Positions 1-60,394 of a stretch of 60,394 nucleotides of DNA are shown here, piece by piece. The stretch is from contig VGWC01000005.1 of the NCBI GenBank assembly GCA_016873775.1, forward strand, positions 1 to 60,394. Direction: 5' to 3'. The translations under genes were made by a program, and so were the position numbers. Under the pieces are notes generated by a model, which had not been told where the DNA came from, did not search any database, and saw nothing but the letters and a program-made list of their open reading frames with translations. Source of the stretch: Ignavibacteria bacterium. GTDB taxonomy: Bacteria > Bacteroidota > Ignavibacteria > UBA10030 > F1-140-MAGs086. Position 1 is the stretch's first letter. Every line of letters begins with the position of its first letter.

Positions 1-144
1 TGCTACTTCTTGACCGAGAACGTTGTAGATTTTCAACGTTGTTTGTAAGGGCAATTCATGAATTGCCCCTACGGGAATTTCAAATCGAATCGTTGTTGTC
101 GGATTAAACGGATTGGGATAGTTTTGTGTAATAACCTTGAAGGT
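1..144 (-). pseudogene. C-terminal fragment of a type IX secretion cargo protein (sorting domain), N-terminus lost
   Basis: On the minus strand the frame reads a type A T9SS sorting motif ([17 protein letters not shown], then [12 protein letters not shown]) and runs off the window at base 1. In T9SS cargo this tail lies at the extreme C-terminus and targets the protein through the PorV-linked outer-membrane machinery. Here the frame is closed upstream by a stop at 145-147, and no start codon lies between that stop and the motif. The next gene starts at about 213 on the other strand, so there is no room for a normal N-terminus. I read it as a remnant of a truncated gene. A frameshift or assembly error just upstream is the alternative. 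A 20-bp palindrome (49-68) is read through inside it. Confidence 0.6.
45..72. repeat. Perfect 20-bp palindrome read in frame inside the T9SS fragment
   Basis: Bases 49-68 (gggcaattcatgaattgccc) equal their own reverse complement, and the flanks (gta/tac) extend the symmetry imperfectly. On the minus strand it encodes GAIHELP inside the sorting domain. The T9SS tail continues normally on both sides, so the palindrome looks inserted in frame. Confidence 0.7.
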
Positions 145-147
145 TTA
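131..147. repeat. AACCTTGAAGGTT palindromic word, copy 1
   Basis: The near-palindrome aaccttgaaggtt at 133-145 recurs as both arms of the hairpin at 20138-20168. Here it sits at the broken upstream end of the T9SS fragment and contributes the stop codon that closes its frame. Confidence 0.6.
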
Positions 148-212
148 TCATCGCTTTCTTCGTACTTTTATACCGATTTTTTTTATTGTATCACAAATTC
201 AAAGAACTTATT

Positions 213-1370
213 ATGCGAATAGGAATTCTCACTGGCGGAGGAGATGTTCCGGGATTAAATCCCTGTATTAAATCTGCTGTTATGCGTGCAACAGAAGAAG
301 GACATGAAATGCTTGGTATTCGTTTGGGATGGGGGGGATTGTTGCATTTCAATCCCGATGATATACCGTCACAGCAACAATATATTCTTCCTCTCACGCG
401 GGTGAATACACGGACGATTGACCGCACGGGAGGAACGTATCTTCATACGTCGCGCACGAATCCGTGTAAAGTAAAAACGAAAGAACTTCCGGAATTTTTG
501 CGCGCGCAATTTGCTGTTGCGGAAAACATTGCTTCGGTTGATTGCACGAAACACATTCTTTCCGTGGTGCAGTATTTACGGCTTGATGGATTGATTGCTA
601 TAGGAGGAGATGATACGTTAAGTTATGCAGTGCGTTTGCATAAGGAGGGTGTGCCGATTATGTGTATTCCGAAAACGATGGACAATGATGTCTTTGGAAC
701 AGATTACTGCATTGGGTTTTCAACAGCAGTAACGCGCAGCGTGGATTTTATTCATGCGCTTCGTACACCAACGGGTTCGCACGAGAGAATTGCTATCGTT
801 GAACTCTTTGGAAGATATTCGGGAGAAACATCGTTGATTGCGGCATATCTTGCCGGAGTTGACCGCGCAATTATTTCAGAAGTGGATTTTGATATTCAGC
901 GATTAGTCGAGATGCTTGTTGATGACAGAAATAATAATCCGAGTAAGTATGCGATTATGACAATTTCCGAAGGGGCAAAACCGATAGGAGGAGAAATGAT
1001 TATGAGTGGAGAAGCCGATGCGTACGGACATAAAAAACTTGGCGGCATCGGCGATTGGGTAAGTAAGGAAGTGGAATCGCGTTCGAATGTGCGCACCGTG
1101 TATCAGCAACTTGCATACTTGATGCGTAGCGGCGCTCCCGATGCGTTAGATTTGATGGTGGCAACTAGTTACGGGTATCTTGCCGCGGATTTGTTATTGA
1201 AGAAAGAAAGTGGACGAATGATTGTATTGCGCGACGGGAAATACACAACAGTTTCTGCAAATATCATTACCGAAGGAAGAAAGCGTGTGGATGTGAACGA
1301 GTTGTACGATGTTCGCCAGTATCGTGCGAAAGTTGCACATCTGCTTGGGAAACCAATGTTCTTGTATTAA
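213..1370 (+). CDS. pfkA: 6-phosphofructokinase, PPi-type signature
   Basis: PfkA-family glycolytic enzyme (phosphorylation of fructose 6-phosphate, cytoplasmic). From Met at 213 the protein is 385 aa; an upstream TTG at 186 would add nine poorly conserved residues. The N-terminal [13 protein letters not shown] phosphate-binding loop is clear. The phosphoryl-donor motif is GGDD (about residues 131-134) instead of GGDG, and the catalytic loop reads PKTMDND (153-159) instead of PGTIDND. In this family Asp after GGD together with Lys in PKT is the signature of pyrophosphate-dependent enzymes, so PPi is the likely donor; a mixed-substrate enzyme is possible. MxxRxSG-like and SEGA segments further on are intact. 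No strong ribosome-binding site is visible. Confidence 0.92.
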
Positions 1371-1391
1371 GAATACTCCGTGTTTTTGCGC

Positions 1392-1421
1392 CTTTGTGGT
1401 AAAAATATTCTAACCACAAAG
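1392..1421. repeat. Inverted repeat of the CTTTGTGGT/ACCACAAAG family
   Basis: A perfect 9-bp inverted repeat (1392-1400 with 1413-1421) and an A/T loop fill most of the 67-bp gap between pfkA and radA. A degraded copy (ctttgtggt ... accactaaaacac) lies at 40485-40517 before mutS. There is no T-tract directly after the stem, so it is a poor terminator and more likely a dispersed repeat. Confidence 0.6.
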
Positions 1422-1437
1422 ACACGAAGAAAAATTT

Positions 1438-2796
1438 ATGCCTAAAACCATTACCAAATACACGTGCCAAAACTGCGGTTACGTTTCTCCGCGATGGAGC
1501 GGGAAATGTCCAAACTGCAACGAGTGGAATACGTTTGTGGAAGAAATCACTTCGACTGCGCAAAAGAAATCTTCGCATCATTTGAAAGAATCGGCGAACA
1601 TTGTTCCGCTGGATAAAGTTGATGTTGAAGAAACCGAGCGCATCAAAACCAACATCGAAGAGTTTGACAGAGTGCTCGGTGGAGGAATTGTTCCGGGTTC
1701 AGTTGTGCTTGTTGGCGGCGACCCGGGCATTGGAAAATCAACATTGATGATGCAATTTGCCGGAGCGTTGAACGAGAAAGTTGTTCTCTACATTACCGGC
1801 GAAGAATCGTTGAAACAAGTTCGCTTGCGTTCGGAACGTTTGGGAATTTCTTCGATGAAAAACATTTTGCTTCTCGCCGAAACGAATATGGAAATTGTTA
1901 CGGCATTGTTGAATGAACACGTTCCCGATGTTGCAATTGTGGATTCAATTCAAACAATGTATTACTCGCAAATGGAATCGCCTGCGGGAAGTGTTGGACA
2001 AGTGCGCGAATCCACTGCGGCGTTCACAAAGTTTGCGAAAGAAAAAAACATTCCCGTATTTCTTGTCGGCCACGTTACGAAAGAAGGAATGTTAGCGGGA
2101 CCAAAAGTGATAGAACACATTGTTGATACCGTGTTGCAATTTGAAGGCGATAATCATTATTCATACAGAATATTGCGCGCGATAAAAAATCGTTTTGGCT
2201 CCACGAATGAAATAGGAATTTTTGAAATGCGCGATGTCGGGTTACGCGAGGTAAAAAATCCGAGTGAGGTGTTTCTATCTGAACGGAAATTTGGAAATGC
2301 CGGTTCAGCAGTTGTTGCAACAATCGAAGGAACGCGACCGATTCTTGTCGAAGTTCAAGCATTGGTTACCGATACGAGTTACAACATTCCGCAACGCAAC
2401 GCAACTGGATTTGATTTGCGGCGATTGGCGATGTTGCTTGCGGTGTTGGAAAAACGTGCGCGTATTCAACTCGGAAAATCCGATGTGTTTGTGAATGTTG
2501 CTGGTGGAATTCGTATTGATGAGCCGGCAAGCGATTTAGGTATTGCTTCTTCTATCGTTTCAAGTTTTCGTAATCGAGCAATTGATGCGCAGAGTGTTGC
2601 AATCGGTGAAGTTGGTTTAGGTGGAGAGATACGAACGGTAAGCCAAATCGAACGAAGAGTGCAGGAAGCAATTAAACTTGGCTTCAAAAAAATAATTGTT
2701 CCGAAAAATAATTTGAAAGAAATTCGGAAGAATGGTGAAGTAGAGATTGTTGGTGTTGAAGGAGTTGAGCAAGCGATTTCTCAATTGATTGAGTGA
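1438..2796 (+). CDS. radA: DNA repair protein RadA (Sms)
   Basis: RadA, a RecA-like hexameric ATPase that drives branch migration in recombination repair. 452 aa, normal length. In order: a C4 zinc finger (C10, C13, C24, C27), Walker A GGDPGIGKST at about 93-102, Walker B near IVDSIQT (168-173), the RadA-specific KNRFG motif at 250-254, and a C-terminal Lon-protease-like domain (TRPILVEVQALV onward). Upstream of it lies only the repeat-filled gap after pfkA, so it may be cotranscribed with pfkA. Confidence 0.97.
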   Translation: MPKTITKYTCQNCGYVSPRWSGKCPNCNEWNTFVEEITSTAQKKSSHHLKESANIVPLDKVDVEETERIKTNIEEFDRVLGGGIVPGSVVLVGGDPGIGKSTLMMQFAGALNEKVVLYITGEESLKQVRLRSERLGISSMKNILLLAETNMEIVTALLNEHVPDVAIVDSIQTMYYSQMESPAGSVGQVRESTAAFTKFAKEKNIPVFLVGHVTKEGMLAGPKVIEHIVDTVLQFEGDNHYSYRILRAIKNRFGSTNEIGIFEMRDVGLREVKNPSEVFLSERKFGNAGSAVVATIEGTRPILVEVQALVTDTSYNIPQRNATGFDLRRLAMLLAVLEKRARIQLGKSDVFVNVAGGIRIDEPASDLGIASSIVSSFRNRAIDAQSVAIGEVGLGGEIRTVSQIERRVQEAIKLGFKKIIVPKNNLKEIRKNGEVEIVGVEGVEQAISQLIE

Positions 2797-2798
2797 AT

Positions 2799-2880
2799 AG
2801 AACACAGATAACACTGATGGTACGGATTGATAAGGATAAAAATCAGTGAACATCAGTTTAATCCGTGTCATCCGTGTTCT
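2799..2880. repeat. ACGGAT-type imperfect inverted repeat filling the radA-rdgB gap
   Basis: The left arm 2799-2818 and the right arm 2861-2880 (atccgtgtcatccgtgttct) pair at 17 of 20 positions, with related words (acggattgataaggat, aatcagtgaacatcag) between. This occupies almost the whole 94-bp gap. Repeats made of ACGGAT/AACACGG words recur between genes in many unrelated bacterial genomes. No coding or promoter role is visible here. Confidence 0.65.
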
Positions 2881-2890
2881 ATAAAAACAA

Positions 2891-3490
2891 ATGAAACAAA
2901 TCTTACTCGCTACAAACAACAAACACAAAGTCGAAGAAATAAAATCTATTCTCTCTGATTTGCAAATTGAAGTATTGAGTTTGAAAGATATTGGTATCGA
3001 AATCGAAGTTGATGAAGACGGAACAACGTTGGAAGAAAACGCGCTGAAAAAAGCAAAAGAAGTTTTTCGTGCAACAAATATTCCATCGCTTGCAGATGAT
3101 ACGGGATTAGAAGTGATTGAGTTGAATCGTGAACCGGGAGTGTACTCTGCAAGATATTCGGGAGAGAATGCAACATATCAAAGTAACTGTGAAAAACTCC
3201 TTTTCAATTTGAAAAATATTCCTGATGAAAAAAGAGCAGCGCAGTTTCGATGTGTTGTTACATTCGTAGCGCCCAATGTTGAAACAACAGTTGAAGGAAT
3301 TTGTTCGGGAAAAATTCTTTCGGAAATGCGAGGAGAAAACGGTTTTGGTTACGACTCAATTTTTCTTTCCGATGGATTGACGAAAACATTTGCTGAACTT
3401 TCTTTGGAAGAAAAGAATAGTATTTCTCATCGCGGCAAAGCGCTGCACAAAATGAAAGAGGTTTTGAAAAAATATTTTCAAACAAAATAA
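2891..3490 (+). CDS. rdgB: RdgB/HAM1 non-canonical purine NTP pyrophosphatase
   Basis: Hydrolyses dITP, ITP and XTP to monophosphates, cleaning the nucleotide pool. 199 aa, the usual length. Family motifs are all present: TNNKHK at 8-13, ADDTGL at 68-73, PGVYSARYSG at 82-91, FGYDSIF at 152-158 and SHRGKAL at 179-185. It follows radA on the same strand after a gap filled by an inverted repeat, which fits a nucleic-acid-quality group. Confidence 0.96.
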   Translation: MKQILLATNNKHKVEEIKSILSDLQIEVLSLKDIGIEIEVDEDGTTLEENALKKAKEVFRATNIPSLADDTGLEVIELNREPGVYSARYSGENATYQSNCEKLLFNLKNIPDEKRAAQFRCVVTFVAPNVETTVEGICSGKILSEMRGENGFGYDSIFLSDGLTKTFAELSLEEKNSISHRGKALHKMKEVLKKYFQTK

Positions 3491-3793
3491 GATTCCCGCT
3501 TTTTGCGATAAAGACATTTGCGACCGAGATTTTGCAAATCCAATGACAGATTCTTTTCGACAACATTTCTTTCTTTCTGAAAATATTGCATTTCAAAAAT
3601 AGATTTTCAGAATTTCCTTCAGACACAATTTCGTTTTCTAAAACGTTACAGAAAGATTATTCAACAATTTTCCCAAAAAATACTTTGGTACGGGATTTGT
3701 AAGTAACAATGTGAAAACGAAATCATTTCATCAATCGGTTTCACATTTTATAAACAATATTTTCATAACATTATTTCAGAAAGAAAACATACT
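3491..3793. other. 303-bp gene-free stretch before hsp20
   Basis: I see no credible coding frame, RNA gene or clear terminator in the first 200 bases. The last 90 bases carry an inverted repeat (3709-3747), described separately, and presumably the hsp20 promoter. Confidence 0.5.
3709..3747 (+). promoter_or_regulatory. Inverted repeat upstream of the small heat-shock gene
   Basis: aatgtgaaaac (3709-3719) and ggtttcacatt (3737-3747) pair at 10 of 11 positions around an 17-nt spacer. The right arm ends 46 bp before the hsp20 ATG. It does not match the CIRCE consensus (TTAGCACTC-N9-GAGTGCTAA). It could be an operator or an RNA hairpin acting as a thermosensor; neither is shown. Confidence 0.35.
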
Positions 3794-4267
3794 ATGACAC
3801 TCACACATTGGACTCCTGTCCGAACCATTGCTCGCATCAATCCCTTCAACAATATCTTTGAAGCGGAACATCGGATGAACAATTTGCTCAATTCGTTTTT
3901 CGCCAACGCAACTGCCGATGATACAGGAGTTGCTTGCAGTTATAGCCCAACTGCAGATATCGCAGAACTAGATGACAAATACGAAGTTGCCATCGAACTT
4001 CCGGGGATGAAGAAAGACGAAATAAAAATTACGTTGGAAAATAACACGCTTACGATAAGCGGTGAGAAGAAATTCTTAAACGAAAAAAAGAAGGATTCGT
4101 ACCATCGTATCGAACGCGGATACGGACGTTTTGAGCGTTCGTTCACGCTTCCAACTTCCGTGAAAACGGATTCCATTGAAGCAAATTACAAAGACGGTGT
4201 GCTTTTGCTTTCCATTCCCAAAGCGGAAGAAGCAAAACCGAAAGTGATTGATGTAAAAGTCAGTTAA
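3794..4267 (+). CDS. Small heat-shock protein, Hsp20/alpha-crystallin family
   Basis: ATP-independent holdase chaperone of the cytoplasm. 157 aa, typical of bacterial class A sHSPs. The alpha-crystallin domain spans roughly 52-145: it opens with ADIAELDDKYEVAIELPGM, carries the central RGYGRFERSFTLP segment, and closes with the conserved GVLLLSIPK motif. The C-terminal tail is short (EEAKPKVIDVKVS) with a V-I-D-V variant of the usual I-x-I/V anchor. It stands alone between a long leader with an inverted repeat and a strong terminator, consistent with independent stress control. Confidence 0.95.
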   Translation: MTLTHWTPVRTIARINPFNNIFEAEHRMNNLLNSFFANATADDTGVACSYSPTADIAELDDKYEVAIELPGMKKDEIKITLENNTLTISGEKKFLNEKKKDSYHRIERGYGRFERSFTLPTSVKTDSIEANYKDGVLLLSIPKAEEAKPKVIDVKVS

Positions 4268-4280
4268 CCGAAAGAACAAA

Positions 4281-4312
4281 AAAAAACGTCCCTAAGTTGG
4301 GACGTTTTTTTT
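4281..4312. terminator. Bidirectional intrinsic terminator between hsp20 and the PorQ-like gene
   Basis: Stem cgtccc/gggacg (4287-4292 with 4299-4304) flanked by A-tract and T-tract, so it works on both strands. It lies 13 bp after the hsp20 stop and 30 bp beyond the convergent porQ-like stop. Confidence 0.88.
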
Positions 4313-4342
4313 AAAAATGTATCTGTGAAGAAAATAATGTTC

Positions 4343-5326
4343 TTACAATTGAATTCCAAGAGTGAAATATGATTGTGAGCCCATAACTCCATACATTAAC
4401 GTTCCGAAATCGAATGTAAAATTTTCGTACACTATTCCTGTGCCAAGAGAAAATCCTGCAAGCCCCACACCGCTGGAAAGTTTCAATTCTTGTCTTTTCA
4501 AATTATTGTATCCTAAACGCGCGCGCAAATAGGGACCGATTTTAAACTCTCCTCCAACACTGAATGCACGAAGTTTGTCGGAAATATTTCCTTCATGATT
4601 TAAACGAAAAAACGTAAGATGTAAATTGACGGGAAGTCGTTCCGGGCGATGTGTGAAAGCAAATTTTACATCGAGCGGAAGTGGTTCGCGTGTGTTGATA
4701 AAACTCGAAAGTTGTGTTCCAACGTTTAAGATGCTGAATGCCATCGCAGTTCGTTTGTTAGAAAACTGATAGAGCAATCCTGCATCAATGGCAAATGCCG
4801 AAGAAGAGTAATCTGCAATGGAAGACGAAATAATTTTTACATTTCCTCCGACGAAAAAATTTCCACCGAACGGAAGTTGATGTTCCAATTTAGTTGCAAT
4901 TCCGGAAATAAAAGCAATATCCAGTGCAGAAAATTCGTCAAGTTGTGTTCCAGAATTGTTTGTTCGTGTGAACGAACCGTAATTGGTAAAAAGAATACCT
5001 GCGCCCAAATAACCAAATTCAGGAATGTCTAAACCGTAACTTGCGTGTCCTTCCGATACATCGAGCAAAAGAGAGTTATAACCAAACGACGCTCGGGAAT
5101 GTGAAAGGGTAGCAAGTGTTGCGGGGTTATAAAACATTGCATTGATTTCATCAGCAGTAGTAAGCAATCCTCCGCCTAATGCAGCAGCGCGCGCACCAAC
5201 ATCATTTCTCAAAAAACGAAACGTTGGGTTTTCGTTTGCCGGCAGAATTGCGGAAAGAAAAAAAAGTTGAATGAGGAAAGGAAAAAATTTTCTCGCTCTT
5301 AAACGTATGTGAAAACTTGATTGCAT
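4343..5326 (-). CDS. porQ: PorQ-like type IX secretion outer-membrane protein
   Basis: Outer-membrane beta-barrel of the PorV/PorQ (FadL-like, UPF0164) group. The start I prefer is Met at 5326, which gives a signal peptide (RKFFPFLIQLFFLSAIL) and a mature N-terminus; an upstream ATG at 5380 adds 18 residues without that logic. The hallmark near the mature N-terminus, FLRNDVGARAAALGG followed by DEINAMFYNPATLA, matches PorQ, which in known systems helps anchor cargo processed by the PorU sortase. The rest is alternating strands ending in the aromatic-rich YFTLGIQL. About 328 aa. It stands alone and converges on hsp20. Confidence 0.8.
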   Translation of the reverse strand: MQSSFHIRLRARKFFPFLIQLFFLSAILPANENPTFRFLRNDVGARAAALGGGLLTTADEINAMFYNPATLATLSHSRASFGYNSLLLDVSEGHASYGLDIPEFGYLGAGILFTNYGSFTRTNNSGTQLDEFSALDIAFISGIATKLEHQLPFGGNFFVGGNVKIISSSIADYSSSAFAIDAGLLYQFSNKRTAMAFSILNVGTQLSSFINTREPLPLDVKFAFTHRPERLPVNLHLTFFRLNHEGNISDKLRAFSVGGEFKIGPYLRARLGYNNLKRQELKLSSGVGLAGFSLGTGIVYENFTFDFGTLMYGVMGSQSYFTLGIQL

Positions 5327-5475
5327 AGTGAAAATAAAAACGTGGGAAAAGATACAAAGACTTTCTATTTTATGCTTCATCAGGATTTTCGAGAAAAGTA
5401 TTTTATTATTTCAAACTCTTTCTATATAATTGTGAGCAAAAGTGCCACATTTATTCATAATTTCTTGAGTGTTTT

Positions 5476-5844
5476 ATGTCTCTAAAAAAACGACTACTAA
5501 TTGTAGACGACGAAGAAGCGCTCCGCAATATTTTGTATCAGGAATTAACTGCGGAGGGTTATGAAGTTGATTCTTTAAATGAAGGTTCAAAAGTTGTTGA
5601 CACTTTAAAATCAATACAATACGATTTGCTGTTACTCGATATCAGTATGCCGCATATGAGTGGTTTTGAAGTTCTAGAAAAAATGAAAGAATCGCACGTG
5701 AAAATCAAAACAGTGATGCTATCCGGTTTCGACGACTTGAAAAATGCCATTCTGGCAACACGATTAGGCGCAGTTGGTTTTATCAGTAAACCGTTTCGCT
5801 TTTATGACGTTCTTACGGAAGTAGAAAAAGCATTGACCAAATAA
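5476..5844 (+). CDS. Single-domain response regulator (CheY-like receiver)
   Basis: 122 aa, a receiver domain and nothing else. Acidic pocket D11/D12, phospho-acceptor D55 in LLLLDISMPHMSGFE, switch S83 and K105 in SKPF are all present. Such proteins signal by protein contact and not by DNA binding. No kinase is adjacent; the receiver-kinase at 10.7 kb is a possible partner. A weak stem with T-tract (5842-5878) follows it. The 222 bp to the next gene hold nothing else I can name. Confidence 0.93.
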   Translation: MSLKKRLLIVDDEEALRNILYQELTAEGYEVDSLNEGSKVVDTLKSIQYDLLLLDISMPHMSGFEVLEKMKESHVKIKTVMLSGFDDLKNAILATRLGAVGFISKPFRFYDVLTEVEKALTK

Positions 5845-6066
5845 AATCGTTTCTCACTTTGTATGAATAGCGATTTTTTCTCTTCATCGGTATTGTTTTC
5901 AATTCACTGAAAGGATTTGTTTTCTCTTGTTCAACAATGAATGCAATTGATTCAGTGAAAGTAATTCCTATCGTTGCCCCCTGCACAAAACAGTTTGTTT
6001 AGATGTCATCACGTACTTACTTTACGTCCGATGTTTCCTTGGTTTTCTGTAACAGTATTTCTATAA

Positions 6067-7725
6067 ATGGATAACGATTTATACACAATTCAAGCAGTTC
6101 GCGAATTTGTGCAGAAAGCAAAAGATGCACAATTGCAATTTCGTGAATATTCTCAGGAAAAAGTGGACCGAATTGTCAAAGCGATGGTAGATGCAGGTTT
6201 TGATGCCGCAGAATATTTGGGAAAATTAGCGCACGAAGAAACCGGTTTTGGTAAAGTAGAAGACAAAAAAAAGAAGAACGAATTTGCAACACGACACGTG
6301 TGGGATTCTATCAAAGATTTGAAAACAGTTGGAGTTATTCGCCAAGACAAACAAAATAACGTTATAGAAATTGCCGAACCAATGGGAGTTGTATGCGCGC
6401 TTATTCCTTCGACAAATCCTACGTCAACGGTAATGTTCAAATCCATTATTTCCGTGAAAGGAAGAAACGCAATTGTTGCAAGTCCGCATCCGCGCGCAAT
6501 AAACTGCACGTGGAATGCAATGAAAATAATCCGCGAAGCCGCTGAGTCTGCTGGTGCGCCGCAAAATCTACTCTCGTGTTTAACAGCGCCAACAATGGAT
6601 GCGACCAATGAATTGATGAAGCACAAACTTGTTTCCATCATCCTTGCAACGGGAAGTAATTCGATGGTACGTGCGGCGTATAGTTCGGGAAAACCTGCGT
6701 ACGGTGTTGGTTCCGGAAACGTTCCGGCATTTATTGAACGTAGCGCAAATATAAAAAAAGCAGTGGCGGATATTATCAGTGGAAAACTTTTTGATTACGG
6801 CGTACTTTGTTCAACGGAAAGCGGATTGATTTGTGATAGACACGTAAAGAGCGAAGTAATAGAAGAAATGAATAAACACGGTGCATATTTTTGTTCTCGT
6901 GAAGATAAAGAAAAACTTGCGCGAACGATGTTTGATACACGTGGCTCAATCAATGCGAATATGGTGGGAAAATCTGCTGCATTCATTGCGCAAAATGCAG
7001 GAATAAAAATTCCCGAAACAACTTCTGTGCTCGTTGCGGAAGTTGAATCAGTTGGAAAACAAGAACCGCTTTCACGCGAAAAACTTTCTCCCGTGCTTTC
7101 ATTTATGACCGCTGACGATTGGCGCGAAGGTTGCCATCGTTGCATTGAAATGCTTGAGTTTGGCGGAATTGGGCATACAATGGTGATTCATTCGTCGAAT
7201 GAAGATATTATTATGAAATTTGCGATGGAAAAACCTGCATTTCGAATTCTCGTCAATACACAATCTGCGCTTGGCGCTGTTGGTTTTACAACAGGATTAA
7301 AACCTTCGATGACGTTAGGGCCCGGAACAATTGGCGGTTCAATTATTTCGGATAATGTTTCTGCGATTCATATGATAAATGTGAAACGACTTGCATACGA
7401 AACAAATCCTATCAATCCAATAGAGAATAATTCTTCGCCAAAAATCGAAATCAAAGAAGTTTCAATTTCAACTCCTATAAAAGAAATTCCATTGAAAGAA
7501 ACTGTTCGACACGTTGAACAACTTCCACAAACAACATCAAGCGGTTCGTGGCTCGATATTATTGATGAGCGTATTCGTTTGAAAGCAGGCAATGTTCCTG
7601 TACTATTAAAACAAGAAGTACATCCTTCGCAACAAACGCAACAATTTTCTCCTTCCGACAAAAAACTCGGAATGGGAATTTCCATTGAGGAAGTCAATAC
7701 AATAATTCAGAAATTTTCAACGTAA
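6067..7725 (+). CDS. CoA-acylating aldehyde dehydrogenase with long C-terminal tail
   Basis: Aldehyde dehydrogenase of the EutE/PduP/AdhE-N type, converting acetaldehyde or a related aldehyde plus CoA and NAD to acyl-CoA. 552 aa. Catalytic Cys is C248 in DYGVLCSTES. EPMGVVCALIPSTNPTST (104-121), ATGSNSM (194-200), GVGSGNVP (213-220) and GPGTIGGS are family motifs. The catalytic fold ends near residue 447. A tail of about 100 residues follows: a low-complexity linker, a short SGSWLDIIDERIRL helix, another linker, and a terminal amphipathic helix (KKLGMGISIEEVNTIIQKF). Linker plus terminal amphipathic helix is the layout of bacterial-microcompartment encapsulation peptides, and two shell-vertex genes lie at 32.4 kb. 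The exact substrate is not fixed by sequence. It stands alone. Confidence 0.88.
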   Translation: MDNDLYTIQAVREFVQKAKDAQLQFREYSQEKVDRIVKAMVDAGFDAAEYLGKLAHEETGFGKVEDKKKKNEFATRHVWDSIKDLKTVGVIRQDKQNNVIEIAEPMGVVCALIPSTNPTSTVMFKSIISVKGRNAIVASPHPRAINCTWNAMKIIREAAESAGAPQNLLSCLTAPTMDATNELMKHKLVSIILATGSNSMVRAAYSSGKPAYGVGSGNVPAFIERSANIKKAVADIISGKLFDYGVLCSTESGLICDRHVKSEVIEEMNKHGAYFCSREDKEKLARTMFDTRGSINANMVGKSAAFIAQNAGIKIPETTSVLVAEVESVGKQEPLSREKLSPVLSFMTADDWREGCHRCIEMLEFGGIGHTMVIHSSNEDIIMKFAMEKPAFRILVNTQSALGAVGFTTGLKPSMTLGPGTIGGSIISDNVSAIHMINVKRLAYETNPINPIENNSSPKIEIKEVSISTPIKEIPLKETVRHVEQLPQTTSSGSWLDIIDERIRLKAGNVPVLLKQEVHPSQQTQQFSPSDKKLGMGISIEEVNTIIQKFST

Positions 7726-7757
7726 CTTTTTGTACAAAAAAATAATATGACAAAAGA

Positions 7758-9887
7758 ATGAACCTGATTAGCAAATTCATACTTTTTATTTTTGTAAGTA
7801 TTTCGTTTCAGCAACTTTATTCGCAACAGCAGGAACTTGATACTTCTTCACAAAAAACAAATTATCTACTCAAAGAAGTAATTATTACTCCAACTCGTCG
7901 CGCAACGGAAGATGCTTTTGTCCCAAGAAATACTTCTGTGATATCAAAAGAACAATTGTTCGAAAAAACCGCGTCAACAACTCCCGACGCATTGCACGAA
8001 CTTCCCGGGGTAACAATTCAAAAAACAAACTTAGGCGGAGGTTCTCCATACATTCGTGGTTTAACGGGAAAACAAGTATTGATACTCATTGATGGAGTTC
8101 GATTCAATAATTCAACGTTTCGATTTGGTCCGAATCAATATCTCAATACCATTGATCCATTTATTATCAATCGCATAGAAGTTGTGCGCGGTCCAGGTTC
8201 TGTGCAATATGGCTCCGATGCATTGGGAGGTGTAATAAATATCATCACGCGTCCACAATTTTTTTCTCCCGAACAATTTTCCGTCAAACTTTTTGAGCAA
8301 GTTTCTTCTGCCGTCAAAGGAAGCGCGTCGCATTTTGATGTGAGTGGAAAATACAATAAGATGATTCTTCAAGTTGGAGGAAGTATCAAGAATTACGGTG
8401 ATGTTCGCGCAGGAAGTGGTGCAAGTATTCTTGGGGCAGTTGATAAAAACGGCGTTCAACCGTTTACCGGATACAAAGAATATAATTTCAACGCGTCGGC
8501 GTTGTATTCTTTTTCCGATGAACACTCGCTTCGAAGCAGTTATTTTTTTACAAAACAAACCGATGTTCCACGCAGTGATAAACTCATTGCGTCGTTGCGC
8601 AATACGAAACCGGATTCAATTCATCATTTTCATCCGCAGCAATCGCAAATTGCGATGCTTGATTACAACGGAAAAAATATTTCGTTCTTTTCTGAAATCG
8701 GAGTTTCGCTTTCTTCCATTCAGCAAATTGAAGGAAGAACAATTCGCAAATGGCACGATACAAAAACACGCACAGAAGCCGATTCTGTGCGAACGCTTGG
8801 AATAAATGCGTATGGATTTATTCCGTGGGGAGTCAACACGTTTTCAGCGGGTTTCGAATTGTACGGTGATAAAATATTTTCTTCTCGATTCGATAAAAAA
8901 GATAATGGAACGATAGAGAAGAAAAACGGAAAGTATCCGAATGATTCGCGGTATTCGTCGTTGGGAATATTTGTTCAAGATGAAATCAGCGTTTCGGAAA
9001 ATTTTCTTCTCAATCTCGGTACACGGTATTCGCGCAATACAGTCAAGGTGGATTATCAAGAACTAAAATTTGATATTATCAATTCGCCGTTGATTTTTGA
9101 CAATGTACATAAATCCTATTCCGATGTTACGTGGAGCGCTGAAGGATTATACAAAGTGCATACTGATGTGAATCTGTTCGCAACTGTTTCCCGCGGATTT
9201 CGTTCTCCGAATATTGATGACATTGCGGCAAACGGCGAATGGGCGGGCGGAACCGATATTCCAAATCCGTCATTGAATCCCGAAAAAGTTATTCAGTACG
9301 AAACGGGAATGAAATACGTTAATGAACATATTTCCGCAACAGTTTCATACTTCGTCGGAAAGTACAATGATTTGATACAGCGAGTGAAGTATGAAAAAGA
9401 TGTCCATAATGTTCAACTCTATCGTTTTGAAAATTTTACCCGCGCAACAATCAGCGGTTTGGAAATTTCTGCAAAATGGAAAATGAATTTGAATAATTCT
9501 TCTATGATAACAACAAGCGGAAATTATTCTTTTGCAAACGGTAAAAATGATGATACCGATGAATATCTTTCAAAAATCCCTGCATCAAATATGTTATTGA
9601 GTTTTCGATTTGATAATTTCGAGAGAGCCATGTTTGCGGAAATGTTTGCGCAATTTTCATCGGCACAGACGAAATTATCTTCCGCAGATAAAAGCGACCC
9701 GCGCATTCCGCCGGACGGAACGCCTGCTTGGAATACTTTGAATCTTCGCAGCGGTGTTGCGTTGTTTGAGCATTTCAATCTCAACGCAGGACTCTATAAT
9801 ATTTTTGACAAACGATATCGTGTTCACGGTTCAGGTCTTGATGCGTACGGAAGAAACGTTGTTCTTGGAATTGGTATAACCATTTAA
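7758..9887 (+). CDS. TonB-dependent outer-membrane receptor
   Basis: 709 aa. Signal peptide about 1-22 ending in YSQ, a TonB-box-like region (LKEVIITPTRRATEDA, about 35-50), a plug domain to about residue 160 (LPGVTIQ, PYIRGLTGKQVLILIDGVR, RIEVVRGPGSVQYGSDALGGVINIIT), then a 22-strand-type barrel ending in NVVLGIGITI. The QYETGMKY and INNLF/YNIFDKRYR segments are typical of vitamin B12, haem and siderophore receptors, but the ligand cannot be assigned. Energy would come from ExbB-ExbD-TonB encoded at 17-18.9 kb. It starts 32 bp after the aldehyde dehydrogenase and ends at a strong terminator. Confidence 0.93.
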   Translation: MNLISKFILFIFVSISFQQLYSQQQELDTSSQKTNYLLKEVIITPTRRATEDAFVPRNTSVISKEQLFEKTASTTPDALHELPGVTIQKTNLGGGSPYIRGLTGKQVLILIDGVRFNNSTFRFGPNQYLNTIDPFIINRIEVVRGPGSVQYGSDALGGVINIITRPQFFSPEQFSVKLFEQVSSAVKGSASHFDVSGKYNKMILQVGGSIKNYGDVRAGSGASILGAVDKNGVQPFTGYKEYNFNASALYSFSDEHSLRSSYFFTKQTDVPRSDKLIASLRNTKPDSIHHFHPQQSQIAMLDYNGKNISFFSEIGVSLSSIQQIEGRTIRKWHDTKTRTEADSVRTLGINAYGFIPWGVNTFSAGFELYGDKIFSSRFDKKDNGTIEKKNGKYPNDSRYSSLGIFVQDEISVSENFLLNLGTRYSRNTVKVDYQELKFDIINSPLIFDNVHKSYSDVTWSAEGLYKVHTDVNLFATVSRGFRSPNIDDIAANGEWAGGTDIPNPSLNPEKVIQYETGMKYVNEHISATVSYFVGKYNDLIQRVKYEKDVHNVQLYRFENFTRATISGLEISAKWKMNLNNSSMITTSGNYSFANGKNDDTDEYLSKIPASNMLLSFRFDNFERAMFAEMFAQFSSAQTKLSSADKSDPRIPPDGTPAWNTLNLRSGVALFEHFNLNAGLYNIFDKRYRVHGSGLDAYGRNVVLGIGITI

Positions 9888-9915
9888 TTTTCTTTTACCA
9901 ATAATGCGTTAGTGA

Positions 9916-9958
9916 AAACTGTGTGAAGTACTGATGAGAATTTCACACAGTTTTTTTT
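9916..9958 (+). terminator. Intrinsic terminator whose T-tract abuts the next start codon
   Basis: Perfect 12-bp stem aaactgtgtgaa/ttcacacagttt (9916-9927 with 9942-9953) followed by T's to 9958. It ends the TonB receptor transcript. The ATG of the downstream glycosylase starts at 9959, directly after the last T, so there is no room for a ribosome-binding site after the hairpin. Confidence 0.88.
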
Positions 9959-10576
9959 ATGAAAAAAAAATCTTTCGACATACAAAAACTGCCGCGCTCG
10001 TTTTATTTGCAACCGACAATAACCGTCGCAAAAAAACTTCTCGGAAAACTTTTTGTTCGAAAATACGATAATGAATTTCTAATCGGAAAAATCGTTGAAG
10101 TCGAAGCGTATCGTTTCAACGATAAAGCAAGTCATTCGTATCGCGGGAAAACAAAACGCAATGAAGTGATGTTTGCATCAGGCGGAACATTGTACGTGTA
10201 TTTTACCTACGGGATGCACTTTTGCGCGAATGTTGTAACAGAACAGGAAGGAAAAGGTTGCGCAGTTCTCTTACGAGGAATGGAACCTCTTGAAGGAATT
10301 GCAACAATGAAAAAGAATAGAAGCCATTATATAGAGAAAAAATCGGTTTCACAACTGACCAACGGACCTGCAAAAATTTGTCAGTCGTTTTTATTGGGAA
10401 GAAATGAAAACGGAGCAGATTTACTTGCCGATGAAATATTTATTGCAGAGAATAATAAAGAAGGAAATTCCTTTCAAATAGAATCCTCCGCGAGAATAGG
10501 AATTCGGGAAGGTTATGGAGAGAAAAAGAAATGGAGATTTTTTCTAAAAAATAATCCATTTGTGTCAGTACAGTGA
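9959..10576 (+). CDS. mpg: 3-methyladenine DNA glycosylase (AAG/MPG family)
   Basis: Excises alkylated and deaminated purines in base-excision repair. 205 aa. FYLQPTITVAKKLLGKLFVR (15-34), the catalytic EVEAY motif (Glu in 47-51), ASHSYRGKTKRNEVMF (57-72), the YVYFTYGMHFCANV pocket (79-92) and the C-terminal NGPAKICQSF match the family. The only upstream ATG is at 9959, immediately after a terminator T-tract; a TTG at 10001-10010 lies after the first conserved residues, so ATG 9959 is kept. Translation would start on a message whose 5' side is the terminator stem, or from a leaderless transcript. Confidence 0.93.
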   Translation: MKKKSFDIQKLPRSFYLQPTITVAKKLLGKLFVRKYDNEFLIGKIVEVEAYRFNDKASHSYRGKTKRNEVMFASGGTLYVYFTYGMHFCANVVTEQEGKGCAVLLRGMEPLEGIATMKKNRSHYIEKKSVSQLTNGPAKICQSFLLGRNENGADLLADEIFIAENNKEGNSFQIESSARIGIREGYGEKKKWRFFLKNNPFVSVQ

Positions 10577-10721
10577 GGCAGAATGTGTGCAAAAAAATTT
10601 TCTACCATTTCCTTTAAAAACGTTTTTTTTTGCCGATAATAAAAATAGTGGGCTATCATTCACGCACTCGTTCAAATTTTTTTAACAACCTTTATTTCTT
10701 CTATTTCTTTCGCTTCAGTGT

Positions 10722-11822
10722 ATGAAACGAAAATATAAAATCCTCGTTGTTGACGACACGGAAATTAACGTCGAATTATTGACGGATATTCTCAAAGAAT
10801 TCCGATACGATGTCCTTTCAGCAAACGACGGAATGGAAGCGCTTGCCGTAGTGCAAACGCACAAACCGGATTTGATTCTCCTTGATATTTCGATGCCAAG
10901 AATGGACGGTTATGAAACGTGCGTGCAACTAAAAAGCAAAACCGAAACAGAGTGGATTCCTATCATTATCGTAACCGCGCTTCAGGATTTGCCTTCTAAA
11001 ATAAAAGCGATTGAATCCGGCGCAGATGATTTTATTGCAAAACCATTCAATAAAATAGATTTAAAAGCGCGAGTGAAATCATTACTTCGCATTGTAGATT
11101 TGCGCGAAAGTATTCTCGAAAGAAATCGCGAGATTCAATTGTTGAGCGCAATGCGAAACGAAGTAACGCATACCCTTGTCCATTCATTGCAAACGCAATT
11201 GGCGGGGACGATGGCGATAACGGAAAAAATGTTGAAACAAACCGATACGCTTTCCGAGGAAGTACAAACGATGTTGAAGGAGGTTCAAAAAAATATACAT
11301 GCGGGGAATCAAACATTGCGTGCGCTCTTTTTGTTAGAAAAACAGGAACAAAAAGTTATTTTGAAAAAAGAAGAAATGTCGTTGCGCGATATGTTGCGAA
11401 ATTCAGTAAAGAATTTTCGAACCATATTAACGACGAATGAAAAAATTGAAGAGCAGATTCCTCCTGCGCTTCCTTCTGTTACCGCTGACAAAGAATTGCT
11501 TCAACGTGTCATTTCCAGTTTACTCGTGAACGCTTGGAAACACGCAAAACCTTTATTACGCGAAATAAAAGTCTCTGCGATACTCGACTTAAAAGGAGGA
11601 GTGCAGGTAACTATTTCCGATAATGGCGAAGGACTTCCGGTGGATGAAAAAGAAAATGTTTTTGAAAAGCAGGAACATATTGGCGGCGCGAGACTTCGGC
11701 ACGAAACCGGCGGCGAACTTTCGTTTTGTAAAAAATTAGTTGAACTTCACGGCGGAAGAATGTGCGTAGATTCTTCTTACGGAAAAGGCGCGGCAATTAC
11801 GTTTTTCCTTCCCTTAAAATAA
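10722..11822 (+). CDS. Receiver-histidine kinase protein (REC + HisKA-like + HATPase)
   Basis: 366 aa, soluble. An N-terminal receiver (about 5-122; D11, D12, D55, T85, K107) precedes a helical dimerisation segment with a candidate phospho-His in VHSLQTQL (about H154) and a C-terminal ATPase domain (N-box LLVNAWKHAKP, G1 ISDNGEGLP, G2-like FCKKLVELHGG, ending GKGAAITFFLPLK). Receiver before kinase is the reverse of the usual hybrid order; such proteins take phosphate from another kinase and modulate their own kinase or phosphatase output. No DNA-binding domain. Preceded by a 145-bp gap without clear features. Confidence 0.88.
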   Translation: MKRKYKILVVDDTEINVELLTDILKEFRYDVLSANDGMEALAVVQTHKPDLILLDISMPRMDGYETCVQLKSKTETEWIPIIIVTALQDLPSKIKAIESGADDFIAKPFNKIDLKARVKSLLRIVDLRESILERNREIQLLSAMRNEVTHTLVHSLQTQLAGTMAITEKMLKQTDTLSEEVQTMLKEVQKNIHAGNQTLRALFLLEKQEQKVILKKEEMSLRDMLRNSVKNFRTILTTNEKIEEQIPPALPSVTADKELLQRVISSLLVNAWKHAKPLLREIKVSAILDLKGGVQVTISDNGEGLPVDEKENVFEKQEHIGGARLRHETGGELSFCKKLVELHGGRMCVDSSYGKGAAITFFLPLK

Positions 11823-11942
11823 TTTTCATTCGTCGAGATTTTTTATTTCTTTTTTTTAATAAAGAAAAAGGAACTATTCTTTTTATTTTTTGCTTTTGGA
11901 TTGTAAATTTTCCCGCCAAAACAAGAAATAATTTTCCAAACA

Positions 11943-14138
11943 ATGCTCTTGAGACTGCTCATTTGCGCATTCATCGCTCTGACAAACATTGTGCATGCGC
12001 AACAGAATAAGTTTTCGATTTGTCAAGAAGAACAAATGTTCACATCGTCGAAACAAAACTTTGACGATGGAAACCTTGAACAATCGATGTTTGAATTTCA
12101 GGCGTTTCTTCAGCAGTATCCCGTTTCTCTTCATCGTGAAAAAGCGTTGTATTTGCAATGCGAATGTTTGTATTATCTCGGCAAGTACGACGAAGCACGC
12201 GTTCATTATCGTTCCTTCTTTGAAGAAAATCCGTTTTCATTATATGCTGTCAATGTATCAATGCGATTGGGAGAACTTGCATTTACTTCGGAACAGTTTG
12301 ATACGGCGATAACATACTACGCATCTGTTTTAGAAAAAACTGCAGATGAAAAAACTTCTTCGCGAGCGGCGTATTTTATCGGAGAAGCGTTTGCACACCT
12401 TGGCGATACGTCGAAAGCAATCCACTATGTTTTACTTTCGCTTACGTTTGACTCAGTCTCGGATAATTGCGTGCGTACCAAATTTTTTGGCAGTGAACTC
12501 TTTTACAAACAAAGACAATTCGACGCTGCGCTCACAATGATTTCTTCTTTGCCACCCACTATTTCGTTTTCACAATTTTATTTCGCACAGTTGCGTATCA
12601 TCGAAATACTTTGCGAACAAAAAAAATATGCAGAAGCGTTGCAAACAATTACAAACGTGAACAGCGATTCTTTGGACGAATTTCAAAAAGCGTCGCTGGA
12701 TATATGGAAGATACAGACGTACGAAGGGATGAAAGATATCGCAACGACAAGTGCATTGTGCGAAAAATTTTTGCGTGCATATCCACAACATATTCAATCG
12801 GAAAACATGCGGTTGCTATTGGGAAAAACGTATTTAAAAGAGCAAAGGTATTTTGAAGCGGAAGAAATATTGAGCGATGTATTGAAAACGAATATAGAAA
12901 ACAGAAATGAGATTGAGTTGTATCTTGGTTTCGCGATGAAGAATGCTGGGAAAAACGATGAAGCGTCGCGTATGTTTGCAAATGTTGTACACGATAGTGA
13001 TTCACAGTATTATTGTTATGGATTGTTTGCGTTGGCATTGTTAGATTTTCAAGAAAACAAATTGGAAATAGCAGAGAAAAAATTTTTTACGCTCATTGAG
13101 AGATTGCATAGCAAACAACGTACGGAGTATGATTCAATATTGCTAGGCGAAAGTTATCGAATGCTTGGCGAAACATATTTTGCGCGAAAAAATTTTATCA
13201 ATGCACAAGCTGTATTCGACAGTGCGCAAATGTTGTTGAGTAATGATTCGTTGAAGAATCAAGCATTATTGCGCGAAGCGTTTTCGTATTACAAATTGAA
13301 TATGTTTGAAGTTGCCGGAAATCATTTTCAGCGCGCTGTTCTTCATCCACACTCATCAATAGACGAAACGTTTTTTTGGACTGGTGAATCATATTTTCGT
13401 GCAGGAAATTTTTTGGAAGCAAAACGGTTTTATTCACAAATCACGACGAAGTACACATCCAGTAAGAGATTCGATGAAGCGATGTTTGGATACGGATGCG
13501 CATCGTTTGCTTTGAAAAAATTTCGTGAAGCGGAAAATGTTTTTGAACGTATCATCGTAGAATATCCATCGTCGCCGCTTGTTCTTGATTCATATTTGCG
13601 CTTAGGAGATTCTTATTATTATTTAAAAGAATATAAAAATGCGGCAGCGGCGTACCGAAAAATATTAGAGAAATATCCACAGTGTAACGAAAGTGATTAT
13701 GCAACATATCAGCTGGCGCAAACACGTTACCGCAACGGAGAAACAGAGGATGCCGTATTGCAACTCCGCAATTTACAACGGCAATTTCCACAATCATTAC
13801 TTCGAGACAAAGCGCAATATTCGATTGGAAAAATTTATTTTCAGGAAAAAAACTTCCCCCATGCAATTACGGAATTTGAAATATTGCAAACGAAATATCC
13901 CGAAAGCGCATTCATCCCAAGAGGAATAGTAGGTATCGGCGATTGTTATTATAATCTCGCACAATATGAAAAAGCAATCGTGTCGTACCAAAAAGTGTTA
14001 AAGAATTTTCCGACGAGCGATGATGTAGATTTTGCATTGCAGGGAATTACGTATTCATATACTATCCAGAATAATGAAGAGGAAGCAAAACGATTGATAG
14101 ATGAATTTTATGAAACATATCCACAGAAAAAAAAGTGA
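11943..14138 (+). CDS. Secreted tetratricopeptide-repeat protein
   Basis: 731 aa. Signal peptide 1-20 (MLLRLLICAFIALTNIVHAQ) followed by about 16 or more TPR units from end to end, with recurring patterns such as F..G.....A...Y..ii..yP.S. The last third has YbgF/Tol-Pal-like spacing (YPSSPLVLDSYLRLGDSYYYLKEY). It is probably a periplasmic scaffold. Its stop overlaps the start of the next gene by 4 bp (ATGA), so it is translationally coupled to an outer-membrane barrel; the pair resembles TPR plus TonB-like barrel modules of Ignavibacteria-type genomes. No enzymatic domain is visible. Confidence 0.85.
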   Translation: MLLRLLICAFIALTNIVHAQQNKFSICQEEQMFTSSKQNFDDGNLEQSMFEFQAFLQQYPVSLHREKALYLQCECLYYLGKYDEARVHYRSFFEENPFSLYAVNVSMRLGELAFTSEQFDTAITYYASVLEKTADEKTSSRAAYFIGEAFAHLGDTSKAIHYVLLSLTFDSVSDNCVRTKFFGSELFYKQRQFDAALTMISSLPPTISFSQFYFAQLRIIEILCEQKKYAEALQTITNVNSDSLDEFQKASLDIWKIQTYEGMKDIATTSALCEKFLRAYPQHIQSENMRLLLGKTYLKEQRYFEAEEILSDVLKTNIENRNEIELYLGFAMKNAGKNDEASRMFANVVHDSDSQYYCYGLFALALLDFQENKLEIAEKKFFTLIERLHSKQRTEYDSILLGESYRMLGETYFARKNFINAQAVFDSAQMLLSNDSLKNQALLREAFSYYKLNMFEVAGNHFQRAVLHPHSSIDETFFWTGESYFRAGNFLEAKRFYSQITTKYTSSKRFDEAMFGYGCASFALKKFREAENVFERIIVEYPSSPLVLDSYLRLGDSYYYLKEYKNAAAAYRKILEKYPQCNESDYATYQLAQTRYRNGETEDAVLQLRNLQRQFPQSLLRDKAQYSIGKIYFQEKNFPHAITEFEILQTKYPESAFIPRGIVGIGDCYYNLAQYEKAIVSYQKVLKNFPTSDDVDFALQGITYSYTIQNNEEEAKRLIDEFYETYPQKKK

Positions 14139-15769
14139 TGAGCATATTCTCCATTTTCGCTGAAACATTCATTGTCTTGTCCGTAATTTTTACACTTACG
14201 ATTTCTGCACAGCAAATTGATTCTGCGAGACAAGAATCTTCATTTCCTTCGTTTGACGAAATGGAATTCGATATTACTGGAACGGAGATAATTTCATTGC
14301 CGCCTTTATCCAAACATCCAGTTGACGATGTGCATTTTTTTGATGTTCGAAAAGTTCGTATTGAATTGCCTGAGCATCGTCTTTTTTTTGTTGATAAAAC
14401 GAGGAACGATGAAATTTCCGAAACCGATTCAATGTCGCGAATGCAAGGTCGTGCGTTGTTGAGTTACGGAAGATTTACAACTCCTCATTTGGAAGCAAGT
14501 TATGCCTCAAGTCATTCTCGTAGTTCTTTTTTTGCAGAAGGAATGTATGAATCAAGTAACGGATTAGTGAGGAAACCGAATTCCGATTATGAGCAAATGT
14601 CGTTTTCATTTTCAGGAAAAACAAATATTGCCAATTGGAATTTATCAAATGATGACATAATCGTAAGCGGGAAATTCCAGATCGCAACACACCAATATCG
14701 TTTTTTCGGTTCAACGACTCCTTCGTTACAACGGAAAACAACGAATGTGGGAATTTATTCTGAAATCGAACCTTTGAAATTGTTGAATACAGAACACCAA
14801 TTTTTTTTGTCGTGGAATTCGTTTTTCATCAACGATTTGCTTACTCGTTCTGAACATCATTTGCAAATTGCAGGAGAAGGTATACAAACGTTCAATGATA
14901 TGAAGATTCAAACGAATGGAAATATTTCGCTCAATTTTTTACAACATGCACGTTCTTATCCATTCATCGTTTCAGTAGCAGGACAAACAGAAATTCTGAA
15001 ATCGAATCGTTCAAAAACCATAGTTGGCATCGAAGGATTTTTGTATCAACATTCAAATAGTGTTTTGCAAGCGTCGCTTTATCCACAATTACGATATACG
15101 TATTCTTCTGCTCCATACTGGACGATTTCACTCTTGCTGCATCCACGTGTGCAACGGCAAACAATGTTTCAACTATTGACCATACATCCGTACGTCGAGA
15201 ATCGTTCGGAAATTTTTTATCAGAATATTTTTCTTGATGGTTTGCTCGAAGGAACATATCATCCGACATCCGTTCTTACGATTCATTCATCGCTGGTATT
15301 TCAGAAGAGTTCCAAGTATCCGATATTCAGAGATACATTGATGCAAGGGAAATGGTTTCCTGATTATACCGGATTGACCACACTTCTTGAATGGTCTTCA
15401 CAAGCGCACTATAGTTTGAAAACCAAAAACACGCTTTACGGAGAAATCGTGTTGCGTTCTATTTCTAACAACAGTTTGAAAAATTCAACCGAACTTGCGT
15501 ATATTCACGCCGCAGAATTGAACGGCGGCTACGTACATCATTTTGATTTTGCGTTGGAAACGGAAATTCGATGTTCGTTTTTGGTGCGAGAGAAAACACA
15601 AACACTTGGCAACGTTTTACTTACGGATATGTTGTTCCGTTATCCGTTGAATCGGAATTTCAGTATGCGCGGAAGTATCAACAATCTTTTTGACGAAACA
15701 TATTTTGTATGGGAAAACTATCGCGGAGAACGTTTGTTTTATGCAATCGGGGTCGTAGGTCGTTGGTAA
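14135..15769 (+). CDS. Plugless TonB-receptor-like outer-membrane beta-barrel
   Basis: 544 aa. Signal peptide 1-25 (ending ISAQQ), a stretch of about 70 residues without a plug domain, then long alternating strands and a receptor-like C-terminus (RNFSMRGSINNLFDETYFVWENYRGERLFYAIGVVGRW, here abridged in function: the INNLF and terminal aromatic motifs are those of TonB-dependent receptors). The usual plug motifs (DGVR, RIEVVRGP) are absent. Translationally coupled to the TPR protein before it. Likely an assembly partner or porin-like barrel whose traffic depends on the TPR protein; function unknown. Confidence 0.75.
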   Translation: MMSIFSIFAETFIVLSVIFTLTISAQQIDSARQESSFPSFDEMEFDITGTEIISLPPLSKHPVDDVHFFDVRKVRIELPEHRLFFVDKTRNDEISETDSMSRMQGRALLSYGRFTTPHLEASYASSHSRSSFFAEGMYESSNGLVRKPNSDYEQMSFSFSGKTNIANWNLSNDDIIVSGKFQIATHQYRFFGSTTPSLQRKTTNVGIYSEIEPLKLLNTEHQFFLSWNSFFINDLLTRSEHHLQIAGEGIQTFNDMKIQTNGNISLNFLQHARSYPFIVSVAGQTEILKSNRSKTIVGIEGFLYQHSNSVLQASLYPQLRYTYSSAPYWTISLLLHPRVQRQTMFQLLTIHPYVENRSEIFYQNIFLDGLLEGTYHPTSVLTIHSSLVFQKSSKYPIFRDTLMQGKWFPDYTGLTTLLEWSSQAHYSLKTKNTLYGEIVLRSISNNSLKNSTELAYIHAAELNGGYVHHFDFALETEIRCSFLVREKTQTLGNVLLTDMLFRYPLNRNFSMRGSINNLFDETYFVWENYRGERLFYAIGVVGRW

Positions 15770-15807
15770 TTTATCGTCTTATACAATTAATTAATTCGGA
15801 GATTCTT

Positions 15808-16749
15808 ATGCTTAAAAATTTCAATCAATTTCGTTTAGTTTCAGTTATAGTATTCATTGCATTTTTCTGTTCTTTTTCTACAACGTGCTTTTCGGCAACG
15901 AAGGAACGATCGGACGAACAAAAGTTTTCTGTTTCTGAAAGCGGAAAACTTATTCTCAAATCCAATGTCGGCGACGTAGATATTACCGCAGGAAAAAATG
16001 ATGAAGTATCTATTCAGGTAAAAATAAAAGGCACAGAAAAAAAAGTTGATAAATTTAAAACAAATTTCAAGCAAGTAGGAAACAATATTACCGTTGAAGG
16101 AGATTTTGAAAAAAATATTGTGGACAAATTTAAGTTCGGTTTGTTCCGTTCATCATCGTTAGATGTAAAATTTATCATATCGCTTCCCGAGCAATTTATC
16201 ACCGATATTACTACTGCGGGAGGACAAATAAAAATAAAAGGAATGAAAAACAAACAAGTGGGAAAAACTTCCGGTGGAGAAGTAACCGTTGAAAATTGCG
16301 TTGCAGAATTGAGGCTCGCAACTTCTGGAGGAGATATGGAAGTTCGCAATTCGATTGGCAATGCTAATTTACGAACTTCCGGCGGGGACATACGAATTAA
16401 AAATTCTCCAGGCGATCTTGAATTGAAAACATCCGGCGGTGATATTGAACTGGATGAAGTAGAAGGAAAAATCAAAGGAGAAACATCCGGCGGGGAAATA
16501 GATGTGCGGGCAAAAGGTAATAAGGGAATGGATTTGAAAACATCCGGCGGCAATATAACTATCAAACTTCCTCAATCCGCAAAAGGAGTTTTGGATGCTT
16601 CAACCTTTGGCGGGGAAGTGCATTGCGATTTGCCTCACGAAACTGTTGGAAAAGTGAAGAAGACCAAAATGAAAGCAAACATCAACGGCGGCGGCGAGTT
16701 AATGCTATTGAAAACTTCTGGCGGTGAGATTCGAGTAGAAAGTTTTTAG
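15808..16749 (+). CDS. DUF4097-like secreted beta-repeat protein
   Basis: 313 aa. Start chosen at ATG 15808, which has a cggaga ribosome-binding site 7 bp upstream and begins a good signal peptide (VIVFIAFFCSFSTTCFSA). After an adhesin-like head (KLILKSNVGDVDITAGKNDEVSIQVKIKG) come seven repeats of about 18-20 residues built on TSGG[DE][IVM]: KTSGGEV, ATSGGDM, RTSGGDI, KTSGGDI, ETSGGEI, KTSGGNI, KTSGGEI. These would stack as a right-handed beta solenoid. DUF4097 proteins are cell-envelope or extracellular and often follow sensing genes; role unknown. 39 bp after the barrel gene. Confidence 0.82.
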   Translation: MLKNFNQFRLVSVIVFIAFFCSFSTTCFSATKERSDEQKFSVSESGKLILKSNVGDVDITAGKNDEVSIQVKIKGTEKKVDKFKTNFKQVGNNITVEGDFEKNIVDKFKFGLFRSSSLDVKFIISLPEQFITDITTAGGQIKIKGMKNKQVGKTSGGEVTVENCVAELRLATSGGDMEVRNSIGNANLRTSGGDIRIKNSPGDLELKTSGGDIELDEVEGKIKGETSGGEIDVRAKGNKGMDLKTSGGNITIKLPQSAKGVLDASTFGGEVHCDLPHETVGKVKKTKMKANINGGGELMLLKTSGGEIRVESF

Positions 16750-16855
16750 GAACATACAGACAATTTTTTCTCAACGTTTTTTACAACGAATACTAAAATA
16801 ATCTCACTTTCCTATTCTTCTTGTTACCACTAGTGTTTGCAAACGATAGATACGT

Positions 16856-16890
16856 TTTGCGTACACACGGAGTCCGCTTTACTAATTTTG
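16856..16890 (+). promoter_or_regulatory. Candidate Bacteroidetes-type promoter before exbB
   Basis: TTTG at 16856-16859 and TAATTTTG (matches TAnnTTTG) at 16883-16890 with 23-bp spacing, about 69 bp before the exbB ATG. The spacing is at the upper limit of the known range. Confidence 0.4.
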
Positions 16891-16958
16891 GGAATCCCGA
16901 AGGCGAATACTTTCATTTATACAACACATCAATTCTATAATTCAAGGAGAATATTTCC

Positions 16959-17702
16959 ATGAGTCTATTTTCGCTTGCAGTCAAAGGAGGCATCATGATG
17001 CTTCCGATATTTCTCTGTTCATTGCTTGCCGTTTATGTAGTGATTGAACGGTATTTGCTGTTGCGTTTAACTCATATTGACGTTCACTATTTTCTTGCGA
17101 ATGTTCGCGAAGCATTTCGAAAACATCATATTGCGGGGGTAGAGGAATTATGTATGAAAACCCAAGCGTCGCTCGCTATGATTCTTCAACGGGGAGTCAG
17201 CAAACATTCATTAGGACACAGTTCAGTAAAAGAAGCGATTGAAAATGCAGGTCGCGAAGAAATATATCGTCTCGAAAAACATTTGAATTGGCTTGCAACG
17301 ATTGCCGGTATTGCACCGATGTTAGGATTTTTAGGAACGGTAACAGGAATGATTTCTACGTTTCAACAAATTGAAGTGCAAGGAGCAAACGTTGTTCCTT
17401 CCGATTTAGCGGGCGGAATTTGGGAAGCGTTGATAACAACAGCATTCGGGTTGATGGTGGGAATTCCTGCGTATGCGTTCTACAATTATTTTGTATCACG
17501 TGTTGAAAAATTTGTGCACGAATTGGAAATAGCGGCGACAGAAAGTATTGATGTACTCAGTGAAAATAACGGACAAGTGAATGAAAAAATTTCCGTTGAA
17601 CGCACAGTACTTTCTCAACCGAAACTTCCTCCAACTTCTACGATTGCATACTCGCCGAAAAAACGCACTTTTGGCGACGATGATTTCTTTTCTGCTCAAT
17701 AA
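16959..17702 (+). CDS. exbB: ExbB/TolQ-family proton channel protein
   Basis: 247 aa inner-membrane subunit of the proton-driven energiser. Three membrane segments: about 12-32, then the pair AGIAPMLGFLGTVTGM (118-135) and a third around ALITTAFGLMVGIPAYAFYNYF (150-172). These carry the conserved GxAPxLGLLGTVxGM and AxxTTxxGLxxAIP signatures. Aaggaga upstream is a good ribosome-binding site. First gene of a tight exbB-exbD-tonB operon (11 bp and 2 bp gaps). Confidence 0.94.
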   Translation: MSLFSLAVKGGIMMLPIFLCSLLAVYVVIERYLLLRLTHIDVHYFLANVREAFRKHHIAGVEELCMKTQASLAMILQRGVSKHSLGHSSVKEAIENAGREEIYRLEKHLNWLATIAGIAPMLGFLGTVTGMISTFQQIEVQGANVVPSDLAGGIWEALITTAFGLMVGIPAYAFYNYFVSRVEKFVHELEIAATESIDVLSENNGQVNEKISVERTVLSQPKLPPTSTIAYSPKKRTFGDDDFFSAQ

Positions 17703-17713
17703 AAAAACACGCG

Positions 17714-18130
17714 ATGAAATTTCATACGGAAAACAAAGTGCTTACGATGTTCAGCGTATCTTCATTGACGGATGTCGTTTTTCTCTTGTTAATATTTTTT
17801 CTCATCTCCTCATCATTTATTGTTTATCCCGGAATACGCGTGCAATTGCCAAGTGCTGAACAAACAACACCGCAATCGGAAAAACAAATTACCTTGACAA
17901 TTACGGAAAATGGTTTGTATTATATCAACAGTCAACGAGTGCTATTGAAAGAATTGGGAGAACAACTTTCTGAGAAACTTGGAAATGAAAAAGACAAACT
18001 CATCATTATCAATGCGGACAAATCAATTTCGTTGCAACGCGCAATCGAAGTGATGGATATAGCGAAAAGTATTGGCGCATCGAAATTTCTTATCGCGACT
18101 GTTCAACAACAACACACATCGCGAAAATAA
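17714..18130 (+). CDS. exbD: ExbD/TolR-family biopolymer transport protein
   Basis: 138 aa. One membrane helix near the N-terminus (SSLTDVVFLLLIFFLISSSFI) that includes the proton-binding Asp of the TDVVFLLLIFF motif, followed by a periplasmic domain (ITLTITENGLYYINSQRV, LIINADKSISLQRAIEVMDIAKSIGASKFLIAT). Works with ExbB and the adjacent TonB. Confidence 0.94.
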   Translation: MKFHTENKVLTMFSVSSLTDVVFLLLIFFLISSSFIVYPGIRVQLPSAEQTTPQSEKQITLTITENGLYYINSQRVLLKELGEQLSEKLGNEKDKLIIINADKSISLQRAIEVMDIAKSIGASKFLIATVQQQHTSRK

Positions 18131-18132
18131 TA

Positions 18133-18870
18133 ATGAAGCGAGCGAGCAATATTTCAGAAAAAAAAATAGCGTTGGGAGGAACGTTCTTTGTTCATTTGAT
18201 CGGAATTTTAGTAATGTTTCTGTATTCGATTTCCGTTGAAAAAAAAGAACTGAGTGGAGTTATTGAAATGCGTTGGGGAAATGGAACAATGACATCATCA
18301 CTGCAGCATCATCGAAACACGAAGAATGGAAATTCCTCTACATCATTGGTAAAGAAAAAAACAAATATGAAGCGTGTAAAACTTCCAACGAGAGTGATGA
18401 ATGATAGAACTAAGACTACATCCAGAATAATGCAAGCGAAAAAAAACAATGTTGAAGCATCTTCGGAAAAACGCCTGAGCGAATTGCGTCGTCAGAATAT
18501 CTCCCGAGTTGACGACGTACCAAGCAATGCGAAGAACAGTGTTTATGGCACCGACGAATTCGTTTCCGATAATTCACTGGGCGCTGTAGGGTATTCGATA
18601 TCGTGGAGCGGAGGAATGTTGCGAAAAAAAATGTATGGAAATTTACCAGCATATCCCGAAGGAGTGAATATAAAAGCGCAGGTAAAAATACAAGCGGTGG
18701 TTTTTCCCGATGGTAGTGTAGGGAAATGCGTTCCGTTGCTTACTGCCGATAGGAGGTTAGTGAACGCAGCATTAGAAGAGGTCCGAACATGGAAATTTTC
18801 TCCATTAGAAAAACGATACAAGCAATCAAATCAGAAATGTGTCATTACATTCAACTTTCGTTTGGAGTAA
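18133..18870 (+). CDS. TonB-like energy-transducing protein
   Basis: 245 aa. One N-terminal membrane anchor (ALGGTFFVHLIGILVMFLYSI, 14-34), a basic/Asn-Ser-rich periplasmic spacer instead of the usual Pro-rich one, and a C-terminal TonB fold (YPEGVNIKAQVKIQAVVFPDGSVG through LEEVRTWKFSPL). Starts 2 bp after exbD. It is the only TonB in the window and probably serves the receptors at 7.8 and 37 kb. Confidence 0.85.
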   Translation: MKRASNISEKKIALGGTFFVHLIGILVMFLYSISVEKKELSGVIEMRWGNGTMTSSLQHHRNTKNGNSSTSLVKKKTNMKRVKLPTRVMNDRTKTTSRIMQAKKNNVEASSEKRLSELRRQNISRVDDVPSNAKNSVYGTDEFVSDNSLGAVGYSISWSGGMLRKKMYGNLPAYPEGVNIKAQVKIQAVVFPDGSVGKCVPLLTADRRLVNAALEEVRTWKFSPLEKRYKQSNQKCVITFNFRLE

Positions 18871-18882
18871 GAAATGTTTTTC

Positions 18883-19299
18883 TTAATTGTCTTTTGCTCC
18901 TTCCTGTACCCATTTTCGTAAACCATTCAAATAATTTTTTTTCAACGACGGACGATTCAACGGCATTTGCGGTCCAAATAATGTTCCTTCCGAGCGAAGA
19001 ATTAACGGACTGTTATCCGGAAATCCGGCGTACACAATACGTCGTTGCGCAATCATAAATCCTCCCCAACTTATCAAATTAAAATGTCTGTCAGAATACT
19101 GCTGGTCGTGACATCCTGCATTGTTGCAATATTTATTGAAGAGCGGTTGCACGTGTTTTTTGTAACTCACATTTGAATCGGGAAAAATCAATGCTTGTTC
19201 TCCTGAATTCGCTGGCGGCTCTTCACAAGAAAACATTAGTGTCCCTAAAAGTATCAACGCAAGAGAGAAAAAACTTTTTTTACAAATGAAACATTTCAT
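18883..19299 (-). CDS. Haem-binding lipoprotein with CX4CH motif
   Basis: 138 aa. Lipobox LMFSC (Cys25). The haem site is CNNAGCH (C58, C63, H64), a CX4CH spacing in place of CXXCH; M112 in FGPQMPLNRP could be the distal ligand. The same layout (short c-type domain near PLFNKYC.. GCH) is known from planctomycete-type cytochrome domains in FCB bacteria. Probably periplasm-facing electron carrier. Its ATG overlaps the stop of the LysE-family gene by 4 bp, so the two are coupled. Confidence 0.78.
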   Translation of the reverse strand: MKCFICKKSFFSLALILLGTLMFSCEEPPANSGEQALIFPDSNVSYKKHVQPLFNKYCNNAGCHDQQYSDRHFNLISWGGFMIAQRRIVYAGFPDNSPLILRSEGTLFGPQMPLNRPSLKKNYLNGLRKWVQEGAKDN

Positions 19300-20069
19300 A
19301 ACAATTGAAACGGCGATTGATATGCGTGATAAAGCAAAACAATTCCTAAGGCGATGAGAATGATTCCCGCGGAACGTAGTATTCCCAAGATGGTGGCATT
19401 TCCGATTCTATGTTTATTGATTGCAATTCCTTTCAATAGTGTGAAGAACCATAAATACGTTCCGACAAAAACTCCTACGCAAAAGAGCGCGTTACTTTCA
19501 TACGTTCGTTCGATAAAGCGGTAACTTTTTAAAACGCTTGCAATCGCAATCCATGAAGCGGGGAGTGTAATGGAAGAAAACGCTAATGCCGCTCCCGTAA
19601 TGATTTGTTTGCTTCCGTTTTCTTTCAACGCAGTGAAGACAGAAAAAAATGAAAATCTCCTTACTTTTCTTGTTGTTTCTTCGAGGAATCGTTGCGCTCG
19701 TTCTGCGCGTGAATGAATTTTTTTTGCTTGTTCTTTCGGAGGTTCGTACTGTTTGGATTTCAAAAGTTTTATTCCGTAAAGAAAAACAAATATTCCCCCG
19801 ATGTATGTTAGTATGACTGAAATATATTTTTCGTGAGTGTTGTAGTATGAAGTAACAGACGAAGGCAGTATAGTGATAATGAGAGAAATACCACCGATGG
19901 CGATAATCGCATACAATGCATCAATCAGCGCGGCGCCCAAACCGATGGATAATCCATCGTGATGTTTTTCTTCAAGTCCTTTGGAAAGAACTGCAAGCGT
20001 TACCGGTCCTAATGGAGGCATCGAAACCAAAAAGCCCATAACAATTCCTGAAAGTAATCCGATTACCAT
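19296..20069 (-). CDS. LysE-family exporter
   Basis: 257 aa inner-membrane protein with about six membrane segments. The N-terminal GIVMGFLVSMPPLGPVTLAVLSKGLEEKHHDGLSIGLGAALIDALYA is the LysE/RhtB signature (PGP-like PPLGP and GxGxxxGD-like GLGAALID). A basic loop (SRAERAQRFLEETTRKVRRF) sits between helices 3 and 4. Exports small molecules, typically amino acids; substrate not deducible. Coupled to the haem lipoprotein downstream. Confidence 0.83.
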   Translation of the reverse strand: MVIGLLSGIVMGFLVSMPPLGPVTLAVLSKGLEEKHHDGLSIGLGAALIDALYAIIAIGGISLIITILPSSVTSYYNTHEKYISVILTYIGGIFVFLYGIKLLKSKQYEPPKEQAKKIHSRAERAQRFLEETTRKVRRFSFFSVFTALKENGSKQIITGAALAFSSITLPASWIAIASVLKSYRFIERTYESNALFCVGVFVGTYLWFFTLLKGIAINKHRIGNATILGILRSAGIILIALGIVLLYHAYQSPFQLL

Positions 20070-20137
20070 TTTCTCTAATTTTTGCGGCGAAAATTTAGGA
20101 AAAGATTACGGGAGAAACAATAGAATACAATGCAAAA

Positions 20138-20168
20138 AACCTTCAAGGTTCTGAAAACCTTGAAGGTT
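20138..20168 (-). terminator. lon terminator made of two AACCTTCAAGGTT palindromic words
   Basis: aaccttcaaggtt (20138-20150) and aaccttgaaggtt (20156-20168) are reverse complements of each other. On the minus strand the hairpin follows the lon stop by 16 bp and is followed by a T-tract (complement of 20134-20139). The same word stands alone at 133-145. Confidence 0.75.
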
Positions 20169-20184
20169 CAATTGTGCTCTTGCG

Positions 20185-22692
20185 TTATTTCTTTTTCTTC
20201 TCCTTCCCAAATACAAATTGGAGAGCGTCTTCGATTCGTTCAATTGGAACAATCTTCAAACCTTCTTTTACTTTATCCTGAATTTCCACTAAATCTTTTT
20301 CGTTGTCTTTTGGAATAAGCACCGTAGAAATTCTGTTGCGTTGAGCCGCGAGGAGTTTTTCATTCAATCCACCGATGGGAAGAACTTGTCCGCGCAAAGT
20401 AATTTCTCCCGTCATTGCAATATCGGGAGATGCAGGACGATTTGCAACTGCGGAAATTATTGCCATCGCCATCGTAATTCCTGCAGATGGTCCATCTTTC
20501 GGAATTGCGCCTTCGGGTAAGTGAATATGGATTTCTTTTTTCTTATAAAAATTATCTTTTAATCCGAATTTTTTTGTATTCGAACGAATGTAACTTAACG
20601 CCGCTTGCGCCGATTCTTTCATCACTTCTCCTAATTGTCCTGTGAGGGTAAGACGTTCTGCTCCGCTCATTATGGTAACATCTACACTCAAAATATCTCC
20701 ACCGGCATCAGTCCACGCAAGACCAAACACCGAACCGACGCGCTTATTTTTTTCCTTTTCGCGTTTGCGGAATTTCGGAACGCCAAGATATTTTTCAATA
20801 CTGCTTCCGTCAACGGTAATAATTTTTTCTTCGATTTCTTTATTCGATTGTTTCTTTTCTTTCGTTCCATCGCTTCCGTTACCGTTTTTTGCAAGTTCCT
20901 GTTTCGCAACAACAATTTCTTTTGCAACTTTTCTGCAAAGAGATGCAATATCGCGTTCCAAATTACGCACGCCGGCTTCGCGAGTAAATTCACGAATAAT
21001 TTTAGTAATTGCTTCATCGGTGATATTTACATCAGTCTTAGTTAAACCATGTTCGAACAGTTGTTTCGGGAGAATATGTCGTTTTGCAATTTCACGCTTG
21101 TCGTACTCCAAATATCCCGGCAACTCGATAATTTCCATTCTGTCCTGAAGCGGAAGAGGGATATTATATCGCATATTTGCCGTTGTGATAAACATTACTT
21201 TCGATAAATCGTAATCAACATCAAGATAGTGGTCGTTGAACGAAACATTTTGTTCCGGGTCCAGAACTTCGAGCAACGCAGAAGAAGGGTCGCCGCGAAA
21301 ATCCATACTCATCTTATCTACTTCATCCATCAACAGGACAGGATTGGTAACGCCGGCTTTTTTCATTGATTGAATAATTTTCCCAGGCATCGAACCGATG
21401 TATGTTCTGCGATGACCGCGAATTTCTGCTTCATCACGAACGCCGCCGAGAGAAATACGTACGAATTTTCTTCCCAACGCGCGTGCAATAGAACGACCAA
21501 GTGATGTTTTTCCTACTCCCGGAGGACCAACAAAGCATAAGATTTGTCCTTTCGGCGCAACGGTTTTTGCTCCTTTGTTTTGTAAGTTAAGTAAATTCAA
21601 TACTGCTATGTATTCGAGGATTCTCTCTTTGGGTTTTTCCAAACCGAAATGGTCTTCGTCAAGAATTTCATTGACGTGTTTGATATTGAGATTGTCTTCT
21701 GTTTGCAAATGCCACGGAACAGCGACTATCCAATCAAGAAAATTTCGCGATACAGTAGATTCGGGAGATTGAGGTGGAGTTTTGCGGAGTTTGTCAAATT
21801 CTTCCAACGCTTTTTCTTTTGCGTACTGCGGTATCTGCGCATCATCAATGGCTTTTTTTATTTTCGTCAGTTCCGGTGAACTTTCCTCATCGCCAAGTTC
21901 GTCCTGGAGAATGCGAATTTGTTCCTGGATAAAAAACTTGCGCTGATTTTTCTGAATGTTTTCGTGAACCTTGCTGTCAATGTCTTTTTCTATTTTCAAA
22001 ATATCAAGTTCCGTTGTAAGGATGCGCACGAGTTCAAAACATTGTTCGTTCAGTGTAGCAAACTGCAACAATTTTTGTTTTGTTTCCACTGTTTGAGAAA
22101 CATTTGCAGCAATAAAATACATTTTCCTGCGCGGGTCGCGAATATTTTCAAATGCGGCAAGTACTTCCGGCGGGATGTTTCGGTTGTGATGAACATATTC
22201 TGAAAATAAATTTGACGCTGTTCGCAGCAACGCATCCAAATCTTTCGACGGCTCCAATAACGGAGTGGATAAAAAAACTTCTGCTTCCAAAAAATCACGT
22301 GAGTTGGTGAATTTTCCGATATCTGCTTGCACTACTCCATCAACGAGTATTTTCATCAATCCGTTAGGAAGTTTGAGATATTGAAATATTTTTCCGATAG
22401 TTCCTTCGTGGTAAATATCGTTGGGAGTTGGGTCTTCAACGTTGGAATTTTTTTGCGCAACTAAAAAAACGTATTTGCCTTTCTCCAATGCTTCGCTTAC
22501 TGCTCGAAGCGATTGTTCTCTTCCGACAAGAACGGGAAAAATCATGTGGGGAAAAATTACGACGTCGCGTAAAGGAAGCACAGGCATAATACTGGGAATC
22601 TCTTCTTGCTGATTCTTTTGGTTTTTGTGTACGATTTCTACTTCCTTTTGTTTTTCTTGAAGTGCAGGTTGTTGTTTTGTTTCTTTTGACAT
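20185..22692 (-). CDS. lon: ATP-dependent protease Lon
   Basis: 835 aa, a full-length LonA. N-terminal substrate domain ([17 protein letters not shown]), AAA+ module with Walker [10 protein letters not shown] near residue 390 and Walker [10 protein letters not shown], then the protease domain with catalytic Ser in KDGPSAG near 734 and Lys in [10 protein letters not shown] near 777. A charged insert ([22 protein letters not shown]) separates the ATPase and protease domains and is longer than usual. Degrades misfolded and regulatory proteins. Own terminator follows. Confidence 0.98.
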
Positions 22693-22982
22693 ACGTTTTA
22701 AAATTTCGCTGAAAATATACGAAGAAATGTAGAGTGAAACGGAGAACCATTGTAGTTCAATGTCAAGTAATTTTTCAATCTATTTATCGAATGTTTTCTT
22801 CAACAAGTAATTTTTTCTGTGTTCAGTTGTAGAAATGAAATCGCGGAAACAGTATTGACTACCAATTTCAACGAGACGTGATTATTTTTTGGAAACGCCC
22901 TTTTGTAAATTTTGCTCGAAATTTTTCAACACGATGGAACTCCTTCATAAATATTTCCCCACGTTACGCAAAAAAGTAGCCA
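22693..22982. other. Gene-free stretch with a truncated N-terminal ORF
   Basis: Between lon (leaving on the minus strand) and the sigma-54 fragment. It contains an ATG at 22934 opening a 30-codon frame ([20 protein letters not shown]...) that stops at 23026 in another frame of the next fragment. It could be the surviving start of a deleted gene. No RNA gene or terminator is seen. Confidence 0.4.
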
Positions 22983-23407
22983 TTGCTTTCGGTAAATTGC
23001 TCCGCTCTTTCGGAAACTATTATTGAAAGCGAACTTTTTGGGTACGAAAAGGGAGCGTTCACGGATGCGAAAACACAGAAGAAAGGATTGTTTGAACTTG
23101 CAGATTCGGGGACGATTTTTCTTGATGAAATAGGAGATATTTCATTCAAAGTTCAGGTGAAACTATTGCGGGTATTACAAGAAAAAACGTTTCAACGTGT
23201 TGGCGGCACTTCAGAAATATCTGTTGATGTGCGTATTATTGCAGCAACAAATCGTTCGCTTGAGGAATTGGTAGAAAAAAATATTTTCCGTGAAGATCTG
23301 TATTTTCGGTTGAATGTTGTTTCCGTGCGGATTCCAGCAATTCGGGAAAGGGGAGACGAAGATATTTTATTATTAGCAGATTATTTTATTCACGAGTTCA
23401 ATTCATA
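22983..23407 (+). pseudogene. Internal fragment of a sigma-54 activator AAA+ domain
   Basis: The frame encodes the central part of an NtrC-family ATPase: [26 protein letters not shown] (GAFTGA loop with Asp for Gly), [11 protein letters not shown] (Walker B), KLLRVLQEKTFQRVGG, DVRIIAATNR, FREDLYFRLNVV and IPAIRERGDED. The Walker A (GETGTGKE) and everything before it are missing and a stop lies directly upstream (22977-22979). The frame then departs from the family after DYFIHEFN near 23407 and has no DNA-binding domain. Clearly a remnant that cannot hydrolyse ATP. Confidence 0.88.
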
Positions 23408-23613
23408 TTGCTGTTCCTCACGGAGCAAAACGTTCACGGCTCATTGGCTATACTTCCGATGTCGCTCCGTATAATTATTTAGGCGAAGGAGTGTACGATA
23501 AACTTGTGATTGATGGTTTTAAAAAAGCGGAAAGCGCGTCAGAATACGAAATACAATATTGTTCAATGACAGGCGTTTGTCATGGAACACAAAATGAAGA
23601 TTACGAAGAGTAA
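23401..23613 (+). pseudogene. C-terminal fragment of an unrecognised gene fused to the sigma-54 remnant
   Basis: From 23401, in a frame shifted relative to the sigma-54 fragment, 70 codons run to a TAA at 23611 (segments IAVPHGAKRSRLIGYTSDVAPY, GEGVYDKLVIDGFKKAES, CSMTGVCHG). It has no start codon at its head and looks like the tail of another protein joined at a deletion. I do not recognise the family. Confidence 0.5.
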
Positions 23614-23618
23614 CATCG

Positions 23619-25601
23619 TTATTTTCGAGATGCACGATATTGTTGAGTGAACACTTTATTTTCTTTCAACACAGTTCTTCCTACTTGAACATAAGAATAC
23701 ATTGCTCGAAGTAAATGTTCTGCAACGCTTGTTCGTTTAGAAAGAATATTGATTCTCATTTGCGTATCTTGTCTATACTCGTATAAACCGATTGCGTATT
23801 CTTCGTTGGAAACAAGAAAAAGTGAATCGGTTATCCAACCGAAAAACGTTCCATCCGCTACGAATGCAAAATTTCTCTCCGGATTATTCAGATATGCATC
23901 CGCACCGATTCCAAACGACGAAAATGGAGTTGAAATGTTAAGAAGTTTGATAATTGTCGGAAGTATATCAACTTGACTGAATACGTTGTTCACAATTTGC
24001 GGACGAATATGGTTCGGGGAAAAAAACAAACAAGGGATGTGAAATTGTTCGAACATATTTTTTTCTTCGTACCCTTCAACGTGGTCAGCAACGATAACAA
24101 ATATAGTGTTTTCAAAATATTTTTCTTTCGAAGCATTTGTAAAAAAATGTCCCAATGCAATATCAGAATAACGAAGCGTATTGAAATATTGATAATGAGG
24201 GATCGAATCGTTGTAATATTCAAACTCTTGTGACGGAACTTTGTACGGTGAATGAGAAGTTAACGAAAACACGACACCGCAAAACGGTTCTTGCAATGAA
24301 CGAAATTCTTCATTTGCTTTTGCAAAAATATATTCGTCAAACATGCCCCATGTACCGTCTTCTTGTGCAACGTTCAAATCAAAATCTTCTTTTGAAATAA
24401 TTTTTTCAAAACCTGTAACCGTTGCAAACGCATCGAAGCCCATCGAACCTGCGCGTGCTCCGTGAATAAAAAGCGTTTGATAACCATTCGATTTTAAAAT
24501 CGTTCCCAAGCCGCAAAACGAATTTTGTTCTAATGAACTTCCGATAATATCCTCACGCAACAATGTCGGAAGTGAACCGACAATAGCCTGCATTCCTTGA
24601 ATCGTTCGTTGACCGGAAGCAAAAAAATTCGTGAAAAGCATTCCGTTTCGTGCAAGCGAGTCGAAATTTGAGGTTGCATTGAGCATAGAACCAAATGCGC
24701 CGATATTTTTTGCTCCCCAACTTTCCATAATGATAATGACAACATTGAGTGATTTACGATTGCGAATATCAGATTGCAGATTTCTTTTTCTCATCAATGG
24801 ATAATGTTCGTCGAGAAATTCTTCATTGTTTTTCAGTAATTCACGCACTGCATTGTTTGCAAATTCTTTTGGAAAAAATTCCGTTGTTTCCGAATCGCCT
24901 TTCCATAGCGCGCGCACAACAGTAAAAACAGGGTTCAACGATAAATGTCCGAGTTGCAGAACATCATTTCGAAACGCATAACTTTCGCGCAACGGTTTTA
25001 ATTGGAATCCCCCGCGAATCGAGATGAAAATAATGACCAGAGCAGAAATAAAAATGAGAGTTTCTTTTACCAATATTTTGAAACGGGATTCTTCATTCTT
25101 TATTGGTAATTTGTCATTTGTAATTCTTTGAACAATTTTCCACAGCATTAAATAGAGTGCAAATAGAATGAGAACGAACAACACAAGCGAATGCGAATAT
25201 TCTTTAGCAATCATTCGTGTAACTTCGGGAAAATTTTTTGATATGGAAAAAATTTCAATTGAAAGTCTTCTGCCAACGAATTGATAATACAATAAATCAC
25301 CGGCAGAAAGAATGAACCACGGCAACATAAAAAAAGAAAATGCGATAAGAATAATTCTTTGAAAGCGTTTTTTTTTTGTCAACGAAAACGGAAGAAGTAA
25401 AAGAAGAAAAAATATTCCTCCAACAATCATTACGCTTGCGACGTCAAATCGCAAACCGACGAGAAATGAAAAAAATATTTCTTTGAAAGAAACGCCGGAA
25501 AATTCGTTGTAGTAATATGCATAGAATATAAGTCGCATCGCGGTAAATGTAAGCAATAACCACGCAAGCATTGAACTGCAAAGAAGGAGTTGTTTTTTCA
25601 T
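23619..25601 (-). CDS. LtaS-like membrane phosphoglycerol transferase/sulfatase-fold enzyme
   Basis: 660 aa from the Met at 25601, which lies 1 bp after the upstream stop; earlier in-frame ATGs would overlap that gene. Five membrane helices in the first 210 residues, then an alkaline-phosphatase-superfamily domain: NVVIIIMESWGAKN (metal Glu, near 287), SGQRTIQGMQAIVGSLPTL with probable nucleophile Thr (near 332), SLTSHSPYKVPS, and VIVADHVEGYEEKN with metal Asp/His (near 505). This is the layout of lipoteichoic acid synthase and of OpgB/EptA-like enzymes that move phosphoglycerol or phosphoethanolamine onto envelope glycans. Two short segments (24751-24785 and 25087-25130) appear to be encoded by intergenic-type repeats. 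Confidence 0.85.
   Translation of the reverse strand: MKKQLLLCSSMLAWLLLTFTAMRLIFYAYYYNEFSGVSFKEIFFSFLVGLRFDVASVMIVGGIFFLLLLLPFSLTKKKRFQRIILIAFSFFMLPWFILSAGDLLYYQFVGRRLSIEIFSISKNFPEVTRMIAKEYSHSLVLFVLILFALYLMLWKIVQRITNDKLPIKNEESRFKILVKETLIFISALVIIFISIRGGFQLKPLRESYAFRNDVLQLGHLSLNPVFTVVRALWKGDSETTEFFPKEFANNAVRELLKNNEEFLDEHYPLMRKRNLQSDIRNRKSLNVVIIIMESWGAKNIGAFGSMLNATSNFDSLARNGMLFTNFFASGQRTIQGMQAIVGSLPTLLREDIIGSSLEQNSFCGLGTILKSNGYQTLFIHGARAGSMGFDAFATVTGFEKIISKEDFDLNVAQEDGTWGMFDEYIFAKANEEFRSLQEPFCGVVFSLTSHSPYKVPSQEFEYYNDSIPHYQYFNTLRYSDIALGHFFTNASKEKYFENTIFVIVADHVEGYEEKNMFEQFHIPCLFFSPNHIRPQIVNNVFSQVDILPTIIKLLNISTPFSSFGIGADAYLNNPERNFAFVADGTFFGWITDSLFLVSNEEYAIGLYEYRQDTQMRINILSKRTSVAEHLLRAMYSYVQVGRTVLKENKVFTQQYRASRK
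24751..24785. repeat. AATCTG/AATCG word repeat inside the LtaS-like gene
   Basis: On the minus strand the sequence reads as AAATCTGCAATCTGATATTC-type words, encoding NLQSDIRNRKS just before the catalytic core. The same word family fills the gaps at 39254-39325, 32994-33022 and 43155-43192. Confidence 0.5.
25087..25130. repeat. AATTACAAATGACAAATTAC word repeat inside the LtaS-like gene
   Basis: On the minus strand it reads AATTACAAATGACAAATTAC and then AATAAAGAATGAAGAATC, encoding RITNDKLPIKNEESRF in the cytoplasmic loop or linker after a membrane helix. Related words lie between genes at 31801-31872 and 32329-32360. Confidence 0.5.
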
Positions 25602-25602
25602 T

Positions 25603-27144
25603 CTAAAAAACATCAACAAGAGGCAATGGAATTTCATACACGCCTTCATATACATAAAATACATATGCCGTATTTGCTTTATTGTGCTTCGGATTGATGT
25701 TGTGTGCAAGTAAATCTCCGATGCTTGGCAATACCGTAGTTTGATGTACAAGCGAAATATCGAGCGCGGCTTCGAGGAGTTTCGAATCGCGAACAACGGA
25801 ATCGCTATACAGCACAACGTAATTTGGGAAAAACGGAAAATGCGAGAGTTGTTTTGCATCGTTTTGTACGTTCGACGTGTGTTCGAATACAATTACCGGC
25901 GGCGATGGTTTTCCAAAATAATATGTCGGAACAGGAAATTGATAACTGTATTGAGCAACGATTACTCCCGTTACATTTTGTTGCCGCTGAATAAACGACA
26001 ACGGTTCTACTCTGTCTTTTTTCCCGTACACAAAAAGCGAAACGCACAAAAGAATTGTATTCAATACAAGAAAATACAACCACAACGCTTTGTATGTTTT
26101 CCACCGCGCATTTGTTTTTTCAAACCATTCCTTGACGTTTGAAAATCCGATTGCTGATAGAATAATAATAAATGGAATTATAGGAAGAAGAAATCGTTCT
26201 TGCTTGTTGGCAATCAAACTATGCGCAACAAAAAAAAACAATGTCGGAATGGAAAGCCATAAATGTTTTTTCCCGGCTTTGAAACATGCAATGAGAACGA
26301 GGAATGAAAATGGCGGAAGAAAAATCGCAAGAATTGTTTCTCCATATCGCCACGGAGGTCCCGAAGGATAACCACTTGCACTTTTCACCAATTCTTGACC
26401 TTGGGTGAACAGAAAACCGTAGTTACGTTGAAACGAATATCCAAATTCACCATTGATATACATATTGATTGCTGACTGAAGTAATACAATAAACATCAAA
26501 CCGAAAAGCATATAGAAAGTATTTTTCCGATATTCAGCAAGGGAAAAATTCAGTATAAGAAACGGAAGAACGAACGAAAGTAGCGGAAAGCGAATGATGA
26601 GCGCGATGCCAAGGAATATTCCAGCAAGAACAGCATTCCATTTTTCCATCTCTTTTTGTTGTTCAGTTTTTTTTACGCTGAGCCACAAACTTGCAAGCAA
26701 CGGAACCTGGCAGACACTCTCTTCAAACTGATGAACGGAAGTAATTGGCAAAAGAAAATAAGTTGCATACAATAATCCACCGAGATTGGCGGATTCTTCT
26801 CCGTCAATTTTTTGAAGAATTCTATATACGAAAAAAATTCCAAGAGTAGAAAACACCGCTTGAGATAAACGTATGACGAGCATTTCTGTGTCGGGAGAAG
26901 TGTTGCCGAGGAATCTCATTCCCGACATTATGAGCGAAACGCTCCACGGATAAAGAACCGAATCTTTGTAATCGAGAGGAAGTTGTATTCCACGCGCGAG
27001 CATATCAGCATCAACCACAAGATTGAAATGGTCGTCAAGCGTAAGAAATCCTTTGCTGAAAATTGCGGCGATGATTCTTACGACAAAACCTATGAGAAGC
27101 AGGAATCGCAGTGGATGTTTTAGAAAATAGATTTTTATTAACAC
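25603..27144 (-). CDS. GT-C fold membrane glycosyltransferase (PMT/ArnT/Alg9-like)
   Basis: 513 aa, about ten to eleven membrane helices. The acidic motif LTLDDHFNLV in the first lumenal/periplasmic loop is the catalytic DD/DE signature of GT-C glycosyltransferases that use polyprenyl-phosphate sugars. RLSQAVFSTLGIFFVYRIL and ANKQERFLLPIIPF are also typical (the latter resembles the H/KxEHRF motif of the Alg9/PIG family). Ends 1 bp before the LtaS-like gene, so the two probably modify the same envelope glycan or lipid. Confidence 0.8.
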   Translation of the reverse strand: MLIKIYFLKHPLRFLLLIGFVVRIIAAIFSKGFLTLDDHFNLVVDADMLARGIQLPLDYKDSVLYPWSVSLIMSGMRFLGNTSPDTEMLVIRLSQAVFSTLGIFFVYRILQKIDGEESANLGGLLYATYFLLPITSVHQFEESVCQVPLLASLWLSVKKTEQQKEMEKWNAVLAGIFLGIALIIRFPLLSFVLPFLILNFSLAEYRKNTFYMLFGLMFIVLLQSAINMYINGEFGYSFQRNYGFLFTQGQELVKSASGYPSGPPWRYGETILAIFLPPFSFLVLIACFKAGKKHLWLSIPTLFFFVAHSLIANKQERFLLPIIPFIIILSAIGFSNVKEWFEKTNARWKTYKALWLYFLVLNTILLCVSLFVYGKKDRVEPLSFIQRQQNVTGVIVAQYSYQFPVPTYYFGKPSPPVIVFEHTSNVQNDAKQLSHFPFFPNYVVLYSDSVVRDSKLLEAALDISLVHQTTVLPSIGDLLAHNINPKHNKANTAYVFYVYEGVYEIPLPLVDVF

Positions 27145-27260
27145 TGTTCAATTTTTTTTCGGCAAAAGATAGACTTTTATTTCCACAAGAGAAAGGTAAA
27201 ACAGAACTGCATTTCACTTTCCTCTCCGTCAAAATTTTTGTATGTTTTGCCCGCATAATT

Positions 27261-27770
27261 ATGAATATCGAAACACTTCTTTTCTTCATTGTCGGAGGAA
27301 TAGCCATTGCTTCTGCCGTTTTCGTTGTTACACGCAAACACGCATTATACAGCGCACTGTTTCTGATTGTGAATATGTGTTCGCTAGCGGTTTTGTATTT
27401 AATGTTGCAAGCGCAATTCATTGCAATCATTCAAATTCTTGTCTACGCTGGCGCAATAATGGTGTTGTTTATCTTTGTCATAATGCTTTTAAATCTCGAA
27501 GAAGAAAAACCGGTTGCACAAAAATTATTTTCGTTCAAAACATTTGGTTTTGCGTTGTGTGTTGTTCTTCTTGCACAATTTATTTTCGCATTTTCAAAAG
27601 TTTCTGCGGATACAAAATCGCTTTCTCCCAATGCCGCGCAAATGGGGACAGTAGAATACATCGGCAAAGCATTATTCAACGAATATCTTTTTCCTTTCGA
27701 AGCGATATCGTTTCTTCTTCTCGCCGCGATTGTTGGCGCAGTCGTATTAGCAAAGAAAAAATTTCAATAA
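27261..27770 (+). CDS. nuoJ: NADH-quinone oxidoreductase subunit J
   Basis: 169 aa, five membrane helices. MNIETLLFFIVGGIAIASAVFVVTRKHALYSAL and YAGAIMVLFIFVIMLLN are diagnostic for NuoJ (ND6), a proton-pumping arm subunit of complex I. Start fixed at ATG 27261. No other nuo gene is in the window, which is unusual because nuoJ normally sits between nuoI and nuoK. Its stop overlaps the next start by 1 bp (TAATG), so it is coupled to a small helical protein and a nucleotidyltransferase. Confidence 0.93.
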   Translation: MNIETLLFFIVGGIAIASAVFVVTRKHALYSALFLIVNMCSLAVLYLMLQAQFIAIIQILVYAGAIMVLFIFVIMLLNLEEEKPVAQKLFSFKTFGFALCVVLLAQFIFAFSKVSADTKSLSPNAAQMGTVEYIGKALFNEYLFPFEAISFLLLAAIVGAVVLAKKKFQ

Positions 27771-27994
27771 TGGAAACCGAAGAAAATAAATCCGCAGTTC
27801 AACGAGCAATCGAATATGGGATTGATATATCGCTTATTGTAGAAAATATGCGTTTGACTCCAACTCAGCGTTTAGAAAAATTGCAAAATATGATGGAGTT
27901 TATAGAAGAAATGAAAAAAAATCGCGAACGTCTTTACGGTAATTTGATTGTAAGTGACCAGCATACGCAATATTCTCCAAATCCTAATAGATAA
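27770..27994 (+). CDS. Small helical protein paired with the nucleotidyltransferase
   Basis: 74 aa, all helix by composition, acidic/basic (YGIDISLIVENMRLTPTQRLEKLQNM, FIEEMKKNRERLYG). Starts on the last base of nuoJ and overlaps the nucleotidyltransferase by 41 bp. Small helical partners of this type with the IENLRLTPTERLE motif commonly precede minimal nucleotidyltransferases. Probably a regulator or antitoxin-like partner; not proven. Confidence 0.72.
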   Translation: METEENKSAVQRAIEYGIDISLIVENMRLTPTQRLEKLQNMMEFIEEMKKNRERLYGNLIVSDQHTQYSPNPNR

Positions 27995-28439
27995 TAATGT
28001 AGAATTCGTTATTATAGGCGGGGTTGCAGCAATTGCTGTAGGCTCCGATTACCCGACAAGCGATTTAGACATTTGTTATTCTCGTTCGATAGAAAACCTA
28101 AAAAAATTAAGTTCTGTTCTTCTCCAACTTAATTCCAAACTTAGGCACGATCCTTCGGATATTCCCTTTATTCCAGACGTTCCTACTCTAAAAGCAGGAT
28201 TGAATTTTACATTTCAAACTTCACTTGGCGCTTTAGATTTATTAGGCGAAGTAGGTGGAATAGGTTTTTATAATGATGTAAAAAAATACTCCATCGAAGC
28301 AGAAGCATACGGAATGAACTGCAACATACTAAACGTCGACGGACTTTTACTTTCCAAAAAATTTGCTGGAAGGAAAAAAGACGAAGCGATTATTGTTGTA
28401 CTTGAAGCGATAAAAGAGTTGCAAGAAAAAAGAAAATGA
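27954..28439 (+). CDS. AbiEii/MNT-like nucleotidyltransferase
   Basis: 161 aa with GTG start at 27954. The core motif is FVIIGGVAAIAVGSDYPTSDLDICY: the GG...T.DLD pattern of the nucleotidyltransferase fold, with two metal Asp in SDLDI. Such proteins modify targets (for example tRNA or proteins) by adding nucleotides and often form toxin-antitoxin or defence pairs. Overlaps the helical partner upstream by 41 bp and the GAF protein downstream by 4 bp, so the whole string from nuoJ on is translationally coupled. Confidence 0.78.
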   Translation: MTSIRNILQILIDNNVEFVIIGGVAAIAVGSDYPTSDLDICYSRSIENLKKLSSVLLQLNSKLRHDPSDIPFIPDVPTLKAGLNFTFQTSLGALDLLGEVGGIGFYNDVKKYSIEAEAYGMNCNILNVDGLLLSKKFAGRKKDEAIIVVLEAIKELQEKRK

Positions 28440-29932
28440 ATTTCTCCCCCGAACCATCTCCCACAAAAACAGAACTTTCAGTTTCGCTTCAGCATTTGCT
28501 CGATGCGCTGAAAGAACTCACGTTTGCTCATAGCGTTTGCCTGTTTTGGGTAAAGAACGAAACCTCGCAACTTCTTCTCGAAACGAAATCTACCAACGCG
28601 CACAGTTTATCTTCGTCGTTTCGGTTTTCGCTTGCCGATGATTTGGTAAGTCAAGTTGCGAAAAATGGAAAACCGCTCAACATTACCAACATCAATCCTT
28701 CTGCGCAGCGCGATTTAATTTGTTATTACGATACGATTGAAAATGTAAAATCATTTGCTGGAATTCCGATTTTCTTTTCTGAGAGTAATTCTCCTGTTGC
28801 CGTTTTATGCGCCGATAGTTTGAGCGTTGATGATTTTGGAAGTGAAACAATTATCTCTCTTCAAAAATTCGGAGAAATAATTACATCGTTGTTGAAAAAT
28901 TTTTCCGAGAAATATGATTTACAAGTTGATGCAAAAATGTTGAATGCAATTCGCTCGTTGCAAAAAAATATTCTCCATAATTCTTTGCGGGAAATTATTT
29001 TCGATTCGTTGCTTAGAGAAATAGGAAAAATTCTTTCGTGGGATTTTCTCACTGCAATTGCTCTCGATGGAAAAACAAACGAGTGGAAAGTTTTTTCGCT
29101 TGTAAATAATACAATCCATTCGTACATCGAACGAGAGAAATCAATTGATGTAAAAAAATCTGCTGTCGGGAAATCGTTGCATTCGCTACGCAGTCTTTTT
29201 GTTGATAATCTTGAAGAGAGAAACGTAGTTCGCTTTTATCCGGAGGAAAATTTTGTAAAACAAGGTTCGTTTCTCTGTATTCCTTTAACCAATGGAAATG
29301 AATGCTTTGGAATTGTTACTGCTGAATATCACGAACCAAATTCTTACGTTCAAAAAGATATCGAAACGCTTCAGCCATTGATTGCATTGATTAATTCTGC
29401 ATTAGAAATTCTTGAATTGAAAACCACGAATAAAGAATTTGTTCACGTAGAAAAAAACACAAATGCACTTCGAGAAAAATTTTTTTTCCAGCGATTGGAA
29501 AATGAATTGCATCGGGTAAGCGAGTTCAGTGAAAGTTGTGTTCTTGGAATCATTTCCATTGATAGAGCGATAAAATTCCGCGAGCGATTTGAAGAGAGCG
29601 GATTTGAAAATATTCGCACTTCGGTATCACAAGCGTTACTTTCCCATCTTCGTTCGTTCGATATTTTAGGAACGAGCGAAGCAAACCGAGAACAATTTTT
29701 TGTCTTACTCGTTCACTCCAATTCAATTGATGTACAGTTATGGGGAGAAAAAGTTCGCAAGCAAATTGCAAGCACTATTATTTCACTTGATGAAAAATCA
29801 TTTTCCGTTACTGTAAGTATCGGAATGTATTGCGTTGCGAAAACAATGAGTGGTGAATTTGCTTTTTCATACGCCAAAACCGCATTGAACAAAGCAATTG
29901 AACTAGGAGAAAATTCAGTAAAGATTTTGTAA
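28436..29932 (+). CDS. GAF-GAF-degenerate GGDEF protein
   Basis: 498 aa, soluble. First GAF domain about 14-160 (ending FAGIPIFF...VAVLCADS), second GAF about 185-335 (FLCIPLTNGNECFGIVTAEY), linker, then a diguanylate-cyclase fold about 355-498 (LGIISIDRAIKFRERFEESG, FSVTVSIGMYCV, YAKTALNKAIELGENSVKIL). The active-site GGDEF loop is replaced by SEANREQFF, so it should not make cyclic di-GMP; it may bind a nucleotide or act as a dimerisation or scaffold domain. Coupled by ATGA to the nucleotidyltransferase. Confidence 0.82.
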   Translation: MNFSPEPSPTKTELSVSLQHLLDALKELTFAHSVCLFWVKNETSQLLLETKSTNAHSLSSSFRFSLADDLVSQVAKNGKPLNITNINPSAQRDLICYYDTIENVKSFAGIPIFFSESNSPVAVLCADSLSVDDFGSETIISLQKFGEIITSLLKNFSEKYDLQVDAKMLNAIRSLQKNILHNSLREIIFDSLLREIGKILSWDFLTAIALDGKTNEWKVFSLVNNTIHSYIEREKSIDVKKSAVGKSLHSLRSLFVDNLEERNVVRFYPEENFVKQGSFLCIPLTNGNECFGIVTAEYHEPNSYVQKDIETLQPLIALINSALEILELKTTNKEFVHVEKNTNALREKFFFQRLENELHRVSEFSESCVLGIISIDRAIKFRERFEESGFENIRTSVSQALLSHLRSFDILGTSEANREQFFVLLVHSNSIDVQLWGEKVRKQIASTIISLDEKSFSVTVSIGMYCVAKTMSGEFAFSYAKTALNKAIELGENSVKIL

Positions 29933-29992
29933 ATTTACTGCCCAATTTTTAACAAACGAACAAACTAATTAACTATAAACGAATAACGAATT

Positions 29993-30187
29993 ATGGCAAA
30001 ACAACAATCTTTCGCAGATAAAGTGTCAAAAGCAGCAAAGCACAGCGGACTCAAATGTGAAAAGTGCGGAGAAATCAAACAACCGTCACTCATCATTGAT
30101 TCCGTTCCGTCAAAGCACGGGGGAACACGATTTGCTCAACGCCACGTGAAAGTATGTAAGTGCAACGAAAAGGAAGTATACGGTTAA
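29993..30187 (+). CDS. Small zinc-ribbon protein
   Basis: 64 aa, basic. Two cysteine pairs: CEKCGE near residues 22-25 and CKC near 55-57, separated by SLIIDSVPSKHGGTRFAQRHVKV. A lone zinc ribbon with a lysine-rich N-terminus suggests nucleic-acid or ribosome association. The gap before it (29950-29990) is filled with AACAAACGAA/CGAATTA words and offers no clear ribosome-binding site. No family name recognised. Confidence 0.72.
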   Translation: MAKQQSFADKVSKAAKHSGLKCEKCGEIKQPSLIIDSVPSKHGGTRFAQRHVKVCKCNEKEVYG

Positions 30188-30191
30188 ATTC

Positions 30192-30287
30192 ATTTTACAT
30201 TTTATATTTTACATTGCCTATGGCTCGAAGAGAGCATTTCAGAACGTTGAACTTGAAACTTCAATGCTAAAATATAAAATGTAAAAT
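30192..30287. repeat. Perfect 20-bp inverted repeat ending 5 bp before deoB
   Basis: Left arm 30192-30211 (attttacattttatatttta) and right arm 30268-30287 are exact reverse complements, spacer 56 nt. The right arm occupies the place of the deoB ribosome-binding site (ATG 30293). A second version of the same element lies directly before the second EutN gene (32644-32710). Confidence 0.8.
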
Positions 30288-30292
30288 ACAAA

Positions 30293-31495
30293 ATGATGAA
30301 AATACTTCTCACAATTCTCGATGGTGTCGGAATCGGCGAACTTCCCGATGCAAAAAATTACGGTGATGAAGGAAGTAATACGCTTGCCAACTGCGCTAAT
30401 GTTGTCGAAAATCTTTCTCTCCCGAATTTGAAAAAATTAGGAATCGGAAATATTGTTTCCTTAAAAAATGTTTCTGCGGAAAAAAATCCTCTCGGCAATT
30501 TTGGAAAGTTAGCAGAAGTTTCAGGGGGAAAGGATTCGACGACGGGACATTGGGAAATCGCGGGAGTAATTTCTGAAAAAGATTTTCCGTACTACACGAA
30601 AACAGGATTCCCGAAATTGTTGCTCGATTCTTTTTTGAAAGAAACGCAATGCAAAGGTTATCTCGGAAACAAAGCCGCTTCAGGCACAGAAATCATCGAA
30701 GAACTTGGCGAAGAGCATCAACGTTCGGGATTTCCGATTGTGTACACTTCTGCTGATTCCGTCTTTCAAATCGCTGCGCACGAAGAAACAATTCCACTCG
30801 AACGACTCTACGAAATTTGTAAACTCACGCGCGAAAGAATTTGCGTCGGTGAACACGCAGTCGGAAGAATCATTGCGAGACCATTTACCGGGACAAAAGG
30901 AAATTACACACGCACTGCTAACCGCAGAGATTTCTCGCTTCTTCCGCCTAAAAAAACCTTATTGAATTGTTTGCAGGAAAATTCGATTCGCACAATTGGT
31001 ATCGGAAAAATCGGCGACTTGTTTTCCGAACAAGGACTTGATGAAGTGCTTCATACAAAATCGAATTTGCAAGGAATAGAAAAAACAATTTCCGAAAGCC
31101 AAAAAATGCAAAACGGATTTATTCGCCGCGGCGAATTTATTTTTTCCAATCTCGTTGATTTCGACCAACTCTACGGACATCGCCGCAATCCTCAAGGTTT
31201 TGCAAAAAGTTTAGAAGAATTCGATGCGCAACTTCCGAATATTCTCGAAACACTGAGCAATAACGATTGGTTTTTCCTTACCGGAGACCATGGTAATGAC
31301 CCAACGTATCAACACACTGACCACACGCGCGAATATGTTCCGCTCCTATGTTTTTCAAAAAATGGGAAGCGCGGAATCAATATCGGAACGAGAAAATCGT
31401 TTGCCGATGTGGGTAAAACGGTTGGACGATTATTCGGATTGAACGGTACTTCGCTTGCGATTGATGGAACAAGTTTTCATGAGATGATTTTATAA
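30293..31495 (+). CDS. deoB: Phosphopentomutase
   Basis: 400 aa. DeoB interconverts ribose or deoxyribose 1- and 5-phosphate in nucleoside breakdown. N-terminal MKILLTILDGVGIGELPDA with metal Asp10, EVSGGKDSTTGHWEIAG (metal and phospho-Thr site), YTSADSVFQIAAHE, RIIARPFTG and the C-terminal metal site LTGDHGNDPTYQHTDHTRE are all classic. Followed by an AbrB-like gene 1 bp after its stop, then a PIN-like gene and two microcompartment vertex genes. That context suggests a deoxyribonucleoside pathway with a shell. Confidence 0.96.
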   Translation: MMKILLTILDGVGIGELPDAKNYGDEGSNTLANCANVVENLSLPNLKKLGIGNIVSLKNVSAEKNPLGNFGKLAEVSGGKDSTTGHWEIAGVISEKDFPYYTKTGFPKLLLDSFLKETQCKGYLGNKAASGTEIIEELGEEHQRSGFPIVYTSADSVFQIAAHEETIPLERLYEICKLTRERICVGEHAVGRIIARPFTGTKGNYTRTANRRDFSLLPPKKTLLNCLQENSIRTIGIGKIGDLFSEQGLDEVLHTKSNLQGIEKTISESQKMQNGFIRRGEFIFSNLVDFDQLYGHRRNPQGFAKSLEEFDAQLPNILETLSNNDWFFLTGDHGNDPTYQHTDHTREYVPLLCFSKNGKRGINIGTRKSFADVGKTVGRLFGLNGTSLAIDGTSFHEMIL

Positions 31496-31496
31496 A

Positions 31497-31796
31497 ATGT
31501 CTGAACACCAAACCGCAATCGAGTTTGACACAACAATTGATGAACACGGCGCAATTCATCTTCCAGAAATTTTACAAAGCGCATTGCATACGGGAGCGAA
31601 AGTATCCGTTCGTGTTCTCAGCAATGTCATTTCTAAAGAATTGAAATCCAAGCGTGTTTTGGAAAGTGAAATCGAAACGATAATGTCGTTGCAACTGGAA
31701 AACCGTGAGCAAGTCGTAAAATTTTTATTGACGGAAGGTTCGTTTGTTGGCAATAAATCGTTATTGAAACACGCGAAGGCGTTACTTGAAAATTGA
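31497..31796 (+). CDS. AbrB-like antitoxin candidate
   Basis: 99 aa. N-terminal swapped-hairpin-like region (IEFDTTIDEHGAIHLPEILQSAL) resembles AbrB/SpoVT or similar antitoxin DNA-binding heads, followed by a helical tail. One base separates its ATG from the deoB stop, so it is in the deoB message. The PIN-like gene follows after 76 bp; together they look like a VapBC-type pair. Confidence 0.6.
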   Translation: MSEHQTAIEFDTTIDEHGAIHLPEILQSALHTGAKVSVRVLSNVISKELKSKRVLESEIETIMSLQLENREQVVKFLLTEGSFVGNKSLLKHAKALLEN

Positions 31797-31800
31797 TTGA

Positions 31801-31872
31801 TGATTAGCAAAAAAGTAATTAGTCATTATTTACACGATGTACGAATGACGAATTCCCAATGACAAATTGCCG
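31801..31872. repeat. AATTAGTCATTA/GAATGACGAATT word repeat before the PIN gene
   Basis: A run of imperfect AATTAC/GAATGACGAA/CAATGACAAATT words fills the whole gap between the AbrB-like and PIN-like genes. No promoter or ribosome-binding site is recognisable. Confidence 0.5.
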
Positions 31873-32304
31873 ATGATAAAAGTTGCAATTCATACCGATG
31901 TGTTCCTCGAACATCTTTTTCATACTGAAGAGAAGCCATCAACACTTCGGCTTGCGATGAAAAAATTTTTCTGTTATACAACGGTGTTCAATGCAATCGA
32001 ATTGTTTTCTATTGCGGAAACTCCGAAAGAAATTCAGAAAATTGAAGATGTAATGTCTGCAATGAAACTTCTCGGGCTCAATGCAAAAAATTCAAAACTA
32101 TATGGAATGTTACTCGCAGAAAATGGAACAATGCAGCGATTCAATTTGCTCATTGCCGGTTTATGTTTGGAAAGTAAATTGTCAATCATAACTTCGCGAC
32201 CGAAAGAATTTCGCGGCGTTGAACATCTGCATATTATTCCCGCTTCATTGCTTAGAAAATATGAAACGGCGGAAGAGATTTTGAGAGCAAGTAGAAGAAG
32301 ATGA
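31873..32304 (+). CDS. PIN-domain-like protein (VapC-type)
   Basis: 143 aa from ATG 31873 (an earlier TTG at 31867 adds two residues). PIN fold features: Asp9 in VAIHTDVFLEHLF, Glu43 in FNAIELFSI, and the terminal pattern LLIAGLCLESKLSIITSRPKEF, where toxins have a metal Asp before the LIA motif. Here that place is Asn91 and the final ITxD acid is absent, so nuclease activity is doubtful. It lies between deoB and the vertex genes on the same strand. Confidence 0.62.
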   Translation: MIKVAIHTDVFLEHLFHTEEKPSTLRLAMKKFFCYTTVFNAIELFSIAETPKEIQKIEDVMSAMKLLGLNAKNSKLYGMLLAENGTMQRFNLLIAGLCLESKLSIITSRPKEFRGVEHLHIIPASLLRKYETAEEILRASRRR

Positions 32305-32328
32305 GGTGCGATTTGCGATATGAGTTTT

Positions 32329-32360
32329 AACAATAACAAATTACGAATTACAAATTAAGT
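32329..32360. repeat. ACAAATTACGAATTACAAATT word repeat before the first EutN gene
   Basis: Near-tandem AAATTAC/GAATTAC words occupy the bases upstream of ATG 32363. The same words are seen in reverse within the LtaS-like gene at 25087-25130. Confidence 0.5.
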
Positions 32361-32362
32361 TT

Positions 32363-32632
32363 ATGTTTTTAGGAAAAGTCGTCGGCACAGTTTGGGCAAC
32401 ACGCAAAGATGAAGAACTTGTCGGAATGAAATTTCAAATTGTCAAGCATGTTGGATTGGATTACCAATTGAAAGACTCGTTTGTAGTTGCAGTTGACACC
32501 GTGCAAGCGGGAGTTGGCGATGTTGTGCTTGTGTGCAGCGGAAGTTCTGCGAGACTCACGACACTTACCAAGAACAAACCCGTTGATGCCGTGATTATGG
32601 CGGTTGTAGATAAAATAGATGTGAAAGACTAA
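32363..32632 (+). CDS. eutN: EutN/CcmL-family microcompartment vertex protein, copy 1
   Basis: 89 aa, the full length for this family of pentamers that close the corners of carboxysomes and metabolosomes. GKVVGTVWATRKDEELVGMKF (4-24), VVAVDTVQAGVGDVVLV (41-57), the loop GSSAR (60-64) and the final strand PVDAVIMAVVDKID are the family pattern. A second, more diverged copy follows at 32711. No hexameric (PF00936) shell gene is visible in this window, so the rest of the shell would be encoded elsewhere, or the pair is a satellite locus. Confidence 0.93.
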   Translation: MFLGKVVGTVWATRKDEELVGMKFQIVKHVGLDYQLKDSFVVAVDTVQAGVGDVVLVCSGSSARLTTLTKNKPVDAVIMAVVDKIDVKD

Positions 32633-32643
32633 ATCCATTTTAG

Positions 32644-32710
32644 ATTTTATATTTTACATTGAACAATTCAGTCAATGTAAAATATAAAATGTAAAATGTA
32701 AAATGTAAAT
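32644..32710. repeat. Perfect 19-bp inverted repeat plus TGTAAAA tandem before the second EutN gene
   Basis: Arms 32644-32662 and 32672-32690 are exact reverse complements (loop acaattcag), followed by ATGTAAA repeated three times up to base 32710, abutting ATG 32711. Same family as the repeat before deoB. Confidence 0.8.
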
Positions 32711-32980
32711 ATGTTTTTCGGCAAAGTCATCGGAACAATTTGGGCTACACGCAAAGACGAAAGTTTAGTTGGGAAAAAACTTTTGTTTGTGCAGCCGCTT
32801 AATTCCAAGTTGGAAAAAAACGGCGATGCGATAATTGCAGTTGATACGATTGGAGTTGGAGTTGCCGAACATATTTTTTACATCACCTCACGCGAAGCAA
32901 CTGTTCCTCTCACCAATTCCCAAACTCCCATTGATGCCGCCATTGTTGGAAAACTAGATAGAGTTGATTTAGAAAAATAA
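32711..32980 (+). CDS. eutN: EutN/CcmL-family microcompartment vertex protein, copy 2
   Basis: 89 aa. Starts MFFGKVIGTIWATRKDESLVGKK, nearly the same as copy 1, then diverges: IIAVDTIGVGVAEHIFYIT, and the GSxAR loop of copy 1 is replaced by SREAT. The last strand PIDAAIVGKLDRVD is kept. Two or three different vertex paralogs per locus are normal in metabolosomes, where they occupy distinct corners. It follows copy 1 after a 78-bp hairpin-filled gap. Confidence 0.9.
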   Translation: MFFGKVIGTIWATRKDESLVGKKLLFVQPLNSKLEKNGDAIIAVDTIGVGVAEHIFYITSREATVPLTNSQTPIDAAIVGKLDRVDLEK

Positions 32981-32982
32981 AC

Positions 32983-33022
32983 TACATTTGCACAATCTAA
33001 AATCTGAATACTAAAATCTAAA
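32983..33022 (+). promoter_or_regulatory. Candidate -7 element and AATCTAAAATCTG word repeat before marC
   Basis: TACATTTG at 32983-32990 matches TAnnTTTG, but no -33 TTTG lies at the right distance. The rest of the gap (32994-33022) is AATCTAAAATCTGAATACTAAAATCTAAAAT, a word repeat of the same family as 43155-43192. Confidence 0.3.
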
Positions 33023-33025
33023 ATA

Positions 33026-33607
33026 TTGGAAACCTTTTTCCTCGCATTCATTCCTCTCTTTGTCGCTATTGACGTTCTCGGTGTATTGCCGTTGTTTGTT
33101 GCATTCACTGAAAATCTCGAAGAATCGCATAGAAAAAAACTCACATCCGAAGCGACGCTCACCGCATTCATCATCAGTATTCTTTTTCTTGCAACGGGAA
33201 AATGGTTATTCTCTTTTCTTGGAATTTCCGAAAGCGATTTTCGTGTCGGCGGAGGAATTGTTCTGCTTGTTCTTGCTGTGTACGATTTGCTGTTTTCCAA
33301 AGAACGAAAAATACCTACGGAAGATTCTGTTGGTGTTGTGCCGATTGGAATTCCACTCATTATGGGCCCTGCTGCACTTACCACAATTCTTATTCTTGTT
33401 GATTCGTACGGATATTTTTGGACAATCATTTCGTTGCTCATCAATTTGTTCATCGTGTGGTTTGTGTTTCTTCAGTCGGAAGCGATTGCAAAAGTGTTAG
33501 GGAAATCCGGCTCACAAGGATTTGCAAAAGTTGCAGCATTGTTTCTTGCCGGTATTGCCGTGATGATGATTCGTAGCGGCATTACGGAGATGTTGCAGAA
33601 GCAGTAA
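33026..33607 (+). CDS. MarC-family integral membrane protein
   Basis: 193 aa, six membrane helices. FLAFIPLFVAIDVLGVLPLFVAFT at the N-terminus, FLGISESDFRVGGGIVLLVLAVYDLLF in the middle and PIGIPLIMGPAALTTILIL are the MarC (UPF0056) signatures. Function of the family is unresolved; despite the name it is not linked to multiple antibiotic resistance. TTG start at 33026, 45 bp after the second vertex gene, so it may be the last gene of that operon. Converges on copA. Confidence 0.88.
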   Translation: METFFLAFIPLFVAIDVLGVLPLFVAFTENLEESHRKKLTSEATLTAFIISILFLATGKWLFSFLGISESDFRVGGGIVLLVLAVYDLLFSKERKIPTEDSVGVVPIGIPLIMGPAALTTILILVDSYGYFWTIISLLINLFIVWFVFLQSEAIAKVLGKSGSQGFAKVAALFLAGIAVMMIRSGITEMLQKQ

Positions 33608-33684
33608 TTCGTGAATCGGATCAACTTCTTCTCTTGCAATCAGTCTATCTCAACGACGAGTAGTTAATTACTTCATAAAAGTAC

Positions 33685-35934
33685 TTACAATTTTATTTTC
33701 CGTAGTCGAAGGGAATTTGAAACAACGGTAACAGAACTCAATGCCATTGCTCCCGCGGCAAGAATTGGAGTAAGCAATCCCATCGCAGCAAGAGGAATAG
33801 AAATAATGTTGTAAATAAACGCCCAGAATAAATTTTGTTTTATAATGCGCATTGTTTGTTTTGAAAGTTTTATGGCTTTTGCAACACTTCGTAAATCTCC
33901 ATGAAGCAACACAACATCGGCAGTTTCTGCCGCAATATCAGTACCTGTTCTTATTGCAATTCCAATATCCGCTTGCGCAAGAGCAGGAGCGTCGTTTATG
34001 CCATCTCCAACCATTGCGACAATCTTTCCTTGTTGTTGAAGAGAAGAAATAATTTGTGATTTTTCCAAAGGAAGAATTTCTGCAACAACATTTTCTATTT
34101 CTGCTTGATGTGCTATAGATTGTGCAGTAACAGAATTATCGCCTGTGAGCATCCACACGTTTAATCCAATGGATTTTAATTCGCGAAGTGCCTCTCTTGA
34201 TGAAGATTTTATTTCATCAGAAAGTGCGACGAGAGATGCAAGTATCCCGTTGCGGGAAACAAACAGCACGGTTTTTCCTTCGCTGGATAATTGAAGAGAA
34301 ATTGAGTGTACGTTTTCATTTATTGCGATGGTATGTTCATTCATCATCGCAGCGTTACCAACGAGTATTTCGATATTGTTCACCGTTCCTTTTATGCCGC
34401 GACCGGGACTGATTTCAAATGAAGTTGTTTTCAAAAAATGAACGTTTTGTTGTTTTGCAACATCTACAATCGGTTTTGCAAGCGGATGTTCGGATTGAAG
34501 TTCAAGCGACGCAATTTCAGAGAGTATCGTTTGTTCATCAATATCGTGCAACGGAATGATATTCGTTACCGTGAGTTTTCCTTCCGTAAGTGTTCCCGTT
34601 TTATCGAATACGATAGTTGAAGCTTTGTGTGCAAGTTCCAAACTTTCTCCGCTGCGAATCAAAATTCCATAGCGCGCTCCTACTCCTGTTCCGGAAATTA
34701 TTGCCGTTGGTGTTGCCAACCCCAATGCGCACGGACAAGCAATTATCAATACAGCGACGACATTGATAAGCGCGCGCGAAAAAATTACTTCCGTTGGAAT
34801 ATACATCCACGCAAGAAACGTTATGAGAGAAATTCCCAGAACAACGGGAACGAAAATTGACGCAATGGTATCCGCTAACGATTGAATCGGGGCTTTTGAA
34901 CCTTGTGCTTCTTCCACAAGTCGGATGATTTGCGCAAGAATTGAATTTGTTCCTGTTGCTGTAACGCAAAATTCAAAACTTCCGAATTTATTGATTGTTC
35001 CTCCGAAAACTTTTGCGTTGATATTTTTTTCGACAGGAATACTTTCTCCGGTGAGCATTGATTCATCCACAGTGGAAAATCCTTTGGTAAGAATTCCATC
35101 TGCGGGAATTTTTTCTCCGGGACGAACGAGAACAATATCGTGAAGTTGCACATCATCAAGTGAAATCCTTTGCTCTATGCTGTTACGAATTACGGATGCA
35201 GTTTTCGGTTGTAGTTCGATGAGTGATTGTATTGCGAGATTTGTTTTTATTTTTGCACGCGATTCAAGCCATCGTCCTAAAAGTATGAGAGTAATAATGA
35301 TTGTTGTTGTATCGAAGTATGTTTCTGCGACATGACTGTTTGAAAATAACCAATGCGGGACAACGGTTGCGAAGAAACTGTAGAAATACGCCGCGCTTGT
35401 TCCGATTGCAATGAGCGTATTCATATCCGCAGTAAAATGTTTTACCGTTTGCCAGCATCCGCGAAGAAATCGTTTTCCTCCGAAGAAAAAAACCATACTT
35501 GAAAGTACAAGTGAAATCCAGTTGAGTTCTTGCATTGTGAACGGAATGAAGTGCATCGCGTTTTCAAACATACTTAGCATACTTAATAATGACACGGGAA
35601 TAGTGAGCGACGCGCTGAGAAGAAGTTCATTCGTGAGAGTTTTGTACGCTTTGTCTTTTGAAGAAAGTAGAATTTCTTCTGCAGAATGAATAGTTTTTAT
35701 TCGATGTGGAGTCGTTGATGGAATTTCGACAATGAGTTTGTACCCTGAATCTTCTACGACTTTTTGCAACATTGTTGGGAGAACTTTTGTTGGCTCGTAT
35801 GTAACGGTAACTTTTTCTGTCGCAAGATTAGCAACGGCATTCGAAACTCCTTCAATTTTTTTTAAGGAAAGTTCAACGCGATGAACACAACTGGCGCACG
35901 TCATCCCTTCGACGTGAAATGATGAAGTTTGCAT
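33685..35934 (-). CDS. copA: Copper-exporting P-type ATPase CopA
   Basis: P1B-1 ATPase. One N-terminal HMA domain (GMTCASC), eight membrane helices, the copper site CPC ([14 protein letters not shown], near 414 in the long form), the phosphorylation motif DKTGT near 459, the HP motif EHPLAKP, and [16 protein letters not shown]. Start chosen at the Met of [11 protein letters not shown] (35934), which gives 749 aa. An upstream ATG at 35976 adds [11 protein letters not shown], which is encoded by word-repeat-like DNA. Exports Cu(I) from the cytoplasm. No copper regulator is adjacent. Confidence 0.94.
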
Positions 35935-35976
35935 TGTTCTTGGGATTTTATGGTTTATTTGAGAATTCATTTTCAC

Positions 35977-36257
35977 TGAAACATATTGAAGTTTTCAAAA
36001 CAGAAGAAATGTGAAGTATGTCCGACAAAAAAAGATATAAAAATATTGTATCCGGATACTATTATTTCACAAAACGTTGGCCGGGGAGCAGGAAAAGGAT
36101 GAACAATTTTGAAAACGACGAATGCCGAATTAACGCAGGGAACGTCAACAAGTTCGTTCAAAGTCAGTTCATATATATTCGATATCGTTTATCAATGATA
36201 GTATTGTGTTTGACGTTGGGAAAAAGGTCGTCCGAGAATGAAATTGCGCAATCTGTC
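35977..36257. other. Gene-poor stretch between copA and the T9SS remnant
   Basis: An open frame from about 36018 on the plus strand runs into the T9SS remnant, but its residues (GYYYFTKRWPGSRKRMNN) fit no domain and have no signal peptide. I see no RNA gene. It may be decayed sequence of the lost cargo gene, and it must hold the copA promoter on the other strand. Confidence 0.4.
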
Positions 36258-36429
36258 ATTCCGAATGAATTTATTCTCTATCAAAATTATCCCAATCCAT
36301 TTAATCCTTTAACGACGATTCGATATGCGCTCAATTCGTCAGCAATGTTTCGGTAAAAATCTATGATACATTCGATAAAGAAATAACAACATTGCTGAAT
36401 AACGAAACCGTGAGTGAAAAATTCTCACG
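36258..36429 (+). pseudogene. Frameshifted T9SS sorting domain remnant
   Basis: [26 protein letters not shown] (36258 onward) is a T9SS type A sorting motif. The frame stops at 36356, but a different frame from 36340 continues it perfectly (NVSVKIYDTFDKEITTLLNNE), up to the terminator at 36409. So one frameshift splits the domain, and its normal GYYEV-type end is missing. No cargo domain precedes it. A dead gene end, or a sequencing indel in an already truncated gene. Confidence 0.75.
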
Positions 36430-36438
36430 TTTTTTTTT
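36409..36438 (+). terminator. Intrinsic terminator after the T9SS remnant
   Basis: Stem cgtgag/ctcacg (36409-36414 with 36424-36429), loop tgaaaaatt, T-tract 36430-36438. It lies 42 bp before the lipoprotein ATG. Confidence 0.8.
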
Positions 36439-36480
36439 GTTTTATGAAAATCTCTTTTACATATTCAACGACAATTTTTT

Positions 36481-37008
36481 ATGAAAAAGATTTTTCTTTC
36501 TATTTTCGTTGTTACCAATTTCATAAGTTGCAATCACGGACTCGAACCGTATAAAGAAACTGCTGGATTTGGCGGAACAATTTCGTTTCAGCATTGGCCC
36601 CAACCCGATACCATTATTACGATTCATCTTCTCGCTTCAAAAACGCCGCCGCCTTTCGGAACGCTTGATTCTATTCTTCATTTATATGCGTTACAAAAAT
36701 TATTTTTCATTCCATCTAATATTTCTGCTTCGTTTCCCAAAGATACTTCGCAAATTTCGTATGAGTTTTTTCTTCCAAGCGGAACATATTTTTACATTGC
36801 AATCGTAGCACAAATAACTCCAAATTACACAACGGATGATTTCAAAGTTGTGGGCGTGCTCACGGAAAATGCGACGACATTTGAACCGAAAAAACTTAAT
36901 GTTCCGCTCAATACGTTTATTCAAAATCAAAACATCGCTGTAGATTTTGAACATCTTCCTCCGCAACCATTTGATACAACTGCATTTCACTGGAGGAATA
37001 TCAAATGA
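36481..37008 (+). CDS. Lipoprotein coupled to a TonB-dependent receptor
   Basis: 175 aa. Lipobox NFISC (Cys17) after a short signal peptide, then FGGTISFQHWPQPDTIITIHLLA, a pattern seen in small FCB lipoproteins paired with receptors. Its stop overlaps the receptor start by 4 bp (ATGA). Likely a surface or periplasmic partner that helps the receptor take up its substrate. No recognised family. Confidence 0.75.
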   Translation: MKKIFLSIFVVTNFISCNHGLEPYKETAGFGGTISFQHWPQPDTIITIHLLASKTPPPFGTLDSILHLYALQKLFFIPSNISASFPKDTSQISYEFFLPSGTYFYIAIVAQITPNYTTDDFKVVGVLTENATTFEPKKLNVPLNTFIQNQNIAVDFEHLPPQPFDTTAFHWRNIK

Positions 37009-39251
37009 AAAAAAACTTTCTCCGTGTTCTCAGTGACTTCTCTGCGTTCTCTGTGTTACAACTCCTCGCATTTAGTTTTGTAACAACAACAATTCTTTTT
37101 GGTCAACAAACTGGCATTATCACCGGAACAGTTTTCAACAAAGAGACAAATGAAAAACTTATCGGTGCTAATATTGTATTACAAAAAACGGTTATTGGAA
37201 CAACAAGCGATGCAAACGGGAATTTCACGTTGAAAAATATTTCAGTTGGAAATTATTCGCTTGCTGTTTCATTGATTAGTTTTCAAAAAGAAATCGTGAA
37301 CAACATTTCTGTCAATGAAAATGAAGCGACGTTCGTAAAAATTTTTCTTACACCAACTTCCATTCAAACTTCCGAAGTAATTGTTACGGCAAATCGCTCA
37401 CCGCAAAGTTTATTGGAAATTCCCGTCAGTGTTTCTGTTGTTGATGCGGCAAAAATTTCCCAACGCAATGCGCTTTCTGCTGACCAAAGTTTGCGCTACG
37501 TTTCCGGTGTAAATGTCAGCGAAGGACAAATCAACATTCGAGGATTTTCCGGTTACACAAAAGGAGTTGGTTCGCGCGTGCTGTTGCTCGTTGATGGAAT
37601 GCCGCTACTTGCCGGCGATACACAAGAAATTATTTGGGAAGCAATTCCTGTTTCGCAAATTACTAAAATCGAAATCTTGAAAGGCGCTGGTTCTGCAACG
37701 TACGGAAGTTCTGCGCTCGGCGGCGTTGTCAATATTATTACGAAAGAAATTTCCGAAACGCCAACGACAAATACGAAACTCTACGGAGGAATGTGGGAAC
37801 AACCGCGATACAAAAGTTGGCGATGGAGTTCACGCGAACGATTGTTGAATGGAATTTCGTTTTCGCGTTCGGAGAAATTAAATGATGCGGTTGGAGTGTT
37901 CTACGGGTTTTCGCGTACGCAAGACGATAGTTACAAACTTAACGATTATTGGCGGCGATGGAATATTTTTTCCAAACTTAATTACACAATTTCATCGAAT
38001 GAAAAACTTATTGTAAACTTTTCTCTGTTGCATCAACGACGAGGAAATTTTTTCTACTGGAAAAGTTTAGAAGAAGCATTAGTTCCTGCCGATGACCAAA
38101 TGCGTGAACGAGTAGAAACAATGCGAATGAATGCCTCGTTTTCATATACTCATATTGTGCAAGAAAATCTTTCGTACACATTTCGAGGAAATTTCTTTTT
38201 TGCGAATTGGAAAAACATTGCGGCATTAACCAATAAAGACAGCACGCAAACACACTCGCGTTCTTTTGCATCTTCGTTGGAATTATTTTACAATTATCAA
38301 ATGCGTGAGCAAACAAATTTTACGTTTGGCGTTGAAGCGAAATCGAATCTCATTCGTGCAAATTTATTTGGTGAACGAAACAGCAATGGATTTGCAGCGT
38401 TTATTCAAGAGGAAGAAAAATTTTCTGAATTTGTGCGAACAACGATTGGTGTTCGAGGAGATTTTTCCAAAGTGGATTCGATAAACGGCGTTGGAGAAAT
38501 AAATCCGAAAGTAGGAATTGTGTACACGCCAACTATTGGAACGACATTGCGCGCATCAATGGGAAGTGGATTTCGCGCGCCAAGTGTTGCGGAATTATTT
38601 ATCGAAGCGAACAGCGGAGCATTTACTACAAAACCAAATCCGAAACTTTTACCGGAAAAAAATTGGTCATTTGAAATTGGTGCGAATCAAGTTCTTTCCA
38701 AAGAAATGTTGTTCGATGTTTCGTTGTTTGAGTGCGAGTTCAAAAATTTAATTGAACCGCATCTTGTGAATGTTCCCAATGTTGCGGGACTTGCAATTCG
38801 TTTCGACAATGTTTCACGCGCACGTGTGTATGGTGCGGAAATGAGTTTGCAAACGAGTCTGTTTGAGAATACATTGCAAAGCGAAATCAGTTTTACGCAC
38901 GTTGTCTCCAACGATGTGAATTCCAATCAATCGCTGAAATATCGCCCGCGAAATTTGTTTTATGTTTCTTCTACTGCAAATATTTTCGGAATGCAACTCG
39001 GCGCAGATTTCCGAAGTTTATCGCGCGTGGAAAAAATTGATGATGAGTTTGTGGGAATTATTCCGCAAGGGGAGAGGCGTGTTCCAATTTATGTTCTCGA
39101 TGTAAGACTCATAAAAGAATTTTCGTTTCAAAATTTTTTTCTTACTACTTCACTGCAAGCGAATAATATTTTGCAATATTATTACAACGAATTTATCGGA
39201 ACTATCGCACCGCTCAGAAATTTTGTGTTGACGGTGGAAATGAAAATGTGA
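37005..39251 (+). CDS. TonB-dependent receptor with carboxypeptidase-regulatory-like N-domain
   Basis: 748 aa. Signal peptide to about residue 36 (ending LFGQQ), CarboxypepD_reg-like beta-sandwich about 38-125 (GIITGTVFNKETNEKLIGANI, GNFTLKNISVGNYSL), plug about 125-250 (SEVIVTANRSPQSLLEIPVSV, NIRGFSGYTKGVGSRVLLLVDGMP, ITKIEILKGAGSATYGSSALGGVVNIIT), then the barrel with GSGFRAPSVAELF and a terminal NFVLTVEMKM. The receptor class with this extra domain is typical of Bacteroidota. Ligand unknown. Coupled to the lipoprotein. Codons for residues 5-20 (37019-37060) match an intergenic CTCTGCGTTCTCTGTG repeat. Confidence 0.93.
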   Translation: MKKNFLRVLSDFSAFSVLQLLAFSFVTTTILFGQQTGIITGTVFNKETNEKLIGANIVLQKTVIGTTSDANGNFTLKNISVGNYSLAVSLISFQKEIVNNISVNENEATFVKIFLTPTSIQTSEVIVTANRSPQSLLEIPVSVSVVDAAKISQRNALSADQSLRYVSGVNVSEGQINIRGFSGYTKGVGSRVLLLVDGMPLLAGDTQEIIWEAIPVSQITKIEILKGAGSATYGSSALGGVVNIITKEISETPTTNTKLYGGMWEQPRYKSWRWSSRERLLNGISFSRSEKLNDAVGVFYGFSRTQDDSYKLNDYWRRWNIFSKLNYTISSNEKLIVNFSLLHQRRGNFFYWKSLEEALVPADDQMRERVETMRMNASFSYTHIVQENLSYTFRGNFFFANWKNIAALTNKDSTQTHSRSFASSLELFYNYQMREQTNFTFGVEAKSNLIRANLFGERNSNGFAAFIQEEEKFSEFVRTTIGVRGDFSKVDSINGVGEINPKVGIVYTPTIGTTLRASMGSGFRAPSVAELFIEANSGAFTTKPNPKLLPEKNWSFEIGANQVLSKEMLFDVSLFECEFKNLIEPHLVNVPNVAGLAIRFDNVSRARVYGAEMSLQTSLFENTLQSEISFTHVVSNDVNSNQSLKYRPRNLFYVSSTANIFGMQLGADFRSLSRVEKIDDEFVGIIPQGERRVPIYVLDVRLIKEFSFQNFFLTTSLQANNILQYYYNEFIGTIAPLRNFVLTVEMKM
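37019..37060. repeat. CCGTGTTCTCAGTGACTTC repeat forming the receptor signal-peptide codons
   Basis: Words ccgtgttctcagtg, acttctctgcg and ttctctgtgtta follow each other and resemble a repeat found between genes in FCB genomes. Here it encodes FLRVLSDFSAFSVLQ of the signal peptide region, which is much less hydrophobic than usual. Confidence 0.5.
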
Positions 39252-39253
39252 AA

Positions 39254-39325
39254 ACAGATTTCGGATTTGAGATTGCTGAAAAAAAAACGAAACCTGAAAT
39301 CTGTAATCTACAATCAGTAATCGAA
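39254..39325. repeat. Inverted repeat with AATCTG words after the receptor gene
   Basis: acagatttc (39254-39262) pairs with gaaatctgt (39296-39304), with words gatttgagattg, aatctgtaatctacaatcag inside and after it. Probably an end-of-gene hairpin built from the AATCT word family; the usual T-tract is absent. Confidence 0.55.
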
Positions 39326-39439
39326 ACTCACTTCTTCTCCCGATAAAACACAATCATATCTGTGGAAATCGGTTTCACTCAAACTTGTCGTAACATTGTA
39401 ATAATTTGTCCACGATGATATTATGAAATAGCCATAAAA

Positions 39440-40297
39440 TTAAAATTTATATGCAAAATCAACGTAAGGAATCCCGGGAAATAAAAAGTCATCTTCCAAT
39501 GCAGTTATGAATGCAAAATCAACGCTCAATGATTCACCAAAGAATCGAATTCCGTATGATACTATTGGCACATCAATTTCCGGAAAAATCCAGTTCTCGG
39601 AAACCACTGCAAATTTTTTTGAAATGCGTTTTTCACCGCCCAGCATCACCATTGGTTTTTTAGCAAAAGTATTTCCTGAATATCCATAGCCAAATCCTAA
39701 TGATATACTTTCATAAGGATTTCCGTACGTCCCCACTCCGTACATTACGCCGATTGTCGAATTAGCATCTGGTGGTTGAATAAATAATGCACCTACAGCA
39801 AACGAAAAATCTTCACTTGTTGCATATCCGATTTTAGGAGCAAGGTAAAATATTTGTTTATTAAAATCTATTCCTGGAAAAATTGACAATCCGCCGGCAA
39901 TAGTGATGTTATCAGTTATTCCATAAGCAATGGTAGGAAAGAACAAGTAGTAATCAGCTATATATCCATCATTTTTTTTCAATGTATATGCAGTAGGTCC
40001 GAAAAATAATCGTGTTGCGTTAGGATTTTCAAACCAATATTCACCGTCACTTAGTAATGAAATCGGGATTTCTTTGATAGTAGAAATTTTTTCACGTGCA
40101 ATCGTATACAATCCGAATGAAGTTTCGAAACGGATTTCAGACGAGGAAATTTCCACTGTTCGTCCCTGAAGTTTTGTTCCGTCGTTCATTGTAACAATCT
40201 GAATATTCAGTGAATCGGGAATGTGAATTTCAGTTTGAGATTGAACACGAAGTGTGAACAATAAAATGAAGAAAAAAGTAATTGCTGCAGGTTTCAT
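39440..40297 (-). CDS. Outer-membrane protein with an N-terminal strand domain, unknown function
   Basis: About 285 aa from Met at 40297 (an ATG at 40309 adds four residues). Signal peptide FFFILLFTLRVQSQ. The first 70 residues contain a KH-like or SH3-like strand motif (NIQIVTMNDGTKLQGRTVEISSSEIRFET...) reminiscent of small beta-domains that follow GTKLxGxV. The remainder is a barrel-like set of short strands with Gly-aromatic turns, ending AYKF. No family recognised. Not coupled to its neighbours. Confidence 0.68.
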   Translation of the reverse strand: MKPAAITFFFILLFTLRVQSQTEIHIPDSLNIQIVTMNDGTKLQGRTVEISSSEIRFETSFGLYTIAREKISTIKEIPISLLSDGEYWFENPNATRLFFGPTAYTLKKNDGYIADYYLFFPTIAYGITDNITIAGGLSIFPGIDFNKQIFYLAPKIGYATSEDFSFAVGALFIQPPDANSTIGVMYGVGTYGNPYESISLGFGYGYSGNTFAKKPMVMLGGEKRISKKFAVVSENWIFPEIDVPIVSYGIRFFGESLSVDFAFITALEDDFLFPGIPYVDFAYKF

Positions 40298-40470
40298 AAT
40301 GGATAACATATTTGGTAATTATTTATAGTTAATATATCAATTCATAACAGAATATAGTCATTGCAAAAAGCCGTTCGCTTCGTCACCAAGTAATTCCTGT
40401 GAAATAATGAAGCGTTGTTCCTGCATTTTTTTACTGTGTGTTATATTTAAATTATTTCTTTGTGCAACTT

Positions 40471-40520
40471 TGAATTCTTCGTGTCTTTGTGGTAAAAAAT
40501 TAAAACCACTAAAACACAAA
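40471..40520. repeat. CTTCGTGTCTTTGTGGT repeat before the mutS stop
   Basis: ctttgtggt (40485-40493) and accactaaaacac (40505-40517) form an imperfect hairpin, a degraded copy of the pfkA-radA repeat at 1392-1421. On the minus strand it lies directly after the mutS stop. Confidence 0.5.
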
Positions 40521-40528
40521 AAAAAGCA

Positions 40529-43201
40529 CTAAGGTTCACTAACTCTTTTCCTCAACTCCGCCAATTTATTCATTGCATCAATCGGTGTGAGTTTTTCGAT
40601 TTCGATGTTGCGTAATTCGTCGCGCAACTTGTCGTCTTTTAATTCAAACAATGCCATTTGCATTTCCGGAACAATTTTTCTTTTCGCTCTACGCTCTACG
40701 CTCTCTGCTCTTTCATCGTGAACTTTCAACTCCGAACTTTCGAGATTACTCAAAATGCGTTTCGCTCGCTCCGTAACTTCAGCGGGAAGTCCAGCCATTT
40801 GCGCAACTTGAATTCCGTACGAATGGTCGGCAAAACCGGAAATAACTTTGTGCAGAAAAATAACTTTGTCGCCGTATTCGCGCACATCCACTTTGAAATT
40901 TTTTATGCGCGGATAGAGTTCTGCAAGTTCGTTGAGTTCGTGATAGTGAGTTGCAAAGAGCGTTTTAGATTTTACTTTTTCGTGGAGATATTCCGTCAAC
41001 GCCCACGCAATCGAAACGCCATCAAACGTAGATGTTCCGCGTCCCACTTCATCGAGCAAAATCAAACTGTGCTCAGTTGCCGTGTTTGCAATGTTCGCCG
41101 CTTCATGCATTTCGACAAGAAACGTGCTTTCACCGCTCGCAATATTATCCGATGCGCCGACGCGCGTAAAAATTTTATCCACCAAACCAATCGTCGCTTT
41201 CGTTGCAGGAACAAAACTTCCGATGTGCGCGAGCAATGTAATCAAACCGATTTGCCGCAAGTAACTCGATTTGCCGCTCATATTCGGTCCCGTGATGATG
41301 ATGATTTGATTCGTTTCGTTATCTAGAACACAATCGTTCGCGGTGTATCGCTCGCCTGGAGGAAGCAGTTGTTCAATCACTGGATGGCGCCCGTTTTCGA
41401 TCGTGATGGTTGTCGAATCATTCACATCGGGACAAACATATTCGTTCGTAACAGCAACTTCAGCGAATGATAGCAAGCAATCGAGCAATGCAATGAGTTT
41501 TGCGTTGCGTTGAATTGCATCTGCATATTTTGAAATTTCCGTACGCACATCGTTGAAGAGTTTTGTTTCAAGAGCGAGAATTTTTTCTTCCGCGTGTAAA
41601 ATTTTTTCTTCGTACTCTTTCAATGCCGGCGTGATGAAACGTTCCGCATTCGTCATCGTTTGTTTGCGAATGTAATCCGCCGGGACTTTTTCATTGTGCG
41701 TGTGCGTGATTTCGATGTAGTAACCAAACACATTATTGAAACCGACTTTCAGCGAATTGATCCCCGTGCGTTCGCGTTCTGTTCGCTGCAAATTTGCAAT
41801 CCATTCTTTTCCGGAAAACGTCAGCGAGCGAAGTTCATCGAGTTCGGCATTGAATCCGTTACGAATAATATTTCCGTCAGCGAGATTCAGCGGCGGGTCT
41901 TCGGCAATAGCGGAAGAAATAAGTTGCACAATATTTTCCAGCGATTGCAATTGCTCGGAAATTTTTGCAAGCGTTTCTGTTTGTAAACTTTTCGTTTCGC
42001 TTTTTATTTGTTGAATGGCATCGAGAACACATTTCAACACAAACACATCACGAGGCGTTGCTCTTCCTGTACAAATTTTTGAAATGAGTCGTTCAACGTC
42101 GCCAATGTTAGAAAGAATCGTTGCAAGTTTTTTTCGCAACGTATTTTCTTTTACAAGTTCTGAAACTGCTTGCAATCGTTGTTGAATCGGCTCTAATTTT
42201 TTCAACGGACGAACAAGCCACTGTTTCAATAATCTTCCACCCATCGGCGTTTGCGTTTTGTCGAGAACGGAAAGAAGCGTTGTATCTTCTGCGTCGTGCG
42301 TTAAAGGAACAATGAGTTCGAGATTGCGGATGGTTGATGCGGGAAGCGAAATTGTATCGTCAATATTGAGCGGAACAATTTTGCGAAGATGCGAAAGATT
42401 TCCTTTTTGTGTTTCGTTCAAGTAATGAAGAATTGCGCCGCTTGCAATTATTCCATTCGATAAACTTTCAACGCCGAATCCTTTCAACGTTTGCGTTTGA
42501 AATTGTGTTGTGAGAAGTTCGTACGCATAATCGAAATTGAAAATCCAATCATCGGTTTTTGTAACAACAGATTTTATTTTTCCTTCGAGCAGTTTTTCGA
42601 TTGCATCTTTATTAAGTTTTTGAACAAGAATTTCCGACGGAGAAAAAAGTTGCAACTGTTCAATAAGATTGCGCAACGGAAATTCAGCAAGCGAAAACTC
42701 CGCCGTAGAAATATCAACAAACGCAACACCAATCGTATCGTTTCCAGTAACAAGCGGCGAAGGAAAATAAGTTGCGGCGAGAAAATTGTTGCGATTTTTT
42801 TCCAGCACTTTATCCGAAAAGGCAACACCGGGAGTTAACACTTCAATCACATCGCGTTTCACAATTCCTTTTGCGAACTTTGGATCTTCGAGTTGTTCGC
42901 ACACAGCAACACGATGTCCCGCTTTCAATAAACGTGGCAAATATGTTTCGAGCGCGTGATGAGGAAAACCGGCGAGAGGAATTTCTCCCGCCGCGCCGTT
43001 CTTTCCGCGTTTGGTGAGCGTGATTCCTAAAACTTTTGATGTGAGAATTGCGTCGTCGTCAAACGTTTCAAAAAAATCTCCCATCCGAAAAAGCAAAATC
43101 GTGTCGGGATATTTTGCTTTCACTTGCGCGTATTGACGCATCAATGGTGTTGATTGCGAAATCGGATTTGTGATTTGAGATTTGAGATTTGTTGTTTTCA
43201 A
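40529..43201 (-). CDS. mutS: DNA mismatch repair protein MutS
   Basis: 890 aa, full length. Mismatch-binding FRMGDFFETF (the Phe-x-Glu wedge) near residue 40, connector, clamp and lever, then the ATPase with Walker A GPNMSGKSS (near 637) and LDEVGRGTSTFDG, and a helix-turn-helix at the C-terminus (PIDAMNKLAELRKRV). The first 20 residues (NLKSQITNPISQ) are encoded by a word repeat (43155-43192), so translation may really start at Met21 (43141). The linker SSELKVHDERAESVERRAKRK between ATPase and tail is also repeat-encoded (40681-40740). Confidence 0.97.
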   Translation of the reverse strand: MKTTNLKSQITNPISQSTPLMRQYAQVKAKYPDTILLFRMGDFFETFDDDAILTSKVLGITLTKRGKNGAAGEIPLAGFPHHALETYLPRLLKAGHRVAVCEQLEDPKFAKGIVKRDVIEVLTPGVAFSDKVLEKNRNNFLAATYFPSPLVTGNDTIGVAFVDISTAEFSLAEFPLRNLIEQLQLFSPSEILVQKLNKDAIEKLLEGKIKSVVTKTDDWIFNFDYAYELLTTQFQTQTLKGFGVESLSNGIIASGAILHYLNETQKGNLSHLRKIVPLNIDDTISLPASTIRNLELIVPLTHDAEDTTLLSVLDKTQTPMGGRLLKQWLVRPLKKLEPIQQRLQAVSELVKENTLRKKLATILSNIGDVERLISKICTGRATPRDVFVLKCVLDAIQQIKSETKSLQTETLAKISEQLQSLENIVQLISSAIAEDPPLNLADGNIIRNGFNAELDELRSLTFSGKEWIANLQRTERERTGINSLKVGFNNVFGYYIEITHTHNEKVPADYIRKQTMTNAERFITPALKEYEEKILHAEEKILALETKLFNDVRTEISKYADAIQRNAKLIALLDCLLSFAEVAVTNEYVCPDVNDSTTITIENGRHPVIEQLLPPGERYTANDCVLDNETNQIIIITGPNMSGKSSYLRQIGLITLLAHIGSFVPATKATIGLVDKIFTRVGASDNIASGESTFLVEMHEAANIANTATEHSLILLDEVGRGTSTFDGVSIAWALTEYLHEKVKSKTLFATHYHELNELAELYPRIKNFKVDVREYGDKVIFLHKVISGFADHSYGIQVAQMAGLPAEVTERAKRILSNLESSELKVHDERAESVERRAKRKIVPEMQMALFELKDDKLRDELRNIEIEKLTPIDAMNKLAELRKRVSEP
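40681..40740. repeat. ACGCTCTACGCTCT and AACTTTCAACTCC words inside mutS
   Basis: Tandem ctctacg words followed by aactttcaactccgaacttt, in the linker before the MutS C-terminal domain. On the minus strand they read GTAGAGC and GTTGAAAGTT, the kind of words seen between genes in the window (for example gttgaacttgaaacttcaa at 30246-30264). Confidence 0.5.
43155..43192. repeat. AATCTCAAATCTCAAATC repeat forming the first mutS codons
   Basis: On the minus strand AAATCTCAAATCTCAAATC is repeated three times, encoding NLKSQITNPIS. Same word family as 32994-33022 and 39254-39325. Confidence 0.6.
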
Positions 43202-43236
43202 AGCGGGGCAAATATACGAGTGCGATGGAAGGAAAT

Positions 43237-43270
43237 AAAAAACGCCGAAAGATTTCTCCGTCGGCGTTTA
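43237..43270 (-). terminator. Intrinsic terminator between the lipoprotein and mutS
   Basis: Stem aacgccga/tcggcgtt (43241-43248 with 43261-43268). On the minus strand a T-tract follows (complement of 43237-43240 and beyond). It ends the lipoprotein gene (stop 43297) before mutS starts. Confidence 0.8.
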
Positions 43271-43296
43271 AGAACTATGCTGTTACTGTGTTCGAT

Positions 43297-44259
43297 TTAG
43301 TGATGTTCAATTCGATACGGCAAACTCCAAATTTCACTCGTGAATTTTGATGTTCCATCGTCATACAAAGAATTATGCGACATTGCTTCAAACACTGCGT
43401 TAAATCTCCCATCACCGTGATGAACTTCAAATACTTTCTCGTACGTGCGTGTATACACTCCACTATTTACTGTTTGGGAAACGAGTGGGATAATTTGTCG
43501 CTTATGAAAGTTTGCTCTTCGTCCTCTTCCCACACGCAAGGCAACAATTTCTGTATCAGCAGTAACGCTTTCTATTGTTAATCGCACTGTAACGGTATCA
43601 TCTTTGTGAGCGTGAGGAATTGTTCCGTTGGGTCCGAAGTAAAACCTATACTCATCCGCCGGACGATTGATGGTGCATGTATCACCGTCCTCTATTTGGA
43701 CATACAGTTGCGCAATCGAAAACGAATCCTGTGCCATTGATGTTGAACCGGCTCCTACAGTAATTGAGTATGGTTTCCAATTCATTCGCGGAAAACGTTT
43801 GCGAGCGATGCGGCGAAATTCAATATCTCGATGCATTGAATGTGTAAACGGCTTTTGCACGGTAACCGTATCGGTATCGTTCCGAATTCCTGTCAGAATA
43901 AAATTTCCCGAAATCGTTTTGAAAATATTAAGAATACGTGCGCTGTCTCCCAGCGAATCAACATAATAATTCTTTACTACGTTGGTGATTTGTTTTCTAA
44001 ATTTCAATGGTTGAATAAACGTTTTATTTCCAAATACAGAAGAGATAGTTTTGGCACTGAAAGGTTCTTCGCTATCATCGCCGGAAACATCATCTAACGC
44101 AGCAAAATCGCCGTATTCTTCGTTGTTTGTTGCGATACTTTTAAAATATTCCGAGTCGTATTTGATTTCGTTTTCATCGGAATTAGTCGTGCTGTCATTT
44201 CGACAACCGGAAAGAGACGAAAGAATGATTACTGTTATTATTGCAAGTGTGTATTTCAT
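43297..44259 (-). CDS. Lipoprotein of unknown function
   Basis: 320 aa. Lipobox LSGC (Cys19) preceded by a good signal peptide. Two recognisable parts: a helical half and a beta-rich C-terminal half with VTVRLTIESVTADTEIVALRVGRGRRANFHKRQ and GDGRFNAVFEAMSHNSLYDDGTSKFTSEIWSLPYRI, an immunoglobulin-like or carbohydrate-module-like fold by pattern. I do not recognise the family. Terminator follows it. Confidence 0.7.
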   Translation of the reverse strand: MKYTLAIITVIILSSLSGCRNDSTTNSDENEIKYDSEYFKSIATNNEEYGDFAALDDVSGDDSEEPFSAKTISSVFGNKTFIQPLKFRKQITNVVKNYYVDSLGDSARILNIFKTISGNFILTGIRNDTDTVTVQKPFTHSMHRDIEFRRIARKRFPRMNWKPYSITVGAGSTSMAQDSFSIAQLYVQIEDGDTCTINRPADEYRFYFGPNGTIPHAHKDDTVTVRLTIESVTADTEIVALRVGRGRRANFHKRQIIPLVSQTVNSGVYTRTYEKVFEVHHGDGRFNAVFEAMSHNSLYDDGTSKFTSEIWSLPYRIEHH

Positions 44260-44332
44260 AAAAATTTGTCTTTCTAAGAATTATGTAAAACTTTGACACG
44301 GAAAAATATTCCGGGTTTAATTTTCTTTCGAA

Positions 44333-45106
44333 TCATCGCCGGATTATTTCAGTGTTTCTCGGAACAGTAAATGAACATTGGACGGTATTATTGAGTTCCA
44401 ATGAATTGTATGAAATTGTAATTGTTCGATGTTCTTGTGGAAAATACGTGCGAATCCAATTCGGAAAACGTTTCTCCTTAATAGAAGAAAAGCGCTTCAT
44501 AGTTTTTTTGAGAAGAATTTCGTTTGCAGAATTCAATTTTTCAAAGCGTACTATAGCCTGCTCGTTATTGTTAAACCAAAATTTTTCTGTGGAATTATTG
44601 TGAACGAGCGAAAGCGTAATTTCATCTTGTGTGGTTGATAATGTTACTATATTCGGTTGTGTTCCGCTCAAGTTTTCATCAAAAAATAATTTTAGAATTG
44701 TAGGAAAGTCAGCAGAAAAATGCAAAAGCGTTTCTAATGCCTTATCGTGAACAGATGCGATTATCAATCTATTTTCTATTGCATTATATAATTGAAATGA
44801 ATCGCGTGTGAGTTGAAGTATTCCCGCTGAAATTCCAAATGGTCCGAACAATGTCAGAAGGAGTGAATCATTATTTTTATACTGAAGTTCAAACGAAAGG
44901 TTGAATGAATGTTCTTCATTTTCAACCGTCAATATTCCTTCTGCGTTCATAGTAGAAATAGACGGAGACTGTTGTTGAATGGCAGAAATTATTTCTTCAG
45001 CAGAGGAACGGTTCGCGATTTCTTCTGTTGTTCTGCACGAGACAAAAAATATCGCGCCGAAGAAAAAAAGAAAATTCAGCAAACGATTAAATAGAAATGT
45101 AATCAT
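44333..45106 (-). CDS. DUF4292/LolB-like lipoprotein
   Basis: 257 aa. Lipobox VSC (Cys24). MNAEGILTVENEEHSFNLSFELQYKNNDSLLLTLFGPFGISAGILQLTRDSFQLYNAIENR is the DUF4292 core, a half-barrel related to LolB and LolA. In Bacteroidota this family regularly follows a TPR lipoprotein, as here (37-bp gap), and is thought to act in envelope or lipoprotein handling. The C-terminal half is strand-rich. Confidence 0.8.
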   Translation of the reverse strand: MITFLFNRLLNFLFFFGAIFFVSCRTTEEIANRSSAEEIISAIQQQSPSISTMNAEGILTVENEEHSFNLSFELQYKNNDSLLLTLFGPFGISAGILQLTRDSFQLYNAIENRLIIASVHDKALETLLHFSADFPTILKLFFDENLSGTQPNIVTLSTTQDEITLSLVHNNSTEKFWFNNNEQAIVRFEKLNSANEILLKKTMKRFSSIKEKRFPNWIRTYFPQEHRTITISYNSLELNNTVQCSFTVPRNTEIIRR

Positions 45107-45142
45107 TTAAAATTTTTCAATCTCTATTATCAATGAGAAATT

Positions 45143-46870
45143 TTACAGTCCTCCTTTTCGAATTTTGTCTTTCGCTGATTCTCTTGTAGAATCGAGGTCA
45201 ACGGCTTTTTTCCAATACTCAACTGCTTTTGCCGTGTCATTCAGTTTGAAATAAACATCCCCCATATGTTCGTTCACTTCTGCGCTTGCGTCTCCTACGT
45301 TTATAGCGTCTTGAATATATTTTTTCGCTTCGTCAAAATTTCCCAATCGAAAATACACCCATCCCATTGTGTCAAGATACGAGGGATTTTTTGGCTGTTG
45401 TTCGAGTGCTTTTTTGGACATTTCCAAAGCGCGTGGTAATTGTTCTCCGCGTACACTTAACGAGTACCCGTAATTGTTTAATAGTAAGTGATTGTTCGCA
45501 TCAATTTTTAATGCGGTTTCGTACAAGCGGTCGCTGTCATCCCAACGTTTCAATGCGTCGTAAATCAATGCAAGAGTTGATAGCACATTCATTTCTGTTG
45601 GACGCAATTGAAGCGCGCGCTCTAATGGGTCAATTGCTTTTTCAAGTTTTCCATCGCGGTAATACGCAATACCGAGAAAAAAATTTATGCGGAAATCATT
45701 GGAATTTTTTTTCTGCACCCGTTCTAATGTTTCAGCCATCAACGAAAATTTTTTTTGTTCGGAATAAATCGAAGCAAGGTTTATCCATGCATCTATATTC
45801 CAATCTGCCAGTTCGTTCACTTTTTCATAGTTTTCGATTGCGGAAGAAACACTGTCTTGAGAGAGTGCGATTGCAGCAAGATACCAGTAAGAACGCCAAT
45901 CTTCCGGCTGTTCGTTTTTTAAGTTAAGGAAATAGTTTTGTACGAAATCTATAAGTGTACTATCCTTATGAAGCGCATCAATATATGCTTCACCTATTTT
46001 CAACTTTGTTTCAAATGAAACTGAATCCTGTTGAAGTAACGGTTGAATGAGAGAATCCGCTTCAGAATATTGATGAAGCAAGAGCAATATTCGCGCGGCA
46101 GCGATTCGAGCATTTTCATTGTCAGTTTCGGCAGCAATTTTTTTATAAAGTTCGCACGCCAGACTTTCTTTTCCGGCAAACTCGTACGCGGATGCAAGCG
46201 TTATTTTCAAATCATTATTTGAAGGATCCAATGCTAACATTTCTTTGTATGCGAAAGCGGCATCATCGTATTTCTTTTTTTCGATGGAAAGCATCGCAAT
46301 ACGTTCCCATATTTCCCATTGCGAACCAAATCGTTCAATGATTTTTCTGTAGAGCACGAGTGCAGAATCGGAAGATTGGAACTGAACGGCATTTGCGAGT
46401 GAATACCATCCCTGTACATAATCGGAATCGCGCTTGACGATTTCGTGGTACTGCATTATCGCAGAATCAAGGGAAAATTGTGCAAGATAAATTTGAGCAA
46501 GATTTTCCCGATAATCCCGATTAGATGTGTCGCGAACAACTGCTTCGTATGCGTTTTGAACCGCAAGTTGTTTCTTATTCAATTGTGCATAATCTCGAGA
46601 AAGTGCATAGAAAATCGAAGCATCGTCATCATACTGCAATGCTTCTTGATATTCCAGTGCGGCGCGCGCATAATCTTCTTTTGTATCATAAACTGAACCA
46701 GCAATAAAATGTTGAACTGCTAAGTCTTTGTTTTTTATACGAGGTTTTTCTTGTTGCTCATCTGTTGTTTTTTGTGCAGGTGGTTGAGTAGTTTTGCAAC
46801 CAACAATTATGAAAGAAAATGCAATGAAGCATCGGAAAAGAATTGTCATGAAAGTGTTTTGCTGTGTCAT
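45143..46870 (-). CDS. TPR lipoprotein
   Basis: 575 aa from Met at 46870 (alternative Met 46849). Lipobox IVGC after FRCFIAFSFI, then about ten TPR units with a full A-W-Y/L-G-Y-F-A pattern (RAALEYQEALQYD, PSYLDTMGWVYFRLGNFDEAKKYIQDAI, AEVNEHMGDVYFKLNDTAKAVEYWKKAV). Precedes the DUF4292 gene, the usual Bacteroidota order. An anchored scaffold of the outer membrane or periplasm. Confidence 0.88.
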   Translation of the reverse strand: MTQQNTFMTILFRCFIAFSFIIVGCKTTQPPAQKTTDEQQEKPRIKNKDLAVQHFIAGSVYDTKEDYARAALEYQEALQYDDDASIFYALSRDYAQLNKKQLAVQNAYEAVVRDTSNRDYRENLAQIYLAQFSLDSAIMQYHEIVKRDSDYVQGWYSLANAVQFQSSDSALVLYRKIIERFGSQWEIWERIAMLSIEKKKYDDAAFAYKEMLALDPSNNDLKITLASAYEFAGKESLACELYKKIAAETDNENARIAAARILLLLHQYSEADSLIQPLLQQDSVSFETKLKIGEAYIDALHKDSTLIDFVQNYFLNLKNEQPEDWRSYWYLAAIALSQDSVSSAIENYEKVNELADWNIDAWINLASIYSEQKKFSLMAETLERVQKKNSNDFRINFFLGIAYYRDGKLEKAIDPLERALQLRPTEMNVLSTLALIYDALKRWDDSDRLYETALKIDANNHLLLNNYGYSLSVRGEQLPRALEMSKKALEQQPKNPSYLDTMGWVYFRLGNFDEAKKYIQDAINVGDASAEVNEHMGDVYFKLNDTAKAVEYWKKAVDLDSTRESAKDKIRKGGL

Positions 46871-47003
46871 TGGGAACAAATATACTACTTTGAGCAGAGA
46901 AGGAAAAGATGAAAGAAAAATTCGTGCGAGATGCGATTGTTCATCCATTCACTGTGAAAACGTATCGTTGCTTTATTTACTTCCAAAAGTTTTAGTAAGA
47001 GAG

Positions 47004-47034
47004 TTTGCTCTTCGTAAGAATTTTTGTAACTTTG
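47004..47034 (+). promoter_or_regulatory. Bacteroidetes-type promoter for the L28 gene
   Basis: -33 TTTG at 47004-47007, 19-bp spacer, -7 TAACTTTG at 47027-47034 (consensus TAnnTTTG). The L28 ATG is at 47084, so the leader is about 40-45 nt. Spacing and both elements match the consensus for the primary sigma factor of Bacteroidetes. Confidence 0.6.
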
Positions 47035-47083
47035 TGCCGTTTTTTAGAAGGTATACTATTCATTTTTCAATCCAATTAACTAT

Positions 47084-47275
47084 ATGTCAAAAGTTTGCGA
47101 AGTTTGTGAAAAACGTCCGATAACTGGCAATAACATTAGCCATGCTCATAATCGTACACGTCGCCGATGGGTTCCCAATTTGCAGAGTGTTCGAGTGAAT
47201 GTCAACGGGAGCGCTGTTCGAATGCGTGTTTGTACTTCCTGTATAAAACTTGGCAGAATCCAAAAAGCCGCATAA
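47084..47275 (+). CDS. rpmB: 50S ribosomal protein L28
   Basis: 63 aa, basic. The zinc-binding form: Cys pair CEVC (5-8) and CTSC near the C-terminus. [26 protein letters not shown] is diagnostic for L28. The ATG at 47084 is followed by KVCEVCEK; promoter and terminator flank it, so it is a one-gene unit. Confidence 0.95.
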
Positions 47276-47297
47276 CAAATTCTCTTTTCTTCAATTT

Positions 47298-47326
47298 GGC
47301 TTTCGAGGAACGTTGAAAGCCTTTTT
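47298..47326 (+). terminator. L28 terminator
   Basis: Stem ggctttc/gaaagcc (47298-47304 with 47315-47321), 10-nt loop and T-tract 47322-47326, 22 bp after the L28 stop. Confidence 0.82.
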
Positions 47327-47395
47327 GTATTTTAAAAGAAATGAGCATCTCTTTCATAACTTATTACTACAGCGACTGAAATCATTTTGAGTTCA

Positions 47396-48508
47396 ATGAT
47401 ATTCACGTTTGAATCGCTCCTTGTTTTTTTCACTCTTTTGTATTTCGCAGATATATTCTGGTTATGGTTGGGTTTAAGGAAATGTGTGCGCGCTTCTGAA
47501 AATAACGCTGTAGATTCACTTCCTTCGGTATCTATTGTTGTCGCGGCAAGAAACGAAGAATCAAATATACTCGCTTGTTTGCATTCGCTTTCGCAAATTA
47601 TTTACCCACGAGATAAACTGGAAATTATTATTGTAGACGACCGTTCAACTGATTCTACACAAGAGATAATATCGGCGTTTATTAAGAACCATTCTGAGTT
47701 CAAAATAGTTAGAATTTGTAGCGAAGGGGATAAAATTCGCGGGAAAGCAAATGCGCTTGCTGTAGCACTCGATAGCGCGCAGGGTGATATTTTTATGTTC
47801 ACGGATGCCGACTGTTGTGTTACGTCCGAATGGGTTCACGCAACAATCAATGAATTTCAAAACGATGTAGGAATCGTTGGAGGATATACTGTTTTGCGAG
47901 TACAATCTACATTCGAAGGAATACAATCGCTCGATTGGATTTTAAATTTTTCCGTTTCGGCAGCAATGGCGGGAAGAAATCTACCAATTACTGTAATAGG
48001 CAATAATTTTTCCATTCGGCGAAACGTGTACGAACTTGTTGGCGGCTTTCGTGGTATTCCTTTCAGTGTTACGGAAGATTACGCAATGGTACAAGCAGTT
48101 GTTCAGCGTACATCATATCGTGTAAAATTTTTTTTAAGCAAAAACACACTTGTAGAAAGTTATCCGTGCAAAACGTGGCATCAACTCTTTAGTCAAAAAC
48201 AACGCTGGGCGGTAGGAGCGATGAATATGGTTCCTCATGGTGTTTTTGTTATCGGCATCGGTTATGTTACGCATTTTTTGATGTTGCTCGGGATAATGTT
48301 CGCATCACCGATGATTTTGCTATGTACGTTTGCGGTTAAATTACTTTCGGATATTTTTTTCTTATCGAAGCCGCTTTCCGAATTTCGAATTTTTTCCCGA
48401 TTACAATATCTCTTTCCTTTCGAACTCTACTATATCGTTTATGGATTTCTCTTCCCGTTTCTTGCGGTGTTCACGAAAAACGTTATGTGGAAAGAACGCA
48501 AGTTTTGA
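47396..48508 (+). CDS. Family 2 glycosyltransferase, membrane-bound
   Basis: 370 aa from ATG 47396. One N-terminal helix, then a GT-A domain: VSIVVAARNEESNILACLHSL, IIVDDRSTDSTQEII, TDADCC (DXD), a TEDYAMVQ acceptor motif and KQRWAVGAMN, followed by three C-terminal membrane helices (FVIGIGYVTHFLMLLGIMFASPMILLC). These are motifs of processive or lipid-linked glycosyltransferases such as those that make glycolipids. Its partner gene is not obvious. Ends 8 bp before the convergent PgeF gene stop. Confidence 0.87.
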   Translation: MIFTFESLLVFFTLLYFADIFWLWLGLRKCVRASENNAVDSLPSVSIVVAARNEESNILACLHSLSQIIYPRDKLEIIIVDDRSTDSTQEIISAFIKNHSEFKIVRICSEGDKIRGKANALAVALDSAQGDIFMFTDADCCVTSEWVHATINEFQNDVGIVGGYTVLRVQSTFEGIQSLDWILNFSVSAAMAGRNLPITVIGNNFSIRRNVYELVGGFRGIPFSVTEDYAMVQAVVQRTSYRVKFFLSKNTLVESYPCKTWHQLFSQKQRWAVGAMNMVPHGVFVIGIGYVTHFLMLLGIMFASPMILLCTFAVKLLSDIFFLSKPLSEFRIFSRLQYLFPFELYYIVYGFLFPFLAVFTKNVMWKERKF

Positions 48509-48515
48509 ATTAGCG

Positions 48516-49286
48516 TTATATTATTCCGAGAACCCCCATCATTCTTCCCGATAATGTTCCGTCGCGACGATACGAATGAAAGAATTCTTTTTGATGAATC
48601 GTGCATGCGTTTGAAATTTCAATGTGTTGGAACGGAACGCCGCATTGTAATAATTCATCGCGGGCAAATGATTGCATATCAAGAAGAAATTTATGTTCAT
48701 TCCTTTTTGTAAGAAATTGTTCTGAAAAATTGGATGCAACATCAGATTCAATTTCATAGCAGCATTTTCCAGCAGATGGTCCGATATAGCAAAAAATATT
48801 TTTTTCGTCAATCGAATGTTCATTGAGCAAATGTACAATAGTTGTTCTGAGAATTTCATTCACGCACCCCCGCCATCCCGAATGTACGACAGCAACAATA
48901 TTTTCTTTGCAGTCAAAGAGAAATATCGGCATACAATCTGCGACGGTAACGCAGAGAAATATATTTTTTTCTTGTGTGTACATCGCGTCAGTTTGTTCAT
49001 AAATACCGGGTGTTGAAATCTTACGAACGTAATTGCTGTGAATTTGTTTTTGAATGGCAAGTTTTTCAAGCGGAATGTTCAATCGTTCGAAAAAGAGTTC
49101 GCGATTGCGTTGAACATTTGTTTCACTATCGCCAACGGAGAAACTTAAGTTCATTCCGTACGGTTCGGGACTTATTCCGTTTTGGCGAGTAGAAAAACCA
49201 AATCGAAGTTGGGGGAATTGGGAAAAAAGGCAGGAAGTATGAACGAATGTTCTTGAAAAATTTATATCAAACTCTTGTTGTTCCAA
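48516..49286 (-). CDS. pgeF: PgeF/YfiH-family multi-copper-like purine nucleoside phosphorylase
   Basis: 256 aa. Signature triad: QKQIHS (His83), VTVADCMP (Cys118), VVHSGWRG (His135), the laccase-domain zinc site. The family phosphorolyses adenosine and related purine nucleosides and in E. coli YfiH corrects peptidoglycan precursor errors. The N-terminal 25 bp overlap the upstream PPC-domain gene. It supplies a nucleoside-phosphorylase activity that might feed deoB, but it lies 17 kb away. Confidence 0.9.
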   Translation of the reverse strand: MEQQEFDINFSRTFVHTSCLFSQFPQLRFGFSTRQNGISPEPYGMNLSFSVGDSETNVQRNRELFFERLNIPLEKLAIQKQIHSNYVRKISTPGIYEQTDAMYTQEKNIFLCVTVADCMPIFLFDCKENIVAVVHSGWRGCVNEILRTTIVHLLNEHSIDEKNIFCYIGPSAGKCCYEIESDVASNFSEQFLTKRNEHKFLLDMQSFARDELLQCGVPFQHIEISNACTIHQKEFFHSYRRDGTLSGRMMGVLGII

Positions 49287-49723
49287 AGATACAATCCTGT
49301 CTGTTCATCCAATGTACGAGCGAATTCATTTTCATACCCCAAAGAATCGTCGCGCACTAATTCATCAATGAAAACTTCACAAGCAAAAAGTTTTGTTCCC
49401 GGAATCAAATGTCCAGAAAACGTCTTACCTTCAATGTCGGAAAGTACAATATGAGCATGCACAAATGGTTTTTCATCGCGAATGGAAATGTTTCCAAAGC
49501 AGGAAAGTATTTCCATCGGTTCGGTGAATGTCAGCGTGAGATATTTTTTTTCGGATTGAGAGTAAAACGCAACGGTAGCAAACGTTGTCGCTCCTAATGC
49601 GCTGATTCGACCGATGCGAATGTTTTCTTCGATAGCAATTGTAGTTAATCCATTGTATAAATCGCTTCCGTACGGAAGTGAACCGACAAATGTACGTTTG
49701 CAACAAAGTGACGTGCGGATCAT
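49262..49723 (-). CDS. PPC (DUF296) domain protein
   Basis: 153 aa, single PPC domain: IAIEENIRIGRISALGATTFATVAFYSQ, KYLTLTFTEPMEILSCFGNISI, HAHIVLSDIEGKTFSGHLIPGTKLFACEVFIDEL. The HAH and GH residues are those of the trimeric PPC fold, related to the plant AHL transcription factors, but no AT-hook is present. Function in bacteria is unknown. Overlaps the start of pgeF by 25 bp. Confidence 0.82.
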   Translation of the reverse strand: MIRTSLCCKRTFVGSLPYGSDLYNGLTTIAIEENIRIGRISALGATTFATVAFYSQSEKKYLTLTFTEPMEILSCFGNISIRDEKPFVHAHIVLSDIEGKTFSGHLIPGTKLFACEVFIDELVRDDSLGYENEFARTLDEQTGLYLWNNKSLI

Positions 49724-49738
49724 CGGTTACAATTTGAA

Positions 49739-50143
49739 TTATTTTTTAATGATATACCATATTCCGTCGTCTTCGTTTTGCTCAAGCGAAATTCGTTTTT
49801 CAATTTTTGTTCCGTCGCTACGCGTAATAATACATTTGACGTGTGCATCGCTTTGTCTTCTTGATTCATCGAGGATTTCTATTGTACCGCGGTTTTCTGT
49901 AAATGCGTTGATAGAAAATTCCAAACTTGCCCGGAAACCCGCGGGATGATGTTTAATCTCATCTTGTAATTGTGGCGAAAGTAGCTTGAATGCTTCATCG
50001 TCTTTTTTTTCAGCAACGAGTTTGAAAAAGCGTTCTACCGTTTCGCTTACTTCTGTTGTGGAATCGCATCCGACGAAATTGGCAATGAAGAAGGATGTGA
50101 ATAAAAAAAATGAAAATCGTATTGTGAATAATTGCGTTAGCAT
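49739..50143 (-). CDS. Small lipoprotein, DUF4878-like
   Basis: 134 aa. Lipobox NFVGC (Cys26), then an NTF2-like fold by pattern: VSETVERFFKLVAEKKDDEAFKLLSPQLQ, a KCIITRSDGTKIEKRISLEQNEDDGIWYIIKK tail. The conserved final tryptophan and dense hydrophobics match the DUF4878 group. 15 bp before the PPC gene, so a three-gene operon with pgeF. Confidence 0.72.
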   Translation of the reverse strand: MLTQLFTIRFSFFLFTSFFIANFVGCDSTTEVSETVERFFKLVAEKKDDEAFKLLSPQLQDEIKHHPAGFRASLEFSINAFTENRGTIEILDESRRQSDAHVKCIITRSDGTKIEKRISLEQNEDDGIWYIIKK

Positions 50144-50297
50144 ACCACGCTCCGTTCAATTGTGAAGAATTAAATTTTTAACGTGGGTAAAAATACAAAA
50201 AAGAGGAGTGTTTGCAATACGCAAAGGAAAAAATATTTTTTATTAATAATTCATACAAAGGAAAGCGAATTAGTATATTCTCAAAATTTTTTTAGAT

Positions 50298-51644
50298 ATG
50301 ATTGTAATGAAATTCGGTGGAACGTCTGTGCAAGACGCAGAAGCAATGCACAACGTTGCTTCAATTGTTAAAAACCATCTTGAACGGAATCCGTTTATCG
50401 TTATTTCTGCAATAGCCACAGGAACAAATCTTCTCGATGCTATCGGAAAGTCAGCATCTAAAGGAAATAAAGAAGAATCGTTGCAGCATCTTGCTGCGTT
50501 TATCGGAAAACACATACGAATTGCAGAAGAAGGAATTACCAATCCGAATCGTCTTGATGCTATTTTCTCAAAGATTTTTCTTGTTAGAAAAGAACTGGAG
50601 CGACTTGCAGAAGGTATTTTTTTACTGCGTGAACTATCTCCACGCTCCAGCGATGCGCTTGCTCAATACGGAGAATTTCTTTCTTCGCTGTGTGTCAGCG
50701 AAATTTTTACTGAAAGCGGTATATCGAATGAATGGCTTGATGCTCGTACATTTATGATTACGGATGATAATTTTACTGCTGCTTCTCCGCGTACTGAAAT
50801 TGTTGAACAAAAATTGCGGGAATTGTATTCCAGAAAAAATAACGACACGATTTTCGTTACACAAGGATTTATCGGCGCGACGGAAAGCAGAATTTCTACG
50901 ACGATGGGGAGAGAAAGTTCGGATTTTACTGCTTCAATTATTGGCGCAGCGCTTAACGCGGAAGAAATACAGATTTGGACAGATGTAGATGGAATTTATA
51001 CTGCAGATCCGCGTATCGTATCAACGTCAAGAAGAATTCCTCAATTATCGTACACAGAAGCGTTGGAATTATGCGATAGAGGTGCAAAAGTGCTTCATCC
51101 CAAAACAATGGTTCCGGCAATGAACAAAAATATTCCGGTAAGAATACGAAATTCAAAAAACGTTATAGTCGAAGGTTCCATTGTATCAATGTATGAAAGT
51201 ACTTATAACGAACCTGTTGCGCTTTCAATGATGAAACATATTTCGCTCGTGTTTCTTACTCCAACGAAGAAATTGCGTTATGTAGTGATTTCTGAAATGC
51301 TCAATGAAATACTAACGAAAAATAAAACAATACCGTTGGTTCATAACTCCACAGAACGAAGTGTAGCGTTTGTGTTTGATAACAATGCTCCACTGGATTC
51401 ACTGCTCGAAGATTTTTCCGATGTCGGAATTGTTAAGTGTTTGAAGGAAAAATCTCTTATTTCACTTGTAGGAAATCGCATCGGAGAGCATACATCCACA
51501 TTTATGAAATTTCTGCAAGTACTTTTGTCCCGAAGAATGTATTATTGTATCAGTAATCCGTCGGGTTTAAGTATTGCCTCAGTTGTAGATGATGAAATTG
51601 CAGAAACGTCATTCAGAGAATTGCACAAAATATTTTTTGAATAA
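50298..51644 (+). CDS. lysC: Aspartate kinase
   Basis: 448 aa, monofunctional. N-terminal KFGGTSV (5-11), MGRESSDFTASIIGAALNAEEIQIWTDVDGIYTADPRIV, and ELCDRGAKVLHPKTMVPA are the aspartokinase core. The C-terminal 150 residues form the tandem ACT-like regulatory region, less conserved than usual. First step to lysine, threonine, methionine and diaminopimelate. Alone in its operon, closed by a bidirectional terminator. Confidence 0.95.
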   Translation: MIVMKFGGTSVQDAEAMHNVASIVKNHLERNPFIVISAIATGTNLLDAIGKSASKGNKEESLQHLAAFIGKHIRIAEEGITNPNRLDAIFSKIFLVRKELERLAEGIFLLRELSPRSSDALAQYGEFLSSLCVSEIFTESGISNEWLDARTFMITDDNFTAASPRTEIVEQKLRELYSRKNNDTIFVTQGFIGATESRISTTMGRESSDFTASIIGAALNAEEIQIWTDVDGIYTADPRIVSTSRRIPQLSYTEALELCDRGAKVLHPKTMVPAMNKNIPVRIRNSKNVIVEGSIVSMYESTYNEPVALSMMKHISLVFLTPTKKLRYVVISEMLNEILTKNKTIPLVHNSTERSVAFVFDNNAPLDSLLEDFSDVGIVKCLKEKSLISLVGNRIGEHTSTFMKFLQVLLSRRMYYCISNPSGLSIASVVDDEIAETSFRELHKIFFE

Positions 51645-51671
51645 GAAAGAAAGTCCATAATGGTTCAAACA

Positions 51672-51700
51672 AAAAAACCCGATTCATCATCGGGTTTTTT
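51672..51700. terminator. Bidirectional terminator between lysC and the thioredoxin operon
   Basis: Stem cccgat/atcggg (51678-51683 with 51689-51694), 5-nt loop, A-tract and T-tract on the two sides. It lies 5 bp outside the convergent thioredoxin stop. Confidence 0.88.
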
Positions 51701-51704
51701 ACTT

Positions 51705-52190
51705 TTATTCTTCTTCGCCGGTTTCCTTTGCTTCAAACTCTACCCAATCCATTGTTAAGTAATGGTTTTCTCCAATGTATTTCAGTATCAAGAGAAATTT
51801 ATCGGGAGCAACATAACCGGGAACTGCCGTAATGACTTCTCCATTCGGAAGGAAGAAAATCGTAGAAGGGTAACCATCTACTCCGAGTTCTTGTGCAAGC
51901 ATTGTTTCGGTCAAAGATAGTTCGTTGTATGCAACTTCGTTATTTGATTCGGCATTGAGTTTAACGAGCACAAAAAATTTATTAAGCAGTGCTTTCACTT
52001 CGTTTTGCGCATATATATCTTTGTCCATTCGTTTGCACCACGCGCACCAATCGGTGTACACATCCATCAGAATTTTTTTATTTTCTTTTGTTGCCGTTTC
52101 CAATCCATCATTGAAAGGATACCAACGCGTGTCTTGTGAAAATGTAATAGCAGAACTGAATATGAATAAGAAAAATAGTTGAAAAAACAT
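51705..52190 (-). CDS. Secreted thioredoxin-family protein (CAWC)
   Basis: 161 aa from Met at 52190, which begins a clear signal peptide (FFQLFFLFIFSSAITFSQ); an ATG at 52232 adds 14 residues. Active site DWCAWCKRM (C49, C52), the WCxWC form of Thioredoxin_7/DUF255 proteins. Cis-Pro in DGYPSTIFFLPNG is in place. Probably a periplasmic disulfide reductase or isomerase. Last gene of the long minus-strand operon starting near 57.9 kb. Confidence 0.88.
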   Translation of the reverse strand: MFFQLFFLFIFSSAITFSQDTRWYPFNDGLETATKENKKILMDVYTDWCAWCKRMDKDIYAQNEVKALLNKFFVLVKLNAESNNEVAYNELSLTETMLAQELGVDGYPSTIFFLPNGEVITAVPGYVAPDKFLLILKYIGENHYLTMDWVEFEAKETGEEE

Positions 52191-52237
52191 TTTATAAAAA
52201 TTCCTTTCTTGTTTGAAAAAAAATCGGAGCAAATATA

Positions 52238-53134
52238 TTATTCAAAACCGTAACTCACGGTGATAACGTGTCCCGGTTCAAAAGAAAAATTTGATGGCGA
52301 AAAAGCGTAGTCGAAAATAATGTTTTTATAATTGATGCCAAAACCTGCCGTGTAATTTTTTCTGCCTTCATATCCCGTAAGATATCCTCCGCGTAATGAA
52401 AAATAGTTGTTGAACGTTACTTCGAATCCGGAATGGAAATGCAACTGCTGTTCAGAAAAAACTTCCTGCACATCCGATGTAATTGCAAGGACGGAATGCA
52501 ATTCCGAAACTGGTATTATGTATGTCACTCCTATGCGCATTGATGTAGGGAGTTTTGTTTCTTTGGAACGTAACTTCGACATAGCACCGAAGTTATTGAG
52601 AGAAGCGCCAAACATCACGTGATCATTCAGTGTTTTTTTTGCTCCGATATCGAATGCAAAACCGCTTGCGTCATCAACAAAAAATTTTTCATATAACAAT
52701 TTTCCGCCAATTCCAACAGAAAAATCTTTTGCGAACGCATACGCTGAAGTAATTCCTGCTGAAAAATAATGAACATTGAATACTCCTTCTGCTTCTCCGG
52801 GACGCACTCGTATTTCGAAGTCGGGAATAGTTGTTGAATTCAGCAATAACGCAAACGTAAAATCATTTACGGAAGTATTGGCACCGAAGAAATCAATGTT
52901 CGTTCCTTCCAACCAATTTCTGTGAGTGATTTGTAGCGATGCAATCGGAGAGAGGAGCGCGGGATTGACGAATGAAGAAGCAACAGATGTTCCGTTTGCT
53001 ACGGATGCTTCTCCCATTGCGATTGCGCGAGCGTCAACACCAAGTTTCAAAAATTGTAGACCCGTATTTCCTACTTGTGCAGATGCAACAAATGGAACAC
53101 CAAGAAAAAAGAAAACAACGAAAAAAAATTTCAC
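52238..53134 (-). CDS. PorV-like beta-barrel protein, copy 1
   Basis: 298 aa. Signal peptide FFFVVFFFLGVPFVASAQ, then the PorV/UPF0164 N-terminal box FLKLGVDARAIAMGEASVANGTSVASSFVNPALLS, and a barrel ending VITVSYGFE. PorV-family proteins bind the CTD of cargo and pass it to the sortase PorU. Three bp after the next PorV-like gene. Confidence 0.83.
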   Translation of the reverse strand: MKFFFVVFFFLGVPFVASAQVGNTGLQFLKLGVDARAIAMGEASVANGTSVASSFVNPALLSPIASLQITHRNWLEGTNIDFFGANTSVNDFTFALLLNSTTIPDFEIRVRPGEAEGVFNVHYFSAGITSAYAFAKDFSVGIGGKLLYEKFFVDDASGFAFDIGAKKTLNDHVMFGASLNNFGAMSKLRSKETKLPTSMRIGVTYIIPVSELHSVLAITSDVQEVFSEQQLHFHSGFEVTFNNYFSLRGGYLTGYEGRKNYTAGFGINYKNIIFDYAFSPSNFSFEPGHVITVSYGFE

Positions 53135-53137
53135 AGA

Positions 53138-54151
53138 TTACAAAGAATAACTGAAAGCGATACTATGCGCTCCTGATGGAGCAAATGGCTCAAAAATATA
53201 CGCATAATGAATTTTGATATACAAGTTTGAAATTGAAGGACGTACTGTAAAACCGAATGATGGTTTCATTCCGGAAAATTCGTTGTTGATATCAATTCTA
53301 TCGGCACCGCCGCGTACAGTAAATTGTTCGTGAAGATTGATTTCAACGCCGCCGCGTAAGAACGAAGTTTTTCGATTGGAAGTTTCATACTCTGCTGAAA
53401 TATTTCCATCCTGTTCAGGAAGTAGATATGAAAAGGCGAATTTTGTTAGCGTTGGAAATTTATCAATCGTTTCTCTTCCGTTCTCATTATATAATGCTTT
53501 TGAATTCCATCGGTATTTTGAATTCAAATCCTGGAGAACGATAGCGAATGCATACTGTTCTTTTGGTCTCAACAAAATTCCTGCGTCGAAGCCAACGGTT
53601 GTAGAAGTGAACTCTTTATAAAGTTTTGCATAATAAATTTTTGTCGTTAATCCGATGGAGACATATTTTGATATTTTATTCGCAAACGAAAGATAAAACT
53701 GATTCTCATTTGTTGAATATGTTTCCGTGTGTGCGCCGTCTGCATCACGTCCATCAATATTTCCGACTTGTTGATTTATGAGCCCCAATGAAAATCCAGC
53801 AGTTGGATGTACGCTTTGTGTATAACTGAGAAAATTGAGTTGCCTATCGAGTGAGAGAAAGGAATACGATACACAGGCATTTTTATTTGCAGAAAAGGGA
53901 GACAGCGCAGGATTGTAATACGTAGATATTTCGCCTGAAGTTAAAGCCGAGATTGCATTTCCCATTCCCATTCCGCGCGAAGAAAATCCCATACGCGCAA
54001 ACGCGCCTGCAGTACCCCCGAGTTGGGAAAAAGAATGTTGAACGATAAAGAACGTACAATGAAGAATGAGAAAGAAGATGAGTAAATAGTTTTTCTTCAA
54101 ACGCGTAGATATGACGAATGGAAACCCTTGTTGATAAATATATACGTTCAT
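53138..54151 (-). CDS. PorV-like beta-barrel protein, copy 2
   Basis: 337 aa from Met at 54151, which overlaps the cargo gene stop by 4 bp. The signal peptide (LLIFFLILHCTFFIVQHSFSQ) is encoded by a word repeat. Then GTAGAFARMGFSSRGMGMGNAISALTSGEISTYYNPALSPF, the PorV box, and a barrel ending SIAFSYSL. It is coupled to the T9SS cargo gene before it, so it may serve that cargo. Confidence 0.82.
   Translation of the reverse strand: MNVYIYQQGFPFVISTRLKKNYLLIFFLILHCTFFIVQHSFSQLGGTAGAFARMGFSSRGMGMGNAISALTSGEISTYYNPALSPFSANKNACVSYSFLSLDRQLNFLSYTQSVHPTAGFSLGLINQQVGNIDGRDADGAHTETYSTNENQFYLSFANKISKYVSIGLTTKIYYAKLYKEFTSTTVGFDAGILLRPKEQYAFAIVLQDLNSKYRWNSKALYNENGRETIDKFPTLTKFAFSYLLPEQDGNISAEYETSNRKTSFLRGGVEINLHEQFTVRGGADRIDINNEFSGMKPSFGFTVRPSISNLYIKIHYAYIFEPFAPSGAHSIAFSYSL
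54030..54078. repeat. ATTCTTCATTGTACGTTCT words forming a signal peptide
   Basis: On the minus strand CATTCTTCATTGTACGTTCT and TTATCGTTCAACATTC read as words also seen between genes. They encode ILHCTFFIVQHSFSQ, the hydrophobic core and cleavage region of the PorV-like copy 2 signal peptide. Confidence 0.45.
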
Positions 54152-55719
54152 TGAATCACCAAAACCTTTCCCCATATTGGTTCACTACCGCCAATAAGGA
54201 CGCGGTAAAAGTAGACTCCGTTTGCGACAATACGTTTGTTATCGTCTTCTCCGTTCCATATTTCGTCGAATTCATTTCCCGGAGTTCGTATTGCATTGCG
54301 AATGAGTGTACGCACGCGATTCATTCCGTAGTCAAAAATTTCTATTGTTACTTCTCCGTTGTTATTCACAGTAGAAAAATGAATACGTGTTATTTCCATT
54401 TGCGGAGAAAACGGATTAGGATAAGAATACGTTGAATTTTTTGTGCCGAGTTTTTCAAACGTTCGTAAAATTTCCCACGTTTGTCCAAACAGATGAAATT
54501 CGTTGTCAATGGACTTTACCAAGCCGTCGCCGGTGCCGCAATACAACGTATCGCTAACAACATCAACGGAAAAAAATGCGCGTGATGCGATAATGTTTCC
54601 GACGTTATCTCGTATATCGGAAGTTCGCGCAAATGTTGTTCCTCCATTGCTCGTGCGAAATAAACCATCGTCGGTCGCAATGTATGCAACGGAATCTTGA
54701 AATGCAAAATCGTACGCTTTGATTCCGTGCAAAAGATTTTTCCACGTTGTTCCATCATCTTCTGTATAACTTACGCCGTACTCTTCGTCGAAATCTTCTG
54801 CGCGCCAATTGGTACACCAAATTCGTTCAACAGTATCTGTTGATGTAAAATAACATTGTCTATCAATTGCAATCACCCAATTTCCTAAAATCGGCGCGGC
54901 TTGGTTTTGATGAGAATATTTTGTCCAACTTGGAAAAGAATCGTTTGCATTCATTGTTTTGTTTATTCCTCCTGCTGTTCCGCACCACACCACGGAATCA
55001 TTTACGGCAAACACGGAAAATGCTTTGATGTTATTATACGGTCGCGGGTCATAATAAAAATTGTACGAAGAATCGGGAGAAAGTTTATTCAAAAAATCGG
55101 GAGGAAGAAGTATGCGTTCCCATTTTGTCAAGTCGTAATTTTTCATTCGGCGTAAACCGCTTGCCCAACTGGAAATCCAAACTGTTCCGTTGGGTGAAAT
55201 AGAAACATCGTAAGTTACGTTTTGTTCGGGGACAACAACGGGAAGAATTTCAAGAACATTATTTCCATACCGAATAGTATCTTCGTATCGTCCGTCGAGT
55301 GTCTGTGGCTTATGTTTCCACGTTGCTCCATTATCTATTGAAAAAGCGTATCCTGCGCCTGTTTGCACTTCTCCGTCTTGAAATTCTTTCGAATATCCCA
55401 TCGAAGACCAAATCGTATCGCCAAGAATTGCGAGCGAAAAAATTCCATCTTTGACAAATGCGCCGTTTGAGCGATAACGGGTGAATGTTCTTGCTCCATC
55501 AGTACTTGATGCTATTCCTTTTGATGTTCCAAACCAAAGAATATACTCTCCGTTGAAATCGCGATGGCGAATTTGAAATACTCCGTTGCTTGGAGGTTGC
55601 GAATACAATGGATACGGACTATTACGTAACTGAAATTGTTTCGCAAAAAATTTCTGCGAGAAAGAAAATAGTGGAAGAAAAAATATTACAACAAAAAAAT
55701 AAATGAATGGTGTTTTCAT
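54148..55719 (-). CDS. T9SS-secreted propeller-like protein with FlgD-type C-terminal sorting domain
   Basis: 523 aa. Signal peptide FFVVIFFLPLFSFSQ. The main body consists of repeated strands with BNR/sialidase-like Asp boxes (GASSTDGARTFTRY, FSIDNGATWKHK, YTEDDGTTWKNL, RTSNGGTTFART): an Asp-box beta-propeller of 6 or so blades. The C-terminus is a sorting domain (NSTYSYPNPFSPQMEITRIHF, VTIEIFDYGMNRVRTLI, GNEFDEIWNGEDDNKRIVANGVYFYRVLIGG). Secreted to or attached at the surface. It sits directly after the lipoprotein gene and before the two PorV-like genes. Confidence 0.88.
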   Translation of the reverse strand: MKTPFIYFFVVIFFLPLFSFSQKFFAKQFQLRNSPYPLYSQPPSNGVFQIRHRDFNGEYILWFGTSKGIASSTDGARTFTRYRSNGAFVKDGIFSLAILGDTIWSSMGYSKEFQDGEVQTGAGYAFSIDNGATWKHKPQTLDGRYEDTIRYGNNVLEILPVVVPEQNVTYDVSISPNGTVWISSWASGLRRMKNYDLTKWERILLPPDFLNKLSPDSSYNFYYDPRPYNNIKAFSVFAVNDSVVWCGTAGGINKTMNANDSFPSWTKYSHQNQAAPILGNWVIAIDRQCYFTSTDTVERIWCTNWRAEDFDEEYGVSYTEDDGTTWKNLLHGIKAYDFAFQDSVAYIATDDGLFRTSNGGTTFARTSDIRDNVGNIIASRAFFSVDVVSDTLYCGTGDGLVKSIDNEFHLFGQTWEILRTFEKLGTKNSTYSYPNPFSPQMEITRIHFSTVNNNGEVTIEIFDYGMNRVRTLIRNAIRTPGNEFDEIWNGEDDNKRIVANGVYFYRVLIGGSEPIWGKVLVIQ

Positions 55720-56574
55720 TTAGTTATGAATCGAAATAAATTTTGAAGCGGAATCCATTGCATTAGATTTATCTTTTGCATAAAAACGAAATTCTTTGTA
55801 ACCGGGCGTATTGCTACTATCAATAAAAAGCATCCGAGAAAATATTCCGTCGCCAGCAAGTTGGTCGCCGTGTTCCGAAGTTAAACCGTCGTCGAAAAGC
55901 GGAATGTTTGTAGGATTGGATGATGCAAGATTCTTGAAAAACACATTCGCAATATCACCGATACCATCGGAATCGGAAACTGTTGCAGTGAACAAAATAA
56001 ATTGTATTCCCGAAGCCGGAATTTGAATAGAATCGGGGGTGATGACTGTATCAATGTTCGGTGCGCTATTTCTTCGCGTTACAAGAAACGAGCGTTGCAA
56101 TGCATTACTTATCCAATGAGCGTTATCTTCGGCAGTGAATTGAAATCGGTACAATCCTGGTTCCGTTCTCTGAACGATAAAAACTATAGTATCGGAAAAT
56201 GTAGCGTAAGTACTTGTAACCGATGTTCGTTTCAACCGTCCCGATTGCACGTATTCGCTCGAATTCGGTTTAAAAATTTTATAATGAAGAAACGAAATGG
56301 AATTGCCGCCATCAGTATCGTGCGCCGTAGATGTTGCGAAAAGTGAGAGAAGAAATTTTTTTCCCGAATCCAACGGAACAGCAGATTGCGAATCGTCATC
56401 AACATTGAGTGAATCTTTGTCTAATTTTGCAAACGAAAGAAATGGCGGTGTTGAATTATCGTCAATAATTCCTGGCGGAGTTTTATTGCATCCTACAAAG
56501 AGAAAGACACCAATTCCCAGAGACGCTATTTTCTTGAAGAGAGAGGAACGTAGAATGCGCAGCAAGTTTTTCAT
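55720..56574 (-). CDS. Lipoprotein with Ig-like repeat
   Basis: 284 aa from Met at 56574, which is the base shared with the stop of the site-2 protease gene (TAATG). Lipobox FVGC (Cys29). The body has two beta-sandwich-like parts (SISFLHYKIFKPNSSEYVQSGR; SGIQFILFTATVSDSDGIGDIANVFFKNL, DGLTSEHGDQLAGDGIFSRMLFID), fibronectin or cadherin-like by pattern. It ends exactly at the cargo gene start. Unknown function. Confidence 0.75.
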   Translation of the reverse strand: MKNLLRILRSSLFKKIASLGIGVFLFVGCNKTPPGIIDDNSTPPFLSFAKLDKDSLNVDDDSQSAVPLDSGKKFLLSLFATSTAHDTDGGNSISFLHYKIFKPNSSEYVQSGRLKRTSVTSTYATFSDTIVFIVQRTEPGLYRFQFTAEDNAHWISNALQRSFLVTRRNSAPNIDTVITPDSIQIPASGIQFILFTATVSDSDGIGDIANVFFKNLASSNPTNIPLFDDGLTSEHGDQLAGDGIFSRMLFIDSSNTPGYKEFRFYAKDKSNAMDSASKFISIHN

Positions 56575-57629
56575 TAAACTCCGAAATTCAATAACGGAAC
56601 AGGGATAAAAATAGCGATGAAAAAAACAAGCGTAGTCCATCCGAGGAGTTTTCTCGAATTGTCAAGAGGTTCTTCAATTGCAACCGGAGGATGGTCCGGT
56701 TTTATGATGAAGAATAAAATAGCAACCCAAAGTAACCATCCCATCGTGTCTGTACCAAAAGAAAAGAACGGAAGAAAACCGCTAAGCGAAATAAGCACTA
56801 AAACAATGAGAAAACCGCGCGCAATAATTCCCTGTTTTTTTCCAAGTAATGCGTATAAAATATGACCGCCGTCCAATTGACCTACGGGGATTAAGTTCAA
56901 CGCAGTTACAAAAAATCCGAACCACGCAGCGCAAAGATACGGATAGTGATACATTTCATTCATCGGAGGAAAATATTGTTGCAAAGAGATAACGTTTGAA
57001 ACAGCATAAAAAAACAACGAAGAACCAAATGTGAGTCCTCCTTCGGGTAAGGACTTTCCGACGTAATCAGGATGAATTTCATAGATAAATTCTTTTCCCG
57101 GCATCGTTGCAATTCCATAAAAAAGAATTACAAATGCAACAGCAAGTCCAGCGAGCGGTCCAGCAATGCCGATATCAAACAATGCATTTCTTGATTGAAT
57201 TTCTGAACGAATGCGAATCACTGCTCCCATAGTTCCGAAAGGATTTATGAACATTGGAGGAACGGGAATATAAAACGGTAATGTTGTTTGCACATTATGA
57301 AATCGCGCAGCAAAAAAATGACCAAATTCATGCGCAGTAAGAAATAAAAGTACGGAAATGGAAAACGGAAGCCCTAACCAAAAATTGTTTAAATCAAACG
57401 GATTTTTGTTTATCCATTGAACTCCCGCTAGCGTTGTTGTGAAAAAGGTTGCAACAAACAGAAGGAGATGAAACAAAATTTTTCGAAGTGGGAACGTCGA
57501 ATACATATCCTGTTTCGTTTGAAGAGAATAGGAGGTTTGTTCACCTTCGTATTGAATTGAATGTGTTGCGTTCAACGGGAAATAGTGATAGTTTATGGCT
57601 GAAAAAACACAAATTGAAAAAAGGCACAC
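56574..57629 (-). CDS. Site-2 protease family (M50) membrane metalloprotease
   Basis: 351 aa in the long form; Met42 (57506) is an alternative start. Metal site HEFGH (H100, E101, H104) in helix 2 and LDGGH (252-256, D253) near the C-terminus, the two S2P signatures. Six or so membrane helices. The family cleaves membrane-spanning peptides or transcription regulators. Typical of the plant/archaeal type without PDZ. Heads the operon with the lipoprotein and T9SS genes. Confidence 0.9.
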   Translation of the reverse strand: MCLFSICVFSAINYHYFPLNATHSIQYEGEQTSYSLQTKQDMYSTFPLRKILFHLLLFVATFFTTTLAGVQWINKNPFDLNNFWLGLPFSISVLLFLTAHEFGHFFAARFHNVQTTLPFYIPVPPMFINPFGTMGAVIRIRSEIQSRNALFDIGIAGPLAGLAVAFVILFYGIATMPGKEFIYEIHPDYVGKSLPEGGLTFGSSLFFYAVSNVISLQQYFPPMNEMYHYPYLCAAWFGFFVTALNLIPVGQLDGGHILYALLGKKQGIIARGFLIVLVLISLSGFLPFFSFGTDTMGWLLWVAILFFIIKPDHPPVAIEEPLDNSRKLLGWTTLVFFIAIFIPVPLLNFGV

Positions 57630-57684
57630 AACGAAACTCGTTGAACCGAGCGGAGTTCATCGCGATGTACCCTTTTAAAAAAAT

Positions 57685-57888
57685 TTATTTCTTTTTGCGA
57701 AGAATGGGAAGCCGCCGAAAAGGATTGCCGAGAACAGATGTGTTCTTGTTCTTGAATTGCTGATGCGAAACGATTCTTGCAGGAATTTTATTGATAAATT
57801 CTTGCACCAATTCTTTGGAAGCCGGAGGACTTGTACGAAAAAGAATTTTTTGTATTAATGTATTTGTTAATTCCAATTTGTGTTTCAT
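57685..57888 (-). CDS. Small basic protein upstream of the site-2 protease
   Basis: 67 aa, ATG start at 57888. Sequence ELTNTLIQKILFRTSPPASKELVQEFINKIPARIVSHQQF, ending RLPILRKKK. The composition looks natural and 55 bp separate it from the protease gene, so it may be the first gene of the operon. It has no recognised domain or signal peptide. A real small gene is likely but not proven. Confidence 0.45.
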   Translation of the reverse strand: MKHKLELTNTLIQKILFRTSPPASKELVQEFINKIPARIVSHQQFKNKNTSVLGNPFRRLPILRKKK

Positions 57889-58005
57889 AAAAAAACGATG
57901 AGTTGTTCTTTGAAATTATATTAGTCGGTTAATCAAAAAAGCGAGGTTTATATAAAAAATTTTTGTGAGATAGACAAGAAAAATGGTCGAGTTTCTTAAA
58001 ACGAA

Positions 58006-58036
58006 CAAACCCTCTGTTCGACAGAACGAGGGTTTG
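58006..58036 (-). terminator. mdh terminator
   Basis: Stem caaaccctc/gagggtttg (58006-58014 with 58028-58036) with an inner gttc/gaac pair. It lies 15 bp after the mdh stop on the minus strand. Confidence 0.85.
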
Positions 58037-58051
58037 CTCTGTGGAACAGAA

Positions 58052-58996
<945 letters not shown>

Positions 58997-59004
58997 TTAT
59001 AGTG

Positions 59005-59040
59005 AAAAAAAATCCCGCAATGTATTTTTTACTTTGCGGG
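59005..59040 (-). terminator. L27 terminator
   Basis: Stem cccgcaa/ttgcggg (59014-59020 with 59034-59040), T-tract on the minus strand (complement of 59005-59012). It ends the L21-L27 operon before mdh begins. Confidence 0.85.
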
Positions 59041-59057
59041 AGAGAAATCTGTTTTTG

Positions 59058-59312
59058 TTATGCGGGAAGAACACTAACGGATTTTCTTGTTTTTCCCACT
59101 CGGGCGAACTGAATTTTTCCAGAGATGAGCGCAAACAATGTGTCATCGTTTCCTCTACCAACGTTTTTTCCCGGATGAAATTTAGTTCCGCGTTGACGAA
59201 CGATAATACTTCCGGCGGTTACGTTTTCTCCGCCGAACTTTTTTACGCCGAGGCGTTGTGCATTGCTATCGCGACCGTTTTGTGAACTTCCGCCGCCTTT
59301 TTTGTGAGCCAT
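59058..59312 (-). CDS. rpmA: 50S ribosomal protein L27
   Basis: 84 aa. [48 protein letters not shown] is diagnostic. The N-terminus starts directly with AHKKGGGS, so there is no Firmicutes-type cleaved leader. Follows L21 by 12 bp. Confidence 0.97.
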
Positions 59313-59324
59313 TGATAGTGTTCC

Positions 59325-59633
59325 TTATGAAATTGAATTGATTTGTAAATACGTTAATTGTTGACGATGTCCTCGTTTTACGCGGTAACCTTTGCGGCGT
59401 TTTTTCTTGAACACTATTAATTTTTCATCTTTTACGTGGTCAAGAATTGTCGCTTCAACCGATGCATTCGAAATGACGGGGGTTCCGATTTTTATAGTGG
59501 TCCCGTCGTTTTTGAGCAATACTTGGTTAAACGTCAATGTTGTGCCTTTTTCGTTTGTTAAAAGAGGAACATAAATTTTATCGCTGGGACTTACTTTATA
59601 TTGATGCCCTGCTATTTCTACTACTGCGAACAT
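59325..59633 (-). CDS. rplU: 50S ribosomal protein L21
   Basis: 102 aa from Met at 59633 (MFAVVEIAGHQYKVSPSDKIYV); an upstream ATG at 59675 adds a 14-residue tail that L21 lacks. KEKLIVFKKKRRKGYRVKRGHRQQLTYLQI-type C-terminus (here DEKLIVFKKKRRKGYRVKRGHRQ) is typical. First gene of the L21-L27 operon. Confidence 0.97.
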   Translation of the reverse strand: MFAVVEIAGHQYKVSPSDKIYVPLLTNEKGTTLTFNQVLLKNDGTTIKIGTPVISNASVEATILDHVKDEKLIVFKKKRRKGYRVKRGHRQQLTYLQINSIS

Positions 59634-59881
59634 ATTGTTGTTGGTATTTTTTAAAATTGGGAGAAAAAAATACAAATAATTTCGTCTGAAATCAAGAGTG
59701 CCAGCGAAATTATGTCAAAGAATAGTAAATAAAAATTTTTGTTAAAGACAAAAAAGTTTTCTTTTTTCTTGCGTAATTCATTTTTTTTTTTATACGTTTT
59801 CACCCGAATTCAGTCTTCAAAGTTTATTTATTACTCGACTGCAATGTAAATATCTTTAACATTTAGGTGATATAATGGTTC

Positions 59882-60319
59882 ATGATTTCCGGACAAAATC
59901 TTCTTTCAAGGACAGGTAATTTCTCCAACATAACGGTAATGAAAATTTATAATCTGTATGAAAATATTATATATGTTGGGACTTTAGCGGGATTTAATTA
60001 TTCGACAAATGGAGGCGCAACTTTCCAACAATACAATATTCAGACAAGTCCCATTGGATTAAATGTAGCATCAATATGCGCGACACGTCATCATGTTTTT
60101 GCGTTACACAAGGAAGATGAAAACGTAGTCGTGAGTTATAAAAATACAATGAATAACTATTGGGAACGCATTTGGAGCGGAAAAATGGATGCAACAAAAA
60201 TTGTGTTGGATAATAATACTCTAGATCCTCCCTCAGTTTATATCGTCGGTAGTAGGCGAACATTTATCAATCCAAGCAGAACAAACGTACAATTCTATGT
60301 TCATGCAATATCCCAATGA
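59882..60319 (+). pseudogene. Propeller-like protein fragment without signal peptide
   Basis: 145 codons from ATG 59882. The pattern ENIIYVGTLAGFNYSTNGGATFQQYNI is an Asp-box blade as in T9SS propellers (compare 54148-55719). A stop lies directly before it in frame (59873-59875) and no signal peptide is possible. The frame stops at 60319. An overlapping frame from about 60287 (QYPNDERTQIAEQILRLITGTETYGG) continues past 60394 and looks like a different or shifted coding region. A truncated gene or two short genes; the window edge prevents a decision. Confidence 0.5.
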
Positions 60320-60394
60320 TGAACGAACGCAAATCGCAGAGCAAATATTACGACTAATAACTGGAACCGAAACGTATGGCGGAACAGGGAAAAA

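Follow-up and report, generated by a model that had tools for sequence, protein, structure and literature searches.

A conserved two-motif tail of an acetylating aldehyde dehydrogenase and a predicted metabolosome with scattered genes in Ignavibacteria

Architecture of the dehydrogenase and its C-terminal tail

The window, i.e., the whole stretch of 60,394 nucleotides from an Ignavibacteria bacterium that was analyzed here, encodes an acetylating aldehyde dehydrogenase (AldDH) of 552 amino acids (6067..7725, plus strand), along with a phosphopentomutase and a pair of BMC-P shell vertex proteins on the same strand. AldDH matches TIGR02518, the acetylating-AldDH model, with 628 bits (cut-off 620), the match extending to residue 466, and the PDB entry 5j78 with E=6e-149. 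The alignments with the PDB relatives (5j78 and 3k9d, about 50% identity) are confined to residues 2-446, and by this extent the catalytic fold is assigned to residues 1-446 (6067..7404), for which pLDDT is mostly above 90. Pfam and fold searches of AldDH recover the catalytic fold only. The first-pass annotation, which placed the start of a C-terminal tail near residue 447, is borne out by the point at which these alignments stop; positions 7402-7725 correspond to residues 446-552 and the stop codon.

In an alignment of this AldDH with 69 orthologues (70 sequences), with conservation expressed as mean information in bits per column, the last 106 residues display a common architecture that consists of a linker, motif A, a second linker and the C-terminal motif B. 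Linker 1 (residues 447-493, 7405..7545) varies in both length and sequence, with 0.60 bits/column for residues 453-491 and pLDDT below 50 for residues 463-493. It is followed by motif A (residues 494-512, 7546..7602, SWLDIIDERIRLKAGNVPV), with 2.50 bits/column (492-512) and a helix at 495-506 (pLDDT ~60), the proposed docking element; by linker 2 (residues 513-536, 7603..7674), with 0.67 bits/column (513-531) and pLDDT below 50 (508-530); and by motif B (residues 537-552, 7675..7722, GISIEEVNTIIQKFST), an encapsulation-peptide-like helix with 1.87 bits/column (532-552), helical at 540-551 and with a block mean pLDDT of 86. By this measure, motif A is better conserved than motif B and almost level with the AldDH fold (2.99 bits/column in the 70 orthologues). 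Its conserved pattern is W/F-x3-I-x2-R-x4-A-G, with I499, R502, A507 and G508 near-invariant, and the near-invariant residue of motif B is F550. Because the information in both motifs is far above that in the linkers across the 70 orthologues, the motifs are more than a chance pattern, and the tail is confirmed as a real arrangement of two conserved motifs joined by a linker. Accordingly, what had been described as a linker of about 80 residues does contain linker sequence but is divided by motif A into two linkers, and the C-terminal sequence given previously matches the end region but lacks the final ST, the true end being KKLGMGISIEEVNTIIQKFST.

Motif B resembles an encapsulation peptide in that its helix, within a conserved motif of 16-20 residues, agrees with the 15-20 residue terminal helix of such peptides, and both preceding linkers are low in information and disordered in the AlphaFold model, in which both motifs are helical. 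The hydrophobic face of an amphipathic helix that the first-pass annotation perceived is weak in the single protein and emerges in the family average. A caveat on AMPHIPATHICITY is that, in the window sequence alone, motif B has an unremarkable hydrophobic moment (shuffle p=0.13), one that is matched or exceeded by 26% of the C-terminal stretches of 43 neighboring genes, but the family-averaged profile is amphipathic (p=0.02-0.03; p=0.02 for residues 540-551), and residues 540-551 fall, in the family average, in about the top 1% of all 12-residue stretches of AldDH.

Motif A is of a different kind. The segment SGSWLDIIDERIRL (residues 492-505), proposed earlier as a second such helix, is conserved and predicted to be helical but is not amphipathic (p ~0.6 both in the single sequence and in the family profile), and motif A shows no profile similarity to motif B or to the N-terminal extension of RpiB discussed below; on these grounds, a second ordinary encapsulation peptide was rejected. 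In each of 15 genomes scanned, motif A has one strong match, always on AldDH (15/15), and no match above chance on other proteins. No tails of similar sequence were found elsewhere in the genome of the window, and a comparison of the tail with PDB and NCBIfam yields nothing convincing, motif A resembling nothing known there. Motif A is probably a docking element.

Shell genes and their association with the dehydrogenase

The two BMC-P genes of the window (32363..32632 and 32711..32980) match PF03319 with E=3e-28 and E=1e-25, respectively. Besides these EutN-type genes, on which the first-pass annotation had based its proposed comparison, the genome of the window (157 contigs, 98% complete) encodes BMC-H and BMC-T proteins, so that its shell set comprises three BMC-P (two on contig C5, one on C83), two BMC-H (C31) and one BMC-T (C79). 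Scatter of the shell genes is seen not only in this assembly of 157 contigs but also in one-contig genomes (e.g., G294 and G302).

The first BMC-H protein is PduA/EutM-like and contains the stretches AMVKAA and AATDAGAAAA, which closely resemble AMVKSA and AATDAGAAAA of PduA, the groove stretches that have been reported to accept encapsulation peptides (PMC11157265). At its C-terminus, the second BMC-H protein (L009:1919-2419, contig C31; also L281, L282, L283 and L284) is extended by a conserved stretch (VHELRKYTRTLEGLSISGRVISISHREELVKEIL in this genome), for which a weak SAM-like Pfam match was obtained with this copy only; the extension is a candidate receptor for motif A. The BMC-T protein is PduT-like and adjoins a PduS-like flavin/Fe-S protein in this genome and in six others. 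The PduS-like protein contains Complex1_51K, SLBB, Fer4 and RnfC_N domains, and the conserved pair (L010:9039-10840; L275-L280) may be involved in electron transfer across the shell.

Across 395 genomes of the phylum, where AldDH orthologues were defined by E below 1e-140, 72 genomes encode AldDH, 74 encode BMC-P and 79 encode BMC-H/T domains. AldDH and BMC-P occur together in 72 genomes, AldDH alone in none, BMC-P alone in two and neither in 321 (nominal Fisher p=1.8e-77, calculated with ancestry ignored). The BMC-H/T domain PF00936 is present in 71 of the 72 genomes with AldDH, the exception (G338) being 81% complete. Because six families (f2, f4, f7, f14, f25 and f40) each hold genomes of both kinds, with and without AldDH and shell, the two have been jointly present or absent more than once; the number of evolutionary events behind the co-occurrence is small. 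The two genomes with BMC-P genes and no AldDH orthologue (G243 and G132; L092 and L093) may possess a different compartment.

Because no orthologue occurs without a shell, the comparison of tails by shell status is limited to paralogues. Five relatives from shell-less genomes, and likewise an additional copy encoded by G172, stop 21-31 residues past the fold and have no such tail; one distant relative is an AdhE-type fusion to alcohol dehydrogenase. A scan for the tail motif in 84,980 GTDB species genomes produced 204 stretches, of which 96 were confirmed and 80 kept. All 80 kept loci could be read as C-termini of AldDH; in 78 of them, the frame also encodes AldDH, and in the other two, it covers just the tail. 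Almost all come from Ignavibacteria and their relatives.

These observations also bear on the reading of the tail as a structural or oligomerization element of the dehydrogenase that has nothing to do with encapsulation. The near-equality of motif A and the fold in conservation fits such a role, and the confidence of the motif B helix block in a model of AldDH alone makes docking on its own enzyme possible; yet the relatives of known structure, which are about 50% identical, are complete proteins that have no tail, the linkers are disordered and variable in length, and every orthologue comes from a genome with shell genes, so that this explanation appears highly improbable. The encapsulation-peptide-like reading of the first-pass annotation is thus supported: the orthologue with its tail is absent from the 321 genomes lacking BMC-P, and the tail is not a structured domain of the known catalytic unit. 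Very likely, the tail serves to pack AldDH into a protein shell.

Extended DeoC and RpiB and a candidate pathway

In the DeoC aldolase of this genome (L205, contig C9 of G000; 288 residues), the match to TIGR00126, the DeoC equivalog model, does not start until residue 68. The 67 residues before it open with MTTIDSLVHSALQR; in the AlphaFold prediction, a helix (residues 2-16) is followed by a stretch that is mostly of low confidence, up to about residue 66, and then by the barrel. Among the 150 matches listed, the extension is aligned in 61 genomes with AldDH and in 0/80 genomes without it; the other nine AldDH-containing genomes listed include eight with divergent DeoC extensions of at least 61 amino acids and one, G005, with none. 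In the shell-less genomes that were read, the N-terminal part of DeoC is mostly 6-20 residues long, and in three genomes with a partial shell set (G132, G236 and G385), it is about 38-45 residues long. On a DeoC tree of 59 sequences, the shell label and the extension label each change about three times, and with so few changes, the extension makes a strong pattern but counts only modestly as independent evidence. Strong PF01791 matches (E ~1e-60) were rejected as DeoC given that they lack the DeoC active-site motif searched for; the weaker matches are the real DeoC proteins. After its N-terminal helix and ahead of the barrel, the extension (L205:685-885) contains a Cys-rich stretch, CCKDGVCxxxLCVVHNKEGV, which is conserved in the taxonomic order of this genome, other families having a different version. 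The profile of motif B resembles that of the DeoC N-terminal helix (P=1e-4, probability 57%).

RpiB shows an analogous extension. Extended copies are present in all 20 shell-bearing genomes scanned, with frames of at least 212 amino acids versus 144-190 for the other copies; in the long RpiB of this genome (L327, contig C25), the RpiB models match from residue 71. Among the extensions of 11 proteins, TIGR02536 (ethanolamine-utilization protein) is matched by 11, EutQ by 10 (best E 1.3e-6) and PduM by three, so that, as judged by these profile matches, the RpiB extension is related to microcompartment proteins.

In the Eut system, EutQ binds the shell through its N-terminal H1/H2 part and cargo peptides through H3/H4 (PMC12487888), which raises the alternative that the AldDH tail only organizes cargo, with motifs A and B binding enzymes or an adaptor such as the EutQ-like segment of RpiB and the shell being reached indirectly, as through EutQ for Eut cargo. 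The cargo peptides of EutC and EutE do bind EutQ (PMC12487888), encapsulation peptides bundle with each other (PMC12339742), and the EutQ-like segment is at hand in RpiB. However, this segment aligns mainly with the shell-binding part of EutQ (EutQ 2-68), not with the cargo-binding H3/H4, and the small-residue stretches that have been reported for the PduA groove are retained in the BMC-H protein; such an arrangement is conceivable but rather unlikely.

The phosphopentomutase gene deoB (30293..31495, PRK05362, 507 bits) carries no extension and would encode a cytosolic feeder that makes deoxyribose-5-phosphate. Both in the window and in G078 (L285), it is a neighbor of the BMC-P pair, and in G078, DeoC is encoded within about 6 kb as well. 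Two small ORFs of the window without a Pfam match (31497-32304) separate deoB from the BMC-P genes and are possibly an inserted toxin-antitoxin-like pair; in G078, this interval is empty.

Taken together, the extensions on AldDH, DeoC and RpiB suggest that the shell breaks down the sugar part of DNA. Phosphopentomutase would provide deoxyribose-5-phosphate; DeoC would release acetaldehyde from it, which the shell would confine until its conversion by AldDH to acetyl-CoA; and RpiB with its shell-type extension would let ribose-5-phosphate join the pathway. The PduS/PduT-type pair, in genomes that have one, may handle the electrons. The tail of AldDH would act as a flexible packing arm with two elements, motif B associating as an encapsulation peptide with other cargo peptides (e.g., the helix at the DeoC N-terminus), with the shell groove or with both, and the inner helix, motif A, docking on a specific, so far only predicted, partner. 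It is quite likely that AldDH is the core cargo of such a scattered metabolosome that resembles the sugar phosphate utilization (SPU) compartments, with a two-element packing tail and a flow from DeoC through acetaldehyde and AldDH to acetyl-CoA. Observations that go against this scheme include the weak amphipathicity of motif B in the single sequence; G005, with shell genes and AldDH and with a DeoC that has no extension; and the AldDH of G014 (L023), which keeps motif B and lacks motif A. The three BMC-P genes of G014 are adjacent to one another.

The exception of G005 is also compatible with a compartment that holds AldDH and receives its aldehyde from elsewhere, i.e., from ethanolamine, ethanol or another aldolase, the extensions of DeoC and RpiB then serving some other use, and TIGR02518, matched by AldDH, is a model of Eut-type acetaldehyde dehydrogenases. 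Against this source stand the joint extension of DeoC and RpiB, the SPU pair, in shell-bearing genomes and the kinship of the RpiB extension with microcompartment proteins, and it is considered improbable. With respect to the preferred scheme, in which DeoC is the source of acetaldehyde, PduL was tried as the CoA-recycling partner and rejected: because it was not found in 14 of the 15 shell-bearing genomes scanned, PduL does not explain CoA recycling. The sole PduL among 28 genomes belongs to a second shell-gene cluster in G188 (C1:123636-127385, L204), probably a separate compartment type. Pta is present and has no obvious extension.

Comparison with known compartments

The encapsulation peptides of PduP, PduD, EutC, EutE and CcmN (PMC12339742, PMC11157265) differ from the case described here, where the peptide-like helix is located at the C-terminus of AldDH and is preceded by a second motif that is better conserved than this helix and non-amphipathic. 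The presence of two elements on an AldDH has a precedent: the GRM3 AldDH of Rhodopseudomonas palustris has been described with a two-helix N-terminal encapsulation region, both helices being called amphipathic (PMC5311937). In both proteins, 20-25 unordered residues lie between two predicted helices, and a linker leads to an acylating AldDH, but the tail analyzed here is C-terminal, and its motif A is strongly conserved and not amphipathic. For directing enzymes into shells, motif A would offer a new handle.

SPU compartments are defined by pfam01791 and pfam02502 together with AldDH (PMC8217296). As in SPU (PMC4207490, PMC8217296), a DeoC-type aldolase (pfam01791), RpiB (pfam02502), AldDH and a shell are all present here, with N-terminal extensions on DeoC and on one RpiB. 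Unlike in SPU, the genes do not form one locus, with DeoC on contig C9, the long RpiB on C25, AldDH on C5 at a distance of about 25 kb from the two BMC-P genes there and the other shell genes on C31, C79 and C83, and PduL is missing from nearly all genomes scanned. By its enzyme set, the compartment is likely to be SPU-like. In the HO compartments of Haliangium, the pfam01791 enzyme is encoded elsewhere in the genome and in some cases bears an EP-like N-terminal extension (PMC8217296); the likeness lies in this extended enzyme, the lineage being different.

By the scatter of the shell genes over several separate places, the three BMC-P genes and the Ignavibacteria lineage, the compartment fits the FRAG type. 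FRAG compartments have been described as metabolosomes with AldDH and no obvious signature enzyme, with no function assigned (Sutter 2021, PMC8217296), and no later functional assignment was found in the literature searched. The bolder proposal that motif A is a new cargo-docking element with its own receptor, the tail a natural two-sticker arm and the FRAG compartments of the Ignavibacteria lineage dispersed deoxyribose/ribose-phosphate organelles is tentative, and doubtful as a whole. More generally, these extensions show that, where the genes of a compartment are scattered, its cargo can be recognized by extensions instead of gene neighborhood. Like FRAG (PMC8217296), the system described here combines dispersed shell genes, three BMC-P proteins, occurrence in Ignavibacteria and their relatives, and an AldDH encoded apart from most of the shell genes; unlike FRAG as described (PMC8217296), it includes DeoC and RpiB with extensions as proposed enzymes, so that the extensions on AldDH, DeoC and RpiB supply a specific candidate pathway for this type, whose members include, e.g., Melioribacter roseus and Stygiobacter electus.
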